From positions 1 through 64,000 of the forward strand of contig NZ_CANMAA010000011.1 of NCBI RefSeq assembly GCF_947495735.1: a stretch of DNA of 64,000 nt, written 5' to 3'. Source of the stretch: an uncultured Pseudokineococcus sp. GTDB lineage: Bacteria; Actinomycetota; Actinomycetes; Actinomycetales; Quadrisphaeraceae. A program made the position numbers and the translations under genes. Numbering within the stretch: position 1 is the stretch's first letter; the number at the start of each line of letters is the position of its first letter. A model generated the notes under the pieces. It was not told where the DNA came from, ran no database searches, and worked only from the letters and a program-made list of their open reading frames with translations. This document shows, piece by piece, positions 1 through 64,000 of this stretch.

Positions 1-68
1 CCGCCACAGCGCACTCGGAGGGCTCCCGCCCGTCAGCCGCCTGTCACCAACGTGATGGCCGGGTACAG

Positions 69-1853
69 CTAGAGCGCGACGGGCACCGCGTCGAGCACCC
101 GGGCGCCGGAGCGGTCGCCGGCCTCGCCGACCCCGGCGGGACGGCCTGGACCGCGGCCGTCGGGCAGCACGAACCGGGCGGTCGTCCCCCCGCCCGGCGA
201 GGCGTCCAGCCAGATCCGGCCGCCGTGCCGCTCGACGATGCGCCGGCACGTCGCCAGCCCGAGCCCGTGGCCGGCGCCGCTCGCGGGGTCGAGCCGCGTG
301 AAGACGTCGAAGACGCCCTCGCGCTGCTCGGGCGGCACACCCGTCCCGTTGTCGGCCACCGCGACCTCCCAGCCGTCCGCCGCGCGCGCGGCGGACACGA
401 CGACCTCGCAGGTGCGGTCGGCGCGGCGGTACCGGACGGCGTTCCCGAGGAGGTTCTGCAGCAGCTGGCGGACCAGCGTGGGATCGCACGACGTCGTGGG
501 CAGCGGCCCCGCCGTGATCCGCGCCCCGCTCTCCCCCACCGCGGTGGCGAGGTCGCCGACCGCCTGGTCGAGGAGCTCGCGCAGGTCGGTCGGCTCCGGC
601 CGGCAGCTGGCGCTGCCCGCCCGGGCGTGGTCCAGCAGGGCCGTGATGAGCGCCTGCATGCGTCCGGCCCCCCGCAGGCACGTCTGCACCCAGCCCCGCC
701 CCTGCTCGCCGAGCTGGTCGGCGTAGACGTCGCCGAGCAGCTCCACGTAGCCGGCGACGACGCCGAGCGGCGACGCGAGGTCGTGGCCCGCGACCGCCGC
801 GAAGTGCTCGAGGTCGGCGTTCGAGCGCTCGAGCTCGGCCACCAGCACCACCAGCTCCTGCTCGCGGCGCACGAGCTCGCCGTGCGCGTCCTGCAGCGCC
901 AGCCGCTGCGCCCGCTCGGCGGTGACGTCGGACATCGCGACGACGGCCCCGGAGCGCGCGCCGTCCGCCCGCACCAGCGCCCGGCCGGTCGAGACCACGT
1001 GGCGGGCGGGGAGCCCGGGGGGCGCGATCACCATCTCCGCACCCGACACCTCTCCGTGCTCGAGCGCCCGGTGGAGCGGGATGTCCTCGCGCCGGAGCGG
1101 GGTGGCGCCGTCGGGGCAGAAGAGGTCGTACCGCTCCGGGTGGTCGACCTGCTCCAGCGCCGGGTCGGCGTCCAGCCCGTGCCAGCCGAGGGCGGTGCGG
1201 TTGAAGAGGGTCACGCGGCCGTCGGGGTCCGCGGCGACGATGCCCACCTCGACGCTGTCGAGCACCGCCTGGATGAGCTCGGAGCGCTCCTCGGCCTCCC
1301 GGAGCGTCAGCTCGGCCAGGAGGCGCTGCTCCTCGGCGTGGGCGACCAGGTCCTCCTGGAGGCGGGCGCGCCGACGACCCTCGAGGAGCTGGACGACGAG
1401 CCGGGCGAGGTCCTCGAGCCGCGCGGCGACGTCGGACCGCACCCCGTCCTCCCCGGCGGCGAGGGGCTCTTCGCCGAAGGCGCAGACGGTCCCGACCACC
1501 GCGCCGTCGTCGGCGACGACCGGCACCGACACGTAGGCCCGCACGCGGCCGCGGGCGCCGGTGACCCACGGGCTCGACCGGAAGCGCGCGTCCTCGCGGG
1601 CGTCCGCCACCACCGCCGCCTCGCCGGACTCCACGACCGACGCGCACATCGACGACTCCCGCGGGGAGGACCCGAGCGGGCAGCCCACCGCGGCCACGCG
1701 GTGCTGGTGCGAGGGGTCCAGCAGGTGCACGGCCGCGGCCGGCAGCCCGGTCAGCGCGACGGCGAGCCGCGCGACGGCCGCCAGCTCCTCCTCCTGCGCG
1801 CCGCTCTCGAGCCCGTGGCGCCGCAGGACCGGCGGACGGCCGACGGCCGTCAC
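69..1853 (-). CDS. Soluble sensor histidine kinase, GAF-PAS-HisKA-HATPase
   Basis: A 594-residue cytosolic histidine kinase without membrane segments. An N-terminal GAF domain lies at about residues 30-160 and a PAS domain at about 190-315. The HisKA helix carries the phospho-acceptor His near residue 356 in AGHDLASPL. The ATPase has an N box (LLGNAVRY), G1 box (DNGTGVP) and G2 box (GHGLGLA). The GTG start overlaps the stop of the upstream kinase as GTGA, so translation is probably coupled. It is the last gene of a six-gene operon with two receiver-only regulators, which are its likely phosphoryl acceptors. The GAF ligand cannot be read from sequence. The family is certain; the signal and partner are inferred. 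Confidence 0.93.
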   Translation of the reverse strand: MTAVGRPPVLRRHGLESGAQEEELAAVARLAVALTGLPAAAVHLLDPSHQHRVAAVGCPLGSSPRESSMCASVVESGEAAVVADAREDARFRSSPWVTGARGRVRAYVSVPVVADDGAVVGTVCAFGEEPLAAGEDGVRSDVAARLEDLARLVVQLLEGRRRARLQEDLVAHAEEQRLLAELTLREAEERSELIQAVLDSVEVGIVAADPDGRVTLFNRTALGWHGLDADPALEQVDHPERYDLFCPDGATPLRREDIPLHRALEHGEVSGAEMVIAPPGLPARHVVSTGRALVRADGARSGAVVAMSDVTAERAQRLALQDAHGELVRREQELVVLVAELERSNADLEHFAAVAGHDLASPLGVVAGYVELLGDVYADQLGEQGRGWVQTCLRGAGRMQALITALLDHARAGSASCRPEPTDLRELLDQAVGDLATAVGESGARITAGPLPTTSCDPTLVRQLLQNLLGNAVRYRRADRTCEVVVSAARAADGWEVAVADNGTGVPPEQREGVFDVFTRLDPASGAGHGLGLATCRRIVERHGGRIWLDASPGGGTTARFVLPDGRGPGRPAGVGEAGDRSGARVLDAVPVAL

Positions 1854-3988
1854 GCGGCGCCTCCCCCGGCGGCCCGGGCGAGCCCCGGTCCGGGTCGGGC
1901 GGGCGCCGGCGCCGACCGGGCCCGCTGCCGCGGGAGGCGGACCGTGACGACGGTGCCGACGCCCTCCCGCGAGCGCAGGCGCAGGTCGCCGTCGTGGTGC
2001 TCCACGATGCTCCGGACGATGAGCAGGCCCAGCCCCGTGCCGGGGACGGCCGCGTCGACCGCGTTGGTCGCGCGGAAGAAGCGCCTGAAGAGGCGCTCCT
2101 GGTCGCGCTCGGGGATGCCCATCCCCGTGTCCTCGACCTCCACGACGACGTCGGCCGCGCGGGGGCGCACCGCGAGGCGGACGACGCCGCCGCGCGGGGT
2201 GAACTTCACGCCGTTGGTGAGCAGGTTGAGCAGCACCCGGTCCAGCTGCACCGGGTCGCCGGCCACGACGAGGCCCTCACCGGCGGCCGGCGGCGCGTCC
2301 ACGACCAGCTCCACCCCCGCGGCGTCGGCGGCGGGCTGCACCGACGCCACGGCCGCGCCGACGACCTCGTGCAGCAGGACGTCCCGGTAGGTCGCCCGGA
2401 AGGCGCCGGACTCGATCCGGGAGAGGGTCAGCAGGTCCTCGATGAGCGAGCGCAGGCGCTGGGTGTTGCGCTCGACCACGGCGAGCATCCGGTCCGCCTC
2501 GAGCGGGATCTCCCCGCCGTCGCCGTCGCGCAGGAGCTCGAGGTAGCCGGAGATGCTCGTGAGCGGGGTGCGCAGCTCGTGGGACACCGCGGACAGGAAG
2601 TCGGTCTTCGTCCGGTCCAGCTCGCGCAGCTGCTCGACCAGCTCCTCCTGCTGCCGGTACAGCCGCGCCAGCACGAGCGCGCGCCCGAGGTCGGCGGCGA
2701 CCGACCGGGTGAGGGCGACCTCCCCGTCGGTCCACCGGCGGGGACCGGAGTGCACGGCCACCGCCAGGGAGCCGAGAGCCGTCTCGCCGGCACCGACGGG
2801 GAGCACGAGCAGCGCCGTGGCGCCCGTCCCCGCGGCGAAGGCCCGCAGGTGGTCGGCGACGTCCTCCCCGCCGACGTCGCCCCGCCCGGCCGCGCCCTCG
2901 CGCAGGTCGGCCTCCAGGTCGTCGACGCGCACCGCGCCGCCGAGGTCGTGGAGCGACTGCAGCCAGCTGGCGACCCCCTGGCCCCGGAGCGCGGGGAGGA
3001 CGGGCGCCTCGAGCCCGGGCGTCGCCCACCGAGCCGTCGACGGGCCGAGGCCGGCGTCGTCCAGCAGCCGCACCCACGCCCGGTCGGCGGCGACTCCCCG
3101 GCCGAGGAGCGTCACCGCCCGGGTGAGCGACTCCTCGGCGTCCAGCTGGTCGCGGATGCGGCGACCGATCCCGGCGCCGAGCTCGGCCAGGCGCGCGGCC
3201 TCGGCGCGCTCGGCGCGCAGCCGGTCGGACTCGTCGGCGAGGTGGTTGACCGACCGCGCGACGGCGCGCACCTCGCACGGGCCCCGCCGGTCGTCGGACC
3301 GCGCGGCGTGGTCCCCGGCGGCGAGGCCGCCCAGGACGGTGACGACGTCGTCCAGGGGGCCGACGAGGCTGCCGCGGAGCCGTCGGGCGGCGACGAGCGA
3401 GACCCCCAGCGCGACGGCCAGCGCGAGCGCGCTGCCCACGAGCGCGGCGGTCCGGACGGCGGACGCGCGGGCCCGGGCGGCCGCGTCCCGGTCGGCCAGC
3501 AGGTCGTCCAGGCGCCCGCCGACCGCCCGGAAGCTGTCGAAGATCTCCTTGTTCCGCTGCGTGAGCTCGTCGGAGACCTCGACCTCGCCGGGCGCCATCG
3601 CCGCGACCGGATCCCCGTAGACGGCGAACCACCGGTCGGCGATGGCGACCTGCTCCTCCACGAGGGCGCGCTCGTCCGGCCGCGCGAGCGCCAGGGCCCG
3701 CTCCACGTGCTGCGGGAACGCGGCGCGCCCCTCCTCGTAGGGCTCGAGGAACGACCGCTGCTGCGCGAGCCGGTACCCGCGGACGCCGGTCTCCGCGTTC
3801 GCCATCTCGAGGAGCATCGCGGTGCTGGACGCCTCCATCAGCTGCAGGCGCTCCTCCTGGTCGTGGGCGCGCCCCGTCGCGACCAGCCCGCCGACGCCGG
3901 CGCCGCCGACGAGCACGAGGACGGCGACGAGGACCAGGAAGGTCCGGGCCAGGCGTCGGGAGAGGGACGGCTCCTCCACGGCGGTCAC
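1850..3988 (-). CDS. Membrane sensor histidine kinase, CHASE3-HAMP-GAF-HisKA-HATPase
   Basis: A 712-residue kinase starting at a GTG that overlaps the glycosyltransferase stop (GTGA). TM1 at about residues 13-35 is followed by an extracytoplasmic CHASE3-type sensor with the family signature NAETGVRGYRL and a downstream FLEPY. TM2 is near 185-207, then a HAMP linker and a GAF domain. The HisKA motif SHELRTPL has its His near residue 470. The HATPase shows NLLTNGVKF, EDTGMGIP and GTGLGLLIV. Two kinases, one membrane-bound and one soluble, in one operon suggest that external and internal cues feed the same receivers. The reading frame continues upstream inside the glycosyltransferase gene, but that extension looks like out-of-frame noise, so the GTG at 3988 is preferred. 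Confidence 0.92.
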   Translation of the reverse strand: MTAVEEPSLSRRLARTFLVLVAVLVLVGGAGVGGLVATGRAHDQEERLQLMEASSTAMLLEMANAETGVRGYRLAQQRSFLEPYEEGRAAFPQHVERALALARPDERALVEEQVAIADRWFAVYGDPVAAMAPGEVEVSDELTQRNKEIFDSFRAVGGRLDDLLADRDAAARARASAVRTAALVGSALALAVALGVSLVAARRLRGSLVGPLDDVVTVLGGLAAGDHAARSDDRRGPCEVRAVARSVNHLADESDRLRAERAEAARLAELGAGIGRRIRDQLDAEESLTRAVTLLGRGVAADRAWVRLLDDAGLGPSTARWATPGLEAPVLPALRGQGVASWLQSLHDLGGAVRVDDLEADLREGAAGRGDVGGEDVADHLRAFAAGTGATALLVLPVGAGETALGSLAVAVHSGPRRWTDGEVALTRSVAADLGRALVLARLYRQQEELVEQLRELDRTKTDFLSAVSHELRTPLTSISGYLELLRDGDGGEIPLEADRMLAVVERNTQRLRSLIEDLLTLSRIESGAFRATYRDVLLHEVVGAAVASVQPAADAAGVELVVDAPPAAGEGLVVAGDPVQLDRVLLNLLTNGVKFTPRGGVVRLAVRPRAADVVVEVEDTGMGIPERDQERLFRRFFRATNAVDAAVPGTGLGLLIVRSIVEHHDGDLRLRSREGVGTVVTVRLPRQRARSAPAPARPGPGLARAAGGGAA

Positions 3989-5475
3989 GCCGCGCCGCCC
4001 GCGCGCCGGGCGCCGGCCGGCAGCACCGCCGCGGCGTCCCCGAACCCGGTGCGGGTCATGACGCCCCACACCTGCTCGGTGCCCCGCAGCGCCGCCAGGA
4101 GCCCCTGGAGCCGCCACAGCGCCGTGAGCTGGCGGTACCCGACGTTCTCCAGGACGCAGACGACGAGGGCGGTGGCGAGGTCGCGCCACCGGCCGTAGCG
4201 GTGGAAGGAGAACTCCTCCACGGCCAGGGCCGCCACGGAGACGAAGATCCCGTAGCCGTAGGCGACGAGCGTGAAGCGCAGCACCTCGTCGCCGCCCACG
4301 GCCCCCAGCGCCAGACCGAGGGCGACGACGACGAGGCCGCCCAGCTCGAGCACCGGCGCGGCCAGCTCGAAGACGACGAACCAGGGCAGCGCCACGAGGC
4401 CGATCCGCCCGTAGCGCGGGTTGCCGATCATGTCGCGGTGCCGGTGCAGCACCTCCCACAGGCCGCGGTGCCAGCGACGGCGCTGGCTCGCGAGCACGGA
4501 CCGCGTGGACGGCACCTCGGTCCAGGAGACGGGCTCGGCGACCTGCACGACCCGGTAGTCCCGGCCGGCGTCGCGCATCGCCCGGTGGACCTTCACGCAG
4601 AGCTCGAAGTCCTCGCCGATGCAGTCGGGGTCGAGGCCGCCGACCGAGACCACGACGTCGCGCCGGAAGACGCCGAAGGCCCCCGAGATGAGGACGAGCG
4701 CCCCCGCCCGCGACCACCCGGCGCGCCCGAGCAGGAACGCGCGCAGGTACTCCACCACCTGGGTGCGGGCGAGCCAGCCGGGCGGCATCCGCGTCTCCAC
4801 GACGCGGCCGGCGACGACGCGGCAGCCGTTCACGGCGCGGACGACCCCGCCCGAGGCGACGACCCGCTCGGGGTCGTCGGCGAAGGGCTTGGTCACGGTC
4901 AGCAGGGCGTCGGGGTCCAGGATCGAGTCGGCGTCGACGAAGCAGACGATCCCGTGGCGGGCGACGTTCACGCCGACGTTGAGGGCGTCCGAGCGCCCGG
5001 CGTTCTCCTTGCGCACGACGACGAGCGAGGTGCGGCCGTCGCGCGGCACGTGCACCGACAGGACCCGCCCCCGGGTCGGGAGGTCCTGCGGGACGACGCG
5101 GGGCACCTCGACGAGGTCGTGCGCCTCCTCGAGGCGCGCGAACGTGGCGTCCCGGGACCCGTCGTCGACGACGACGACCTCGTGCGCGGGGTAGCGCAGG
5201 CCGAGCATCGCGTCGACCGCGGTCACGATCCCCGCCTCCTCGTCGTGCGCGGGCACGAGCACGGACACGGCCGGCGTCAGGGGGGACGCGCAGGCCTCGT
5301 CGTGGCCGGCGAAGGGGACGCGGCGCAGGTGGCGGGTGAGCTCCACGGCGGCCAGGGCGATGAGCAGGAGGTAGCTGGTGTTGACGAGCAGGAAGTACGC
5401 CAGCACGGGCCACTGCGTGACCTCGAAGAAGACCTCGAGGGCCTCGCGCGGCAGCTCGGGCGCGACGGGGGTCAT
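3985..5475 (-). CDS. Family 2 glycosyltransferase, membrane polysaccharide synthase type
   Basis: A 496-residue processive-type GT2 enzyme of the cellulose/hyaluronan/poly-GlcNAc synthase class. One N-terminal TM segment (about 20-45) precedes a cytosolic GT-A domain. That domain has VLVPAHDEE near 78, the nucleotide-binding DDGS, the DADS metal motif near 182, GEDFEL near 288 and the QRRRW acceptor/processivity motif near 332. Several hydrophobic segments follow. Such enzymes polymerise a sugar from UDP-sugar on the inner face of the membrane and may translocate the chain. No PilZ domain is visible. The ATG overlaps the HEAT gene stop (ATGA). Position between the HEAT protein and the kinases suggests phosphorelay control. 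The sugar and polymer are unknown. Confidence 0.92.
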   Translation of the reverse strand: MTPVAPELPREALEVFFEVTQWPVLAYFLLVNTSYLLLIALAAVELTRHLRRVPFAGHDEACASPLTPAVSVLVPAHDEEAGIVTAVDAMLGLRYPAHEVVVVDDGSRDATFARLEEAHDLVEVPRVVPQDLPTRGRVLSVHVPRDGRTSLVVVRKENAGRSDALNVGVNVARHGIVCFVDADSILDPDALLTVTKPFADDPERVVASGGVVRAVNGCRVVAGRVVETRMPPGWLARTQVVEYLRAFLLGRAGWSRAGALVLISGAFGVFRRDVVVSVGGLDPDCIGEDFELCVKVHRAMRDAGRDYRVVQVAEPVSWTEVPSTRSVLASQRRRWHRGLWEVLHRHRDMIGNPRYGRIGLVALPWFVVFELAAPVLELGGLVVVALGLALGAVGGDEVLRFTLVAYGYGIFVSVAALAVEEFSFHRYGRWRDLATALVVCVLENVGYRQLTALWRLQGLLAALRGTEQVWGVMTRTGFGDAAAVLPAGARRAGGAA

Positions 5476-6788
5476 GCGCCGTCCCCGACCAGGCGCGCCG
5501 GCGCGACGGCGCGCGCCCGGGACGGCCTGCGCTGCGCGGGCACGACCTCCCGCAGCTGCGCCATCACGAGGGCCTCGCGCGCCCGGGCGCGGACGAGCGG
5601 GCCGCCGGGGGCGGCGTCCTCCGGGGCGTCGGCGGCGGCGGCGTCCGGGACGGCGTCGACGGCGTCGTCCGGGGCGGCCGCGGCCTCCGGGGCGCCCGGG
5701 TCGGCCGCCTCGTGCAGGGCCGTGCGCCCCGGTCCGCCGAGGCCCACGAGGGCCGGCCCGGCGAGCGCGGCCACCCGGCCGTCGTCGTCGGCGAGCAGGC
5801 CCGCGAGGACCGGGACGGCGCGCGGGTCGCCGAGCTCCCCGAGCGCCCGGACGGCGCAGGTCCGCACCGCGCCGGGCGCGGGCGGGGCGCTCGCGGCGAC
5901 GAGGTCCGGCAGCGCGGAGGGCATGCCCAGGCGCCCCAGCGCGGTCGCGGCGCGGGCGCGGACCTCGGGCGACGCGTCGCCGCGCAGGCGCTCGCGCAGC
6001 GCGGCGACGGAGCCGACCGCGCCCACCCGGCCGAGGATCTCGCAGGCCGTGGCGCGCACCGCCGCCGAGTCGTCGACGAGGGCGGCGGTGAGGTGGCCCG
6101 CCGCGGCGGGCCCGAGGCGCAGGAGCGCGTGGGCGAGGACCTGCGGGGGCACGCCGCCCCGTCCCCGCGGCTCGCGCAGCGCGGAGAGCAGCGGCGCGGC
6201 CGCTTCGGCGGCGCCGATCCGGCCCAGGGCCCGGGCCGCCACGAGGCGCACCTCGCCGGCGCGGTCGGCCGTGAGCAGCTCGACGAGCGCGGGGACCGAG
6301 GTCGCGTCGCCCGCGGCGCCGACCAGCTCTGCGGCCCGCGCGCGCTCGACCGCGCCGCGGCGGTGCAGGTCGGCGCGCGCGCGGGCCAGGACGCCGCGGT
6401 CCTCCAGCAGGCCCACGACCTCGGCGCGCGAGTCGCCGCGGACCTTGGACAGCAGCGCGACGACGGCGGGCTCGACCGAGCGCCACACCGGCGGGGCCAG
6501 CGCGGTCAGCCGCGAGGCGGCGTCCGCCTGCTCGTCGGGCTCGCCCGCCACCAGCTCCAGGAGCAGGGGACGCAGCGGCTCCGTCGCCCGCCGGACCCGC
6601 TCGGCCCGTCGGCGGCGCGCCGCGCGCCGGGCGGCGATCCCGCCGACGAGCAGGAGGACCACCGCGGCGAGGACCAGGAGCGCCCAGGGCAGGGCGGACG
6701 GGAGGGACGCGGGGAGGGCGGTCGGGAGGGCGGTCGGCAGCGCCGCGAGGACGAGCGCGCGCGCCACCACCCCGGCGGCGGAGGTCAC
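5472..6788 (-). CDS. Membrane-anchored HEAT-repeat protein
   Basis: A 438-residue protein with an N-terminal hydrophobic anchor (about 30-52) preceded by an unusual LPTALPTALPASLP run. The body (about 75-370) consists of HEAT/PBS-lyase-type helical repeats, recognisable by recurring VRAxAAxALGRLG-like units such as EVRLVAARALGRIG and EVRARAATALGRLG. The C-terminus is Ala/Asp/Pro-rich and ends basic. HEAT solenoids are protein-docking surfaces. Its place between the CheY-like receiver and the glycosyltransferase, with 4-base overlaps on both sides, suggests an adaptor linking phosphorylation state to the synthase. This role is inferred. The start is GTG, overlapping the receiver stop. Confidence 0.85.
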   Translation of the reverse strand: MTSAAGVVARALVLAALPTALPTALPASLPSALPWALLVLAAVVLLLVGGIAARRAARRRRAERVRRATEPLRPLLLELVAGEPDEQADAASRLTALAPPVWRSVEPAVVALLSKVRGDSRAEVVGLLEDRGVLARARADLHRRGAVERARAAELVGAAGDATSVPALVELLTADRAGEVRLVAARALGRIGAAEAAAPLLSALREPRGRGGVPPQVLAHALLRLGPAAAGHLTAALVDDSAAVRATACEILGRVGAVGSVAALRERLRGDASPEVRARAATALGRLGMPSALPDLVAASAPPAPGAVRTCAVRALGELGDPRAVPVLAGLLADDDGRVAALAGPALVGLGGPGRTALHEAADPGAPEAAAAPDDAVDAVPDAAAADAPEDAAPGGPLVRARAREALVMAQLREVVPAQRRPSRARAVAPARLVGDGA

Positions 6789-7159
6789 GAGGCGGTGCGC
6801 GCGAGCACGGCCTGGACGCGGCTCACCAGCTCGCGCGGGCTGAACGGCTTGACGACGTAGTCGTCCGCCCCCGTCGCGAAGCCCGTGGCGACGTCCTGCT
6901 CCTGGGCCTTCGCCGTCAGCATGATGACCGGCAGGGCCGCCGTCGCCTCGTCCCGGCGCAGCTGCGAGCAGACGTCGAGGCCGGACAGGCCCGGCATCAT
7001 CAGGTCGAGGATGGCGAGGTCGGGCTCCTGCGCGCGGGCCGTCTCCAGCGCCGCGGCGCCGTCGCCGACCGCGAGCACGTCGTACCCCGCCTGGCCGAGC
7101 TTGAAGGCGACGAGCTCGCGGATGTCGCTGTCGTCGTCGGCGACGAGGACGGTGGTCAC
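6785..7159 (-). CDS. Single-domain CheY-like response regulator
   Basis: A 124-residue stand-alone receiver. The acidic pocket is VADDDSD at residues 6-12, the phospho-acceptor Asp is in ILDLMMPG near residue 51, the switch Thr is in MLTAKA, and the conserved Lys is in VVKPF. There is no output domain, so signalling must go through protein contact, most plausibly with the HEAT protein that overlaps it by four bases. The GTG start sits in the first copy of a short tandem repeat that also carries an AGGAG-like ribosome-binding site. The operon kinases are the likely phosphate donors. Confidence 0.93.
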   Translation of the reverse strand: MTTVLVADDDSDIRELVAFKLGQAGYDVLAVGDGAAALETARAQEPDLAILDLMMPGLSGLDVCSQLRRDEATAALPVIMLTAKAQEQDVATGFATGADDYVVKPFSPRELVSRVQAVLARTAS

Positions 7160-7216
7160 GGGCGGGCTCCTGGGGTCACGGGGCGGGCTCCGGGGGTCAC
7201 GGGCGGGCGGCGGGGG
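7155..7216. repeat. 20/21-bp tandem repeat carrying stop, RBS and start signals
   Basis: Three consecutive copies begin GTCACGGG at 7155, 7175 and 7196. On the minus strand each reads as a CCGTGAC end with a GGAG-like element in between. One copy contains the TGA of the upstream receiver gene and another the GTG start of the downstream one. The array probably arose by duplication of the original GTGA junction. Confidence 0.75.
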
Positions 7217-7682
7217 GCGTGGACGAGCGCGGCAGCGGGACGGGCGCCCCGGTGGCGGAGACGGGGTCGGGGCGGCGGGAGCGCCGCGGGACGCCCGCGA
7301 GCAGGCGCTCGACGTCGCGGCGGGAGAACGGCTTGGGCAGGAGGTCGTCGAAGTCGACGTCCTGGAGGTCCTCGCCCTCGAGCACCGTGGTGACGACGAC
7401 GACGCACCCGCTCGTCTCCGCGCGGCGGCGCAGCTGGCGGACGACCTCGCGCCCGTCCATCCCGGGCAGGCAGATGTCGACGAGCGCGAGCTGCGGGCCG
7501 AGGACGAGCGCCAGCGCGACGCCGTCCTCCCCGGTCGCGGCGCGGTGGCAGACCCACTCCAGGCGCCGCAGGTGCGAGGCGAGCAGCGCCGCCACGTCGT
7601 CGTCGTCCTCCACGACCAGCGCCACCGGGCGGGAGCCGGCGGCGTCGAGGTCGCCGGGGGCGACGGGGGCGGGGGTGGTCAC
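7197..7682 (-). CDS. Receiver-domain response regulator
   Basis: A receiver-only regulator of 161 residues if it starts at the GTG at 7682; in-frame starts further upstream exist but add non-conserved sequence. The acidic cluster is VVEDDDD, the acceptor Asp lies in LVDICLPGMDG near residue 66, TT is at the switch position and Lys is in LPKPF near 114. About 35 extra C-terminal residues are Pro/Arg-rich and show no DNA-binding fold. It is the first gene of the phosphorelay-glycosyltransferase operon and is divergent from the zinc alcohol dehydrogenase. With the second receiver, two kinases and no HPt visible, the wiring order is open. Confidence 0.85.
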   Translation of the reverse strand: MTTPAPVAPGDLDAAGSRPVALVVEDDDDVAALLASHLRRLEWVCHRAATGEDGVALALVLGPQLALVDICLPGMDGREVVRQLRRRAETSGCVVVVTTVLEGEDLQDVDFDDLLPKPFSRRDVERLLAGVPRRSRRPDPVSATGAPVPLPRSSTPPAARP

Positions 7683-7789
7683 GCGGTGTGCATCGGCACG
7701 GGGGCGCCGGGCTTGACCGTCTTCGTCGCTCCTCGGTTCGCGGCGCCCCCCGCGCGCCACCACGATCGCTGCATGACGGGAACCCACGC

Positions 7790-8971
7790 ATGAAGGCCGT
7801 GACCTGGCACGGGAAGCGCGACGTCCGGGTGGAGGAGGTCCCGGACCCGACGATCCAGGAGCCGACGGACGCCGTCATCCGCGTGACGACGACGAACATC
7901 TGCGGCTCGGACCTGCACCTCTACGAGCCGCTGGGCGCCTTCATGGGCTCGGGGGACGTGCTGGGGCACGAGGCCATGGGCGTCGTCGAGGCGGTGGGCT
8001 CGCAGACCGGGGACCTGCGCGTCGGGGACCGGGTCTCCATCCCCTTCCAGATCTCCTGCGGGCGCTGCTGGATGTGCGACCGCGGGCTCTACACCCAGTG
8101 CGAGACGACGCAGGTGCGCGAGCAGGGCACCGGCGCGGCGCTGTTCGGCTTCTCCAAGCTCTACGGCGAGGTGCCCGGCGGCCAGGCGGAGTACCTGCGC
8201 GTGCCGCAGGCCCAGTTCACGCACATCAAGCTGCCCGAGGGGCCGGCGGACGACCGCTTCGCCTACCTCTCGGACATCCTGCCCACCGCGTGGCAGGGCG
8301 TGGAGTACGCCTCGGTGCCCGACGGCGGCACCCTCGTGGTGCTCGGCCTCGGCCCGGTCGGCGACTTCGCCGCCCGCATCGGCGCGCACAAGGGCTACCG
8401 GGTCATCGGCGTCGACGTCGTCCCCGAGCGCCTCGAGCGCCTGCGCGCCCGGGGCGTCGAGGTCGTGGACCTCGGCGAGCACGAGGACGACCTCGGGGAC
8501 GTGCTGCGCGAGATGACCGACGGCCGCGGCCCCGACTCGGTGGTCGACGCCGTGGGCATGGAGGCGCACGCCTCCCCCGCCACGACCGGCGTCCAGAAGG
8601 TCGCCGGGCTGCTGCCGAGGGCCGTGGCGGCGCCGATCATGAAGACCGCCGGCGTGGACCGGCTGAAGGCGCTGCACACCGCGATCGACGTCGTCCGCCG
8701 CGGCGGCACCGTCTCGGTCTCCGGCGTCTACAGCGGCGCCGCCGACCCGATGCCGCTGGTCACGATGTTCGACAAGCAGATCCAGCTGCGCATGGGCCAG
8801 TGCAACGTCAAGCGGTGGGTCGACGACCTCATGCCGCTGCTGACCGACGAGGACCCGCTCGGCGTGGACACCTTCGCCACGCACCGGGTCCCGCTCGACC
8901 AGGCGCCGGAGATGTACCGCACCTTCGCCGAGAAGGCGGACGGCTGCGTCAAGGTCCAGCTCAAGCCCTGA
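7790..8971 (+). CDS. Zinc-dependent alcohol dehydrogenase, formaldehyde dehydrogenase-like
   Basis: A 393-residue medium-chain dehydrogenase. The catalytic zinc ligands are Cys38 (NICGSDLH) and His60 followed by Glu (GHEAMG). The structural zinc lobe is the four-Cys segment CGRCWMC...C near 95-109. The Rossmann motif is LGLGPVGDFA. Length and layout match the S-(hydroxymethyl)glutathione/formaldehyde dehydrogenase-like branch found in many actinobacteria; the substrate cannot be fixed from sequence. An earlier in-frame start would add poorly conserved residues, so the ATG is preferred. It is monocistronic, divergent from the receiver operon, and followed by a strong terminator-like hairpin. 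Confidence 0.9.
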   Translation: MKAVTWHGKRDVRVEEVPDPTIQEPTDAVIRVTTTNICGSDLHLYEPLGAFMGSGDVLGHEAMGVVEAVGSQTGDLRVGDRVSIPFQISCGRCWMCDRGLYTQCETTQVREQGTGAALFGFSKLYGEVPGGQAEYLRVPQAQFTHIKLPEGPADDRFAYLSDILPTAWQGVEYASVPDGGTLVVLGLGPVGDFAARIGAHKGYRVIGVDVVPERLERLRARGVEVVDLGEHEDDLGDVLREMTDGRGPDSVVDAVGMEAHASPATTGVQKVAGLLPRAVAAPIMKTAGVDRLKALHTAIDVVRRGGTVSVSGVYSGAADPMPLVTMFDKQIQLRMGQCNVKRWVDDLMPLLTDEDPLGVDTFATHRVPLDQAPEMYRTFAEKADGCVKVQLKP

Positions 8972-8982
8972 GGCCGGTGGGG

Positions 8983-9017
8983 GTGAGGGGCGGGGCCGTG
9001 GCGGCCCCGCCCCTCAC
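8983..9017. terminator. Bidirectional terminator-like hairpin
   Basis: Perfect 15-bp inverted repeat (8983-8997 with 9003-9017) around a 5-nt loop, between the convergent dehydrogenase and OmpR-type regulator genes. There is no T-tract, which is common in high-GC actinobacteria. Confidence 0.8.
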
Positions 9018-9070
9018 TGCTGCGCGCAGTCCCTCACCCCTGCGCGACGCCCCTCACCGCTGCGCGACGG
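9011..9070. repeat. 20-bp tandem repeat spanning a stop codon
   Basis: Three copies of CCCTCAC-N-GCTGCGCG-type units at 9011-9030, 9031-9050 and 9051-9070. The last copy holds the final Ala-Gln-Arg codons and TGA of the OmpR-type regulator on the minus strand. The first overlaps the right arm of the terminator hairpin. Confidence 0.8.
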
Positions 9071-9758
9071 GCGCGTCGGTGGACAGCCGGTAGCCCTGGC
9101 CGCGGACGGTGAGCACGACGGTCGGGCGCGAGGGGTCCGCCTCGACCTTGACCCGCAGGCGGTGGACGTGGACGTCGACGACCCGCACGTCCCCGTACCA
9201 GCTGCGCCCCCACACCCGCTCGAGGAGCTCCTCGCGCGCGAGGACCCGCCCGGGCTCGGCGGCCAGCTCGGCCAGCAGCCGCTGCTCGGTGCGCGTCAGC
9301 GGCACCGGCTCGCCCCGCACGAGGACGTCGCCGCTGCTGGCGCGCACCACCACGTCGCCGACGGCCAGGTCCTGCGGCGGGGGGACGGCGTTCGCGCGGC
9401 GCAGGACCGCGCGCACCCGCGCCGTCAGCTCCTTCGCCACGAAGGGCTTGGTCACGTAGTCGTCGGCCCCGGCCTCGAGCCCCGCCACCACGTCGTGGCT
9501 GTCGGCCATGGCGGACACGACCACGACCGGGACGAGGCTGGTGCGCCGGATCTCCCGGCACACGTCCAGCCCGGCCACGTCGGGGAGCCGGAGGTCGAGC
9601 AGCACGACGTCGACGTCGACGTCGCGGGCGGACAGGACCTCCAGCGCCTCGGCGCCGGTGGCCGCCCCCACGACCTCGAAGCCCTCGCCCTGGAGCACGA
9701 GCTGGACGACGCGCCGCAGCCGCGGGTCGTCCTCGACGACGAGCGCGAGACGGGGCAC
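9054..9758 (-). CDS. OmpR/PhoB-family response regulator
   Basis: A 234-residue two-domain regulator starting at the GTG of VPRLALVVEDD. The receiver has EDD, the acceptor Asp near 55 (LLDLRLPD), the switch Ser in VVSAMADS and the Lys in VTKPF. The C-terminal winged helix (about 130-228) has the family signature LTRTEQRLLAEL and the recognition/wing region RVVDVHVHRLRVKVE...VRGQGYRL. It binds DNA, probably as a dimer on direct repeats. Two lipoprotein genes and then, on the other strand, a membrane histidine kinase lie next to it; that kinase is the likely partner. Targets are unknown. Confidence 0.93.
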   Translation of the reverse strand: MPRLALVVEDDPRLRRVVQLVLQGEGFEVVGAATGAEALEVLSARDVDVDVVLLDLRLPDVAGLDVCREIRRTSLVPVVVVSAMADSHDVVAGLEAGADDYVTKPFVAKELTARVRAVLRRANAVPPPQDLAVGDVVVRASSGDVLVRGEPVPLTRTEQRLLAELAAEPGRVLAREELLERVWGRSWYGDVRVVDVHVHRLRVKVEADPSRPTVVLTVRGQGYRLSTDAPVAQR

Positions 9759-9817
9759 CTCGGCAGTCTGGCCGAGGCGCCCGGCCGGGGCGAGCGCTCG
9801 GGCGCCCGCGGCGCCGG

Positions 9818-10378
9818 TCAGCCCCCCTCGACGCCCACGTCGACCGCGCTGGCGACGAGGTAGTTCTCGCCCTCCCACTCGGCGTAGAGCTCGTCCTCGA
9901 GGTCGACGCCCAGCTCCTCCTCGACGCCGGCGAGCGCGAAGGACAGCTGCACGGTCCCCGTGACGTCGACCTCGGCGTCCGGCTCCACCGCTGCCGACGA
10001 GCCGGCGTCGACGACCAGGAGCGGGTCGACGCCGCTGTCGTCGCCGGCGACGGTGAAGGAGGTGTCGTCCAGGACCGTCTCCACCGCGGCGGAGACGGTG
10101 ACCTGCTCGCCGACGAGGCTGTCCTGCTGGTCGGCGAAGCCGGCGTCGTACGGCCCGTCGTAGGCGTACTGCGCGCCCTCGTCGTCGGTCCCGGCCTGGG
10201 CGTCCACCTCGGCCTCCTGGACGTCCTCGACGCTGGCGCCGTCCTCGTCGCCGGCCGTGCCGCCGCAGGCGCCCAGGCCCAGAGCCAGCACGGCGGCGCC
10301 GCCGGCGGCCACGAGCCCGCGGGCCAGGGGGCGAGGACCTGCGGCCGGCAGGGCGGTGGTGCGGGTGCGGGTGCTCAT
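9818..10378 (-). CDS. Putative lipoprotein with OB-fold-like domain, paralogue A
   Basis: A 186-residue secreted protein. A basic N-terminus and hydrophobic core lead to the lipobox LGLGAC, lipidated Cys38, followed by a Gly/Asp-rich linker. The C-terminal part reads LVGEQVTVSAAVETVLDDTSFTV and then DVTGTV, a beta-strand pattern resembling OB-fold lipoproteins; this fold is my inference. It is clearly paralogous to the neighbouring lipoprotein: both share DQQD, VTVSAAV, the DDTSF motif, VEEELG and the YxEWEG motif. An ATG with a GGAGG ribosome-binding site opens it. It lies between a response regulator and a histidine kinase, so a sensor-accessory role is possible. Confidence 0.8.
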   Translation of the reverse strand: MSTRTRTTALPAAGPRPLARGLVAAGGAAVLALGLGACGGTAGDEDGASVEDVQEAEVDAQAGTDDEGAQYAYDGPYDAGFADQQDSLVGEQVTVSAAVETVLDDTSFTVAGDDSGVDPLLVVDAGSSAAVEPDAEVDVTGTVQLSFALAGVEEELGVDLEDELYAEWEGENYLVASAVDVGVEGG

Positions 10379-10558
10379 CAGGTCCTCCGTCGGTCGTGGC
10401 GGGCCGGCTCCGGACCGGTCCTGCCGCCGCGTCTGGTCGGGCTCGTGCGGTCGGGCCCTCCTGGCCCGGGCCGGGGTGCGCGAGGACCCCGGTTGCGCGG
10501 CGCCCGGCCGTCACGCACCCAGGTGGTGCGGACGTCCGGGCGGCCCCCTCCGCTCAGG

Positions 10559-11149
10559 TCAGGAGGTGCCCTCCTCGACGCCGATGTCGACGGCGTTCGC
10601 GGAGATGTAGGTCTGGCCCTCCCACTCGAGGTAGAGCTCGTCGTCGAGGTCGAGGCCCAGCTCCTCCTCGACCTCGGTGAGCACGAAGGCCTCCATCACC
10701 GTGCCGGAGACGTCGACCTCCTGGTCGGCCTCGACCATGGAGGCCGTCTCGGAGTCGGCGCCGACGACCAGCAGCGGCTCGATCCCGCTGCCGTCCCCGG
10801 CGATGGTGAAGGAGGTGTCGTCGAGGATCGTGTTCACGGCGGCGGAGACGGTGACGTCCTGGCCGATGAGGTCGTCCTGCTGGTCGGTGAAGGCGCTGTC
10901 GTAGGCGCCCTCGAAGCCGAGGGGGCCCTGGTCGACGTCGACGTCGGTGTTCCCGTCCTCGTCGACCTCGGCCTCGACGTCGCTCTCGGCCTCGTTGACG
11001 TCCTCGACGCTGACGCCGTCCTCGTCGCCCGCCGTGGTGCCGCAGGCGCCGAGGCCCAGGGTCAGGACAGCGGCGCCGCCGGCGGCCACCAGGCCCCGGG
11101 TCAGGGCGCGGGGGCCGGTGGCGGACAGGGTGCGGGTGCGGGTGGTCAT
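10559..11149 (-). CDS. Putative lipoprotein with OB-fold-like domain, paralogue B
   Basis: A 196-residue lipoprotein with lipobox LGLGAC and lipidated Cys36. An acidic linker richer than in paralogue A (SDVEAEVDEDGNTDVDVD) is followed by the same QDVTVSAAVNTILDDTSFTI and VEEELGLDLDDELY core. The 5' flanks of both genes also match, including the GTCCTCCGTCGGT segment around the ribosome-binding site, so a whole gene with its leader was duplicated in tandem. The two ORFs have diverged, which implies that both are kept under selection. No function is known to me for this family. Confidence 0.8.
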   Translation of the reverse strand: MTTRTRTLSATGPRALTRGLVAAGGAAVLTLGLGACGTTAGDEDGVSVEDVNEAESDVEAEVDEDGNTDVDVDQGPLGFEGAYDSAFTDQQDDLIGQDVTVSAAVNTILDDTSFTIAGDGSGIEPLLVVGADSETASMVEADQEVDVSGTVMEAFVLTEVEEELGLDLDDELYLEWEGQTYISANAVDIGVEEGTS

Positions 11150-11639
11150 GGGGTCCTCCGTCGGTTCGTGGTGGCGGGCCGGCCTGCACGACCGGCTGCC
11201 GCCGCTGCTCCTCGACCGGGCTCCTCTGGTAGGCGAGCCCGGCCGGAGCCGTCCGGGGCTGCTCGCCCCTCCGGCACCCCTCGACCATGGGTGCTGCGGC
11301 GGCGCGCCTCCCGCTGGGACGGCCCTCCGGCGGGTTCTGTCACGCGGCCGTCACACGGGGGCGCCGCATGTGACGACATGACGGCGGCCGCGACCTGCGG
11401 GGCGGGGGAGACCGGGTCCGCGACGACGACGCGGCGTTCGGCGCGCGCCGAGCGCGGAGGGCTCCCTCGGCGCCCGGGGCGCCCGCGTCCCCTCCGGAGC
11501 CGGTGCGCGACCCCGCTGCGGAGGTCGACGCCGCGGTGCGCGACTACCGTCGCCGGGTGGACGCAGGCGGGGAGGACCGTCCGGGAGCGGAGCGACCCCG
11601 CGCAGGGGTCGCCTCCGAGCCGCGCCCGCTGGTGCGGCG
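11150..11639. other. 490-bp divergent intergenic region
   Basis: This stretch separates lipoprotein B from the histidine kinase. I find no convincing gene. It holds GTCAC direct repeats (GTCACGCGGCCGTCAC, near 11340-11355). A related CGGCCGTCACGC lies upstream of lipoprotein A near 10506. These could be sites for the OmpR-type regulator, but that is a guess. Confidence 0.4.
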
Positions 11640-12932
11640 GTGACCTCCTCCTCGCGCCGGCGGCGGAGCCCCGCCCGCGCCGCCGCCCTCGCCGCCGCCC
11701 TCGTCCTCGCGGTCCTCGGCGCGCCCGCCGCGATCGGGTTCCGCGCCCTGCTGGCGCAGGACGAGGCGACGCTGCGGGCCACGGCGCAGGACCGGGCGCG
11801 CCTGGTGCTGTCGGTGGTCCCCGAGGCGAGCGCCGGGGCGGGCGTCGAGGAGCTGGTGCGCACGGCCCGCACGCCCGGCGTCGTCGAGGTCGTCGTCGTG
11901 GTCGGCGGGGAGGAGGTCGCCTCCACGACGGCGGTGAGCAGCGCCTCCGCCCCGGACTCGGTGCTCCTCGCCCTGGACCGGGGGGAGGAGAGCCTGGGCA
12001 CGACAGCGGTCGCGGGCCGCCGGGCCGTGGTGGCCGGCGCGGCGGAGGGGGACGCCGGCGTGCTCGTCTTCGCCTCCGCCGCGCCGCTGGAGGACCGCGC
12101 GGCCGGCCTCGGCGTCCGGGCCACGGCGGTGCTGCTGCTGGTCGCGCTGCTGGCGGCGGTCGCCGAGGCCGTGCGCGCCCGGGCCGCGCTGCGCGAGGAG
12201 CAGGTCGCCCGCGACCGGGAGCGCGAGCTCACCGCCGACATGGCCCACGAGCTGCGCGGGCCCGTCTCCACGCTCGTCACCGCGGCCTCGCTCGTCGAGC
12301 CCGGCCTCGACGACCTGCCGGCGACCGCGCGCGAGCCGATGGTGCTCGTGCTCAGCGAGGCCCAGCGCCTGCGGCAGCTCGTGGAGGACATGCTGCAGCT
12401 CTCCCGCCTCGAGGAGGGCGACGGCGACGTGGACCTGGACGACGTCGACCTCTCCCGCCTCGTCCGGTCGGTGCTCGCCGTCCGCGGCTGGGAGGGCGCG
12501 GTGGCGCACGACCCGGTCGACGACGTCGTCGTGACCGCCGACCGCCGGGTGCTCGCGCGGATCGTCGTCAACCTCGTCGAGAACGCCCTGCGCCACGGCG
12601 GGGGCGCCCCCGTCCGGGTCGACGCCCGGGTGGGCGCGGGCGCAGCCCGCGGGCGGGCCGTGCTCGCCGTCGAGGACGAGGGGCCCGGCGTGCCGCCGGA
12701 GCGCCGCGAGCGCGTGTTCGACCGGTTCTCCAGCACGGCGGGCGGCAGCAGCGGTCTCGGCCTGGCCCTGGTGCGGGCGGGGGCCGAGGCGATGGGCGGC
12801 GGCGCCCGCATGGAGGAGGGGCGGGACGGCGGCGCGCGCGTCGTCGTCGAGCTGCCCCTGGCGCCGCGGGGGCCCAGGGGACCCGCTCCGGACCCGGCTG
12901 CCCGGAGGGCGCCCGCAGGCCCCGCGGCCTAG
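11640..12932 (+). CDS. Membrane sensor histidine kinase
   Basis: A 430-residue kinase with TM1 near 12-30, an extracytoplasmic loop of about 115 residues rich in Val/Ala/Glu, and TM2 near 155-175. The HisKA motif DMAHELRGP has its His at 203. The N box is NLVENALRHG (Asn315), the G1 box DEGPGVP and the G2 box SGLGLAL. A HAMP domain is not obvious. The C-terminal 30 residues are Pro/Arg-rich. The start is GTG, the first in-frame start. Placement opposite the OmpR-type regulator and the two lipoproteins makes a regulator/lipoprotein/kinase module likely, with the loop possibly sensing lipoprotein state. Confidence 0.9.
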   Translation: MTSSSRRRRSPARAAALAAALVLAVLGAPAAIGFRALLAQDEATLRATAQDRARLVLSVVPEASAGAGVEELVRTARTPGVVEVVVVVGGEEVASTTAVSSASAPDSVLLALDRGEESLGTTAVAGRRAVVAGAAEGDAGVLVFASAAPLEDRAAGLGVRATAVLLLVALLAAVAEAVRARAALREEQVARDRERELTADMAHELRGPVSTLVTAASLVEPGLDDLPATAREPMVLVLSEAQRLRQLVEDMLQLSRLEEGDGDVDLDDVDLSRLVRSVLAVRGWEGAVAHDPVDDVVVTADRRVLARIVVNLVENALRHGGGAPVRVDARVGAGAARGRAVLAVEDEGPGVPPERRERVFDRFSSTAGGSSGLGLALVRAGAEAMGGGARMEEGRDGGARVVVELPLAPRGPRGPAPDPAARRAPAGPAA

Positions 12933-12941
12933 CGTCGTCGC

Positions 12942-13886
12942 ATGCGGATGAGGAACCTCGGCAGCAGCGGCCTGCGCGTGTCGTCGGTCGGTCTGGGCTG
13001 CAACAACTTCGGCGGGCGCCTCGACCAGGAGGCCACCACGGCGGTCGTGGACGCCTGCTTCGAGCACGGCATCACCTTCTTCGACACCGCCGACGTCTAC
13101 GGCGGGCAGGGCGCCTCCGAGCGCGCGCTCGGCGCGGCGCTGCGCGGCCGGCGCGACGACGTCGTCCTCGCCACCAAGTTCGGCCTCGACATGGGCGGGC
13201 TCTACGGCGACGACTTCGGCGCCCGCGGCTCCCGCCGGTACCTGCGCCGCGCCGTCGAGGGCTCCCTGCAGCGCCTGCAGACCGACCACGTGGACCTCCT
13301 GCAGTACCACCGGCCCGACGGGGTGACCCCGCTCGAGGAGACGCTCACGGCGATGCACGAGCTCGTCGTCGAGGGCAAGGTGCGCTACCTCGGCACCTCC
13401 AACCTCCCGGCGTGGCAGCTGGCCGACGCCTCGTGGACGGCGCGCACCGAGCACCTGACGCCCTTCGTGTCCGAGCAGTCGGAGTACTCCCTGCTGCGCC
13501 GCGGCGCGGAGGCCGAGCTGCTGCCCGCCTGCGCCGCCCACGGCGTCGGGTTCCTGCCGTACTTCCCCCTCGCCAGCGGCCTGCTCACCGGCAAGTACCG
13601 CCGCGGCGAGCAGGCGCCCGACGGCACGCGCCTGGCGGGCGACATGGGCCCCAGCTGGCTCACCGACGAGGCGTTCGACGTCGCGGAGGCGGTCGCGGGC
13701 TTCGCGCAGGAGCGCGGGCGGACGGCGCTGGACGTGGCCTTCGCCGGGCTGCTCGCCCGGCCCGAGGTCTCCTCGGTCATCGCCGGCGCCACGAGGCCCG
13801 AGCAGGTCGCCGCCAACGCCGCGGCCGGCGGGTGGGAGATGTCCGCGCAGGAGCGCGGCGCGCTCGACGAGGCCCTGCCCGGCTGA
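12942..13886 (+). CDS. Aldo/keto reductase
   Basis: A 314-residue NADPH-dependent (beta/alpha)8 reductase. The catalytic tetrad is visible: Asp48 (FFDTAD), Tyr53 (VYGG), Lys79 (ATKFG) and His123 (QYHRP). The C-terminal cofactor loop is SSVIAGATRPEQVAANA. It belongs to the group annotated as Kv-beta-like or general stress oxidoreductases; the substrate is unknown. It begins nine bases after the histidine kinase stop but seems functionally unrelated to it. Confidence 0.9.
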   Translation: MRMRNLGSSGLRVSSVGLGCNNFGGRLDQEATTAVVDACFEHGITFFDTADVYGGQGASERALGAALRGRRDDVVLATKFGLDMGGLYGDDFGARGSRRYLRRAVEGSLQRLQTDHVDLLQYHRPDGVTPLEETLTAMHELVVEGKVRYLGTSNLPAWQLADASWTARTEHLTPFVSEQSEYSLLRRGAEAELLPACAAHGVGFLPYFPLASGLLTGKYRRGEQAPDGTRLAGDMGPSWLTDEAFDVAEAVAGFAQERGRTALDVAFAGLLARPEVSSVIAGATRPEQVAANAAAGGWEMSAQERGALDEALPG

Positions 13887-13997
13887 CGACGACACCCGGG
13901 GAGCACCGCCGCGGGCTCCGTGCGGCGTCCGGGGGACGGCCCCGGCACCGGGCGAGCACCGGGAACAGCGGGTGCGGGAGCGTCGTTGAGCCCCTCG

Positions 13998-14018
13998 ACA
14001 GTTGAACGCTGGAACATC
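13998..14018 (+). promoter_or_regulatory. Candidate operator upstream of the luciferase-like monooxygenase
   Basis: Two similar hexamers, TTGAAC and TGGAAC, lie 8 bp apart about 40 bp before the start codon, in the only AT-richer patch of the intergenic region. The spacing suggests a regulator half-site pair. The identity of the regulator is unknown. Confidence 0.35.
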
Positions 14019-14054
14019 TTGGCCGGCCTGCGGGGCGGCGCGCAGGAGGCGGTC

Positions 14055-15182
14055 ATGCAGTTCGGGGTCTTCACGGTCGGCGACGTCACGCCCGACCCGA
14101 CGACGGGGCGCACCCCCACCGAGGGCGAGCGCATCGCCGCGATGGTGGCGATCGCGCGCAAGGCCGAGGAGGTCGGGCTCGACGTCTTCGCGACCGGCGA
14201 GCACCACAACGAGCCCTTCGTGCCCAGCTCGCCGACGACGCTGCTCGGCTACGTCGCCGCGCAGACCGAGCGCCTGCTGCTCTCGACGGCCGTCACGCTC
14301 ATCACGACGAACGACCCGGTGAAGATCGCCGAGGACTACGCGATGCTGCAGCACCTCGCGGGCGGGCGGGTCGACCTCACGATGGGCCGGGGCAACACCG
14401 GCCCCGTGTACCCCTGGTTCGGCAAGGACATCCGCGACGGCATCCCGCTGGCCGTCGAGAACTACGCCCTGCTGCGCCGGCTGTGGACCGAGGACGTCGT
14501 CGACTGGGAGGGGCGCTTCCGCACGCCGCTGCAGTCCTTCACCTCGACGCCGCGCCCGCTCGACGGCGTGCCGCCGTTCGTCTGGCACGGCTCCATCCGC
14601 AGCCCGGAGATCGCCGAGCAGGCGGCGTACTACGGCGACGGCTTCTTCGCGAACCACATCTTCTGGCCGAAGGAGCACTTCATCCGGCTGGTCGACTTCT
14701 ACCGGCGCCGCTACGAGCACTACGGCCACGGCCGCGCCGACCAGGCCGTCGTCGGGCTCGGCGGGCAGGTCTTCGTCCGCAAGAACAGCCAGGACGCCGT
14801 CCGCGAGTTCCGCCCGTACTTCGACAACGCCCCCGTCTACGGGCACGGCCCGTCGCTGGAGGAGTTCACCGAGCAGACCCCGCTCACCGTGGGCAGCCCG
14901 CAGGAGGTCATCGACAAGACGCTGACGTTCCGCGAGCACTTCGGCGACTACCAGCGCCAGCTGTTCCTCATCGACCACGCCGGCCTGCCGCTGGACGTCG
15001 TGCTCGAGCAGATGGAGATCCTCGGGTCGGAGGTCGTGCCCGTGCTGCGCCGCGAGATGGACCTGATGCGCCCCGCGCACGTCCCGGACGCCCCGACGCA
15101 CGCCTCCCGCACGGCCGCCCGCGACGCGGCGACGGCCGGTCTGGGCGCGCCGGAGCCGGCGACGGCTGCGACGGTGGCCTGA
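14055..15182 (+). CDS. LLM-class flavin-dependent oxidoreductase
   Basis: A 375-residue luciferase-like monooxygenase with a TIM-barrel pattern: EHHNEPF, RLLLSTAVTLI, DYAMLQHLAGGRVDLTMGRGN and WHGSIRS. It uses reduced FMN delivered by a separate reductase, and the next gene encodes one, overlapping by three bases (TGATG). This is the pairing known as the CE1758/CE1759 type in corynebacteria. A CAGGAGG ribosome-binding site five bases before the ATG supports the start; a longer reading frame upstream has no such signal. The organic substrate is not evident. Confidence 0.92.
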   Translation: MQFGVFTVGDVTPDPTTGRTPTEGERIAAMVAIARKAEEVGLDVFATGEHHNEPFVPSSPTTLLGYVAAQTERLLLSTAVTLITTNDPVKIAEDYAMLQHLAGGRVDLTMGRGNTGPVYPWFGKDIRDGIPLAVENYALLRRLWTEDVVDWEGRFRTPLQSFTSTPRPLDGVPPFVWHGSIRSPEIAEQAAYYGDGFFANHIFWPKEHFIRLVDFYRRRYEHYGHGRADQAVVGLGGQVFVRKNSQDAVREFRPYFDNAPVYGHGPSLEEFTEQTPLTVGSPQEVIDKTLTFREHFGDYQRQLFLIDHAGLPLDVVLEQMEILGSEVVPVLRREMDLMRPAHVPDAPTHASRTAARDAATAGLGAPEPATAATVA

Positions 15183-15802
15183 TGGACCGCCGCTCCCTCG
15201 TCGTCCTGTCCGCCGGCCTCGGCCAGCCGTCGTCCAGCCGGCTGCTGGCCGACCGCCTCGCGGCGAGCGCCGTCGACGCGCTGCGCGGGCGCGACGTGGA
15301 GGTCGACGTCACGGTCGTGGAGATCCGCGACGTCGCCCGCGACCTCGCCGACCACCTCGTCGCGAACGCCACCACCCCGGCGCTGCGCAGCGCGCTGGAC
15401 GCCGTGGCGACCGCGGACGCGGTCGTCGCCGTGACGCCGGTCTTCGCCGCGTCCTACAGCGGCCTGTTCAAGACCTTCGTCGACGCGCTCGACCGGGACG
15501 CCCTGACCGAGGTCCCCGTCGTCGTCGGCGCGACGGCGGGCACGCAGCGGCACTCGCTCGTCCTCGAGCACGCCATGCGCCCGCTGTTCGCCCACCTGCG
15601 CGCGCTGGTCCTGCCCACCGCCGTCTTCGCCGCCCCCGAGGACTGGGGCGGCGAGCAGGGCGTCTCCGGGGACGCGCTGTCCACCCGGGTGGACCGGGCG
15701 GCCGGCCAGCTCGCCGACGTCGTCGCCGCGCGGCCGGCCCGCCGGCCCCGCGACCCCTTCGACGACGCGCCGTCCTTCGCGGACCTGCTCTCCGGTCGCT
15801 GA
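15182..15802 (+). CDS. NAD(P)H-dependent FMN reductase, CE1759-like
   Basis: A 206-residue flavodoxin-fold reductase. The N-terminal phosphate-binding loop is SAGLGQPSSSRLLADRL. The flavin/active-site stretch is VTPVFAASYSGLFKTFVDAL, followed by VGATAGTQRHSLV. The family supplies reduced FMN to a partner monooxygenase, here the overlapping upstream gene. The ATG is embedded in the stop of that gene, so the two products are probably made in fixed ratio. The C-terminus ends DPFDDAPSFADLL, a tail also seen in family members. Confidence 0.9.
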   Translation: MDRRSLVVLSAGLGQPSSSRLLADRLAASAVDALRGRDVEVDVTVVEIRDVARDLADHLVANATTPALRSALDAVATADAVVAVTPVFAASYSGLFKTFVDALDRDALTEVPVVVGATAGTQRHSLVLEHAMRPLFAHLRALVLPTAVFAAPEDWGGEQGVSGDALSTRVDRAAGQLADVVAARPARRPRDPFDDAPSFADLLSGR

Positions 15803-15807
15803 CGCGC

Positions 15808-16950
15808 GTGGAGGCCGTCGTGGTCGGCGGGGGCCCGGCCGGGCTCGCCGCGGCGCTGGGCCTGCTCGCCGGCGGGCACCGGGTCACCGTCCTGGAGCGC
15901 GCCGCGGCCCTGCGCCGGACCGGCGGCGCCGTCACCCTCTCCAGCGGCGGCACCGCGGCCCTGGCCGCGCTCGGCGTGCGCGTGGACGACCTCGGGCGGC
16001 ACCTGGAGGTGCTGGAGAGCCGCACCGAGGACGGGCGCCCGCTGATGCGCGTGCCCCTCGGCGACCTCGGGCGGCGGGTGGGCACCCCCACGACCAGCGT
16101 CCTGCGCCGCCGGCTGGTGGAGCGGCTCGCCGGCCTCCTCCCCGCGGACGTCCTGCGGCTCGGGGCGCGCGTCGACGGCGTCGAGCCGCACGGGCGCCGA
16201 CCCCTCGTCCACCTCGACGGGGCCCCCGACGTGGCCGCCGACCTCCTCGTCGGGGCCGACGGCGAGCGCTCGCCGGTCCGGCGCTCCGTGCGTCCCGGCG
16301 CCGTGCCGGGACGGACCGGGTGGACGACCTGGCAGGGGTGCACGCGGGTCGACCACCCCCTCGTCGACGACGAGCGGGTCCTGTTCCTGACCGGGCCCGC
16401 CGGCTTCTGCGACCTGCAGCCCGCTGGCGAGGGCCTGCTCCAGTGGTCGTTCAGCACCCCGCCCGGCGTCCTGCCCGCCGCCCACGGCCCGCGCGGGGCC
16501 GCCGCGGTGCTCCGCGCGCGCTTCGGCGGCTGGGCCGACCCCGTGCCCGCCGTGCTGGCGGCGGTGGCGGACGACGACCTCAGCGGGTGGGACCACCGCA
16601 CCGCACCGGTCCCCTCCGTCTGGGGCGCGGGCGCCGTCACCCTGGTCGGCGACGCCGCGCACGTCATGCCGCCGAGCCTCGGGCAGGGCGTGAACCAGGC
16701 CCTCGAGGACGCGCACGCGCTCGCCGCCGCCCTGCGCGGGGTCGGGCCGTCGGACGTCGTCCGGGCGCTGCGCGGCTACGAGGCCCGCCGCACCCGCCAG
16801 GTGCGCCCCGTCGCCGTGCTGGCGGGCAGCGAGGAGGCCATCACCCACCGCGCGCTCAGCCGCGGCGTCATGCGCTCGCTGCCCGACAGCTGGGCCCTCG
16901 GCCTGTGGGGCGGCATGGTCCGCCGCAGCAGCGCCGCGCTCGCCGGGTAG
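15808..16950 (+). CDS. FAD-dependent monooxygenase, PHBH fold
   Basis: A 380-residue group A flavoprotein hydroxylase. The dinucleotide fold is VVGGGPAGLAAALGL at residues 5-19, the DG motif is VGADGERSPVRR, and the FAD-ribityl GD motif is LVGDAAHVMPPSLGQG near 282. It probably hydroxylates or epoxidises a small organic molecule using NAD(P)H. It follows the FMN reductase by five bases and may be co-transcribed. The GTG start at 15808 gives the expected beginning right at the FAD-binding strand. It converges with gbcB, with only 18 bp between stops. Confidence 0.88.
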   Translation: MEAVVVGGGPAGLAAALGLLAGGHRVTVLERAAALRRTGGAVTLSSGGTAALAALGVRVDDLGRHLEVLESRTEDGRPLMRVPLGDLGRRVGTPTTSVLRRRLVERLAGLLPADVLRLGARVDGVEPHGRRPLVHLDGAPDVAADLLVGADGERSPVRRSVRPGAVPGRTGWTTWQGCTRVDHPLVDDERVLFLTGPAGFCDLQPAGEGLLQWSFSTPPGVLPAAHGPRGAAAVLRARFGGWADPVPAVLAAVADDDLSGWDHRTAPVPSVWGAGAVTLVGDAAHVMPPSLGQGVNQALEDAHALAAALRGVGPSDVVRALRGYEARRTRQVRPVAVLAGSEEAITHRALSRGVMRSLPDSWALGLWGGMVRRSSAALAG

Positions 16951-16968
16951 CGCCCTCCCCGGCGGGCC

Positions 16969-18207
16969 TCACGCCTCCACGGACAGGTTGCCGAGCGGCT
17001 TCGAGGAGCACAGGAGCACCTTGCCCATCTTGATCTCCCGGGGACGGATGCCGCCGTTGTGCTGCATGTCCACCTCGCCCTCCAGGAGCGTCGCCTTGCA
17101 CGTGCCGCACACGCCCTCGCTGCACGAGGAGGGCGGCGTCAGCCCGGCGCGGAAGGCCGCCTGGAGGACGGTCTCGTCCGGGCCGCACTCGATGCTGCGC
17201 CCGCTGCGCGTGAACTGGACGACGTAGGACCCGGGGATCTCCGCGTCGACGTCCCCCGCGGCCTCGGCGCCCTGCTCCTCCACGACGGCCGCACCGCCGT
17301 CGGCCGCCACCTCCTCGGGGACGTTCCCGTAGGCGTCCGTCGGCTGGTACGGGACCACGGGGTCCACCAGCCCGTCGCCGAAGTCGGCGCGCGGGATGTC
17401 CTCGAAGGTGAAGGTCTCCTCGTGGTAGCGGGCGGGGTCGTGCCCCGCCGCCCGCAGGGCGCCCTTGACCATGTCCATGTACGGGGCCGGGCCGCAGACG
17501 AAGACCTCGCGCTCGCACAGGTCCGGCACCAGGCGCACGAGTCGCTCGGGGTCCAGGCGACCGCGCTCCCCCGCCCACTCCTCGCCCTCGGCGACGGTGC
17601 TGCACAGGGTCTCGACGCGCAGGTGCGAGCCGATCGCGTCCAGGGCCCGCAGCTCGTCGCCGAAGATGACGTCCGCCGGGGTCCGGACGCTGTTGACGAG
17701 GACGACGTCCGCCGGGGACCCCAGGTCGATGAGGTTCCGGCACATCGACATCATCGGCGTCAGCCCCGAGCCGGCGGCCAGGAACAGGTACTTGTCGGCG
17801 GGGTGCCGGACGGTGGAGAAGCTGCCCAGGGGCGCGTGCACGACCAGCTCCGTCCCGGGGCGGACGTTGTCGTGCAGCCACTCCGACACGACGCCGCCCG
17901 GCTGGCGCTTGACCGTGATGGTCAGCAGGTACGGCCGGGTGGGCGGCGAGGACACCGTGTAGGAGCGCATCACCTCGACCCCGTCCACCGGGAGCCGCAG
18001 GGTGACGAACTGCCCCGGCTCGAAGTGGAAGAGGTGCCTGCCGCTCTTCGTGGCGAAGGTGAGGCTCTTGACGTCGTGGCTGAGGTCGCGCACGTGCCAG
18101 CACACCAGGACCGACTCGTCCTCCGCGTCCCCCCAGCAGGAGAGCGTGGAGGGGTGCGAGACGTGGTGGACGACCGGCGTCGGCGCGGAGGTCGTGTCGG
18201 AGGTCAC
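16969..18207 (-). CDS. gbcB: Glycine betaine monooxygenase reductase subunit
   Basis: A 412-residue electron-transfer subunit. After a short N-terminal extension, an FAD-binding ferredoxin-reductase barrel has RSYTVSSPP. The NAD domain has AAGSGLTPMMSM and FVCGPAPYMDMVK. The C-terminal plant-type 2Fe-2S ferredoxin has cysteines in SSCSEGVCGTC (about 361-369) and in LLCSSKP near 398. It passes electrons from NADH to the Rieske oxygenase encoded just upstream. The GTG at 18207 is chosen because GAGAGA lies six bases before it. The ferredoxin-at-C-terminus layout matches GbcB of betaine demethylases. Confidence 0.92.
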   Translation of the reverse strand: MTSDTTSAPTPVVHHVSHPSTLSCWGDAEDESVLVCWHVRDLSHDVKSLTFATKSGRHLFHFEPGQFVTLRLPVDGVEVMRSYTVSSPPTRPYLLTITVKRQPGGVVSEWLHDNVRPGTELVVHAPLGSFSTVRHPADKYLFLAAGSGLTPMMSMCRNLIDLGSPADVVLVNSVRTPADVIFGDELRALDAIGSHLRVETLCSTVAEGEEWAGERGRLDPERLVRLVPDLCEREVFVCGPAPYMDMVKGALRAAGHDPARYHEETFTFEDIPRADFGDGLVDPVVPYQPTDAYGNVPEEVAADGGAAVVEEQGAEAAGDVDAEIPGSYVVQFTRSGRSIECGPDETVLQAAFRAGLTPPSSCSEGVCGTCKATLLEGEVDMQHNGGIRPREIKMGKVLLCSSKPLGNLSVEA

Positions 18208-18229
18208 GGCGGTCTCTCGCACGGCGGGC

Positions 18230-19546
18230 TCAGCCGGCGGCGCGCGGGTCGGGGAGGGCGTCCGGGAGGGCGCCGGGCCCCGCGTGCTCGCGCAGCCGGG
18301 CGACGTACCAGCTGACGAACGCCTCGACGTCGTCCTCGACCATCGAGTACGGGCCGGGCTCGTAGCTCGGGTCGGCCACACCCCTCTGCGTGGCGGCCAC
18401 CAGCGCGCGGTCCTGGTCGTTGGTGGCGTTCCACACCGCGCAGAGCGTCTGGAGGTCGTAGTCGACGCCCTCCTCGGCGTCGGGGTGCACCAGCCACGTC
18501 GTGCGCAGCACGCTCGTCGTCGTCGAGGTCGGCATGACGGAGAAGACGACGGCGTGGTCGCCGAGCAGGTGGAACCACGAGTTCGGCTGCAGGTGCAGGG
18601 ACAGGTCGCCGAACGCCGGGTCCTGCACGTCGCCCATGAGCTTCGCGCTCACCGCCGCGCCGTGGGCGCCGAAGGACTTCCCCTCGCCGTCCAGCGGCAT
18701 GTGCGTGAGCTGGAAGCCGACCACGCGGTCGTCCAGGTGGCGGTGGTCGACCATCGGCACCCCGTGGGCCCGGCGCACCCCCTCCAGGGCGGCCGCCGCG
18801 CGCTGGTAGCGCTCGAAGAGGGGCCTCAGCCGGGGGCTGATGTCCTCCTCGTCGTAGGCGAAGAGCGGGAAGTACGCCGTGGTCAGCTCGGGGTGCCCGT
18901 CGCAGTGGTAGCACTCCCGGTTGTTCTCCATGACGAGCTTCCAGTTGCCCGCCTCGACGAGGTCGGTCTGCGCCGCGACCTTCGCCTGGTCGAGCCGGTA
19001 GGGCCGCAGGTGCGGCTCCACGAGCTCCGCGACGGCGTCGAAGTCCTCCGGCGCCTCGTCCGCGAGGCAGATGAAGACCAGGCCCGCGAGGTCGCGCACG
19101 TGCACGGGGCGCAGCGAGAAGCACGTCTTGTCGAAGCTCGGGGGCTGGGCCTCCGCGTGCAGCAGGGAGCCCTCGAGGTCGTACGTCCACCGGTGGTAGG
19201 GGCAGACGATGTTGCCGACGAACCCGCGGTCCTCCAGCAGCCGCGAGCCGCGGTGGCGGCAGACGTTGTGGAAGGCCCGCACCTGCTCCTCGTCGTCGCG
19301 CACGACGACGACCGAGGAGGCCCCGACCTCGACGGTGAGGTAGTCGCCCGCCTCGGGGATCTCGGCCGCGGCGGCCACGAAGATCCACTGGCGCGAGAAC
19401 ACGACGTCGAGGTCGAGGGCGTGCACCTCGTCGTCGGTGTAGAAGGCGCTCTCGAGGCTGGTGCCCGGGCGCCGGCGCCGCAGGAGCTCTGCGACCGGCA
19501 CCGGCTCGGGCGGCGTCGTGCGCAGGTCGTGGAGCTGGGCGGTCAT
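18230..19546 (-). CDS. gbcA: Glycine betaine monooxygenase, Rieske oxygenase subunit
   Basis: A 438-residue Rieske non-heme iron oxygenase that demethylates glycine betaine to dimethylglycine and formaldehyde. The Rieske cluster ligands are C96-x-H98 (CRHRGS) and C115-x2-H118 (CPYHRW). The mononuclear iron site includes the family motif NNRECYHC-DGHP with His near 214 and 218. The start is ATG behind a GGAGGTGG ribosome-binding site. gbcB follows 22 bases later. The promoter upstream has a consensus -35 box and two operator-like repeats, opposite the divergent iclR gene. Confidence 0.93.
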   Translation of the reverse strand: MTAQLHDLRTTPPEPVPVAELLRRRRPGTSLESAFYTDDEVHALDLDVVFSRQWIFVAAAAEIPEAGDYLTVEVGASSVVVVRDDEEQVRAFHNVCRHRGSRLLEDRGFVGNIVCPYHRWTYDLEGSLLHAEAQPPSFDKTCFSLRPVHVRDLAGLVFICLADEAPEDFDAVAELVEPHLRPYRLDQAKVAAQTDLVEAGNWKLVMENNRECYHCDGHPELTTAYFPLFAYDEEDISPRLRPLFERYQRAAAALEGVRRAHGVPMVDHRHLDDRVVGFQLTHMPLDGEGKSFGAHGAAVSAKLMGDVQDPAFGDLSLHLQPNSWFHLLGDHAVVFSVMPTSTTTSVLRTTWLVHPDAEEGVDYDLQTLCAVWNATNDQDRALVAATQRGVADPSYEPGPYSMVEDDVEAFVSWYVARLREHAGPGALPDALPDPRAAG

Positions 19547-19606
19547 GGGACCACCTCCATGTCGACGTGCCCGTACCCGGGCGCTGGTCTCGGCCCTGCC
19601 GAGGGC

Positions 19607-19675
19607 TGTCTCGCACAGCGATACTGTCTCCCTCAGCGATACGACGAGGATGGGAGGAGGTCACGAACGTGTCAA
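19607..19675 (-). promoter_or_regulatory. gbcA promoter with paired IclR-type operators
   Basis: On the minus strand a perfect TTGACA -35 box (19670-19675) lies 17 bp from a weak CATCCT -10 box (19647-19652). Immediately downstream are two 18-bp direct copies (19607-19624 and 19625-19642), 16 of 18 bases identical. Each is an imperfect TATCGC-N3-GCGAGA-like palindrome. The position just past the -10 box suggests repression by the divergently encoded IclR protein. Confidence 0.65.
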
Positions 19676-19770
19676 GGGGGAGCGCCGACATCAGCCCGCG
19701 GCGACCTCGCCGGCGCAGGGGGCCGGGGAGGGCGGACCTGCGGGCGCGGGCGCCCCGATAGCGTCGAGCC

Positions 19771-20556
19771 ATGAGCGAGCGCGGGGAGGCGACCAGGGAG
19801 CAGACCGTCCAGTCCGTCGACAGGGCGGTCTCCATCCTCCAGTCGCTGGCTCGCCTGGGGCCCTCCGGCGTGACCGACATCGCCGCCGAGGTGGGCCTGC
19901 ACAAGGCGACGGCGCACCGCCTCCTCGCGACGCTCGAGGTCCGCGGGCTGGTGAGCCAGGACGTCGACCGGGGCTCCTACCGGCTCGGCCGCACCGTCGT
20001 GCAGCTCGCCGCGGCCGCCACGAGGCCGGACGACGTCGTCAGCGCCTGCCGACCCCTGTGCGACCAGCTGGCGGCGGAGGTCGGCGACACCGTCAACCTC
20101 GTCGTCAGCGACGGCAGCCAGATCATCACCGTCTACCAGGCGGTCGGCGAGGCCATCGTGGTCAGCCGCGACTTCGTCGGCAAGCACGACCCCCTGCACG
20201 CCACCGCCGCGGGCAAGGTCTTCCTCGCCCACCAGCCGACCGCTCGGGTGGACGAGCTCGCGGGCGCCGGCCTCGAGCGCTTCACGCCCTCGACGATCGT
20301 GGACCCGCGCGAGCTGCGCGCCGAGCTCGAGCGGGTGCGCGAGCGCGGCTGGGCCATCACCACCGAGGAGCACGAGGTGGGTCTGGTCGTGATCGCCGCG
20401 CCGGTGCGCTCCGCCGACGGCTCCCTCGCCGCGGCCATGACGGTGAGCGGACCCACCTACCGCGTCACCGAGGCCACGCTGCCCGGCCTGGTGGAGCGGC
20501 TGCTCGACTCCGCGCAGCGCGCGGGCTGGCGCCTCGGCGCCCTGCGCCGCGGCTGA
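19771..20556 (+). CDS. IclR-family transcriptional regulator of betaine catabolism
   Basis: A 261-residue regulator. The N-terminal winged helix (about 15-75) has SVDRAVSILQSLARLG and LHKATAHRLLATLEVRGLV. The C-terminal ligand-binding GAF-like domain shows the IclR signature HATAAGKVFLA. It is divergent from gbcAB across 224 bp that carry a readable gbcA promoter and a double operator. A pathway intermediate is the likely effector; which one is unknown. Confidence 0.9.
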   Translation: MSERGEATREQTVQSVDRAVSILQSLARLGPSGVTDIAAEVGLHKATAHRLLATLEVRGLVSQDVDRGSYRLGRTVVQLAAAATRPDDVVSACRPLCDQLAAEVGDTVNLVVSDGSQIITVYQAVGEAIVVSRDFVGKHDPLHATAAGKVFLAHQPTARVDELAGAGLERFTPSTIVDPRELRAELERVRERGWAITTEEHEVGLVVIAAPVRSADGSLAAAMTVSGPTYRVTEATLPGLVERLLDSAQRAGWRLGALRRG

Positions 20557-20569
20557 CCGCCCGGGCGCC

Positions 20570-20608
20570 GGAGCGGGCGGGGGCGCGCACCGCGCCCCCG
20601 CCCGCTCC
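20570..20608. terminator. Bidirectional terminator hairpin
   Basis: Perfect 18-bp inverted repeat (20570-20587 with 20591-20608) with a 3-nt loop, between the convergent iclR and BCCT transporter genes. It should stop both transcripts. Confidence 0.85.
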
Positions 20609-20614
20609 GCGCGC

Positions 20615-22417
20615 CTACGGGCCGGAGGGCGCCCCGAGCCGTTCGACGGGGGACGGCTCAGGGGTGTCCGCGGCTCCCGCGGTCGCGGGCTGCTCGGCGC
20701 GCGGCAGCGGGTCGGCCAGGACCGGCCCGGGGTCGCGGGGACCGACGGCGCCGACGACGCCCGCGGCGACCGCGGGGGCCGCCCCGGAGGGCCCCGCCGG
20801 GTCCGGCAGGTGCGGCAGCGGACCGGTGGTGGGGATCGTCGCCCGCTCGGCGAGCAGGTCGCGCAGGAGCGCCGCGCACAGCGCGACCATCACGAGGAGG
20901 AAGGGCGCGGCCGCGATGATCGTCAGGTTCTGGAGGGCGCCGAGCCCGCCGGCGTACAGGAGCACGATCGCCACCAGCCCGGTCATGGCGCCCCAGGAGG
21001 CCGTGAGCCAGCGCTGCGGGTGGTCCGCGCCGTAGCTCGACAGCGAGCCCAGCACGATGCTCGCGGCGTCGGCCCCGGAGACGAAGAAGATCGCCACGAG
21101 CGCCACGACCAGCACGGACGTCGCGCCCGCCCACGGGAACTGCGCCAGCAGGGCGAACATCTGCTCCTCGGGGCTGCCGATCGCCAGGAGGTCCACCGTG
21201 CCCGCGAGCTGCTCGTGGATGGCGGTGCCGCCGAAGACCGAGAACCACACGACGCTCACCATCGTCGGCACCAGCATCACTCCGACCACGAACTCGCGGA
21301 TCGTGCGGCCGCGCGAGATCTTGGCGAGGAAGGCCCCGACGAAGGGCGTCCACGAGACCCACCAGGCCCAGTAGAAGATCGTCCAGCCGGAGAGCCACTC
21401 GGTGCCGCCGAAGACGCCGGTGCGCACCGACATGGCGGGCAGCGTGTTGAGGTACCCGCCGAAGGCGTTCGGGCCCAGGTTGAGGATGAACACGGTGGGT
21501 CCGACGACGAACAGGAAGAGCAGCAGCAGGCCGGCGAGCACCATGTTGGTGTTGGACAGGTACTTGATGCCCCGGTCGATGCCGCTGACGGCGCTGAGGA
21601 CGAAGCAGATCGTCAGGACGACGATGATGCCGACCTGCCACCCCGTCCCGCTGCCCGCGCCGAAGACGGTGGTGAGGCCGCCGTTGATCTGGGCCGCGCC
21701 GAGACCGAGGCTGACGGCGGAGCCGAAGATCGTCGCGAAGATGGCGAGCACGTCGATGACCCGGGCGGTGCCGCGCGCCCTCGGCCCGCGCAGCAGGGGG
21801 GCGAAGGCCGCGGAGAAGCCGCCGGAGCGGCCCTTGCGGTAGCTGGAGTAGGCCAGCGCCAGGCCGACGACCGCGTAGATGGCCCAGGGGTGCAGGCCCC
21901 AGTGGAAGAGCGTGTAGCTCATGGCCTCGCTGGCGGCCTGCTCCGAGCCCGGGGGCACGTCCGCCTCGGGCGGGGTCATCAGGTGCGTGACCGGCTCGGT
22001 GACGCCGTAGAACATCAGGCCGATGCCCATCCCGGCCGAGAACATCATCGCGATCCAGGAGATGCGGCTGTGCTGGGGCCGCTCGTCGTCGCGGCCCAGG
22101 CGGATGCGGCCGAGACGGCTGAAGGCGATGCTCAGGGCGATCACGACGAAGCCGGTCGCGCTGATGACGAAGGCCCAGCCGAGGTTCGTGGTGATCCAGG
22201 CCAGCACCTGGCCGGACCGGAGGGTGAGGGCCTCGGGGGCGAGGACGCCCGCGAGGCAGAGGCCGACGACGACCGCCGCCGACACGGCGAGCACGGGGAC
22301 GTCGATCGGGGCGCGGCCGCCGCCGGTGCGGTCCCGGGGCGGGCCCCCGGACCGGTCTGCGGGGGTGTGGCCGGAGGTGGTGCCGGAGCTTCCTTCGATC
22401 CCTGGTCGCGATGACAT
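20615..22417 (-). CDS. BCCT-family betaine/choline transporter
   Basis: A 600-residue secondary transporter with about 12 TM helices. The sodium/substrate region has the glycine-rich GMGIGLMFYGVTEP. The Trp-rich substrate box is WTIFYWAWWVSWTPFVGAF. About 40 hydrophilic residues precede TM1. About 80 Pro/Ala-rich residues follow the last helix, longer than in many BCCT proteins and possibly regulatory. The ATG at 22417 is preferred over one 11 codons upstream because GAGAGG precedes it. It lies beside gbcAB and the sarcosine operon, so its likely substrate is glycine betaine for catabolism rather than osmoprotection only. Confidence 0.93.
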   Translation of the reverse strand: MSSRPGIEGSSGTTSGHTPADRSGGPPRDRTGGGRAPIDVPVLAVSAAVVVGLCLAGVLAPEALTLRSGQVLAWITTNLGWAFVISATGFVVIALSIAFSRLGRIRLGRDDERPQHSRISWIAMMFSAGMGIGLMFYGVTEPVTHLMTPPEADVPPGSEQAASEAMSYTLFHWGLHPWAIYAVVGLALAYSSYRKGRSGGFSAAFAPLLRGPRARGTARVIDVLAIFATIFGSAVSLGLGAAQINGGLTTVFGAGSGTGWQVGIIVVLTICFVLSAVSGIDRGIKYLSNTNMVLAGLLLLFLFVVGPTVFILNLGPNAFGGYLNTLPAMSVRTGVFGGTEWLSGWTIFYWAWWVSWTPFVGAFLAKISRGRTIREFVVGVMLVPTMVSVVWFSVFGGTAIHEQLAGTVDLLAIGSPEEQMFALLAQFPWAGATSVLVVALVAIFFVSGADAASIVLGSLSSYGADHPQRWLTASWGAMTGLVAIVLLYAGGLGALQNLTIIAAAPFLLVMVALCAALLRDLLAERATIPTTGPLPHLPDPAGPSGAAPAVAAGVVGAVGPRDPGPVLADPLPRAEQPATAGAADTPEPSPVERLGAPSGP

Positions 22418-22600
22418 GCAGGGGTCCTCTCGGGAGGGGTGCTGGCGCACCCAGGAGGAGGAGCTGTGGGGTGGGTGGACGGTAGTGCTGCCGCGGCGGG
22501 CGCGGAAGGATTCTCGCCGAGGTCGTGCGCGCGCGGCGGGCCGGACCCGGACGCATGGGGACGGGCCGGACCGAGATCGGCCGGACCGGGACGGGCGCCG

Positions 22601-23452
22601 TCAGCGGAAGACGACGGTGCTGTGCCCGTTGAGCAGGACGCGCCGCTGGCAGTGCCAGGTGACGGCGCGGGAGAGGGCGAGCGCCTCGGCGTCGCGGCCC
22701 ACGGTGGCCAGGGCCCCGGGGTCGTGGGTGTGGTCGATGCGGATGACCTCCTGCTCGATGATCGGGCCCTCGTCGAGGTCGGGGGTCACGTAGTGGGCCG
22801 TCGCGCCCACGAGCTTCACGCCGCGGTCGAACGCCTGGTGGTAGGGCTTGGCGCCCTTGAAGCCCGGCAGGAACGAGTGGTGGATGTTGATGGCCCGCGC
22901 GCGCAGCGCGCGGCACGTCTCGTCGGAGAGCACCTGCATGTAGCGGGCCAGGACGACGAGGTCCGCCTCGTGCTCCTCGACCAGGCGCAGCAGCTCCGCC
23001 TCCGCCTCGGGCTTCGTCGCCGGCGTCACCGGGACGTGGTGGAAGGGCAGGCCCGCCGCCTCGGCCATGGGGCGCAGGTCCTCGTGGTTGGACACGACGG
23101 CCACCAGCTCCCCGCCGAGGCTGCCGGAGCGCCACCGGAAGACGAGGTCGTTGAGGCAGTGGCCCATCCTCGAGACCATCACGAGCACGCGCGGGGCCCG
23201 CGGGCTCGCGATCTCGTAGTCCATCGAGAAGCCCGCGGCGCGCTCGGCGAAGGCGGCCGACAGCGCCTCGACGTCGACGTCGGCGTCCGGGCCGACGAAG
23301 GCGGTCCGGGAGAAGAAGCGGCCGCTCGTGGCGTCGTCGAACTGCTGGTGCTGGACGATGTCGTGGCCGTGGTCGAACAGGAACGAGGCGACCGCGTTGA
23401 CGATGCCCGGGCACTGCGGGCAGCTCAGGGTCAGGACGGCGGGACTGGGCAC
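22601..23452 (-). CDS. purU: Formyltetrahydrofolate deformylase
   Basis: A 283-residue hydrolase releasing formate and tetrahydrofolate from 10-formyl-THF. The N-terminal ACT domain (about 1-85) starts LTLSCPQCPGIV. The formyltransferase-type domain has the active-site Asn-His motif NIHHSFLPGFKGAKPYHQA and the Asp in TPDLDEGPII. GTG start; its GAGGAG ribosome-binding site overlaps the sdaA stop. As the last gene of the glyA-sox-dmg operon it regenerates free THF, relieving the C1 load made by demethylation. A folD gene, needed to convert methylene-THF to formyl-THF, is not in this window. Confidence 0.94.
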   Translation of the reverse strand: MPSPAVLTLSCPQCPGIVNAVASFLFDHGHDIVQHQQFDDATSGRFFSRTAFVGPDADVDVEALSAAFAERAAGFSMDYEIASPRAPRVLVMVSRMGHCLNDLVFRWRSGSLGGELVAVVSNHEDLRPMAEAAGLPFHHVPVTPATKPEAEAELLRLVEEHEADLVVLARYMQVLSDETCRALRARAINIHHSFLPGFKGAKPYHQAFDRGVKLVGATAHYVTPDLDEGPIIEQEVIRIDHTHDPGALATVGRDAEALALSRAVTWHCQRRVLLNGHSTVVFR

Positions 23453-23463
23453 GGGAGGGCTCC

Positions 23464-24834
23464 TCAGCACTCGACGATGTTCAGGGCGAGGCCGCCGCGG
23501 GCGGTCTCCTTGTACTTGTCCTTCATGTCCGCGCCCGTCTCGCGCATGGTCCGGATGGCCTTGTCGAGGGTCACGTGGTGGGCGCCGTCCCCCCGCACCG
23601 CCATCCGCGCGGCGGTGATGGCCTTCACGGCGCCGACGGCGTTGCGCTCGATGCAGGGGATCTGGACGAGGCCGCCGATCGGGTCGCAGGTCAGCCCGAG
23701 GTTGTGCTCGATGCCGATCTCGGCGGCGTTCTCCACCTGGTCGGGGGTGCCGCCGAGGACCTCGGCCAGGCCGGCCGCCGCCATCGAGCAGGCCGAGCCG
23801 ACCTCCCCCTGGCAGCCGACCTCGGCGCCCGAGATGGACGCGTTGGTCTTGAACAGCATCCCGACGGCGCCGGCGGTGAGCAGGAAGCGCACCACGTCGT
23901 CGTCGTCGGCGCCCGGGACGAAGCGCTGCTGGTAGAGCAGGACGGCCGGGATGATCCCCGCCGCCCCGTTCGTGGGCGCCGTCACGACGCGCCCGCCGGC
24001 GGCGTTCTCCTCGTTGACGGCGAGGGCGAACAGCGTCACCCACTCCATCGCGCGCAGCGGGTCCCGCTCGTCCTGCTCGGCGAGGAGCCGCTCGTGGAGC
24101 GCCTGCGCGCGGCGCCGCACGCGCAGCCCCCCGGGCAGGACGCCGGGCGTCCCCAGGCCGTGCGCGACGCACTCCTGCATGACGCCCCAGATCTCCAGGA
24201 GCCCGCGCCGGACCTCCTCCTCGGTGCGCCACGAGAGCTCGTTGGCGAGCATGACGTCGCTGATGCGCAGCCCCGTGCGGCGGGTGAGCGCGAGCAGCTC
24301 GCCCCCCGTGGAGAACGGGTGGGCGACGGGCGTCGGGTCGACCACGAGCACCGGCGCGCCGGTCTCGTCCTCGTCGAGCACGAAGCCGCCGCCGACGGAG
24401 TAGTACTCGCGGCGCGCGAGCACCTCGCCGGCCCCGTCCACCGCCGTGAACACCATGCCGTTGGTGTGGAAGGGCAGGCGCTTGCGGCGGTGGAGCACCA
24501 CGTCGTCGGGGCTGAAGGCGATCTCGTGCTCCCCCGCCAGGCGCAGCCGCCCCTCCTCGCGCACGCGCTCGACGAGGGGGGCCGCCGCCACCGGGTCCAC
24601 CAGGTGGGGCTGCTCGCCCGCCAGCCCCAGGACGACGGCCCCGACGCTGCCGTGGCCGTGACCGGTGGCGCCCAGGGAGCCGAAGAGCTCGCACCGGACG
24701 CCCGCGACCGCGTCGAGGCGGCCCGCCGCCGCCAGCCGGTCGACGAAGGACCACGCCGCCCGCATGGGGCCGACGGTGTGCGAGCTGGAGGGCCCGACGC
24801 CGACCTTGAAGAGGTCGAAGACGCTGAGGCTCAC
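23464..24834 (-). CDS. sdaA: L-serine ammonia-lyase, iron-sulfur dependent
   Basis: A 456-residue single-chain L-serine dehydratase converting serine to pyruvate and ammonia. The beta domain begins [21 protein letters not shown], the family hallmark. The alpha domain has the 4Fe-4S cysteines in [15 protein letters not shown] and QIPCIERN. Length fits the one-gene type found in bacteria. GTG start, seven bases after the preceding stop. In this operon it completes the route from betaine-derived glycine and methylene-THF via serine to pyruvate. Confidence 0.95.
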
Positions 24835-24841
24835 GGCCGGC

Positions 24842-28006
<3,165 letters not shown>

Positions 28007-28014
<8 letters not shown>

Positions 28015-30907
28015 CGCGGCGAGCTCCCTCGGGGTCGACGAGCACGGGTCCGGTCACCTCGGCCGCCACGAGGCGGCCGCCCACCGGGAGCTGGACGACC
28101 TCCCCGACGCGCTCGCGGCCGCCCTGCAGCATCGCGAGGGCGAAGGGGCGCCCGAGGAAGGCGCTGCGGTAGCTGGAGGTCACGTGCCCGAGCATGGGCA
28201 CGGGCGGTGCCGGCAGGTCCTCGCCCAGCGGCACGTCGACGACCTGCGAGCCCTCCGGCAGGACCGTCTCGCCGTCGGTCGGCAGCAGCCCCACCAGGTG
28301 CTTGCGGTCCGGGCGCTGGTTGTCGGCCCGGGCGAAGGAGCGCTTGCCGACGAAGTCGGCCTTCTTCTTCGACACGACCCAGTCCATGCCGAGGTCCTGC
28401 GGCGTCACCGTGCCGTCGGTGTCCTGGCCGATGATCGGGTAGCCCTTCTCGGCGCGCAGGACGTGCATGGTCTCGGTGCCGTAGGGGGTGATGCCGTGCT
28501 CCTGCCCCGCCGCGACCAGCCGGTGCCAGACCTCCTCGGCGTGCCAGGAGCTCACGTGCACCTCCCACGCCAGCTCCCCGGAGAAGCTGATCCGCGCCAG
28601 CCGGACGGGGACGCCCTCCAGCTGGGTGTCCTGCCACGTCATGAACTCGAACGCCTCCGCGCTGACGTCCACGCCGGGGAAGACGGCGCCGACGACGTCG
28701 CGCGAGCGGGGCCCGACGACGGGGAAGGCGGCCCACTGCTCGGTGACCGAGGCCAGGTGCACCCGCAGGTCGGGCCACTCGGTCTGGAGCCACTCCTCCA
28801 TCCAGTCGAGCACCTTGGCCGCCCCGCCGGTGGTCGTCATGACCATCCAGCGGTCCTCGGCCAGGCGCAGGACCACGCCGTCGTCGAGCACCATGCCGTC
28901 GACGCCGCACATGACGCCGTAGCGCACCCGCCCGACCTTCAACGAGCTCATGAGGTTCGTGTAGAGGCGGTCCAGCAGCACCCCGGCGTCCGGGCCCTGC
29001 ACGTCGATCTTGCCGAGCGTGGATCCGTCGAGGATCCCGACGCCGGAGCGGACGGCCGCGCACTCGCGCAGGACCGCGGCCTCCATGTCCTCGCCCGGCG
29101 CCGGGTAGTGGCGCGGTCGCTTCCACTGCCCGACGTCCTCCCAGACCGCCCCGTGCGCCAGGTGCCAGTCGTGCAGCGCGGTGGTGCGCTCGGGGTCGAA
29201 CATGGCGCCCCGGTCGCGCCCGGCCAGGGTGGCGAAGGCCACCGGCGTGTACGGCGGGCGGAACGTCGTGGTGCCCACGTCCTGCGGCCCGGCGCCGATG
29301 AGCTCGCCGAGGATCCCCGACATCACGACGCCGGAGGTCTTGCCCTGGTCGTGCGCGGTGCCGATGGTCGTGTACCGCTTGACGTGCTCCGGCGAGCGCA
29401 GGCCCGCGCCGACGGCCCGCTGGACGTCGGCGACCGTGGCGTCGCGCTGGACGTCGACGAACTGCCGCGAGGCGTCGCCGTCGACGGCCGGGACCACCCA
29501 CAGGAGGTCGGGGTCGCTGGCCGGCGGCGGCGGGTCGACGGTCGGGTCCGCCTGCGGGGTCCGCGGGACCTCGGGCAGGCCCAGGGCGGCCACGGCCGCG
29601 CGCCCCGTCTCCCGCCCCGTGAAGAGGCAGCCCTCGAGGTCGAGGGTCCCGGCCGCCGAGCCCACGACGTCGAGGTCGGGCAGCTGCTCGGCGGGCAGGA
29701 AGGCGCCCAGGACGGCGTCGAAGCGGAGCCTGCCCCGGGCCTGGCTGTACAGGTGCACGGCCGGGTTCCAGCCGCCGCTGACGAGCAGCAGGTCGCACGG
29801 GAGCGCCTCGGGCGCCCCGCCGCCCCGGGGCGCCACGAGCGCCGCCGTGACGCGCTCGACGCCCTCGGTCCCGGTGACCACCGAGCCGGTGCGCACGGGC
29901 AGCCCCCGCGCCCCGCAGGCCGCCGACCAGGCGACCGGTGCGCGCTCGCGCGTCTCGACGACGGTGACGTCGACGCCGGCGTCGGCCAGCTCGACGGCCA
30001 CCTGGTAGGCGCTGTCGTTCGTCGTGAAGACGACGGCGCGCTCGCCCGCGAGCACGCCGTAGCGGTGCAGGTAGGTGCGCGCGCTGCCGGCGAGCATCGT
30101 GCCGGGGCGGTCGTTGTCGGTGAAGACGACGGGGCGCTCGTGGGCGCCGGTCGCCACGACGGTGCGCCGGGCGCGCACCCGCCACACGCGCTGGCGCGAG
30201 AGGTGCTGGGGCGCAGCGCCGCCCAGGTGGTCGGTGCGCCGCTCGACGGCGAGGGCGAAGCCGTCGTCGTAGACGCCGAAGACGGTCGTGCGCTGCAGGT
30301 GCATCACGTCCGGGAGGGCCGCGAGCTCCGCGACGGCGGCCTCGACCCACGCGGTCCCCGGACGGCCGTCGATCGTGTCGGTGCCGCCGAGCAGGGCGCC
30401 GCCCGCCTCGGCCTGCTCGTCCACGAGGGCCACGCGGGCGCCGGCGCGGGCGGCGACGAGCGCGGCGCTCAGGCCGGCGGGACCGGCGCCGACGACCAGC
30501 AGGTCGACGTGCAGGTGGCGGGCGTCGTAGCGCGCCGAGTCGGGCAGGTCGGCGAGGCGGCCCTGACCGGGCAGGCCGTCGGCCACGAGGCCGTCGTAGA
30601 GCTCGATCGTGCTCGCGAGCAGCATCGGCTCGGGGAAGGGCTCCTCGACCTGCACGAGGCTCGTCGGGTCCTCGGCCCACGCCGCGCCGATGCCGCGGGG
30701 GCGGCCGAGCTTGACGCTCGTGGCGACCTGGTGGACGCCGTGGGACAGCAGCGCGGAGGCCAGGGTGTCGCCCGGGTGGCCCGTCAGGGACCGGCCGCCG
30801 AAGGTGAAGGTCAGGGTGCGGCTGCGGTCGACCCGGCCGCCGTCGGCGGTCCGGAAGGGCGCCTGCGGGTCGCCCGCGCGCTCGGGGCGGTCGAGGGTCG
30901 CGCTCAC
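28007..30907 (-). CDS. soxA: Sarcosine oxidase alpha subunit
   Basis: A 966-residue large subunit. A Fer2_4-like N-terminal domain (TFGGRSLTGHPGDTLASALL) precedes an NAD-binding dinucleotide fold (LLVVGAGPAGLSAAL near 136), the SoxA A3-like helical domain, and a GcvT-type folate domain at the C-terminal third (LDGSTLGKIDVQGPDAG, FSGELAWEVHV). The enzyme oxidises sarcosine to glycine, transferring the methyl to THF and electrons to oxygen. The start is GTG, just after soxD. Length and order soxB-D-A-G are the classic arrangement. Confidence 0.95.
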
Positions 30908-30911
30908 GTCG

Positions 30912-31265
30912 TCACCGTCCCGTCGTCGTGGTGCTCGTCGTGGTGCTCGTCGTGGCGCTCGCGGAGGACGAGCCCGCCCCGGTCAGGGGCACCGACGCCG
31001 GCATGGGCTCGGCCGTGCGGTAGACGGCGGAGAAGCGGTAGGACACGGTGTCGCGCATCGCGTTGAACCAGCGGCGGCACCCGGCGCCGTGGTTCCAGCG
31101 CTCGGCGAGAGTGCCGCGGGTGTTGTCGCGGAAGAAGACGTAGTGGGCCCACTGCTCGTCGTCGAGCTCGGCGGGGGACTCGGGGTAGGGCACGTGGGCC
31201 TGGCCGCCGTAGGAGAACTCGACCTCCTCGCGGGGGCCGCACCACGGGCACTCGATCAGCTGCAC
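30912..31265 (-). CDS. soxD: Sarcosine oxidase delta subunit
   Basis: A 117-residue zinc-ribbon subunit. The start is GTG, with CPWCG holding two zinc cysteines at the N-terminus and further ligands in WNHGAGCRRWFNAMRDT. The conserved FRDNTRGTLAERW is present. The last ~20 residues are a Ser/Thr run (TSTTTSTTTTGR) encoded by a 12-bp DNA repeat and are not part of the normal family. The gene lies between soxB and soxA, but is unusually far (145 bp) from soxB because of a minisatellite. Confidence 0.93.
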   Translation of the reverse strand: MQLIECPWCGPREEVEFSYGGQAHVPYPESPAELDDEQWAHYVFFRDNTRGTLAERWNHGAGCRRWFNAMRDTVSYRFSAVYRTAEPMPASVPLTGAGSSSASATTSTTTSTTTTGR

Positions 31266-31300
31266 AGGAGGTCCTCGCCGTCGGGTCTGGGGGTGGTCGG

Positions 31301-31390
31301 GCCGGGTGGTGCTGGGCCGGGTGGTGCTGGGCCGGGTGGTGCTGGGCCGGGTGGTGCTGGGCCGGGTGGTGCTGGGCGGGGTGGTGCTGG
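31301..31390. repeat. 15-bp minisatellite between soxB and soxD
   Basis: Six tandem copies of GCCGGGTGGTGCTGG. The first five are identical and the sixth has one change; diverged partial copies flank it. The array occupies most of the gap behind the soxB stop and before the soxD ribosome-binding site. It should be prone to slippage and thus to length variation between strains. Confidence 0.9.
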
Positions 31391-31410
31391 GCGGGGGCTG
31401 GGCGCCCGGG

Positions 31411-32670
31411 TCAGTGCGCGACGGCGGCGGCGCCGTGCTCGTCGACGAGCGCCCCCGTGGTGAAGCGGTCGAGGCTGAAGGGCGCCGCGTAGGGGTGCGG
31501 CTCCCCGTTCGCGATGGTGTCGGCGAAGACCCACCCGAGGCCGGGCGTCGCCTTGAAGCCGCCCGTCCCCCACCCGCAGTTGAGGTAGACGTTCTCGTAG
31601 GGCGTCCGGCTGATGATCGGCGAGGCGTCCGGCGTCGTGTCGACGACGCCGGCCCAGGTGCGCAGCAGGTGGGCCCGGGCGAAGACGGGGAAGAGCTCGA
31701 CCGCCGCCGCCATCTGCCGCTCGATGACGTGGAAGGCGCCGCGCTGGCCGTACCCGTTGTAGGAGTCCACCCCGGCGCCCATGACGAGCTCGCCCTTGTG
31801 GGCCTGGGAGACGTAGACGTGCACCTGGTTCGACATGACGATCGTCGGGTGCACCGGCTCGAGCAGCTCGGACACGAGCGCCTGCAGCGGGTGGGACTGG
31901 ATGGGGACGCGCACGTCGAGCATGTCCGTGAGCACCGACGTGCTGCCCGCGGCCGCGAGGGCGACGGTGCCGCAGGCGATGTCGCCGCGCGTGGTGCGCA
32001 CCCCGGTCACCCGGTCGCCGTCGCGGACGAAGCCCGTGACCTCGCAGCCCTGGATGATGTCGACCCCGGCGTCGCTGATGCGCCGGGCGAAGCCCCAGCC
32101 GACGTAGTCGTGCTTGGCGATGCCGGCGCGCGGCTGGTAGGTCGCCCCCATCACCGGGTACCGGATGTCGCTCGAGGTGTTGACGATCGGGCAGATCTTC
32201 GCGACCTCCTCGGCGTCGACCCACTCGGCGTCGATGCCGTTGAGCTTGTTCGCCTCGACGCGGCGGACGGAGTCGCGCACGTCCTGGAGCGTGTGCGCGA
32301 GGTTGAGCACGCCGCGCTGGCTGAACAGGATCGGGTAGCCGAGGTCCTCCTCGAGCCCCTCCCAGAGCTTGAGGGAGTGCTCGTAGATCGCCGCGGAGGC
32401 GTCCCAGAGGTAGTTCGAGCGGATCAGCGTGGTGTTGCGCGCCATGTTGCCGCCGGCGAGCCACCCCTTCTCCAGCACCGCGACGTTCGTGATGCCGTGG
32501 TTCTTCACGAGGTAGTGCGCGGTGGCGAGCCCGTGGCCGCCGCCGCCGACGATGACGACGTCGTAGGCCTTCTTCGGCTCGGGGTTGCGCCAGAGGGAGT
32601 CGGGGTGCTCGGGCAGGTCCGCGCCCGGCGTCCTGGGCGTCGTCGAGCGGGGCGTCGTCGTGGGGCTCAT
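31411..32670 (-). CDS. soxB: Sarcosine oxidase beta subunit
   Basis: A 419-residue FAD subunit carrying the sarcosine oxidation site. A Pro/Thr-rich N-terminus leads into the dinucleotide fold [17 protein letters not shown] near 39-55. The family stretch [19 protein letters not shown] and the C-terminal [14 protein letters not shown] and [14 protein letters not shown] are intact. The ATG overlaps the glyA stop (ATGA). Flavinylation motifs look normal. Confidence 0.95.
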
Positions 32671-33998
32671 CGGGCCACCTCCGCGGGGGCGTCGAGTCCG
32701 GGGTAGAGCGGGTGGTCGTCGGCGAGGCGCCGCACGCGGGCGCCGAGCCCGACGAGCTCGTCGTCCCCGGTCGAGGGGCGCAGCGCCGCGGCGACCACGT
32801 CGGCGACCTCGGTGAACGCCTCGGCGCCGAAGCCGCGGGCGGCCAGCGCGGGCGTGCCGATCCGGACGCCGGAGCTCACCATCGGCGGCCGCGGGTCGAA
32901 GGGGACCGCGTTGCGGTTCACCGTGATGCCGACGGAGTGCAGCCTGTCCTCGGCCTGCTTGCCGTCCAGGCTCGACCCGCGCAGGTCCACGAGGACGAGG
33001 TGGACGTCGGTGCCCCCGCTGACGACGCCCAGGCCCGCCTCGCGGGAGTCGGCGGCGAGCAGGCGCTCGGCGAGGACGCGCGCGCCCTGCAGGGTGCGCT
33101 CCTGGCGGTCGCGGAAGGCCGGCTCGGCCGCCATCTTGAACGCGACGGCCTTGGCCGCGATGACGTGCTCGAGCGGCCCGCCCTGCTGGCCCGGGAACAC
33201 CGACGAGGCGAGCTTCTTGCGCAGGGAGTCCTCGGCGAGGATCACGCCGCCGCGCGGACCCCCGAGCGTCTTGTGCGTCGTCGACGTCACCACGTGCGCG
33301 TGGGGCACGGGCGAGGGGTGCAGACCCGCGGCCACGAGCCCGGCGAAGTGCGCCATGTCGACCATCAGGTAGGCACCGACCTCGTCGGCGATGGCCCGGA
33401 ACGCGGCGAAGTCGAGGTGGCGCGGGTAGGCCGACCACCCGGCGACGATCATGCGCGGGCGGCGCTCGAGCGCCAGGCGCCGCACCTCGTCCATGTCGAC
33501 CCGGTGGTCGTCCTCGCGCACGTGGTAGGCCACGGCGTCGTAGAGCTTGCCGGAGAAGTTGAGCCGCATGCCGTGGGTCAGGTGCCCGCCGTGGGCGAGG
33601 TCGAGCCCGAGGATCGTGTCGCCAGGGGAGAGCAGCGCCGACATGACGGCGGCGTTCGCCTGGGCGCCCGAGTGGGGCTGGACGTTGGCGTAGTCGGCGC
33701 CGAAGAGCGCGAGGAGCCGGTCGATCGCCAGCTGCTCGACGACGTCGACGTGCTCGCAGCCGCCGTAGTAGCGCCGGCCCGGGTAGCCCTCGGCGTACTT
33801 GTTCGTCAAGACCGAGCCCTGCGCCTCCATGACGGAGCGCGGCGCGAAGTTCTCGCTGGCGATCATCTCGAGGGTCTGCTGCTGGCGCCCGAGCTCCGCG
33901 CCGATGGCGGCGGCCACCTCCGGGTCCGCCTCCGCCAGCGGGCGGTCCAGGACGGCGTCGCCCCGGCGGACGACCTGCTGCTCGAGCCCGACGGCCAT
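32667..33998 (-). CDS. glyA: Serine hydroxymethyltransferase
   Basis: A 443-residue PLP enzyme joining glycine and methylene-THF to serine. The PLP Lys is at 243 in [13 protein letters not shown]. Other signatures are [25 protein letters not shown] and QPHSGAQAN. The ATG at 33998 is favoured over a GTG six bases upstream because AAGGAG sits five bases before it. First gene of an eight-gene operon (glyA-soxBDAG-dmg-sdaA-purU). Being operon-borne rather than isolated, it is probably the betaine-induced copy; a housekeeping glyA may exist elsewhere. Confidence 0.95.
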
Positions 33999-34015
33999 GC
34001 CCACTCCTTCGACGC

Positions 34016-34067
34016 ACTGATGTATCAGTAGTCGTGGACTGTAGGCTCAGTCTTCGCCCGGGGTCAA
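34016..34067 (-). promoter_or_regulatory. glyA-sox operon promoter with GntR operator
   Basis: On the minus strand TTGACC (34062-34067) and TACAGT (34038-34043) are separated by 18 bp. Just downstream is the 14-bp palindrome ACTGAT-GT-ATCAGT (34016-34029), with perfect 6-bp arms, covering the expected transcript start. The divergent GntR protein is the natural binder, likely a repressor relieved by an intermediate such as sarcosine or glycine. Confidence 0.75.
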
Positions 34068-34249
34068 CGGCCTCGGCGGCATCCGCCCACGAGGAGGCGA
34101 CCGTGCTCACGACTCCCCCCGCGCCGAGGTCCCCGGAGCCCGCGGTGTCCGCGCTCGCCACCGGGGGCGCCGCCGACCCCGCCGCTAGGCTGCTCGTCCC
34201 GCGGGCGGCGCCCGCTGCGCCGCCGCTCCGAGGGAGGACCCGCCGCCGC

Positions 34250-34951
34250 ATGAGCACCCCGGACGCCGAGGTCGTCGACACCGGCGCGGGCGGCGCCGAC
34301 GCCTCCGCCGCGGGCGGCCGCGGCTCGCTGGCCGACCACGCCTACGAGCACCTGCGCGACGCCCTCCTCGTGCTGGACATCCGCCCCGGCGAGCCCCTCA
34401 AGGACGACGCGATCGCGCGCGACCTCGACATCGGCCGCACCCCCGTGCGCGAGGCGCTCAAGCGCCTCGAGACCGACCGCCTCGTCGTCACCTACCCGCG
34501 CCGGGGCACCTTCGCGACGGGCATCGACATCACCGACCTCGGGCAGATCTCCGAGGTGCGCCGCGAGCTCGAGCCGCTCGCCGCCGCCGGCGCCGCGCGC
34601 CGGGCCTCCGCGGCCCAGCGCCGCGAGCTCACCGCGCTGGCCGCGCTCATCGCCGACCTCGACCCGGCGTCGGTGGACGCGACGACGCTGATGCGCCACG
34701 ACGTCGCCGTGCACCGGGGCGTCTACCGCGCCTGCGGGAACCCCCACCTCGAGGACGTGCTGGTGCGGCTGGACAACCTCGCCACGCGCATCTGGTGCCT
34801 CGTCCTGGACCGCCTCCCCGCCCTGGGCGGGCACGTCGGCGAGCACGCCGACCTGCTGCGGGCCGTGGTCGACGGCCGCGCCGACGACGCCGCGGCGCTC
34901 GCCGCCGAGCACGTCGCCGGCTTCGAGCGGACGGTCCGCGGCGTCCTCTGA
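34250..34951 (+). CDS. GntR-family (FCD) transcriptional regulator
   Basis: A 233-residue regulator. The winged helix (about 25-90) has [39 protein letters not shown]-type helices and the wing YPRRGTF. The C-terminal FCD all-helical domain has metal/ligand-site residues in [19 protein letters not shown] and HADLLRAV. It is divergent from the glyA-sox operon and separated by the promoter/operator. An AGGGAGG sits 12 bases before the chosen ATG; a longer frame starting near 34034 would overlap the promoter and is unlikely. Confidence 0.92.
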
Positions 34952-35109
34952 GGCGACGAGGCGGGCCGCGCCCCGCGACGCGGACCTGCCGCGGCGGACG
35001 TGCACGACCCGGGCGACGACGCGACGCGCCACGGCCACCGTCCCGTCACCACCGGCTCCTAGCGTCCGGCGCGCCGGGATCGTCCCGTCCGACCGCCCAG
35101 GGGGCCCAC

Positions 35110-36315
35110 GTGCCGACACCTCGCTCCTCCGAGCCCGACGCCGCGGCGACCCCGCGCCCGAGCCGCCGGTCGCTCCTCGGCGCCGCGGGCGCCGCCGGTG
35201 CGCTGGGGGCGGTCGTCGCCGGCGCCGGTCCGGCGAGCGCCGCCCGGGCCCGGGCCGCTCGCACGCCGCTGCGGTTCCGGCAGGACGGCACCTTCCGCGT
35301 CGTCCAGATCAACGACACCCAGGACGACCAGCGCATCGACCGCCGCACCGTCGAGCTGATCGGCGCCGTCCTCGACGAGGTCCGGCCCGACGTCGTCGTC
35401 GTCGTCGGCGACATCATCACCGACGGCCCGACCACGAGGCTCGAGGCGCTGCAGGCGCTCAACAACGTCGTCGCGCCCATCGAGGAGCGCGGGGTCGCGT
35501 GGGCGGCGACCTTCGGCAACCACGACGAGGACTCCACACCCCTCACCGGGGTGGACGAGGCGGCCGTGCTCGGCTTCTTCCGCCGGTACCCGCACAACGT
35601 CAACCCGCCGGGGGCGGACGTCACCGGCACGGGCAACGGCGTCCTCGAGGTGGGCAGCGGGGCCGCCGGGAGCCGTCGGGCGGCCGCCGCGCTGTGGCTC
35701 CTCGACAGCGGTCGCTACCGCCCCGACCAGATCGCCGGCCAGAGCACCGAGTCCCTGGAGGCCTACGACTGGGTGCGCCAGGACCAGGTGGCCTGGTACG
35801 CCGACACCTCGCGGGAGCTCGAGCGGCGCAACGGCCGACCTGTCCCCGGCCTGGCGTTCGCCCACATCCCCCTCTGGGAGCACCGCCACATGTGGTGGGG
35901 CTCGGTCGAGGAGCGCACCGAGGCGTCGCACGAGGCGGCCGTCCGGCGCCACGGCATCACGGGCGAGCGCCACGAGCGCGAGTACCCGGGCGCCTTCAAC
36001 AGCGGCCTGTACGCGGCGATGCTCGGCCGCGGCGACGTGCGCGGCTACTACTGCGGCCACGACCACATCAACACCTACGACGGCGACTACTACGGCGTCC
36101 GGCTGGGCTACGGCCCGGGCACGGGGTTCGGGACCTACGGCCTCGGCGGGGAGCGCGACCACCACCTGCGGGGCGCCAGGGTCTTCGAGCTGAGCGAGGA
36201 CGTCGAGGGCGCGCTCGTGAGCACCCGTCCGGTCTTCGCCCGGGACCTCGGCGTCGACGTCTCGCCGGGCGACCAGCCGCGCGACCCGCTGCCCCTGCCC
36301 GGCTGGGTGCGCTGA
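35110..36315 (+). CDS. Tat-exported calcineurin-like metallophosphoesterase
   Basis: A 401-residue exported phosphatase. A twin-arginine signal (SRRSLLGAAGAAGALG, cleavage likely after GPASA) precedes the dimetal core: IND for the usual DxH region, VGDIITDG, GNHDED, the His in FAHIPLWE and GHDHINTYDG. The first metal motif has IND-TQD rather than D-x-H, as in many members annotated with purple acid phosphatase-like proteins. The start is GTG. Substrate unknown; phosphate scavenging outside the membrane is plausible. Confidence 0.87.
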   Translation: MPTPRSSEPDAAATPRPSRRSLLGAAGAAGALGAVVAGAGPASAARARAARTPLRFRQDGTFRVVQINDTQDDQRIDRRTVELIGAVLDEVRPDVVVVVGDIITDGPTTRLEALQALNNVVAPIEERGVAWAATFGNHDEDSTPLTGVDEAAVLGFFRRYPHNVNPPGADVTGTGNGVLEVGSGAAGSRRAAAALWLLDSGRYRPDQIAGQSTESLEAYDWVRQDQVAWYADTSRELERRNGRPVPGLAFAHIPLWEHRHMWWGSVEERTEASHEAAVRRHGITGERHEREYPGAFNSGLYAAMLGRGDVRGYYCGHDHINTYDGDYYGVRLGYGPGTGFGTYGLGGERDHHLRGARVFELSEDVEGALVSTRPVFARDLGVDVSPGDQPRDPLPLPGWVR

Positions 36316-36360
36316 CGCCGAGCCGCGCCGCACGCGGCCGGCACCTCTACGGTCCGCCCC

Positions 36361-36999
36361 ATGACCAGCGCACCCCCGCCGCAGACCCCGCCGGCCGTCG
36401 TCCGCCCCTACCGCGAGAGCGACCTGGCGGCCGTGTACGACATCTGCCTCCGCACGGCGGACGGCGGCGGCGACGCGACGGGGATCTACGCCAGCGGCGA
36501 CGTCGTGGCCGACGTGTACGCCGGCCCGTACGTCCACCTCGAGCCCGACCTGGCCTTCGTCCTCGACGACGGCACGCGGGCGGTCGGCTACGTCGTGGGC
36601 ACCGCCGACACGGAGCGGTTCGTCCGCGCCTGCCGCGACGTGTGGATCCCCCGCCTGGCGCACCGCTACCCCGCGCCGCCGTCCCCGCCGCTGACGACGC
36701 CGGACGAGGAGATGGTCGCCCTGCACCACCGCCCCGAGCGGATGCTCGTGCCCGAGCTGGTGGACCACCCCGCGCACCTGCACGTCGACCTGCTGCCCAG
36801 CCACCAGGGCGCGGGGCACGGACGAGCGCTCGTCGAGACCTTCCTCGCCGCCGCCGCGCGCGCCGGGGCACCGGCCGTCCACCTCGGCGTGGCCACCGCG
36901 AACACCCGCGCGCGCGGCTTCTACGACCGCCTCGGCTTCGTCCAGGTCCCCGTGCCCGGAGCCGGCGGCACCGCCTACCTCGGGCGCAGCACGACCTGA
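36361..36999 (+). CDS. GNAT-family N-acetyltransferase
   Basis: A 212-residue acetyltransferase. The beginning VRPYRESDLAAVYDICLRT is typical. The acetyl-CoA pyrophosphate loop is LLPSHQGAGHGRALVETFL near 142-158, followed by NTRARGFYDRLGF. An insertion of about 50 residues between strands 3 and 4 (carrying WIPRLAHRYP) is characteristic of a GNAT subset seen with O-GlcNAcase-like acetyltransferases. Substrate unknown. Follows the phosphoesterase by 45 bp. Confidence 0.88.
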   Translation: MTSAPPPQTPPAVVRPYRESDLAAVYDICLRTADGGGDATGIYASGDVVADVYAGPYVHLEPDLAFVLDDGTRAVGYVVGTADTERFVRACRDVWIPRLAHRYPAPPSPPLTTPDEEMVALHHRPERMLVPELVDHPAHLHVDLLPSHQGAGHGRALVETFLAAAARAGAPAVHLGVATANTRARGFYDRLGFVQVPVPGAGGTAYLGRSTT

Positions 37000-37077
37000 C
37001 GCCGCCGGCCCGGCGCCCGCCGTTCCCGACGGGCGACGAGCGGGCCCGCCGCACGCGAGCCGCCGGCGCGCGGGCCG

Positions 37078-38061
37078 CTACTCCCCCGGGACGCCCAGGT
37101 GCTCGCGCAGGAAGGCGACCATGGCCACGTCGTCGGCGATGCCGCCGCCCTCGTGGCCGTTGAACGGCCAGAGCGCCATCTCCTTGGGCCCGCCGTAGGC
37201 GTGGAAGGCCCCGAAGACCGTCGACGGCGGCACGATCGAGTCCATCAGCGCGGCGGAGAACCGCGCCGGCGCACGGCCCCGCCGGGCGAGGTTGACGCCG
37301 TCGAAGTGCGCGAGGACCTCCATCACGGCGTCGACCTGCTCGCGGTGGGTGGCCAGGTAGCGGGCCACCTCGGAGAACGGGTCGTCGTCGGTGATGGTGA
37401 TGGCGCGCGGGAAGTCGCAGAGGAACGGCACCTTGGCCGCCAGCGCCGCGACGTCGGGGACGAGCGCCGCGGCGGCGATCGCGGTGCCCCCGCCCTGGCT
37501 CGTGCCGACGACGGCGACGCGCTCGGGGTCGACGACGTCCAGCGTCCGCGCGGCGTCCACGGCGCGGGCCGCGTCGGTGAACAGCCGCCGGTAGTAGTAG
37601 GTCTCGCGCGAGGTGATGCCGCGCGTCATGACGCCGGGCACCTGCGGGCCGGCCGGGCCGCTGTCCGGGGTGTCGCCCCGGGTCCACCCCGAGCCCTGCC
37701 CGCGGGTGTCCATGTGCAGGTGCGCGAAGCCGGCGCTCGCCCACAGCAGCGACTCCTCCGGCGCGCCCCGACCGCCGCCGTAGCCGACGTACTCGACGAC
37801 GACCGGCAGCCGCCCCTCCCCGCGCAGCGCCGCCGCCGGCAGCCGCAGCCACGCGCGGACCGGCTCCCCGCCGAAGCCGGGGAACGTGACGTCGTGGACC
37901 TCGACGGCGGTCAGGCACGTCGCGACCGGCGTCGTGACGACCTCGCCCCCCGCGGCCCGCGCCTCGGCGAGCGTCCGCGCCCAGAAGTCGTCCAGGCCCT
38001 CGGGGTCGCGCTGGCTGCTGCGGTGGTCCCAGAGCTCGGCCTCGGTCATGTCGGTCAGCAC
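37078..38061 (-). CDS. Acetylxylan esterase / cephalosporin C deacetylase
   Basis: A 327-residue alpha/beta hydrolase of the AXE1 family. The nucleophile Ser188 is in GTSQGGG, the acid Asp is in LMDSIVPP and the His is in NGHEGGG near the C-terminus. Family stretches FPGFGGEPVRAWL, RGQGSGW and TYYYRRLFTDAARAVD are present. It removes acetyl groups from xylo-oligosaccharides or similar acetylated sugars. No signal peptide, so it is intracellular. Start either the GTG at 38061 or the ATG at 38049; neither has a clear ribosome-binding site. Confidence 0.9.
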   Translation of the reverse strand: MLTDMTEAELWDHRSSQRDPEGLDDFWARTLAEARAAGGEVVTTPVATCLTAVEVHDVTFPGFGGEPVRAWLRLPAAALRGEGRLPVVVEYVGYGGGRGAPEESLLWASAGFAHLHMDTRGQGSGWTRGDTPDSGPAGPQVPGVMTRGITSRETYYYRRLFTDAARAVDAARTLDVVDPERVAVVGTSQGGGTAIAAAALVPDVAALAAKVPFLCDFPRAITITDDDPFSEVARYLATHREQVDAVMEVLAHFDGVNLARRGRAPARFSAALMDSIVPPSTVFGAFHAYGGPKEMALWPFNGHEGGGIADDVAMVAFLREHLGVPGE

Positions 38062-38126
38062 GCGCGCATCCTGGCGCGCCCGCGCGGACCGCTGCTCGCG
38101 GCGCGCCGGTCGACGGCCCGTCGGGC

Positions 38127-38927
38127 TCAGCCGCGCAGGCGGCTCGTCACCAGCAGCGCGTCGTGGTCGGTGCGGGTCATCGGCACGACCTCGGTCGAGA
38201 GCGGCGCCAGCGACGACAGCGTCCCCATGACGTGCTGGATGCCGGGCAGCTGCTCGGCGGCGGCGTCCGTGCGCGTCCAGGCGCCCACGGGGGCGCAGTC
38301 CGTCCGCCGGTTCACGTCACCCGCCACGAGCACCGCCCGGCGCAGGCCCTGGGCGGCCATGACCTCGGCGAGCTCGCGGCACTGGGCGTCCTGGTTCGCG
38401 GTCGCCCCGGGCGACCCGGCCACCGCCAGGTGGGTCGTGCAGGTGGTGACGTCCCGCGTGGTCGTCACGCACAGCCAGCGGCGCTCCTCCGACCCGAGCT
38501 GGGAGGCGAACGGCGCCTCGTCGCGCCGGACCTGCGCGTCGCGCGTCAGGACGGCGTTGCCGAAGACGCCCCGCCCCTCGGGCGTGCGGCACGGCAGCGG
38601 CGCCCCGCCGTAGACGACCGTCGTGAAGGCCACCTCGTAGCCGGTCTGCTCGCCGAGCCGCTCGGCGTCCCCGCTGCAGGCCTCGTTGAGGGACACCGCG
38701 TCGGGCGCGTGCTCGCGGACCCGCAGCACGGCCTCGTCGAGGACGGCGGGGTAGGCGGTGTCCCCGAAGCAGCCGGCGAAGCCGGACAGGCACAGGTTCA
38801 TCTGCAGCAGCGACACCTCGCGCCGCGGCTCGGCGGAGGCGCCGGGCGCCACCGCGACCGCGGCGACGACGAGGGACGCGAGGGCGGCGAGCAGCGACCA
38901 GGGGCGGTGGTGCCGGGGAGTCGTCAT
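38127..38927 (-). CDS. Secreted endonuclease/exonuclease/phosphatase-family protein
   Basis: A 266-residue exported protein. The signal peptide LAALASLVVAAVAVAPGASA is followed by an EEP fold: LLQMNLCLSG, Glu in SLNEACSG, AVLVAGDVN and the C-terminal RTDHDALL. Six cysteines suggest disulfides. Family members are nucleases or phosphodiesterases; the substrate is not evident. It is flanked by an intracellular esterase and a c-di-GMP protein and seems to be a single gene. Confidence 0.85.
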   Translation of the reverse strand: MTTPRHHRPWSLLAALASLVVAAVAVAPGASAEPRREVSLLQMNLCLSGFAGCFGDTAYPAVLDEAVLRVREHAPDAVSLNEACSGDAERLGEQTGYEVAFTTVVYGGAPLPCRTPEGRGVFGNAVLTRDAQVRRDEAPFASQLGSEERRWLCVTTTRDVTTCTTHLAVAGSPGATANQDAQCRELAEVMAAQGLRRAVLVAGDVNRRTDCAPVGAWTRTDAAAEQLPGIQHVMGTLSSLAPLSTEVVPMTRTDHDALLVTSRLRG

Positions 38928-39050
38928 GGTGGCGCAGCGTGGCTCCCCGCCCGCCACGCGCGGGTGAGCGGGGGCGGTCGGGCGGACGGCGGTCCGGTGA
39001 CGAGCGACCGGCTCGCGGTGGCCCCGGCGCCGGGCGGCCCCGCCCGGGAC

Positions 39051-39101
39051 GGCCTCGGACGCGGGAGGGCCTCGGACGCGGGAGGGCCTCAGGCCCGGGC
39101 G
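39051..39101. repeat. 17-bp tandem repeat spanning a stop codon
   Basis: Two identical 17-bp copies of GGCCTCGGACGCGGGAG (39051-39067, 39068-39084) and a diverged third (39085-39101). The third contains the TGA and last codons of the GGDEF-EAL gene on the minus strand. Confidence 0.75.
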
Positions 39102-41428
39102 GGCAGGGCGTGCGCCCGGCGCCGCCCGACCTGCACGGGCACCGGGCTCGGCGGCGCGGAGGACCCGTGCGCGGGCACCTGGTCGGGCCTGAGCGGGCGG
39201 GCCAGCAGGAACCCCTGGGCCAGGTCGCAGCCGAGGGCGCGCAGGTCGTCCAGCTGCGCGGCCTCCTCGACGCCCTCGGCGAGCACCACCAGGCCCGCGG
39301 CGTGCCCGGCGTGCACCATCAGCGCGAGCAGGTCGCGCGCGGCCGGGGACCCGCCGGAGACGAAGGAGCGGTCCACCTTGAGGGTGTCGGCGGGCAGGTG
39401 CTGCAGCTGGGCCATGGACGTGTAGCCGGTGCCGAAGTCGTCGATGCTGACCGCGACCCCCAGCGCCCGGATCGCGGCGAGGTGCTCGCACGCCGTCGAG
39501 GCGTCCACGAGCACCGTCTCGGTGATCTCCACGACCAGCTGCGCCGGGGCGAGGCCGGAGCGGCGCAGCGCCTGCGCGACGGAGTCGACGACGGCGCGCC
39601 GCGCGAGGTGGCGGCCCGAGACGTTGACGGCGACCGTCCGCCCGGCGAAGCCCACCGGGTCGGCCGCGGTCCACGCCGCCATCTGGCGGGTCGCCTCGGC
39701 GAGCACCCAGCGGTCGAGGTCGCACACGAGGTCGGACCGCTCGGCCACGGGCACGAAGTCGTCCGGCGGCACGGGGCCGTGGCCGGGCCGGTCCCACCGC
39801 ACCAGCGCCTCGTAGCCGGTGACGGCGCCCGACGCGACGTCGTGCACGGGCTGGTAGTGCAGGAGGAGCTCGCCGGCGGCCAGCCCCTCGCGCAGGGCGG
39901 CCTCCAGCTGCGCCTGCTCGTCGAGCTCGCGCCGGAGCGGGGCGTCGGCGACCACGGCGCGGCCGCGGCCGCCCCGCTTGGCCCGGCCCAGCGCCACCAC
40001 GGCGTCGCCCAGCACCGCCGGGGCGCCGCCGCAGTCGCGGCTCGCGAGGGTGGCGCCGACGCTCGCGCCGACCCGCACCTCCTGCCCCTGGGCGAGCAGC
40101 GGCACCGCCAGCGCCACGACGACCAGGTCGGCCGTCTCCCGCAGCTCCTCCTCCGTGCGGCGGCCGAGGACGACGACGAACTCGTCCGCGCCGAGCCGGC
40201 CGACGAGGTCGTCGGCGCGGACCAGCGCCCGCAGGCGCTCGGCGGCGCCGCGCAGCACGGCGTCGCCCGCGCAGGGGCCGAAGCGGTCGTTGACCTGGGT
40301 GAAGCGGTCGAGGTCCACGAGCAGGAGCCCCGCAGCCCGGCCGTCGTCGCGCCGCGCGCGGGCCTCGGCGTGCAGGGCCATCTCCAGCACGGCCAGGGCG
40401 CGCGCCCGGTTCGGCAGACCGGTGAGCGGGTCGTGGGCCGCCTCGTGCGCCACGCGGGCCTGCAGCACCTCGCGCTCGTGCGCGGCGCGGGCGACGGCGC
40501 GCACGGCCGCCTCCGTCCGCGCGACGACGAGCAGCACCATCACGACGGTGGCGACGACGACGGGCCATCCCGAGACGCCGTCCCCGAGCAGCAGCTGGAC
40601 GGTGAGGACGCCGGGGGCCACCAGGACCGCCGTCACGAGCGCCGCGGTCCGACGGCGGGTGAGCGCTCCCGCCGCGGGCAGCACCTCGACCGGGGCCGCA
40701 CCGGCCTCGCGCATGGTCGGGTGCAGCGCGGCGGCGCCGAGCAGCAGGGAGGACGCCAGGTGGACGGCGCTGGCACCCGCGGCGTCGAGCCCCGGGACCA
40801 CCACGAGGTGCGCGTGCGCCGCGTCCGCCGCCAGCACGGCCACGAGCGAGGCGCCCAGGAGGTGCGCCGACGTGCTCCGGCCGCCCGGCAGGGCCAGGTG
40901 GGGGACGAGCAGCCCCAGCAGGAGCACGTCGCACAGCAGGTGGGCCACGCCGACGACGTGCGCGGGCCCTCCGGCGGACGACGCCGCCAGGACGGGCTCC
41001 ACGACGACGACCCAGGCCAGCAGGACGAGCCCGCTGACGACCACGGCCGCGTCCAGCAGCGTCCCGCTCCGCGCCCCCCGCGCGCGCTCGCGCAGGTGGA
41101 GGACGAGGCCGCCCGCCACGAGCAGGTGGGCCGCCAGGTGGGTCGCGTCCGCGGGCGACGGGGAGGGGTCCCGGCCCAGCGCCTCGGAGACGCCTTGGAC
41201 GACGTCGCCGACGCCCCGCGCCACCAGGCCGGAGCCGAGCAGCCACCACCCGAGCGGGCGCACCGGCCGGTGGCGCCGGATCCCCACGACGACGCCGGCG
41301 GCGCCCAGGAGGGTCCCCGCGAGGAGCGCGAGCTGCGGGAGGAGCCCGGGCGGCAGGAGGACGACGGCCGCGCACAGCAGCGCGGCCGGGGCGGCGTGCG
41401 CGAGCACGGCCCGCTCGCGCGTCAGCAC
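39089..41428 (-). CDS. Membrane GGDEF-EAL protein, probable c-di-GMP phosphodiesterase
   Basis: A 779-residue protein. Eight or so TM helices (to about residue 320) form an uncharacterised sensor. GGDEF (from about 325, HDPLTGLPNRARAL) has GADEF in place of GGDEF near 412, so cyclase activity is doubtful. The EAL domain (from about 525) looks complete: YEALVRW near 540, NVSGRHL, VEITETVL, IDDFGTGYTS and LAEGVE. Hydrolysis of c-di-GMP is expected, with GADEF perhaps sensing GTP. GTG at 41428 is chosen because GGAGG lies eight bases before it; GTG at 41434 is also possible. Confidence 0.9.
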   Translation of the reverse strand: MLTRERAVLAHAAPAALLCAAVVLLPPGLLPQLALLAGTLLGAAGVVVGIRRHRPVRPLGWWLLGSGLVARGVGDVVQGVSEALGRDPSPSPADATHLAAHLLVAGGLVLHLRERARGARSGTLLDAAVVVSGLVLLAWVVVVEPVLAASSAGGPAHVVGVAHLLCDVLLLGLLVPHLALPGGRSTSAHLLGASLVAVLAADAAHAHLVVVPGLDAAGASAVHLASSLLLGAAALHPTMREAGAAPVEVLPAAGALTRRRTAALVTAVLVAPGVLTVQLLLGDGVSGWPVVVATVVMVLLVVARTEAAVRAVARAAHEREVLQARVAHEAAHDPLTGLPNRARALAVLEMALHAEARARRDDGRAAGLLLVDLDRFTQVNDRFGPCAGDAVLRGAAERLRALVRADDLVGRLGADEFVVVLGRRTEEELRETADLVVVALAVPLLAQGQEVRVGASVGATLASRDCGGAPAVLGDAVVALGRAKRGGRGRAVVADAPLRRELDEQAQLEAALREGLAAGELLLHYQPVHDVASGAVTGYEALVRWDRPGHGPVPPDDFVPVAERSDLVCDLDRWVLAEATRQMAAWTAADPVGFAGRTVAVNVSGRHLARRAVVDSVAQALRRSGLAPAQLVVEITETVLVDASTACEHLAAIRALGVAVSIDDFGTGYTSMAQLQHLPADTLKVDRSFVSGGSPAARDLLALMVHAGHAAGLVVLAEGVEEAAQLDDLRALGCDLAQGFLLARPLRPDQVPAHGSSAPPSPVPVQVGRRRAHALPARA

Positions 41429-41544
41429 CTCCACCCCCTCCGGCACACCAGTGCATCGGCAGGCCCCCCGACCGCTTGAGCGGGGGCGAGCCCGCGTGGC
41501 CCGGACGCCGGACGCTCCTCGGGCGGCGCGGCCGCGGGCGCAGG

Positions 41545-41575
41545 TCCGCCCCGGGACCGACGGTCCCGGGGCGGA
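41545..41575. terminator. Terminator-like hairpin
   Basis: Perfect 14-bp inverted repeat (41545-41558 with 41562-41575) with a 3-nt loop, downstream on the minus strand of the small ORF ending at 41628. It implies a transcript arriving from that side. Confidence 0.7.
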
Positions 41576-41627
41576 GGGGGCGTCCTCGGCGGACGGCGTC
41601 AGCCGGCCGGCGCGGGGTGCGGGGCGC

Positions 41628-41816
41628 TCAGCCCCGCTCGGGGCGGCGGGCCTGCGAGGCCGGCGCCGCCGAGGTGCCGGTCGTGCGAGCGGCGGTGCGC
41701 CGGTGGCCGCGAGCGCTCGAGGCGCGGTGCGCCGCGGCGGCGCCGTGCAGGTCGAGCGTGCGCGCCGCGGCCGCGGCGCTGGAGGGGTCGAGCATGGACG
41801 ACAGAGCGGAGAGCAC
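41628..41816 (-). CDS. Possible small basic protein, unrecognised
   Basis: A 62-residue ORF, VLSALSSMLDPSSAAAAART and on to a basic, Ala/Arg/Thr-rich end (GHRRTAARTTGTSAAP). The GTG has an AGGA seven bases upstream; an ATG seven codons later could also serve. It sits between two strong hairpins (41545-41575 and 41956-41994) that would bound its own transcript. I do not recognise a family. Basic composition would fit a nucleic-acid or ribosome-associated peptide, but chance coding in GC-rich DNA cannot be excluded. Confidence 0.4.
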   Translation of the reverse strand: MLSALSSMLDPSSAAAAARTLDLHGAAAAHRASSARGHRRTAARTTGTSAAPASQARRPERG

Positions 41817-41955
41817 GGCGGGTCCTGACGATCGGTGCGGCGCACGGGCAGATCGCCCGCTCACCAGGGGCAAGGCCCTGCCGGTACGGGATGTTCCGGC
41901 CCCCGCGCCCACCGCCCGCCGCCCCCACCCGCACGGACGAGCAGGTCCCCCCGCG

Positions 41956-41994
41956 GCGTCCGAGGGCGGCTGCGGCGCAGCTCCCCTCGGACGC
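41956..41994 (-). terminator. Terminator hairpin after the core-MetE gene
   Basis: Perfect 11-bp outer stem (41956-41966 with 41984-41994) and an inner GCTGC/GCAGC stem, starting six bases past the stop of the methionine synthase-like gene. Confidence 0.8.
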
Positions 41995-41999
41995 GCGGC

Positions 42000-43178
42000 T
42001 CAGCCCCAGACGCTGCGGGCGACGTCCACGACGCGCGCCAGCTTGGCCCACTGCTCGTCCTCGGTGAGCGCGTTGCCCTCGTGCGTGGAGGAGAAGCCGC
42101 ACTGCGGGGAGAGCGCCAGCTGCTCCAGCGGGGCGTACCGGGCCGCCTCGTCGATCCGGCGGCGCAGGGCGTCGGGGTCCTCCAGCTCCGGGGTCTTGGA
42201 GGTCACCAGGCCCAGCACGACGGTCTTGCCCGGCGGCAGGTGGCGCAGCACCTCGAGGGAGCCCGAGCGCTCGTCGTCGAACTCGAGGAAGTACGCGTCG
42301 ACGTCCAGGTCGTTGAAGAGCTGCTCCGCGACGACGTCGTACCCCCCGCTCAGCGCCCACGCCGAGCGGAAGTTGCCGCGGCACAGGTGCGTGGAGACCA
42401 CGAGGTCGCGGGGGCGGCCCTCGAGGGCGGCGTTGAACTGGCGGACGAACCCGCCGACGGCCTCCTGCAGCTGCGCGCCGGACAGCCCCATGCGCTCCTG
42501 GTGCTGCGGGTCCCCCAGGAAGGTCAGGCTGACGTCGTCGAGCTGGAGGTAGCGCAGGCCGGCGGCGTGCACGCGGGCCACCTGCTCGCGGTAGGCCGCG
42601 GCGACGTCCGCCCGCAGCTCCTCCTCGTCGTCGTAGGCGCCGTCGAAGGCGATCGGCGTGAAGGCGTTGTGGACCATGTTCGGCGAGGGGATCGTCAGCT
42701 TCGGCGTCGCCCCGGTCCCCTCCTGCGCGACGGCCGCCTGGAGGGAGGCCAGCGCGTCGGCGAAGACGGTCTCGCCCAGGCGCACCGGCCCGGTGACGCG
42801 GCGCCCCGTGATCGGCGCGAGGACCTGCTCGCCGTCGGCGCCCGTGAAGGGGACCTGGCCGACCCCGTCGGGCTCCACCCCCTCGAGGGCGAAGATGAAG
42901 TCCTCGTGCCAGAAGTCGCGGCGCACCTCGCCGTCGGTGGCCACCTGCAGGCCGACGTCCGCCTGGCGGCGGACGAGGTCGCGCACGGCACGGTCCTCGG
43001 CGTCGGCGAGCTGCTGCGCGGAGATCTCGCCCTCCGCCCGCCGGGCGCGGGCGCGCGCCACCGCGGCCGGGCGCAGCAGGCTGCCGACGTGCTCGGCGCG
43101 GAAGGGCGGGCCGGCAGCCAGGTCGCCGGTCCCGGAGCTGGTCCCGGAGCTGGTGCTGGTGCTGGTGCTGGTGGTCAT
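42000..43178 (-). CDS. Core-MetE type cobalamin-independent methionine synthase-like protein
   Basis: A 392-residue single-barrel protein related to the C-terminal catalytic half of MetE, like Bacillus YxjG/YxjH. Zinc ligands expected are His and Cys in STHLCRGN and the Cys of SPQCGFSS. RAEHVGSLLRP starts the conserved barrel. It lacks the N-terminal half that binds polyglutamyl folate in MetE, so the methyl donor may differ. A SAM-IV riboswitch 123 nt upstream ties it to methionine/SAM supply. The N-terminus is a TSTSTSTSSGTSSGTG run from a GCTGGT DNA repeat. ATG with AGGGAG. Confidence 0.88.
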   Translation of the reverse strand: MTTSTSTSTSSGTSSGTGDLAAGPPFRAEHVGSLLRPAAVARARARRAEGEISAQQLADAEDRAVRDLVRRQADVGLQVATDGEVRRDFWHEDFIFALEGVEPDGVGQVPFTGADGEQVLAPITGRRVTGPVRLGETVFADALASLQAAVAQEGTGATPKLTIPSPNMVHNAFTPIAFDGAYDDEEELRADVAAAYREQVARVHAAGLRYLQLDDVSLTFLGDPQHQERMGLSGAQLQEAVGGFVRQFNAALEGRPRDLVVSTHLCRGNFRSAWALSGGYDVVAEQLFNDLDVDAYFLEFDDERSGSLEVLRHLPPGKTVVLGLVTSKTPELEDPDALRRRIDEAARYAPLEQLALSPQCGFSSTHEGNALTEDEQWAKLARVVDVARSVWG

Positions 43179-43269
43179 GGGACTCCCTGCGCAGGAGGAC
43201 GACGCGCGGCGCCGTCCTCGGACGGGGCACGGTGAGACGGGCGTCTCCCGCGCTTGACGCCGTCGGCGC

Positions 43270-43287
43270 GCACCTGCGGGCAGGTGC
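43270..43287 (-). promoter_or_regulatory. Hairpin in the riboswitch expression platform
   Basis: GCACCTGC and GCAGGTGC form an 18-nt perfect palindromic stem about 15 nt past the SAM-IV aptamer on the minus strand. It is a candidate attenuator or anti-sequestor element. A CCGGA/TCCGG stem lies just before it. No T-tract follows. Confidence 0.5.
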
Positions 43288-43301
43288 TCCGGACGGCGTC
43301 C

Positions 43302-43380
43302 GGGTCATCACCCGGGGCACCCCACCGCGAGAGAGGGTTGCCGGCCAGCCACCCGGGGGTTAGCGCTGGCACTCGTGACC
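43302..43380 (-). ncRNA. SAM-IV riboswitch
   Basis: Read on the minus strand, the segment opens GGTCACGAGTGCCAGCG, contains GCTGGCCGGCAACCCTC and GCGGTGGGGTGCCCCGGG, and closes with TGATGACC pairing back to GGTCA. These blocks, in this order and spacing, are the conserved core of the actinobacterial SAM-IV aptamer: P1, the GCCAGC/GCTGGC stem, the CCGGCAACC joining region and the pseudoknot-forming GGTGGGGTGCC. It binds S-adenosylmethionine and should lower expression of the downstream core-MetE gene when SAM is plentiful. The downstream hairpin at 43270-43287 may be part of the switch. Confidence 0.93.
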
Positions 43381-43480
43381 TGGCCGGGAGGGTAGACGGC
43401 GCGCACCGGCCCTCGCCCCCGCTCCCGCACGTCGAGACGGCGGCGCGCGGGCGGCGGCGCCGCTGCGGCACGCTGGGGCC

Positions 43481-44647
43481 GTGCCCTCCCCCCACGACGA
43501 CGACCGCGACGCCCCCGACACCCCGGAGGGCCGCGGCGCACCTCACGGCCACGCCCTCGACGGCCAGCACGCGGAGGGCCACGACACCGGGGGCCACGGG
43601 CCAGACGGCCACGACACCGAGGGGCGGGGCCCGGGCCACGCGCCCGCGGACGCCCCGCGCGGGGTCCGCCTCGCGTACGCGGCGCAGACGGGAGTGCGGG
43701 ACGCCGTCGCGGCGCTCGCGCGCCGGGCGGGCTGGACCCCCGCGCTGCTCAGCTACCCGGGCCTCGGGGGTCCTCGCGCCGTGCGGGTGCTGGGCCGGGT
43801 GCTCCTGGCGCCGCGGGAGACCGAGCCCTCGCGCCGGGTCGGCGTCCCCGGCTGGCAGCGCTTCCTGACGCTGGAGCTGCCCGACCAGGAGGTCCAGGTG
43901 CGCGTCGGCGGGGTGAGCACGACCGTGCGCAGCGACAGCTCGGGGCTGCTGGACGCCGTCGTCGACGTCGAGCTCGCCCCCGGCCCGGCGGAGGTGGAGC
44001 TGCGCGTGCCCGGCCGCCCGCCGCTGCAGGGGGTCGTCCACGTCGTGCGGCCCGGCGCCGTCCGCGGGGTCGTCTGCGACGTCGACGACACGGTGTGGGT
44101 GACGGGCCTGTCCACGCCGCTGCTGGCGGCGTGGCGGACCGTCGCGCGCTCCAGCGCCGACCGGCACCCCGTGCCGGGCATCGGCGCGCTGCTGCGCGCG
44201 GTCGTGCAGGACGTGCCGCACGCGCCCGTCGTCTACCTCTCCAACGGCGCGTGGAACCTCAACGGGCCGGTCGTGCGCTTCCTGCGCCGCCACCGCTTCC
44301 CCGCCGGTCCCGTCCTCATGACCGACTGGGGCGTGCTGCCGGAGAGCTGGTTCCGCGACGGCCGCCGCCACAAGCGGGAGACGCTGGAGCGCCTCGTGCA
44401 CGAGCTCCCCGATGTGCGCTGGGTCCTCGTCGGCGACGACGGCGAGCACGACCCCGACATCTACCGCGACCTCGCGCGTCGCTTCCCGTCCTCGGTCGAG
44501 GCGGTGGCCATCCGCCAGGTCGGCCCGGGGGCGACCGCGTCCGTCGACCACGAGGGCGAGGTGCCCGTCGTCAGCGCCCCCGACGGACGGGAGCTGCTGG
44601 AGCGGCTGGCGCCGCTGCTCGAGGACCGCGCCGGCGAGCGCGCGTAG
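43481..44647 (+). CDS. App1-like phosphatidate phosphatase (DUF2183)
   Basis: A 388-residue HAD-type phosphatase. The first ~60 residues are hydrophilic and His/Gly/Asp-rich (GHDTGGHGPDGHDTEG), a repeated low-complexity tail that could bind metal. A beta-rich domain (about 100-200) precedes the App1 catalytic region: nucleophile motif CDVDDTVWVT, YLSNGAWN, KRETLERL and GDDGEHDP. Bacterial members are thought to act on phosphatidate-like lipids; no TM segment is seen. The start is GTG. It is divergent from the SAM-IV/core-MetE unit. Confidence 0.88.
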   Translation: MPSPHDDDRDAPDTPEGRGAPHGHALDGQHAEGHDTGGHGPDGHDTEGRGPGHAPADAPRGVRLAYAAQTGVRDAVAALARRAGWTPALLSYPGLGGPRAVRVLGRVLLAPRETEPSRRVGVPGWQRFLTLELPDQEVQVRVGGVSTTVRSDSSGLLDAVVDVELAPGPAEVELRVPGRPPLQGVVHVVRPGAVRGVVCDVDDTVWVTGLSTPLLAAWRTVARSSADRHPVPGIGALLRAVVQDVPHAPVVYLSNGAWNLNGPVVRFLRRHRFPAGPVLMTDWGVLPESWFRDGRRHKRETLERLVHELPDVRWVLVGDDGEHDPDIYRDLARRFPSSVEAVAIRQVGPGATASVDHEGEVPVVSAPDGRELLERLAPLLEDRAGERA

Positions 44648-44727
44648 CCCGTCCCGACCGGGTGCACCGAGCCCCGGGCGGGGTGCCGCTGCGCCCGGGC
44701 GGCCCGCGCCCGGGGCATCATCGCGGC

Positions 44728-45936
44728 GTGAGCCCTCTCCACGACCGCCTCACCCCCGTGCTGGGTCGCGCCCTGGCGCTCGCCGTCGCCGTCGCCGTCG
44801 TGGCGCCCGCGGCGGCCGTCGCGTCGACCCCGGCGCCCTCGACGACGGGGACCTCCTCGACGGGGACCTCCTCGACGGGCTCCCTCACCGCGCCCCCGAC
44901 GGCCGGCCGGCTCGAGGTGGCGCCGCTGGAGGCCCTCGTCGAGGAGGCCGCCGAGGACGACGTGCGCCTGTCCGTCGGCGTGCAGTCGCTCGGCGACGCC
45001 ACGCTGACGGACGGGCCGGTGGTCGTGGGGTCCACCGAGCCGTTCACGTCCGCCTCCCTCATCAAGGTGGCGCTCGTCACGGCCGCCCTGCGCGCCGTCG
45101 ACCGCGGCGACCTGTCCCTCGACGAGGTCGAGACCGTGACGAACGCCGACGACGTGCCCGGCACGGGCGTCCTCGCCGGGTACCCCTCCCCCTACGGAGC
45201 CACGGTGGCCGAGCTCTGCGAGCTGGCCCTCACGGTCAGCGACAACACGGCCAGCAACGTGCTCGCGGAGATGATCGGCCTCGAGGAGGTCCAGCGGCTC
45301 GTCGACGACCTCGGGCTCGAGCCCACGCACATGGGCCGGCTCTTCTTCTCCTCGGGACCGAAGAGCGAGAGCAACGACCTCGACACCGCCAGCACGGTCG
45401 AGCTGTTCCGCGCCGTCCACGAGGGCGAGGTGCTGACGCCCGCCTCGCGGGACCTGCTCCTGGGCTGGCTGCGCGAGCAGGAGCTCGACACCAAGATCGT
45501 CCCCGCCCTGCCGGGCGTGCCGGTCGCCAGCAAGACGGGCGACACCTCCGAGGTCAGCCACGCCGGCGGCTACCTCCTCGAGGAGGGGCGCGAGACCGTC
45601 ATCGTCCTGCTCAGCGAGACCGAGGACGGGCGCTCGCCGACGGCGGCAGCCGACCCCTACCTCTCCGAGGCCGCGCAGATCGTGCACGCCCAGGTCGCCG
45701 CGGCACCGCCCGCACCGACGCCGACGCCGACCGCGGCCGCCGCCCAGGACGCGGAGGTCGCCCAGGCCGTCCGCGCCGCCCTCGACGAGCCCGCGGACCC
45801 CGAGCGCTCCGGCGGCGCGGCGCTGCCCGCCCTCGGCGTCGTCGCGCTCGGCCTCCTCGGCGCCCTCGCCCTCGCCGTCGTGGCGCTGCGGGCGCGGGTG
45901 CTCCTGCGGCGGCGTCGCCGCGGCTCCCGGCGCTAG
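44728..45936 (+). CDS. Cell-surface class A beta-lactamase-fold serine hydrolase
   Basis: A 402-residue exported hydrolase. The signal peptide (ALALAVAVAVVAPAAAVA) leads to a Thr/Ser-rich linker. The catalytic fold has SxxK as SASLIK (Ser108/Lys111), SDN in VSDNTASN near 171 and KTG in SKTGDTSEV near 268. The usual ExxLN omega loop is not obvious, so penicillinase activity is uncertain; a D,D-peptidase-like role is possible. A C-terminal TM anchor (about 365-385) ends in RRRRRGSRR, keeping the enzyme outside the membrane. GTG start. Confidence 0.85.
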   Translation: MSPLHDRLTPVLGRALALAVAVAVVAPAAAVASTPAPSTTGTSSTGTSSTGSLTAPPTAGRLEVAPLEALVEEAAEDDVRLSVGVQSLGDATLTDGPVVVGSTEPFTSASLIKVALVTAALRAVDRGDLSLDEVETVTNADDVPGTGVLAGYPSPYGATVAELCELALTVSDNTASNVLAEMIGLEEVQRLVDDLGLEPTHMGRLFFSSGPKSESNDLDTASTVELFRAVHEGEVLTPASRDLLLGWLREQELDTKIVPALPGVPVASKTGDTSEVSHAGGYLLEEGRETVIVLLSETEDGRSPTAAADPYLSEAAQIVHAQVAAAPPAPTPTPTAAAAQDAEVAQAVRAALDEPADPERSGGAALPALGVVALGLLGALALAVVALRARVLLRRRRRGSRR

Positions 45937-45974
45937 CCGCCGGCGGCGCCGGAGCACCCGGCACCTCCTGACCG

Positions 45975-46013
45975 GAGCGAGCCCGCCACCTCCTCGAGGT
46001 GGCGGGCTCGCTC
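45975..46013. terminator. Bidirectional terminator hairpin
   Basis: Perfect 17-bp inverted repeat (45975-45991 with 45997-46013) around a 5-nt loop, between the convergent beta-lactamase-fold gene and the small protein gene at 46033. Confidence 0.88.
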
Positions 46014-46032
46014 GTCACCGGTCCCGTCCGCC

Positions 46033-46314
46033 TCAGCCGGCGGCGTGCTGCTCGGGGTCGGGCTCCACCTGCTCGAGCTCGTCGGGGATCTCGTAGTTGT
46101 TGAGGACCACCAGCCGGCCGGCGCAGATCTCCGAGGCGGAGCTGCGCATCCAGGGCGCCGGTTGGTCGGGCAGGTCCGCCGCGACGAGCGCTCGCTGCAG
46201 GGCCTCCATCGCCTCCCCGTGCCGGGCGCCGCGGTGGGTCGCCGTGGTGGCGTTCACCACCAGCTGCAGCCGGTGCTGGAGCGAGGCGAGCGACTCCGGT
46301 GCCGACTCGGTCAT
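46033..46314 (-). CDS. Small conserved-looking cytosolic protein
   Basis: A 93-residue protein, MTESAPESLASLQHRLQLVV at the start, with YEIPDELEQVEPDPEQHAAG at the end. No signal, TM or known domain that I recognise. The composition is balanced rather than repeat-like and codon third positions follow the gene pattern, which supports coding. The ATG overlaps the upstream membrane protein stop (ATGA), so both products are probably made together. Function unknown. Confidence 0.7.
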   Translation of the reverse strand: MTESAPESLASLQHRLQLVVNATTATHRGARHGEAMEALQRALVAADLPDQPAPWMRSSASEICAGRLVVLNNYEIPDELEQVEPDPEQHAAG

Positions 46315-46910
46315 CGCCGCCACCCCGACATGGCCGTGCGGACGAGACCTCGGGAGACCTGCGCCGGCCGCTGCATCTCGCCCTGCTGCGCGGTCAGGGC
46401 GACGAGCGCGCCGGTGAGGACGGGGACGGACCACTGCCACACCCGCAGCTGCTGCTGCAGGACGGCGACGTCGCCGGGCGTGGAGGGGAGCGGGCGCACG
46501 CCGTCGCGCGTCGGGACGGCGCCCACGGCCGCGGCCCGCGCGCCGAGGGCGGCCGTGCGGCCGGCGGCGACCAGGGCGGCGGCGGTGACCGCGACCTTGG
46601 CCGTGCTGCTGGCCCCCACGCCCGCCTGGGCCGCCACCCGGCCGCGCTCGCGGTGCAGGAGCACCGCGCCGCCGAGGAGGTGGGCGCCGATGGCCACCCC
46701 CTGCAGGGGGGCCCAGCGAGCCCAGCCGGCGGTCGCGACGGGGAAGCGCTCGGTCGGGTCGCTGATGCGGCCGACGGCGCCGTTGAGGCCGACGGTCCCC
46801 ATCAGCGCGCCGCCGAACCAGGCGGCCAGCCCGGCGTCGTGCAGGGTCCGCACGACGGTGCTGCGCCCACCTCCTGTGCTGCGGCGGTCTCTGGTGCTGG
46901 TGCGGGCCAT
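46311..46910 (-). CDS. Four-TM integral membrane protein, unknown function
   Basis: A 199-residue protein starting at an ATG with GAGGAG five bases upstream. After a basic N-terminus (RTSTRDRRSTGGGRST), the conserved-looking stretch LHDAGLAAWFGGALMGTVGLNGAV enters TM1. Further hydrophobic segments lie near 75-95, 105-130 and 165-185. It resembles uncharacterised actinobacterial membrane proteins of similar size that begin with a HDxGLAAWFGG motif. It is translationally coupled to the small protein downstream. Confidence 0.75.
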   Translation of the reverse strand: MARTSTRDRRSTGGGRSTVVRTLHDAGLAAWFGGALMGTVGLNGAVGRISDPTERFPVATAGWARWAPLQGVAIGAHLLGGAVLLHRERGRVAAQAGVGASSTAKVAVTAAALVAAGRTAALGARAAAVGAVPTRDGVRPLPSTPGDVAVLQQQLRVWQWSVPVLTGALVALTAQQGEMQRPAQVSRGLVRTAMSGWRR

Positions 46911-47348
46911 GGCGTCTCCTCGGTGCGCGGGCCGGGGGGCCCGCGCGTGCGTCGAGCGGCTGCCGCCGGGGGGCGGGCAGGGGGTGAGCGGGTGCGGCGC
47001 CCCGCCCGGGCGCTCCGGCGCTGCCGGGAGCCCTGAGGTCGTCGAGCGGGGTCGTGGCGCCGGGAGGCGCGTCGTCGGAGGGCGCTGGCGCACCAGCCGG
47101 GATCAGGGGCGGTGCACCGGCGGGGGCCGCTCGGCGGATCGGTGCCGGGCCGCCGTCGCGGCCGACCCGGCTGGAGCGGGGACGCTCCGGGACCAGCAGC
47201 GGGCGCCCCGGCCGGCCCTCCGGGCGGGAGTGCCGCGCGGACGGACCAGCGCGAGATCCGCTGGGGCGCCACGATCCTCCACCGTCGACCGACCCGCACC
47301 TCCGCGGACCGGCGCGCGCGCCCGTCGGCTCCCACCGCCCGGGCGGGC
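46911..47348. other. 438-bp stretch without a supported gene
   Basis: Open frames exist on both strands, but all are Arg/Pro/Gly-rich and lack recognisable motifs or ribosome-binding sites. The stretch must hold the promoter for the membrane protein gene pair and the 3' flank of the permease. I see no riboswitch, tRNA or strong hairpin in it. Confidence 0.4.
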
Positions 47349-48170
47349 TCAGACCGCGCGGGCCTCCTCCAGGTGCGACCCCCGCGCGCGGGCGAGGACG
47401 GCGACCGAGCCCACGACGGCGACCACGCCCACCACCAGCGCCCATCCCCAGCCCGGTCGCACGGCGTCGCCGAGCAGCACGAGGCCCGCCGAGCCCGGGA
47501 CGACGACCTCGGTGACCGACAGGACCGCCGTCACGGGACCGGGCGCGCCGTCGCGCAGGGCCGCGGCGACGAGCACCACGCCCACGACGCCGAAGAGGAC
47601 CACCGCCCACAGGAGCGGTCGCGCCAGGAGGGCGAGGTCGGCGCCGACGTCGGGGGTCAGGTGCAGCGCCCGCACCCCCAGCGCGGCGCCGCCGTAGGAG
47701 ATCCCGGCGACGGCCGCCACGAGGAAGGGGCGGCCGCAGCGGGTCAGCGGCACGACGAGGACGGCCAGGAGGACCGCGGTGGCCAGGAGCACGGGCGCGG
47801 CCCCGGTCGGCAGGTCCGGAGGGCGGTCGCCCGACGAGGACCCCGCGACGAGCACCAGCCCCACCACCACCCCGAGCACGCCGGCCAGCTGGGCCCCCGG
47901 CAGGTCGCGCACGCGGAAGCGGTAGGAGGCCAGGGTCGTGAGCGCGACGGAGGACGTGAGCACGGACTGGACGGTGATGACGGGCAGGCTGCGCAGCGCC
48001 ACCACGGCGAGGAGCCAGCCGAGCGCGTCGAGCGCCAGCCCGGCGAGGTAGGTCGGCTCGCGCCACACCGGCCCGCGGGTCCTCGCCCGGCGGCTGCCGT
48101 GGGACTCCAGCAGGGTGGCCGCGGTGTTGGCCAGCATCGCGGCCAGGGCCGCCAGGAGGGCGACGGCCAT
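47349..48170 (-). CDS. DMT/NIPA-like multispanning membrane protein
   Basis: A 273-residue protein with about nine hydrophobic helices. It starts MAVALLAALAAMLANTAATL, then has a charged SHGSRRARTRGPVWREP loop. LPVITVQSVLTSSVALTTL resembles the drug/metabolite transporter superfamily repeat, and TEVVVPGSAGLVLLGD the second half. NIPA-type magnesium transporters and EamA exporters share this layout; the substrate is unclear. The ATG overlaps the stop of the upstream acetyltransferase (TGATG). Confidence 0.8.
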   Translation of the reverse strand: MAVALLAALAAMLANTAATLLESHGSRRARTRGPVWREPTYLAGLALDALGWLLAVVALRSLPVITVQSVLTSSVALTTLASYRFRVRDLPGAQLAGVLGVVVGLVLVAGSSSGDRPPDLPTGAAPVLLATAVLLAVLVVPLTRCGRPFLVAAVAGISYGGAALGVRALHLTPDVGADLALLARPLLWAVVLFGVVGVVLVAAALRDGAPGPVTAVLSVTEVVVPGSAGLVLLGDAVRPGWGWALVVGVVAVVGSVAVLARARGSHLEEARAV

Positions 48171-48682
48171 CAGGCCGCCCCCCGACCGCCGGCCCCGGCG
48201 CGCGGCGGGGGGACCATCCGGACCACCTCGGGGTGCTCGCCGGACGCCGAGGTCCACGCCGCCGCGTGACGACGGACCTCCCGCCAGCCCAGGCGCTCGT
48301 AGGCGGTCACCGCCCGCGCGCTCGCCGCCACGACCTGGAGGTCGACGTCGAGCCCGAGCTCGTCCGCCCGGGCCACCGCCGCGGCGAGCAGGAGCGCGGC
48401 GACGCCGCAGCGGCGCCGGGCGGGGTCGACGAACAGCCGCACGACCTCCACGGGGGCGTCGCTCGCCAGCCCTCGCCCGGGCGCCCGGTCGACGAGGGCG
48501 ACGTGGCCCAGGACGTCCCCGTCCTCGCCGGCGACGACCCAGGCGCCGCGCTGCCCGGTCGGGGTGAGCCAGGCCCCGGGGTCCTCCGGCCAGCGCGAGG
48601 GGTAGCCGTCCGCGGTGTGCACCCGCGCCAGGAGCCGGGCAGCTCCGGGGAGGTCCTCGTCCCGACGCCCGCGCAGCTCCAC
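48170..48682 (-). CDS. GNAT-family N-acetyltransferase
   Basis: A 170-residue acetyltransferase starting MELRGRRDEDLPGAARLLARV. The acetyl-CoA loop region is VRLFVDPARRRCGVAALLLAA near 82-102; the usual R/QxxGxG reads RRRCGV, slightly degenerate. TAYERLGWREV follows. GTG start. It overlaps the membrane transporter gene, forming a two-gene operon. Substrate unknown. Confidence 0.85.
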   Translation of the reverse strand: MELRGRRDEDLPGAARLLARVHTADGYPSRWPEDPGAWLTPTGQRGAWVVAGEDGDVLGHVALVDRAPGRGLASDAPVEVVRLFVDPARRRCGVAALLLAAAVARADELGLDVDLQVVAASARAVTAYERLGWREVRRHAAAWTSASGEHPEVVRMVPPPRAGAGGRGAA

Positions 48683-48770
48683 GAGGGGCCAGCCTGCCGC
48701 ACGAGGTCCCGCCGACCCGCCGCGGTGCGTCCCGCCCGCCCCGTCCGGGCCCCTCCCGGGTGACGCCCCG

Positions 48771-48801
48771 CCTCACCCGCCGCCCCCGGCGGCGGGTGAG
48801 G
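48771..48801 (+). promoter_or_regulatory. Inverted repeat covering the DUF2218 ribosome-binding site
   Basis: Perfect 14-bp arms (48771-48784 with 48788-48801) and a 3-nt loop. The right arm ends in GTGAGG, whose GAGG is the best ribosome-binding site for the ATG at 48810. In RNA the hairpin would hide it; as DNA it could be an operator in this divergent region. Confidence 0.6.
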
Positions 48802-48809
48802 ATGACGGC

Positions 48810-49109
48810 ATGGACACGCCCGCCGCACCCCTGACCGCCCGCGCCGACGTCGAGGTCGACCGGCCCGAGCGCTGGGCGAAGCAGCTCGTCTCGCACCTGT
48901 CCCGCAAGGCGCCGCTGGAGAGCACCGCCGAGGGCGAGGAGCTGGCCATCGGCAGCGGCCGCGGCGTCGTGCGCGCCGAGGCCGCGCGCCTGGTCCTGCT
49001 GGCGCACGCCCCCGACGCCGCGTCGCTGGAGCGGGTGCAGGAGGTCCTCGGCGGTCACCTCGAGCGCTTCGCCGCGAAGGAGGGCGTCACCGTCCGCTGG
49101 GAGTCCTGA
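48810..49109 (+). CDS. DUF2218-family protein
   Basis: A 99-residue protein. The stretch VDRPERWAKQLVSHLSRKAP and the following small beta/alpha pattern (GRGVVRAEAARLVLLAHAPD, LERVQEVLGGHLERFAAKE) match the DUF2218 family. Family members are small, often found beside siderophore or iron-uptake genes, but no such genes are here. The ATG at 48810 uses the GAGG held in the inverted repeat just upstream. Confidence 0.85.
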   Translation: MDTPAAPLTARADVEVDRPERWAKQLVSHLSRKAPLESTAEGEELAIGSGRGVVRAEAARLVLLAHAPDAASLERVQEVLGGHLERFAAKEGVTVRWES

Positions 49110-49115
49110 CCCGGT

Positions 49116-49154
49116 CGGGGCGGGCGCCTCCCCCGCCCGGGTGGCGCCGCCCCG
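49116..49154 (+). terminator. Terminator-like hairpin after the DUF2218 gene
   Basis: CGGGGCGGGCGCC (49116-49128) pairs with GGCGCCGCCCCG (49143-49154) apart from one bulged G, seven bases past the DUF2218 stop. Confidence 0.65.
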
Positions 49155-49214
49155 CCGGGCGCTCCAGCAGGGGCGGGGCGGGAAGGGTGCGGCGCAGCGC
49201 GCCGTTGCCCGGGC

Positions 49215-50141
49215 ATGCGAGCGATGAGCTACGACGCCTACGGCGACCTCGAGGTCCTGCACCTCTCCGACCTGCCCGACCCGAAGCTGGCCCCGTCAGC
49301 GGTCCTCGTCGAGGTCCGCTCGGCCTCGGTCAACCCCGTCGACTGGAAGCTCATGGGGGGCGGGCTGGACGGCCTCATGGACGTCGTCTTCCCCGTGGTC
49401 CCGGGCTGGGACGCCGCGGGCGTCGTCGTCGCCACCGGGCCGGACGTCCCCGAGCTCGCCGTCGGCGACGAGGTCCTCACCTACGCCCGCAAGGACCTCG
49501 TCCAGGGCGGCACGTACGCCGAGAAGCTCGCCGTGCCGGCCGTGAGCGTGGCCCGCAAGCCCGCGGCGATGTCGTGGGACGAGGCCGGCGGCCTGCCCCT
49601 GGCCGGCCTGACCGCGCTGCGGATGGTCGAGCTGCTCGAGGTCGGCTCCGACGACGTCGTGCTCGTGCACGGCGCCTCCGGCGGCGTGGGCCACCTCGCC
49701 GTGCAGATCGCCGCCGCGCTGGGCGCCCGCGTCGTCGGGACGGCCAGCGAGCGCAACCACGACTTCCTGCGCGACCTCGGCGCCGAGCCGGTCGTCTACG
49801 GCGAGGGCCTCGAGGACCGCGTGCGGGCCCTGGCCCCCGAGGGCGCCACGGTGGTGCTCGACACCGTCGGCGGCGTCCTCGAGCAGACCCTGGCCGTGCT
49901 CGCCGAGGACGGCCGCCACGCCTCCATCACCGACCCGACCGTCGAGGAGCACGGCGGCCGGTGGGTCTGGGTGCGTCCCGACGCCGCGGCGCTGGGGCGG
50001 CTGACGGCCGTCGTCGAGCGCGGGCAGCTGCGCGTCGAGGTGCAGCAGTCCTTCCCGCTGGAGCAGACCGCCGACGCGGTGCGCCTGTCCCAGGGCGGCC
50101 ACGTGCGCGGCAAGGTCGCCCTGCGCGTCACCGAGGGCTGA
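49215..50141 (+). CDS. Zinc-type quinone/NADP oxidoreductase
   Basis: A 308-residue medium-chain oxidoreductase of the quinone-oxidoreductase group. It lacks catalytic-zinc cysteines. Signatures: VEVRSASVNPVDWKL, PGWDAAGVV, GDEVLTY and the NADPH fold VLVHGASGGVGHLAVQIA near 150. C-terminal FPLEQTADAVRLSQGGHVRGKV is typical. It reduces quinones or enones with NADPH. The 3' end, including its stop codon, has been copied several times in tandem downstream. Confidence 0.9.
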   Translation: MRAMSYDAYGDLEVLHLSDLPDPKLAPSAVLVEVRSASVNPVDWKLMGGGLDGLMDVVFPVVPGWDAAGVVVATGPDVPELAVGDEVLTYARKDLVQGGTYAEKLAVPAVSVARKPAAMSWDEAGGLPLAGLTALRMVELLEVGSDDVVLVHGASGGVGHLAVQIAAALGARVVGTASERNHDFLRDLGAEPVVYGEGLEDRVRALAPEGATVVLDTVGGVLEQTLAVLAEDGRHASITDPTVEEHGGRWVWVRPDAAALGRLTAVVERGQLRVEVQQSFPLEQTADAVRLSQGGHVRGKVALRVTEG

Positions 50142-50238
50142 GGGCGTCACCGAGGGCTGAGGGCGTCACCGAGGGCTGAGGGCGTCACCGAGGGCTGAGG
50201 GCGTCACCGTCGGCCGAGGGCGTCTCCGTCGGCCGAGC
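50125..50238. repeat. 19-bp tandem repeat that duplicates a gene's 3' end
   Basis: Four identical copies of GCGTCACCGAGGGCTGAGG (50125, 50144, 50163, 50182) and two diverged ones (50201, 50220). The first copy encodes the oxidoreductase's last residues Val-Thr-Glu-Gly and its TGA. The others lie in the intergenic region before the terminator. Confidence 0.92.
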
Positions 50239-50256
50239 GCGCCGACGGTCGAGCGT

Positions 50257-50296
50257 CGCCGCGGCCGGACAGGCCCCCGCCCGTCCGGCCGCGGCG
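50257..50296. terminator. Bidirectional terminator hairpin
   Basis: Perfect 14-bp inverted repeat (50257-50270 with 50283-50296) with a 12-nt C-rich loop, between the convergent oxidoreductase and AAA+ genes. Confidence 0.8.
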
Positions 50297-50300
50297 GGCG

Positions 50301-51650
50301 CTAGAGGTAGCTGCCGGTCAGCGGCTCGGCCTGCCAGCGGCCGTCGGCGACGACGCGCAGGAGCCGCTCGGTGGTGAGCTCGCGGCCGTGGTCCAGCACG
50401 GCCCGGCGCACGACCTCGCGCAGGTCGGCGCCGGTCACCCCGGCCGGCAGGGAGCACGCGACGGCGGCGGTGTCGACGGTCGCGGCCGCCGGCGTCGCGC
50501 CCGGCGCCAGCCGCCCCAGGTAGCGGTCGAGGATGCGCGCGCACGCCGCGCGGTCCGGCGGCTCGAGCGTGATGACGCTGTCGAAGCGGGCCGAGCGGGT
50601 CACCGCCGCGTCGAGCGCGGCGGGGTCGTTCGTCGAGGCCAGGGTGAGGACGTCGGTGTAGACCTCGGTGCCGTCGAGGACCGCGAGGAAGTCGGCCAGC
50701 GCCGTGCCGCGGGCGCCGGCCCGGCGGTCGCCGAGGTAGAGGTCCACGTCCTCGAGGACGACGACGCACGGGCCCAGGTCGGCGGTCTCCCGGTACACCT
50801 GCCGCAGGACGCTGCTGGCCGCGGCGGCGTCGACCACGATGACGGTGAAGTCCCCCGCCATCTCGCGCGCCACCACCCGGCTCAGGGCGCTCTTGCCCAC
50901 TCCGGGCGGGCCCGCGAGCAGCACCCCGCGGTTGGTGCCCAGCCCCATCTCGCGCAGGACGTCGGCGCGCGTCGTCAGCGCCGAGGTCGCGGCGTCGACC
51001 TCCGCCCACACGGCCGCCGGCAGGACGAGGTCCTCGCGCCCGCCGGGCCCGAGCGAGGTGGGCTCCAGCTCCAGCGGCAGGCGTGAGCCGGCGTGCAGCA
51101 CCCGGCCGCGGAAGAAGCCCTTGTCGCGCCGGGCCGTGGCCAGCACCTCATCCACCAGCGCGCGCGCCGCGGCGTGGTCCGCGGGCCGGGCGAGCACCCG
51201 CAGGGACGCCGGGTCCGGGTCGAACTCGTTGCGCGAGAGCTGCACCACGACGTCGACCGCCGCCGCCGTACCGGCGGGGAGCGCGACGGCGGCCGAGGAC
51301 GGCACGGACACGTGGTCGCCGTCGAGGTCGATGCGCGTCCACGTCGGCGCCTCGCCGTCCTCGACCGGCCCGAGCACGGCGGTGGGGTGGGCGGCGAGGA
51401 GGTCGGCGACCACGGCCCCCACGGAGACCGACTGCGTGTGCGTGAGCTCGACCCGCTCGAGCACCAGCGAGGTGTGCGCCTGCCCGAGGTGGGCCTCGAC
51501 GAACCCGCCCGCCGTGCCGCTGCCCGCCTGGGCGCCGGTCAGCAGCTCGCCGAGCACCTGCAGGGCGCGGCGCACCAGGGGCGGCTCGCCGTCGAGCGGC
51601 GAGCCGCCGGCGAGCCGGTCGTCGGGCGGGAGGAGGTCGTCGCTGCTCAC
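50301..51650 (-). CDS. Orphan AAA+ ATPase with uncharacterised N-terminal domain
   Basis: A 449-residue protein. The N-terminal ~230 residues form a substrate or partner domain (LGPVEDGEAPTWTRIDLDG, VDVVVQLSRNEFDPDPASLRV) like that of actinobacterial AAA proteins labelled DUF5925; this match is from memory. The AAA module has Walker A GPPGVGKS near 246-253, Walker B VVVLEDVDLYLG, sensor 1 ASTNDP and an Arg finger in TRSARFD. That order is typical of the FtsH/Cdc48/proteasomal ATPase clade. GTG start. No protease, toxin or vesicle-protein gene is adjacent, so its client is unknown. Confidence 0.85.
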   Translation of the reverse strand: MSSDDLLPPDDRLAGGSPLDGEPPLVRRALQVLGELLTGAQAGSGTAGGFVEAHLGQAHTSLVLERVELTHTQSVSVGAVVADLLAAHPTAVLGPVEDGEAPTWTRIDLDGDHVSVPSSAAVALPAGTAAAVDVVVQLSRNEFDPDPASLRVLARPADHAAARALVDEVLATARRDKGFFRGRVLHAGSRLPLELEPTSLGPGGREDLVLPAAVWAEVDAATSALTTRADVLREMGLGTNRGVLLAGPPGVGKSALSRVVAREMAGDFTVIVVDAAAASSVLRQVYRETADLGPCVVVLEDVDLYLGDRRAGARGTALADFLAVLDGTEVYTDVLTLASTNDPAALDAAVTRSARFDSVITLEPPDRAACARILDRYLGRLAPGATPAAATVDTAAVACSLPAGVTGADLREVVRRAVLDHGRELTTERLLRVVADGRWQAEPLTGSYL

Positions 51651-51893
51651 GCGTCCAGTCTGCGGGCGCCGGCGCGGGGCGGACGGCGCCGTCCGCGGCG
51701 CCGCCGACGGGCCGCCGGAGCCGGACCGCTGCCGACGGGGAGGACGAACCCGACCCGGCGGGGCGTCGTCGCAGGTCAGAGCCCTGGCGGTCGTCGCGAC
51801 CGAGACTTCGTCCTCCCCGTCTGCGCGCCGCGCCGGGCGCGCGCGGGCGGGGACGCGGTGCGCCGGCGCCGTGCGGCCGGGCCGTGCAGCAGG

Positions 51894-53501
51894 ATGCGCG
51901 GCGTGGACGGGCAGCGGGAGGACGGGGTGCTGCTGCGCGCGGTGCGCCTGGCGGGCGCGCCCGACCCCCGGCGTCCGCGCGACGTGCTGGTGGCGCGCGG
52001 GCGCGTCGCCGCCGTGGCCGACGCCGGGACACTGGGCCCCGAGGCCGGTCCCGGCGCCGCCGTGCCGGTCGTCGACGCCGGCGGCGCGGCCCTGCTGCCC
52101 GGCCTGGTGGACGCGCACGTGCACCTGTCGGACTGGGCGGCTGCGGCGCGCCGGCCCGACGTCTCCGCCGCCGCGAGCCCGCAGGAGGCGGCGGCGGTGC
52201 TCGCGGCCGCCGACGCCGGGCGGGGGCGGCGCGACGACGTCCTCGTGGGCCGGGGCTTCCGCGACGGCCTGTGGGCGCGGGCGCCGCGCGCGGAGCACCT
52301 GGACGCCGCCCTGCCCGGGCGGGCCGTCGTCGTGGCGAGCCAGGACCTGCACAGCGCGTGGTGCAGCAGCGAGGCCGTCCGGCGCTTCCGGGTGGTCGAG
52401 CGCTTCGGCGCCGCGGCCGCCGCGGGCCTCGTCGTCGAGGGCGCGGCCATGGCGCTGCTGGGGGACGCCGGCGCCGTGCCCCCCGAGGTCGGCGACGCCT
52501 GGACGCTCGGCGCGACGCAGGACGCAGCCGCCCGGGGCACCACCGCGGTGGTCGACCTGCAGCGCGCGCCCGTCGAGGACTGGGCGCGGCGGGCCGCCGT
52601 CGCCCGCCCGGTGGCTGACGGCGCCGAGCCCGGTGTCGGGCCCGCGCTGCGCGTGGCCGTGGGCGTCTGGCGCGAGCACCTCGACGGCGTGCTCGCGGCG
52701 GGGCTGCGCAGCGGCGACCCGCTGCCCGGCGTCGCCGACCCGGTCGCGGCCGAGCGCGTGCGGCTCGGGCCGCTCAAGGTGTTCGTCGACGGGTCGCTGG
52801 GGACGCGGACCGCCTACTGCTCCAGCGCCTACCCGGAAGCCCGCGCGGGGGCGCCGTCGCACGGGATGCTCCTGCTGCCCGCGGCCGAGCTCGAGGGCCT
52901 GCTGCGCCGGGCGACCTCCGCGGGGCTGACGACGGCGGTGCACGCCATCGGCGACGCGGGAGTGCGCACGGCCCTCGACGCCTACGAGGCGGCGGGGTGC
53001 CGCGGCCGCGTGGAGCACGCCCAGCAGGTGCTGCCCGAGGACCTCGGGCGCTTCGCCGCGCTGGGCGTGACGGCGAGCGTGCAGCCGCGGCACGCCGTCG
53101 ACGACCGCGACCTCGCCGACCTGCACTGGGCCGGCGCGACGTCCCGGGCCTTCCCGTACGCCGCGCTGGCGGCGGCGGGGGCCGACGTCGTCCTCGGCTC
53201 GGACGCGCCGGTCGCCCCGCTCGACCCGTGGGACGCCGTCGCGAGCGCCGTGCACCGCACCCTCGACGAGCGCGACGCCTGGCACCCCGACCAGCACCTG
53301 ACGCTGCCGCAGGCCCTGGCGGCCTCCTGCGGCGGGCGCTCGCACGTGCGCGTCGGCGACGTCGCCGACCTCGTCCTGCTGGCCGAGGAACCGGCCGACG
53401 TCCTCGCTCGGCGAGGGCCCGCGGCGCTGCGGGACCCCGAGGTGCTCGGCACGCTCGTCGGCGGGCTGTGGACGCACCGCAGCCCAGCGCTGCGCCGCTG
53501 A
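51894..53501 (+). CDS. YtcJ-like amidohydrolase
   Basis: A 535-residue metal-dependent hydrolase. The N-terminal metal motif is LLPGLVDAHVHLSDW. Further signatures are KVFVDGSLGTRTA (the usual carboxylated-Lys region), AVHAIGDAGVRTALDA, RVEHAQQVLPEDL and VLGSDAPVAPLDPW. This is the YtcJ/imidazolonepropionase-like group; substrates are amides or cyclic amides of unknown identity. The ATG at 51894 gives the longest protein. A GTG nine bases later has better spacing to the AGGA and may be the true start. Confidence 0.87.
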   Translation: MRGVDGQREDGVLLRAVRLAGAPDPRRPRDVLVARGRVAAVADAGTLGPEAGPGAAVPVVDAGGAALLPGLVDAHVHLSDWAAAARRPDVSAAASPQEAAAVLAAADAGRGRRDDVLVGRGFRDGLWARAPRAEHLDAALPGRAVVVASQDLHSAWCSSEAVRRFRVVERFGAAAAAGLVVEGAAMALLGDAGAVPPEVGDAWTLGATQDAAARGTTAVVDLQRAPVEDWARRAAVARPVADGAEPGVGPALRVAVGVWREHLDGVLAAGLRSGDPLPGVADPVAAERVRLGPLKVFVDGSLGTRTAYCSSAYPEARAGAPSHGMLLLPAAELEGLLRRATSAGLTTAVHAIGDAGVRTALDAYEAAGCRGRVEHAQQVLPEDLGRFAALGVTASVQPRHAVDDRDLADLHWAGATSRAFPYAALAAAGADVVLGSDAPVAPLDPWDAVASAVHRTLDERDAWHPDQHLTLPQALAASCGGRSHVRVGDVADLVLLAEEPADVLARRGPAALRDPEVLGTLVGGLWTHRSPALRR

Positions 53502-53534
53502 CGGCGCGGCGACCTCCGCGGGGTCCGGCGGGCC

Positions 53535-53849
53535 TCAGCGCACCGGGTCCCAGCCCGCGAGCAGGGCGACGGCGGTCCACAGCGCCGTCGACGCCGCCGC
53601 CACCAGCAGCGCGCGCGGCCGGCCGGTGCCCCGCGCGCGCGACCACGCGAGCGCGCCGAGCGCCGTGGCCGCGCCCGCGGCGAGCAGCCACGCCACCCGG
53701 ACGGCCTGGTAGAGCCCTCCCTCCGAGCGGCCCGACCCGTCGTCCTCGAGGGTCAGGCCGGTCAGCAGGCAGGCCGCCGCGGCGAACCCCGCGGCCAGGA
53801 CGACCAGGACCCCACCGACCGTCGACCGGCCCTCCGGCACGCGCACCAT
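53535..53849 (-). CDS. Small three-TM membrane protein
   Basis: A 104-residue protein from MVRVPEGRSTVGG, with hydrophobic segments near 12-32, 48-67 and 78-98. A polar loop LEDDGSGRSEGGLYQAVR faces outside or inside between TM1 and TM2. A longer reading frame upstream adds low-quality Pro/Arg sequence and is not preferred. No family recognised. Confidence 0.65.
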   Translation of the reverse strand: MVRVPEGRSTVGGVLVVLAAGFAAAACLLTGLTLEDDGSGRSEGGLYQAVRVAWLLAAGAATALGALAWSRARGTGRPRALLVAAASTALWTAVALLAGWDPVR

Positions 53850-54064
53850 GGGACCAGCGTGGCCGGTCCGCGGTCGGAGGCCACCAGCGGGTGCCGCCTC
53901 GTGCGGGAGCGCGTCCCAGGACCCACGCCGTCGTCCCGGTGCGCGGGGCCGTGCAGACGGCGCCGGCCTCGGCGGCACCGGCCCGCTGCCGCCCGGGCCC
54001 GCGGCGCACTGGCCCTCCCGGGGGACCGCGCGCGCGACGCCTCGGTGGCCGGGCCCGCCTGCCG

Positions 54065-54625
54065 ATGCACGTCCTCGTGAGCACCCCGATCACCGCCGCC
54101 GAGCTGCGCGGCACCGAGCTGCCCGTGCGCCGGTTCGGCGAGGGCTACGACGTCGCCGAGGTGGACGCCTTCCTGCAGCGCGCCGCGGGAGCCCTCGACG
54201 GGACCGGCCCCGGGCTGACCTCCGACGACGTCCACGCGGTCACCTTCACCCAGGTGCCGTGGCGAGCCGGCTACGACGTCGGCGCCGTCGACGACCTGCT
54301 CGACCGCCTGGCCGACGCGCTGCGGCGCACCCCCCGCGTCGGCCGGCACGCCGCCGCCCCGGTCCTGACGGCGGCGGACCTGCGCGCCGTCCACCTGCCG
54401 GGCGCGGCCCTGCTGGCCCCCGGCTACGTGCGCGAGGACGTCGACGCGCTGCTGCGCCGGGCCGCCTCCGCGCTGGCGCACCGCGGCGCCGGCGGACCGG
54501 GCCTGTCGGTGGACGACGTCCGCGCCGCGCGCTTCGGCTCCACCCGCCGCGGCGGCTACGACGTCGCCGCCGTCGACGAGCTGGTCGAGCGCGTCGCGCA
54601 CGCGCTGGCCGACCTCGGCGGCTGA
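54065..54625 (+). CDS. Protein of four tandem DivIVA-type motifs
   Basis: A 186-residue protein made of four ~43-residue units. Each has an ITAAELR/LTSDDVH-type start, then a GYDV(A)xVDxxL core: GYDVAEVDAFLQ, GYDVGAVDDLLD, GYVREDVDALLR and GYDVAAVDELVE. This is the membrane-binding N-terminal motif of DivIVA/Wag31/SepIVA-like proteins, but the long coiled coil that normally follows is absent. The third unit deviates from the others. It could bind curved membrane or polar proteins as a multivalent adaptor. Start ATG (weak ribosome-binding site); a GTG four codons later is possible. Confidence 0.82.
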   Translation: MHVLVSTPITAAELRGTELPVRRFGEGYDVAEVDAFLQRAAGALDGTGPGLTSDDVHAVTFTQVPWRAGYDVGAVDDLLDRLADALRRTPRVGRHAAAPVLTAADLRAVHLPGAALLAPGYVREDVDALLRRAASALAHRGAGGPGLSVDDVRAARFGSTRRGGYDVAAVDELVERVAHALADLGG

Positions 54626-54672
54626 CGCCGGCGCCCCTACGCTCGGGCTCCACCGCCCCCGGGGAGGGACCC

Positions 54673-55992
54673 ATGACCAGCTCGCCGACGGAACCGCCCG
54701 ACGACCTCCTCGCCCGGCACCAGAGGGTGGCGCCCGCGTGGACGGGGCTGTACTACGACGAGCCGCTGGAGCTCGTGAGCGGCTCGGGCAACCGCGTCAC
54801 CGACAGCCGCGGGCGCACCTACCTGGACTTCTTCGGCGGCATCCTCACGAACATGGTCGGCTACGACCTGCCCGCGCTGCGCGAGGCCGTCACCGAGCAG
54901 ATCGGCCGCGGGGTCGTGCACACCTCGACGCTGTACCTGCTGCGCAGCCAGGTCGAGCTGGCCGAGAAGATCGCGCGGCTCTCGCGCATCCCCGACGCGA
55001 AGGTGTTCTTCACCAGCTCGGGCACCGAGGCCAACGAGGTGGCCCTGCTGCTCGCCATGACGCACCGCCGCTCCAACCAGGTGCTGGCGCTGCGCAACAG
55101 CTACCACGGGCGCAGCTTCGCCACCGTGGGCGTCACGGGGAACCGCTCGTGGTCGGCGTCCAGCTTCTCCCCGCTGCAGACCACCTACCTGCAGGGCGGC
55201 TACCGGTTCCGCAGCAGCTTCCGGCACCTCGACGACGACGCCTACGTCGACGCGTGCGTGGCCGACCTGCGCGAGCTCCTCGACGTGGCGACGGCGGGCG
55301 ACGTCGCGTGCCTGATCGCCGAGCCCGTGCAGGGCGTCGGCGGCTTCGCCGTCCCGCCGCCGCGGCTGCTCGCGGCGTACAAGGAGGTGCTCGACGAGAC
55401 CGGCGTCCTGTTCATCAGCGACGAGGTGCAGACCGCCTGGGGCCGCACCGGTCGCTCCTTCTTCGGCATCGAGGCCTCCGGCGTCGTGCCCGACGTGATG
55501 ACGTTCGCCAAGGGCCTGGCCGGGGGGTACGCCATCGGCGGCGTCGTCGCGCGGGGCGACGTCATGGACTGCCTGGGGGCGCAGGGCATCTCGACGTTCG
55601 GCGGCAACCCGGTCGCGACGGCCGCCGCCAACGCGGTCCTCGACCACGTGCTCGACCACGACCTGCAGGGCAACGCCGCGCGGCTCGGCGCGGTGCTGCA
55701 CGAGGGGCTGCAGCGCGCGGCCGACCGGCTGCCGCTCGTCGCCGAGGTCCGCGGCGTCGGCCTCATGGCGGGCCTGGAGCTGGTGGGCCCCGACGGCTAC
55801 GCCCCGCACCCCGCCGCGGCCGCCGCCGTGCTCGAGGAGACGAGGGCCCGCGGCCTGCTCGTCGGCAAGGGCGGCCTGCACGGCAACGTCATCCGCGTCG
55901 CCCCGCCGCTGACCCTCACCGCCGACGAGGCCGAGGAGGGCCTCGGCCTGCTCGTCGACGCCCTCGAGGCCGTCGACGCCGCCCAGCGCTGA
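54673..55992 (+). CDS. Class III aminotransferase, AGXT2/GABA-transaminase-like
   Basis: A 439-residue PLP enzyme. GTEANEVALLLAM and SYHGRSFATVGVTG bind PLP phosphate. Other signatures are AEPVQGVGGF and ISDEVQTAWGRTG, and the Schiff-base Lys is in TFAKGLAGGYAIGG. The similarity is to alanine-glyoxylate transaminase 2 and omega-amino acid transaminases. GGGGAGGGA four bases before the ATG fixes the start. Its stop is followed directly by a 41-bp-period repeat array. The amino donor is not certain. Confidence 0.92.
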   Translation: MTSSPTEPPDDLLARHQRVAPAWTGLYYDEPLELVSGSGNRVTDSRGRTYLDFFGGILTNMVGYDLPALREAVTEQIGRGVVHTSTLYLLRSQVELAEKIARLSRIPDAKVFFTSSGTEANEVALLLAMTHRRSNQVLALRNSYHGRSFATVGVTGNRSWSASSFSPLQTTYLQGGYRFRSSFRHLDDDAYVDACVADLRELLDVATAGDVACLIAEPVQGVGGFAVPPPRLLAAYKEVLDETGVLFISDEVQTAWGRTGRSFFGIEASGVVPDVMTFAKGLAGGYAIGGVVARGDVMDCLGAQGISTFGGNPVATAAANAVLDHVLDHDLQGNAARLGAVLHEGLQRAADRLPLVAEVRGVGLMAGLELVGPDGYAPHPAAAAAVLEETRARGLLVGKGGLHGNVIRVAPPLTLTADEAEEGLGLLVDALEAVDAAQR

Positions 55993-56196
55993 CCGCACCT
56001 CGTCGACACCCTGCCGCCCGAGGGCCCCTTCCCCCGCACTCTGTCGACACCCCGCCGCCCCGAGCCGCCCTTCCCCGCACTTCGTCGGCACCTTGCCGCC
56101 CCGAGGCGCCCTCCCCGGCACTTCGTCGGCACCTTGCCGCCGGGACGCCTCTTCTCGGGCACTTCGTCGGCACCTTGCCGCCCCGGTGCCCGCGTC
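55993..56196 (+). repeat. 41-bp-period tandem array, five copies
   Basis: Copies start at about 55993, 56034, 56075, 56115 and 56156. Each contains GCACTTCGTCGGCACCTTG or a close variant, followed by a C-rich spacer. Copies 3-5 are nearly identical at the core; 1 and 2 have GTCGACACC. The same core recurs in the opposite orientation downstream of the nucleoside hydrolase gene. Confidence 0.92.
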
Positions 56197-56215
56197 GTGC
56201 GGCACGGTGGGGCGC

Positions 56216-57220
56216 GTGGACGACGTCGACGAGCCCCGGCCGCTGCCTCCCCTTACCGCCGCGACGGCGGAGGACCCGGTGCCGGTGGTCCTCGACTGCG
56301 ACCCGGGCGTTGACGACGCGGTCGCGCTGCTGCTCGCGCTCGCCGCCCCCGAGCTCGACGTCCGCGCGGTGACGACGGTGGCGGGCAACGCCTCGCTCGA
56401 CCTGATCACGGCCAACGCCGCGCGGGTGCTCGACCTCGCCGGCGCTCGAGGGGACCTCCCGCTCGCCCGGGGCGCGGCCGGACCGCTCGGGCGGGCGCGG
56501 CGCGAGCGCGACGCCGACGTCCACGGCCCGGGGGCGCTCGGAGGGCTCGACCTGCCGCCCTCCCGGCGCGCGGTGGCCGAGGCGTCGGCGGTCGACGTCG
56601 TCGCCCGCGCCGCCGCGGAGCGGCCCGGCGAGCTGGTGCTGGTGGCGCTGGGCCCGCTGACGACGGTCGCGGCGCTGCTGGCGCTGCACCCGGAGTCGGC
56701 GGACCACCTGCGCGAGGTCGTGCTCATGGGCGGCGCGGCGTTCTGCGAGGGCAACAGCAGCCCGACGACCGAGTTCAACCTGCGCTGCGACCCCGACGCC
56801 GCCCGCCGGGTCACCGAGTCCGGCGTCCCGCTGCGCGTCGTCCCGCTCGACGCGACCCAGCGCGCGCTCGTCGGCCCGGAGACCACCGCGCCGCTGCTCG
56901 CCTCCCGCGACGCACGAGGACGCGCGGTCGGCCAGCTGCTGCAGCACATCTCGACGCAGCGGCGCGACGACGACGGGCTGGCGGCCGCCGCCGTCCACGA
57001 CGCCCTCGCCGTGGCCGCCGTCCTCGACCCGACGCTGTGCACGTGGGTCGAGGGCGGCGTCCGGGTGGAGACGAGCGGTGAGCTCACCCGCGGCGAGCTC
57101 GTCGTCGACACCACGGCGGGCACCGACGGCGCCCGGACGGACTGGGCGCGGACGGCGCGCGTCGCCGTGGACGCCGACGCCGGCGGCCTCGGCCGCCTCC
57201 TGGTCGACCGCCTCGCCTGA
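56216..57220 (+). CDS. Nucleoside hydrolase, inosine-uridine preferring type
   Basis: A 334-residue N-ribohydrolase. The calcium-binding N-terminal motif DCDPGVDDAVALLLAL is intact, with TTVAGN next, the catalytic-region stretch LVALGPLTTVA and MGGAAFCEGNSSPTTEFN, and the leaving-group His in AAVHDALAVAAV. It splits nucleosides to ribose and base for salvage. GTG at 56216 or an in-frame GTG nine bases upstream; a longer frame would translate repeat DNA and is unlikely. The gene is bracketed by two arrays of the same 41-bp repeat family. Confidence 0.9.
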   Translation: MDDVDEPRPLPPLTAATAEDPVPVVLDCDPGVDDAVALLLALAAPELDVRAVTTVAGNASLDLITANAARVLDLAGARGDLPLARGAAGPLGRARRERDADVHGPGALGGLDLPPSRRAVAEASAVDVVARAAAERPGELVLVALGPLTTVAALLALHPESADHLREVVLMGGAAFCEGNSSPTTEFNLRCDPDAARRVTESGVPLRVVPLDATQRALVGPETTAPLLASRDARGRAVGQLLQHISTQRRDDDGLAAAAVHDALAVAAVLDPTLCTWVEGGVRVETSGELTRGELVVDTTAGTDGARTDWARTARVAVDADAGGLGRLLVDRLA

Positions 57221-57280
57221 CCGACGTCCTCACCCGGGCACCGGTCGCGCGCGGGGGCAAGGGACAGCTCACCCCTCCCC

Positions 57281-57434
57281 CCGCACTCTGTCGGCATGAC
57301 GTCGCACGACCCGGGCCGGCGACGTCACGGTGACGACAGAGTGCGGGAGAAGAAGGCCGTCCACGTCACGGTGACGACAGAGTGCGGGAAAGGGACGTCA
57401 CCCACGGCAGGGTGACGACAGAGTGCGGGGAGGG
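57281..57434. repeat. Inverted copies of the 41-bp-period repeat
   Basis: CGACAGAGTGCGGG occurs at 57334, 57375 and 57416, exactly 41 bp apart, in reverse orientation to the upstream array. One forward copy (CCGCACTCTGTCGGCATGAC) starts at 57281. Forward and reverse copies can pair as a long imperfect hairpin between the convergent nucleoside hydrolase and GH1 genes. Confidence 0.92.
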
Positions 57435-57484
57435 GACGCGGCGACGCGTCGGCGCCGACGTGCGGCGCCGCCCCGCGCCCCGGG

Positions 57485-58918
57485 TCAGCGAGCGGGCAGG
57501 GCGTTGTCCGCCGCGACGCCCGAGTACCAGCGGGCGCTGTCCTTGGGCGTGCGGACCTGGGTGTCGTAGTCCACGTGCACGACGCCGAAGCGCTTGCTGT
57601 AGCCGTAGGCCCACTCGAAGTTGTCGAGCAGCGACCACACGAAGTAGCCCCTGACCGGCGCACCGCCCTCGACGGCGTCGCGCACCGCGGCGAGGTGGTC
57701 GTGCAGGTAGGCGATGCGGTCGTCGTCGTGGACGACCCCGTCCTCGCCGACGACGTCGGGGGCCGCCATGCCGTTCTCGGTCACGTACAGGTCGACGCCC
57801 GGGGCCTCCTGCGCCAGGCGCAGCAGCAGCTCGGTCATGCCGCGGGGGTCGATGGCCCAGCCCATCTCGGTGCGCGGCCCGGGCAGCTCGACGAACTCGA
57901 CGTCCTCGCACGCCACCCACGGCGACCCCGTGCCGTCCCCGTGCCCGTCGGCGCTCTCCTTGGCGCCCTCACCGCTCCAGCGGCGGACCACCGTCGGCGA
58001 GTAGTAGTTCAGGCCCACGGCGTCCAGCGGCTGGCGGATGATCGCCGTGTCGCCGTCCTGCACGAAGGACCAGTCGGTGACGCCCGCGGTGTCCTCGAGC
58101 ACGTCGGCGGGGTAGGCGCCGCGCAGCATCGGGCCGAGGAACACCCGGTTCTGCAGGCCGTCGACGCGGCGCGCGGCGTCCCGGTCGCCCTCGGAGGACT
58201 CGTCCTCGGGGCGGAACCACCCGAGGTTGAGGGTGACGGCCACCTCGGCCCCCGGCGCGTGCTCGCGGACCGCCTGCGCCGCGAGGCCGTGCGCGAGGTT
58301 GAGGTGGTGCACCGCGGCGAGCGCGGCGGCGGGCTCGGTGCGCCCCGGGGCGTGGACGCCGGCCGCGTAGCCGAGGTAGGCGGCGCACCAGGGCTCGTTG
58401 AGCGTGATGAAGGTGCGCACCCTGTCGCCCAGCGCGCCCGCGACGACGGCGGCGTACTCGCCGAAGCGCTCCGCGGTGCGCCGGTCGGTCCAGCCGCCGA
58501 CGTCCTCGAGCGCCTGCGGCAGGTCCCAGTGGTAGAGCGTCACGGCGGGGGTGATCCCGGCGGCGACGAGCTCGTCGACGAGGGCCGAGTAGAAGTCGAG
58601 GCCGCGCTGCTCCACCGAGCCGAGCGCGTCGGCGCTCACCTGGGGGGTGATCCGCGGCCACGCCACCGAGAAACGGTAGGACTGCAGCCCCAGCTCCTTC
58701 ATGAGCGCGACGTCCTCGCGGAACCGGTGGAAGTGGTCGTCGGCGACGTCACCGGTGTCCCCGTCGAGCGTCTTGCCCGGGGTGCGGGAGAACGTGTCCC
58801 AGATCGAGGGCGTGCGGCCGCCCTCGTCCACCGCCCCCTCGATCTGGTAGCTCGCGGTGGCGGACCCCCACAGGAAGCCGTCGGGGAAGGCGGTGGTGTC
58901 GGACGTCGTGGCAGGCAC
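57485..58918 (-). CDS. GH1 beta-glycosidase
   Basis: A 477-residue family 1 glycoside hydrolase. It starts [19 protein letters not shown]. The acid/base Glu is in TLNEPW near 174 and the nucleophile Glu in YVTENGMA near 379. No signal peptide, so it acts on imported oligosaccharides, releasing glucose or mannose-type residues from the non-reducing end. GTG start behind AAGGAG. It follows the secreted GH5 gene by 85 bp, matching an extracellular endo-enzyme plus intracellular exo-enzyme pair. Confidence 0.94.
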
Positions 58919-59003
58919 GAGGACTCCTTCGTCGGTGGGGCACGGCGCCGCGAGGTGGCGACGCGCACGATCTTGCCGGGACGGCGCGCGTCGCCGCCAG
59001 CGC

Positions 59004-60326
59004 TCAGCGCCCGCCCTGCGGGTTCTCGCGCATCCGGGCGCTGTGGGCGGTCATGAGCTCGGCGACCGGGCTCGGGTAGACGACGCGGTGGCCGTCGTAG
59101 TCCGGGTAGGGGGTTCCGTCGTCCTGCCGGGCGGTGAGGATCCAGAACTGGCTGCCCTCCCCGCCGTCCTCGACCGCCGACGTCCAGACGGGCGCCGCCT
59201 CCTCGAAGGCGCCCCCCAGCCCGTACTCCTCCAGGACGACCGGCTTGCGGACCGACCGGTCGTCGATGTGACGGCGGATGTACCGCTCGCCCCAGGCGAT
59301 CTGCTCAGACGTCGACAGGTCGCCCTTCCAGTACTCCGGGTACAGGTGGAGCGTCCCGTAGCTGATGAAGGGCAGGTTGGTCAGCTCCGCCCAGCGGGCG
59401 CCCTCGTAGTCGGAGTACGGGTAGTCCGCGCTCCCCGTCTCGCCGAGGAAGCCCTCGTCCCCGACCGCGACCATCTGGCGCGGGGCGAGCCGGGCGATGA
59501 GCCGGCTCGTGCGGTCGACGAAGGTGCGCAGCGTGCGACCGCTCTGGTCGGACCGGCAGCGCGGCTCGTTGGCCACCTCCCAGGTCATGACGGCCGGGTC
59601 GTCGACGTAGCGCACGCCCGTGTAGCGGTTGGTGCGTCCGACCAGGTGGCGCACCCACGCCTGGAAGCAGGCCTGGATCTCGGGGTCGGTGTAGAAGAGG
59701 TCGTGCGAGGCGCCGCCCGCCTCGGCGACGTCCACGCCGCGGAACCACTGCACGTACTGCGCCATGCCGCCGTAGTCGTCCCAGTTGTTGACGACGGGCA
59801 GCACCATCCGGATGCCGAGCTGGCCGGCCTTCATGACGGCGTAGTCGAGGCTGTCGAAGGCCTCCTCGTCGTAGACGTACGGCTCCGGCTGCAGCGCGCG
59901 CTCGGTCCGCTCCGTGCCGTCGGCGAACGCCCACGCACGCACGACCTGCAACCCCATGGCCCTCGCGTCGTTGAGGACGCTGTCGACCATGTAGTGCGAC
60001 TTCTGGTGCAGGTAGTAGCAGTTGGTGCCCCCGAAGCGCCACGGACGGCCGTCGAGCAGGAAGCTGCTGCGCCGGCTCGTGACGAAGGAGGTCACCTGGT
60101 CGCGGTAGGGGCTGTCGGCGAGGGCGGCGGGGCGCCCGCCGGGCGCGGCGGCGGCCGGGGTGGCCGCAGCAGCGGCCGCGAGCGGGTGGGCGAGGCCGCT
60201 CAGCCCCCCGGCGACGGCGCCGGCGGCGCCGCCGGCCCCGAGGAGCAGACCTCGTCGTGACGGGGCGCCCGTCCGGGCGCCGTCCCCGGGGCTGCGCCGG
60301 GGCTCGCTGCGGCCGCGCTCGGTCAT
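59004..60326 (-). CDS. Tat-exported GH5-type glycanase, mannanase-like
   Basis: A 440-residue secreted clan A hydrolase. The twin-arginine signal [19 protein letters not shown] ends near residue 70. [26 protein letters not shown], the acid/base Glu in [10 protein letters not shown] near 250 and the nucleophile in VVLEEYG near 364 match GH5 subgroup 7-like mannan endo-1,4-beta-mannosidases. The ATG at 60326 is chosen for its AAGGAG six bases upstream. It probably attacks mannan or glucomannan outside the cell; the exact polymer is inferred. Confidence 0.88.
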
Positions 60327-60423
60327 GGACATCTCCTTCGACGTCGGACCCTCCGTCGGCGGTGACGGCGGGGTGGTGCAGCACGGGCGAGCGGGGACCT
60401 GCGGGCGGCGCCCTGCCGATCCG

Positions 60424-60449
60424 CCGCGGGTCGCGTGCGCGACCCGCGG
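60424..60449 (-). terminator. Palindromic terminator-like hairpin
   Basis: Perfect 12-bp arms (60424-60435 with 60438-60449) separated by two bases, 11 bp past the stop of the aldo/keto reductase. It separates the lacI-AGE-AKR unit from the GH5-GH1 unit. Confidence 0.7.
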
Positions 60450-60459
60450 CCTTCCGACC

Positions 60460-61470
60460 TCAGCTGGGGCGCTGCTGCGGGGCGTTCTGCGCCGTGCGGC
60501 CCGGGTCGGTGACGACGGCGTCGCCGAGGGCCTCGTCGATGCGCGCCATGACGTCGGCGGGGATCTCCACCCCTGCGGCGGCGGCGTTGTCGGCCACCTG
60601 CTCGGGGCGCGAGGCGCCGATGATCGCGGTGGCCACGTCCTCGTTCTGCAGCACCCAGGCGATCGCGAGCTGGGCCATGGACAGGCCCAGGTCGCCCGCG
60701 ACGGGCTGCAGCTCCTGCACGCGGCCGAGGACGTCGTCGGACATCCAGCGGGCGATCATGTCCTTGCCGCCCTTGGCGTCCGTGGCGCGCGAGCCCTCCG
60801 GCGCCTGCTGCCCCGGGCGGTACTTCCCGGTCAGGACGCCCTGCGCCACCGGGGAGAACACCACCTGCGAGATGCCGAGCTCGCGGGAGGTCGGCACGAC
60901 CTCGCCCTCGATGACGCGCCACAGGGCGGAGTACTGCGGCTGGTTGGAGACGAGCTGGAAGCCCAGCTGGCGGGCCAGCTCGTGCCCGGCGCGCAGCTGG
61001 TCGGCGGTCCACTCGCTCACCCCGACGTAGAGCGCCTTGCCCGACCGGACGACGTCGGCGAAGGCCTGCATCGTCTCCTCGAGCGGCGTCTCGGTGTCGT
61101 ACCGGTGCGCCTGGTACAGGTCCACGTAGTCGCATCCCAGCCGGCGCAGGCTGGCGTCGATCGACTCCATGACGTGCTTGCGGGACAGCCCCGAGTCGTT
61201 GGGCCCGCCGGGGCCGGTCGGCCAGTAGACCTTCGTGAGGATCTCGAGCGACTCCCGCCGCTCCCCCTGCAGGGCCCTGCCGAGGACCGTCTCCGCGGCG
61301 CCGTTCGCGTAGGCGTCCGCCGTGTCGAACGTGGTGATGCCGGCGTCCAGCGCCGCGCGCACGCAGGCGGTCGCGGTCTCGTCCTCGACCTGGGAGCCGT
61401 GGGTGAGCCAGTTGCCGTAGGTGATCTCGGAGATCTTCAGACCCGAGCGGCCGAGGTGTCGGAAATGCAT
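60460..61470 (-). CDS. Aldo/keto reductase, Kv-beta-like
   Basis: A 336-residue NADPH oxidoreductase. The catalytic Asp and Tyr lie in TTFDTADAYANG, the Lys in ILTKVYW and the His in YQAHRYD. GASRPEQVADNAAA near the C-terminus binds the cofactor phosphate. Similar to YghZ/Kv-channel beta subunit-like reductases. It lies 44 bp after the AGE-type epimerase gene, so a sugar-derived aldehyde is a reasonable but unproven substrate. Confidence 0.92.
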   Translation of the reverse strand: MHFRHLGRSGLKISEITYGNWLTHGSQVEDETATACVRAALDAGITTFDTADAYANGAAETVLGRALQGERRESLEILTKVYWPTGPGGPNDSGLSRKHVMESIDASLRRLGCDYVDLYQAHRYDTETPLEETMQAFADVVRSGKALYVGVSEWTADQLRAGHELARQLGFQLVSNQPQYSALWRVIEGEVVPTSRELGISQVVFSPVAQGVLTGKYRPGQQAPEGSRATDAKGGKDMIARWMSDDVLGRVQELQPVAGDLGLSMAQLAIAWVLQNEDVATAIIGASRPEQVADNAAAAGVEIPADVMARIDEALGDAVVTDPGRTAQNAPQQRPS

Positions 61471-61505
61471 AGCTCGCACCCTAGGCGCCGCCCGCGCCGA
61501 GGAGC

Positions 61506-61517
61506 AATACCGGTTCA
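61506..61517. promoter_or_regulatory. Candidate LacI half-palindrome at the AGE/AKR junction
   Basis: AATACCGGTTCA: the right half GGTTCA is identical to half of an ideal TGAACC-GGTTCA palindrome and the left half differs. The related TGAACCGGTCAA lies in the lacI promoter region at 63877. Weak but repeated motif. Confidence 0.4.
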
Positions 61518-62780
61518 GCGATCGATTTCTCGACGCTGGCGCAGAGCCGTGGCGAAGGACGGGTGCAGCGGGAGGTCGCCCACCAGGCACGCCTGGAGGG
61601 CGTGGTAGACGTCGGGCTTGCCCGACCAGGTGGCGCTGGACGGGCGGTTGGCGGCGTCGAGCTCGTGGCGCCAGGACCCGCGCTCGTGGTCGACGACGAC
61701 GTCGTCCACGTAGGCCCACCAGCGGTCGGTCCAGCGCCGCCACACCGGGTCACCGGTCGCGCGCTCGAGCGCCACCCCCGCCCCCAGCGCCTCCGCGACG
61801 ACCCAGTGCATGCGGTGGCGGACCACGGGGGCGCCCTGCCAGTCGGTCGTGTAGACGAACCCGGGGGCGCCGTCGACCTCCCAGCCGTCGGCGACGGCCC
61901 GCTGCGCCAGGGCGGTCGCGGCCTCGACGGCCCAGGGCAGCCCTCCCTCCCCCGCGGCGCGCAGGGCCGCGTCGACCTGGAGGACCAGGCGGGCCCACTC
62001 GAGGGCGTGCCCGACCGTGGCGCCGTAGGGCCGGAAGGGATCCGCCGGCGCTCCGACGTTGTGCTCGAGCAGCGGCTCCCAGCGGGCGGTGAAGTGCTCC
62101 GGGACGCGCCAGTCGTTCGCGCGCGCCCAGCCGTGCACGACCCGCCTGGCGATGCGGGCGGCCCGCCGGCGCCACGCGCCGTCGCCCGTCACGTCGCTCG
62201 CGGCGAGGTAGGCCTCGACCGTGTGCATCGCGCCGTTCACGCCGCGGTAGTCCTCGCAGGTGCCGAAGGACCGGTCCCAGGCCTCGCGGACCAGCCCCTC
62301 CCCCTCCTCCCAGAAGTGGCGCTCCGAGACCGCGAGGGCCTCCTCGAGCAGGAGGCCCGCGCGCTCGTGGCCGGCCGCCGCCGCGCTCGAGGCCGCCAGC
62401 ACGACGAAGGCGTGGCCGTAGCCATCCTTGCGGTCGGAGGTGGCCGCCAGCGACGTCCGCGACACCGCCGCGTACCACCCGCCGTGCTCGTCGTCGCGCA
62501 GCGGCCCGAGGAGGGCGTCCAGGCCGTGCTCGACGAGCGCGGCGCACGAGGGGTCGCCCAGCAGCTCCCCGAGCGCGGCGCAGTGCGTCATCCGGCAGGT
62601 GATCCACAGCTGCACGTCGCGGTCGGTGGGGCGGCCGTCGTCGTCGAGCCAGGCGCTGCCCCCCGGCACCGCCGAGGCCCGGGAGAAGTCGACCAGCGCG
62701 GCGGCGTGGGCCCGCAGGTCCGCGCCGCCGACGCGGGGCTCGCCGCCGCCGCCCGCCCGGCCGTCCGTCCTGCCGCTCAC
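61515..62780 (-). CDS. AGE-family sugar 2-epimerase/isomerase
   Basis: A 421-residue (alpha/alpha)6-barrel enzyme. Signatures are ITCRMTHCAALGELLG, MHTVEAYLAA, HALEWARL, HRMHWVVAEAL and SGKPDVYHALQA. The family includes N-acylglucosamine 2-epimerase, cellobiose/mannobiose 2-epimerase and mannose isomerase. The KPDVYHALQA end is common among mannose isomerase-like members. Mannose-fructose interconversion would fit the GH5/GH1 genes nearby. GTG overlaps the lacI stop (GTGA). Confidence 0.88.
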   Translation of the reverse strand: MSGRTDGRAGGGGEPRVGGADLRAHAAALVDFSRASAVPGGSAWLDDDGRPTDRDVQLWITCRMTHCAALGELLGDPSCAALVEHGLDALLGPLRDDEHGGWYAAVSRTSLAATSDRKDGYGHAFVVLAASSAAAAGHERAGLLLEEALAVSERHFWEEGEGLVREAWDRSFGTCEDYRGVNGAMHTVEAYLAASDVTGDGAWRRRAARIARRVVHGWARANDWRVPEHFTARWEPLLEHNVGAPADPFRPYGATVGHALEWARLVLQVDAALRAAGEGGLPWAVEAATALAQRAVADGWEVDGAPGFVYTTDWQGAPVVRHRMHWVVAEALGAGVALERATGDPVWRRWTDRWWAYVDDVVVDHERGSWRHELDAANRPSSATWSGKPDVYHALQACLVGDLPLHPSFATALRQRREIDR

Positions 62781-63829
62781 GCCCGTCCCCCCGTCGTGGC
62801 GCGCGGTCGGACGGGCCCGCCCGGAGGCGGGCCGGAGCTGGCCCGCTCGTGCAGCCGGGGGGTGTGCGCGAGGACGGGGTCGGGCGGGGACCCGTCCAGC
62901 AGCTGGAAGAGGCGCTCCGCCACGGCCGCCCCGTAGGCGACGACGTCGTGCCCCACCGCGGACAGCCTCGGGTGGGTGACCCGGCACAGCGCCGAGTCGT
63001 CCCACGCCAGGAGCGTCACCTGCTCCGGGACGGAGACCCCGGCCTCGTTCAGCGCGGAGAGCCCTGCGACGGCCATGAGGTCGTTGTCGTAGAGGACCGC
63101 CGTGGGCGGGGAGTCCCCGAGCACGAGGTCCTTGGTCACCTGCCCGCCCTGCTGGCCGGAGAAGTCGGTGTGCAGGGTGAGCGCGCTGACCCCGGCGGCA
63201 GCGGTCGCCGCGGCGAAGGCCAGGTCCCGGATCTGGACGTGCCCGAGGTCGGCGCTGCCGGCGACGCGCGCCAGCCGCCGGTGGCCGAGCGCGACGAGGT
63301 GCCCGACCGCCTCCTCTACCGCGGCGGCGTCGTCGGTCCACACGCAGGGGAGGCCCCCGGCGAGGGATGGGTCCCCGACGACGACGGCCGGCAGCCCGAG
63401 CTCCCGCAGCAGGGGCACCCTCGGGTCCCCCACCCGCAGGTCCACGACGACGACCGCGTCGACCCTCCTCTCCGCCGACCACGTGCGCAGGGTCGTCATC
63501 TCGACGTCGAGGTCGTGGGCGACCTGCAGCAGGAGGGCGTGGCCGCGCGGACCGAGCACGCGCTCCAGGCCCGCGACGAACTGCATGAAGAACGGCTCGT
63601 TGCCCAGCGTCTCCGGCTGGCGGGTGAGCACGAGGCCGAACGTCGCCGTGCGGGCGCCGGAGAGCATCCGCGCGGCGCTGTTGGGGCGCCAGTCGAGCTC
63701 GGCGGCGACCTGGAGCACCCGGGCCCGGGTGGCCTCGGAGACCCCCGGGCGACCGTTCAGGGCGTAGGAGACGGCTCCCTTGGACACGCCCGCCCGCTGG
63801 GCGATCTCCTTGATGGTCACGCGCGGCAC
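62777..63829 (-). CDS. LacI-family transcriptional regulator
   Basis: A 350-residue repressor. The helix-turn-helix VTIKEIAQRAGVSKGAVSYALNG is at residues 4-26 with the minor-groove hinge NSAARMLSG. The sugar-binding domain has FGLVL, DAVVVVDL, VWTDDAAAVEEAV and the C-terminal AVLYDNDLMAVAGL and LLAWDDSALCRVTHPRLSAV. GTG with AGGAGG five bases before it. It probably represses the flanking glycan genes; a mannose- or glucose-containing oligosaccharide is the likely inducer. Confidence 0.93.
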   Translation of the reverse strand: MPRVTIKEIAQRAGVSKGAVSYALNGRPGVSEATRARVLQVAAELDWRPNSAARMLSGARTATFGLVLTRQPETLGNEPFFMQFVAGLERVLGPRGHALLLQVAHDLDVEMTTLRTWSAERRVDAVVVVDLRVGDPRVPLLRELGLPAVVVGDPSLAGGLPCVWTDDAAAVEEAVGHLVALGHRRLARVAGSADLGHVQIRDLAFAAATAAAGVSALTLHTDFSGQQGGQVTKDLVLGDSPPTAVLYDNDLMAVAGLSALNEAGVSVPEQVTLLAWDDSALCRVTHPRLSAVGHDVVAYGAAVAERLFQLLDGSPPDPVLAHTPRLHERASSGPPPGGPVRPRATTGGRA

Positions 63830-63876
63830 GGGGACCTCCTGGTCCAGGGGAGCTGGGTTGTGGTCGACTATGCCAC

Positions 63877-63888
63877 TGAACCGGTCAA
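63877..63888. promoter_or_regulatory. Candidate LacI operator in the divergent promoter region
   Basis: TGAACCGGTCAA, a near-palindrome centred on CCGG, of the type bound by LacI proteins. It lies between the divergent lacI and GDSL hydrolase genes and coincides on the minus strand with a TTGACC -35-like box, suiting autoregulation. Confidence 0.55.
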
Positions 63889-63913
63889 GCACAGCGAGTC
63901 GTCGAGGAGGGGC

Positions 63914-64000
63914 ATGACCGTCGAGCCGGACGCACCGCGCACCCGCGTCGTCCTGACGGGCGACAGCATCACCGAGACCGGCCGGCACGAGGACGCGTCC
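63914..64000 (+). CDS. SGNH/GDSL hydrolase, 5' fragment
   Basis: The first 29 codons of a gene cut by the window end. The ATG follows a GAGGAGG ribosome-binding site, and the protein reads TRVVLTGDSITETGR. GDSIT is block I of the SGNH superfamily, with the catalytic Ser at residue 18. The absence of a signal peptide suggests a cytosolic esterase, possibly deacetylating imported oligosaccharides. It is divergent from lacI and shares the candidate operator region. Confidence 0.85.
   Translation, partial: MTVEPDAPRTRVVLTGDSITETGRHEDAS

What the first reader, a model, noticed from the sequence alone, without database searches (positions are those of the whole stretch)
55993..57434. 41-bp repeat family on both sides of a nucleoside hydrolase gene, in opposite orientation
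Five forward copies lie upstream; one forward and three reverse copies lie downstream. Both arrays keep an exact or near-exact 41-bp period and the core GCACT-YY-GTCG-N-CACC. Same family, same period and inverted placement suggest a defined element (protein-binding array, REP/MIRU-like repeat or recombination substrate) more than random slippage. Inversion of the gene between the arrays is conceivable.
Basis: partly seen in the sequence, partly recalled or inferred. Interest (0 to 1): 0.65.

Follow-up and report, generated by a model that had tools for sequence, protein, structure and literature searches.

The report
Nuclease-linked phased palindrome arrays
The 41-bp repeats beside this gene belong to a genome-wide family of short palindromes spaced every 41-42 bp, and each such family has its own DNA-cutting enzyme gene lying between two inverted arrays of the same palindrome, which looks like a previously unreported counterpart of the known REP/RAYT repeat-and-enzyme systems.

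Summary
The repeats are real and not local. The genome (Pseudokineococcus) carries about 36 intergenic arrays of the same ~24-bp quasi-palindrome, SSGCACTNYGTCGRCAMNNYGCCG. Centre-to-centre spacing is 41 or 42 bp in 97% of neighbours, also across orientation flips, and flips run "+ then -" in 30 of 31 cases. Congeners have the same geometry at the same gene boundaries, sometimes with a different palindrome: at the window's own two boundaries one congener has family B instead of A. Several unrelated-looking palindrome families share this lattice. For families A, B, C, E and two more, a nuclease gene lies between inverted arrays of that same family (+...+ gene -...-, 9 of 9 such genes in the genus). 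The nuclease has an AbiEi-like N-terminus and a Vsr/EDxHD-type C-terminus (DUF559/MTES_1575) with an intact active-site motif. The whole module is absent at orthologous sites in some relatives. Best reading: the arrays are binding sites of this nuclease family, and gene-less arrays (the window's included) are its dispersed satellites, a REPtron-like system with an unrelated enzyme. RAYT (Y1 transposase) is absent. Binding, cleavage and mobility are inferred. Inversion of the nucleoside hydrolase gene is not supported.

The parts
55993..56180 (+). Array 1: five forward family-A dyads, 20-bp cores starting at 55995, 56036, 56077, 56118, 56159; begins right after the aminotransferase stop codon (55990-55992)
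57281..57304 (+). Array 2, forward family-A dyad (core 57283-57302)
57323..57428 (-). Array 2, three reverse family-A dyads (cores 57325-57344, 57366-57385, 57407-57426), centre spacing 42,41,41 counting from the forward copy
54727..55992 (+). Flanking gene: aminotransferase by sequence appearance (no family search succeeded for it); its 3' end carries array 1 (family A here, family B in congeners G003 and G001)
56207..57220 (+). Gene between the arrays: inosine-uridine nucleoside hydrolase (PF01156, E 1.5e-81); not itself part of the element
57485..58918 (-). Flanking gene: glycosyl hydrolase family 1 (PF00232), convergent with the nucleoside hydrolase

Best explanation
The arrays are dispersed, gene-less satellites of a nuclease-repeat module. 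The autonomous module consists of a ~290-residue protein gene (AbiEi-like N-terminal DNA-binding region plus a Vsr/EDxHD-type PD-(D/E)XK nuclease domain, Pfam MTES_1575/DUF559) bracketed by inverted arrays of one 24-bp quasi-palindrome at 41-42-bp spacing. Shown: arrays, lattice, polarity rule, bracketing of the nuclease genes by arrays of one family, orthologous nucleases with the same family, presence/absence of whole modules, conserved catalytic residues. Inferred: (1) the N-terminal region binds the 24-bp dyad as AbiEi antitoxins bind 23-bp repeats; (2) protomers on neighbouring dyads contact each other, which fixes the 41/42-bp pitch (four helical turns; two dyads span about 65 bp, close to the ~60-bp dimer target of the EDxHD enzyme I-Bth0305I); (3) cleavage within arrays, repaired by recombination, adds, removes and converts units in register and occasionally seeds or replaces arrays elsewhere; (4) the arrays at the module's own ends also autoregulate it. 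In this genome the family-A nuclease gene lies at C1:570413-571279, next to a biotin carboxylase (accA3-like) gene; the window's two arrays are satellites of it.
For: Family-wide lattice: 143 of 148 neighbours at 41/42 bp, including 16 of 16 flips; the same in three congeners and for family C. Within arrays, core columns GCAC, GTCG, CA, GC differ in 0-3% (one column 6%) of neighbouring units against 29% for spacers. RNAalifold finds no consensus hairpin, which favours a DNA-binding protein. Nuclease genes bracketed by inverted arrays of one family: A (L273), A-like (L267), B (L285, L294), C (L264, L265), E (L292, L295), I (L272), 9 of 9; inverted-flank score >=17 in 32 of 47 MTES_1575 genes against 0 of 111 random genes, p about 2.5e-22. 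Nuclease orthologs at 94-96% identity carry the same repeat family. Species with the C nuclease have many C copies (G003 97, G001 39); species without have 1 each. Module absent at the orthologous C site in the window's genome (157 vs 1762 bp) and at the accA3 site in G004 (33 bp). Active-site columns E, D, ExD, H, D kept in the 36-45 proteins aligned. N-terminus matches AbiEi models in 20 of 36 (best 6.5e-25); C-terminus matches 3hrl, the EDxHD homing enzyme 3r3p and, weakly, Vsr. AbiEi proteins bind 23-bp inverted repeats (PMC7319586).
Against: No binding, cleavage or movement has been shown. Arrays stay at the same gene boundaries between species, so movement is rare or the arrays are maintained for another reason. 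Families A and D occur in G003, and family A in G001, without a matching nuclease found there. The direct AbiEi match is absent for the A-type nuclease itself and rests on profile homology with relatives. Outside the taxonomic family only 2-3 of 9 small MTES_1575 genes tested show inverted flanks, so the link is not universal. Family-A arrays are enriched between convergent genes (18 of 34 against 36 of 205), which a purely selfish model explains only through tolerance.
Confidence: 0.7

Rival explanations
1. The arrays are host-beneficial 3'-end elements (terminators, transcription insulators or supercoil sinks, BIME-like) bound by a host protein, and the nuclease genes simply sit among them.
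For: Family A is enriched between convergent genes (18/34 vs 36/205, p 2.6e-5) and rare between divergent ones; arrays often start right after stop codons; positions are kept between species.
Against: Family C shows no such preference: of 25 arrays about 5 lie between convergent genes. Sequence families differ between species at the same place. No RNA consensus structure and fold scores vary from z -4.6 to +0.1. Does not explain 9 of 9 nuclease genes bracketed by matching, inverted arrays.
Confidence: 0.13
2. The nuclease is a self-regulating defence or toxin-antitoxin-type protein; flanking arrays are its operators and the dispersed arrays are titration sites or self markers.
For: AbiEi-like N-terminus; AbiEi antitoxins autoregulate through tandem 23-bp inverted repeats (PMC7319586).
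Against: No abiEii-type partner gene was noticed next to the modules; arrays also lie downstream of the nuclease gene, and tens of arrays lie far from it.
Confidence: 0.12
3. Ordinary tandem repeats (VNTR/MIRU-like satellites) made by replication slippage, without a cognate protein.
For: Units within an array resemble their neighbours; copy number differs between species.
Against: Unrelated sequence families share the 41/42-bp pitch; pitch and polarity hold across inverted neighbours; core columns stay invariant while spacers diverge.
Confidence: 0.04

Closest known systems
REP/REPIN with RAYT (TnpA_REP, 'REPtron'; PMC3116915, PMC8266576, PMC3733652)
   Same: Short extragenic quasi-palindromes, species-specific families, many dispersed gene-less copies, an enzyme gene flanked by its own family, inverted pairs, enzyme and repeat co-varying, positions mostly downstream of genes.
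   Different: Enzyme is a Vsr/EDxHD-type nuclease, not a Y1 HuH transposase (PF01797 absent in all four genomes); units form phased arrays at 41-42 bp; no GTAG/CGTC-tagged single-strand hairpin; dyads behave like double-stranded protein sites.
EDxHD homing endonucleases (I-Bth0305I; PMC3943268)
   Same: C-terminal nuclease domain of the same type with E, D, H, D residues; sequence match to 3r3p; long dimeric target of nearly 60 bp.
   Different: Free-standing, not intron-borne; AbiEi-like N-terminus; flanked by arrays of repeats rather than inserted in a cut site.
AbiEi antitoxins and their operators (PMC7319586)
   Same: N-terminal region; ~23-bp repeats in inverted pairs and tandem groups next to the gene.
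   Different: Nuclease domain instead of a toxin partner; repeats at a 41-42-bp pitch on both sides of the gene and at tens of distant sites.
BIME / REP clusters of enterobacteria and MIRU/VNTR (from general knowledge)
   Same: Intergenic repeat clusters with variable copy number, often at 3' ends.
   Different: Single fixed pitch kept across inverted neighbours and across unrelated sequence families; a nuclease gene bracketed by the same repeats.

Membership tests
REP/RAYT (REPtron) | Cognate Y1/HuH transposase (PF01797) in the genome | tested here: not met
   No match in G000-G003; control search rings in E. coli and four others
REP/RAYT (REPtron) | Enzyme gene flanked by repeats of its own family | tested here: met
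   Met with a different enzyme: 9 of 9 nuclease genes of the 41-bp type in the genus
REP/RAYT (REPtron) | Palindrome forming a conserved single-strand hairpin with a GTAG/CGTC tag | tested here: not met
   RNAalifold predicts no consensus pair for family A; no such conserved tag in the column frequencies
EDxHD/Vsr-type nucleases | Conserved active-site residues of the Vsr/PD-(D/E)XK type | tested here: met
   E192, D223, E234, D236, H240, D249 invariant or nearly so; PDB sequence matches 3hrl and 3r3p, Vsr weaker
EDxHD/Vsr-type nucleases | Site-specific DNA cleavage | not testable with these tools
   needs an enzyme assay
AbiEi-type regulators | Homology to the AbiEi DNA-binding antitoxin | tested here: inconclusive
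   Significant in 20 of 36 relatives (best 6.5e-25); A-type nuclease only through profile homology (hhalign E 6e-20)
AbiE toxin-antitoxin system | Adjacent AbiEii (DUF1814) toxin gene | not tested
   No systematic search; none noticed among the neighbours read
CRISPR | Repeats separated by unrelated spacers, with cas genes | not tested
   Considered and dropped: spacers are 17-18 bp and often copied between units; no cas search was made

The most novel reading that the evidence does not exclude
A new class of selfish or domesticated DNA system: an AbiEi-EDxHD fusion nuclease that binds and cuts phased palindrome arrays and drives their in-register amplification, replacement and spread, with each paralog keeping its own palindrome family; convergent with, but unrelated to, RAYT/REP.
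Probability: 0.45. Interest if true: 0.9.

Novelty: new variant of a known kind. Interest (0 to 1): 0.8.

Why it matters
Many short intergenic palindromes in bacteria have no known enzyme partner; the REP/RAYT pair is the main exception. This links phased palindrome arrays to a different, widespread but functionally unassigned nuclease family (DUF559/MTES_1575), gives matched enzyme-site pairs (A, B, C, E, I) for direct binding and cutting tests, and offers a natural set of related nucleases whose flanking palindrome has changed at one conserved chromosomal locus.

Tried and rejected
Gene inversion between the arrays: order and orientation unchanged in relatives. RAYT partner: absent. RNA hairpins or terminators as the main explanation: no consensus structure, inconsistent fold scores. 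Rfam: only a SAM-IV riboswitch elsewhere in the window. Strict sense orientation downstream of genes: first suggested by convergent loci, but several codirectional and divergent arrays break it and family C shows none. Higher sequence homogeneity of family A where its nuclease is present: not seen. Plasmids and viral contigs: no matches. Matches in a Nitrosomonadales contig and in G005 are unrelated or chance. Random sampling of 400 kb of the own genome found no 41-bp array at all, so arrays are unevenly spread; dnaA lies on C5, where no array was found, but with 59 contigs no chromosome map was possible. Structure prediction of the nuclease was not run because its loci are not of the kinds the tool lists as allowed.

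Full report
OBSERVATION. The two arrays are present as described: five forward units at 55993-56180 and one forward plus three reverse units at 57281-57428, period 41. They flank a nucleoside hydrolase gene (PF01156) lying between an aminotransferase-like gene and a convergent family-1 glycosidase gene.

GENOME-WIDE FAMILY. The window is contig C11 of a 4.2-Mb draft genome; the pattern scan of named genomes finds the tandem motif in Pseudokineococcus. A tandem pair pattern matches 89 times in this genome, 0 times as reversed control, 1, 3 and 11 times in the three congeners, and in one other relative, a chance hit. A sequence model gives 177 matches. I read 36 arrays with two or more units.

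ANATOMY. The unit is a ~24-bp quasi-palindrome, consensus SSGCACTNYGTCGRCAMNNYGCCG, then a 17-18-bp spacer. Dyad centres are 41 or 42 bp apart in 143 of 148 neighbouring pairs, including 16 of 16 pairs of opposite orientation. Flips are "+ then -" in 15 of 16 cases here and 15 of 15 in congeners. Between neighbouring units, the columns GCAC, GTCG, CA and GC differ in about 0-3% of pairs (one column 6%), spacers in 29%. So spacer sequence drifts while core and spacing are held. RNAalifold gives no consensus structure.

CONTEXT. Of 34 arrays with both neighbours called, 18 lie between convergent genes, against 36 of 205 random intergenic regions (Fisher p 2.6e-5), and 3 between divergent genes. 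Gene calls are from my own codon-bias caller. At least ten array positions are shared with congeners at the same gene boundary while copy number and orientation make-up differ, for example ++++++ here, +-- in G003 and +- in G001.

DIFFERENT SEQUENCES, SAME GEOMETRY. Other ~24-bp quasi-palindromes sit on the same 41/42-bp lattice in congeners: families B, C, D, E and more. Family C has 97 copies in G003, 39 in G001, 1 each in G000 and G002, none in other genera, 0 in controls; its flips are 16 of 16 "+ then -". At the window's own two gene boundaries, G003 carries family B (three forward after the aminotransferase gene, two reverse before the glycosidase gene) and G001 carries B at the first and A at the second.

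THE NUCLEASE. Three loci showed a gene between inverted arrays of one family; all three genes are homologous, and the one tested matches REase_MTES_1575 / DUF559. A search for this family's genes and a look at their flanks showed the rule: + array, nuclease gene, - array, with one palindrome family per nuclease, for A, A-like, B (2 species), C (2), E (2) and I, 9 of 9 genes of this type in the genus. The genus has further MTES_1575 genes of other subfamilies, some with differently spaced or no clear flanking repeats. An inverted-flank score of 17 or more occurs in 32 of 47 such genes in the taxonomic family and in 0 of 111 random genes (p about 2.5e-22). Orthologous nucleases share their repeat family: C 95%, B 94%, E 96% identity. 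In related genera flanking arrays occur at 41-42-bp pitch (L280, L309; there the dyads are near-perfect palindromes, so orientation cannot be read) or at 32-33-bp pitch in inverted order (L304, L276). Outside the taxonomic family only a minority of tested genes show it.

ENZYME ARCHITECTURE. The C-terminal domain keeps E192, D223, E234-x-D236, H240 and D249 and matches 3hrl, the EDxHD homing enzyme 3r3p and, weakly, Vsr. The N-terminal region matches AbiEi models in 20 of 36 proteins (Pfam AbiEi_4 and AbiEi_1 in 7 and 6). The A-type protein lacks a direct AbiEi match but its N-terminus is homologous to those that have one (hhalign E 6e-20). AbiEi antitoxins bind 23-bp repeats arranged as inverted pairs and tandem groups (PMC7319586).

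MODULE GAIN AND LOSS, AND CHANGE OF SPECIFICITY. The C module is absent in the window's genome at the orthologous site (157 bp between neighbours against 1762 bp). Next to a biotin carboxylase (accA3-like) gene a nuclease module is present in four Pseudokineococcus species and in G006, and absent in G004 (33 bp). At this one locus the flanking palindrome is A, A-like, B, B and CCGCACTCTCCCAGGAGAGTGCGG. The A-type module of the window's genome is this one (C1:570413-571279).

INTERPRETATION. I conclude that the arrays are binding sites of this nuclease family and that gene-less arrays are dispersed satellites, by analogy with REPtrons. Shown are the repeats, lattice, polarity, association, co-variation and presence/absence. 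Binding, cutting, spread and the dimer-on-neighbouring-dyads explanation of the pitch are inferred. RAYT is absent, so this is not a member of REP/RAYT. In the papers searched none names AbiEi and DUF559 together, and the four that name MTES_1575 do not concern such repeats by title and abstract; the library is partial.

The element idea holds; the inversion idea does not.

Noticed in passing
window 43245-43380 (-): SAM-IV riboswitch aptamer, 88 bits.
   Followed up: no
L154 about 3150-3317 (G001:C68): The nucleoside hydrolase gene is reduced to remnants in G001 (P. marinus) between a family-A and a family-B array.
   Followed up: partly
L226 11740-11900 (G002:C1): Another 41-bp tandem repeat (TCCAGGAACCGTCCCGGCGACGAACAGGCGCCCGTTCGCGC) of no assigned family.
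   Followed up: no
L304 and L276 (other genus of the family, G004 and G009): Nuclease genes bracketed by inverted arrays at a 32-33-bp pitch (CCCGCGACGATCACGCAC...), suggesting that the pitch goes with the nuclease subfamily.
   Followed up: partly
L277, L293, L297 (family J): Nuclease genes flanked by CGAGTCCGACGTCG units with 19/40-bp spacings instead of a regular lattice.
   Followed up: no
family-A copies in G001 and G003 (L154-L166, L175-L180): They mostly read ACTTCGT at the half-site, as in family B, whereas this genome mostly has ACTSTGT; possibly adapted to the B-type nuclease of those species.
   Followed up: no
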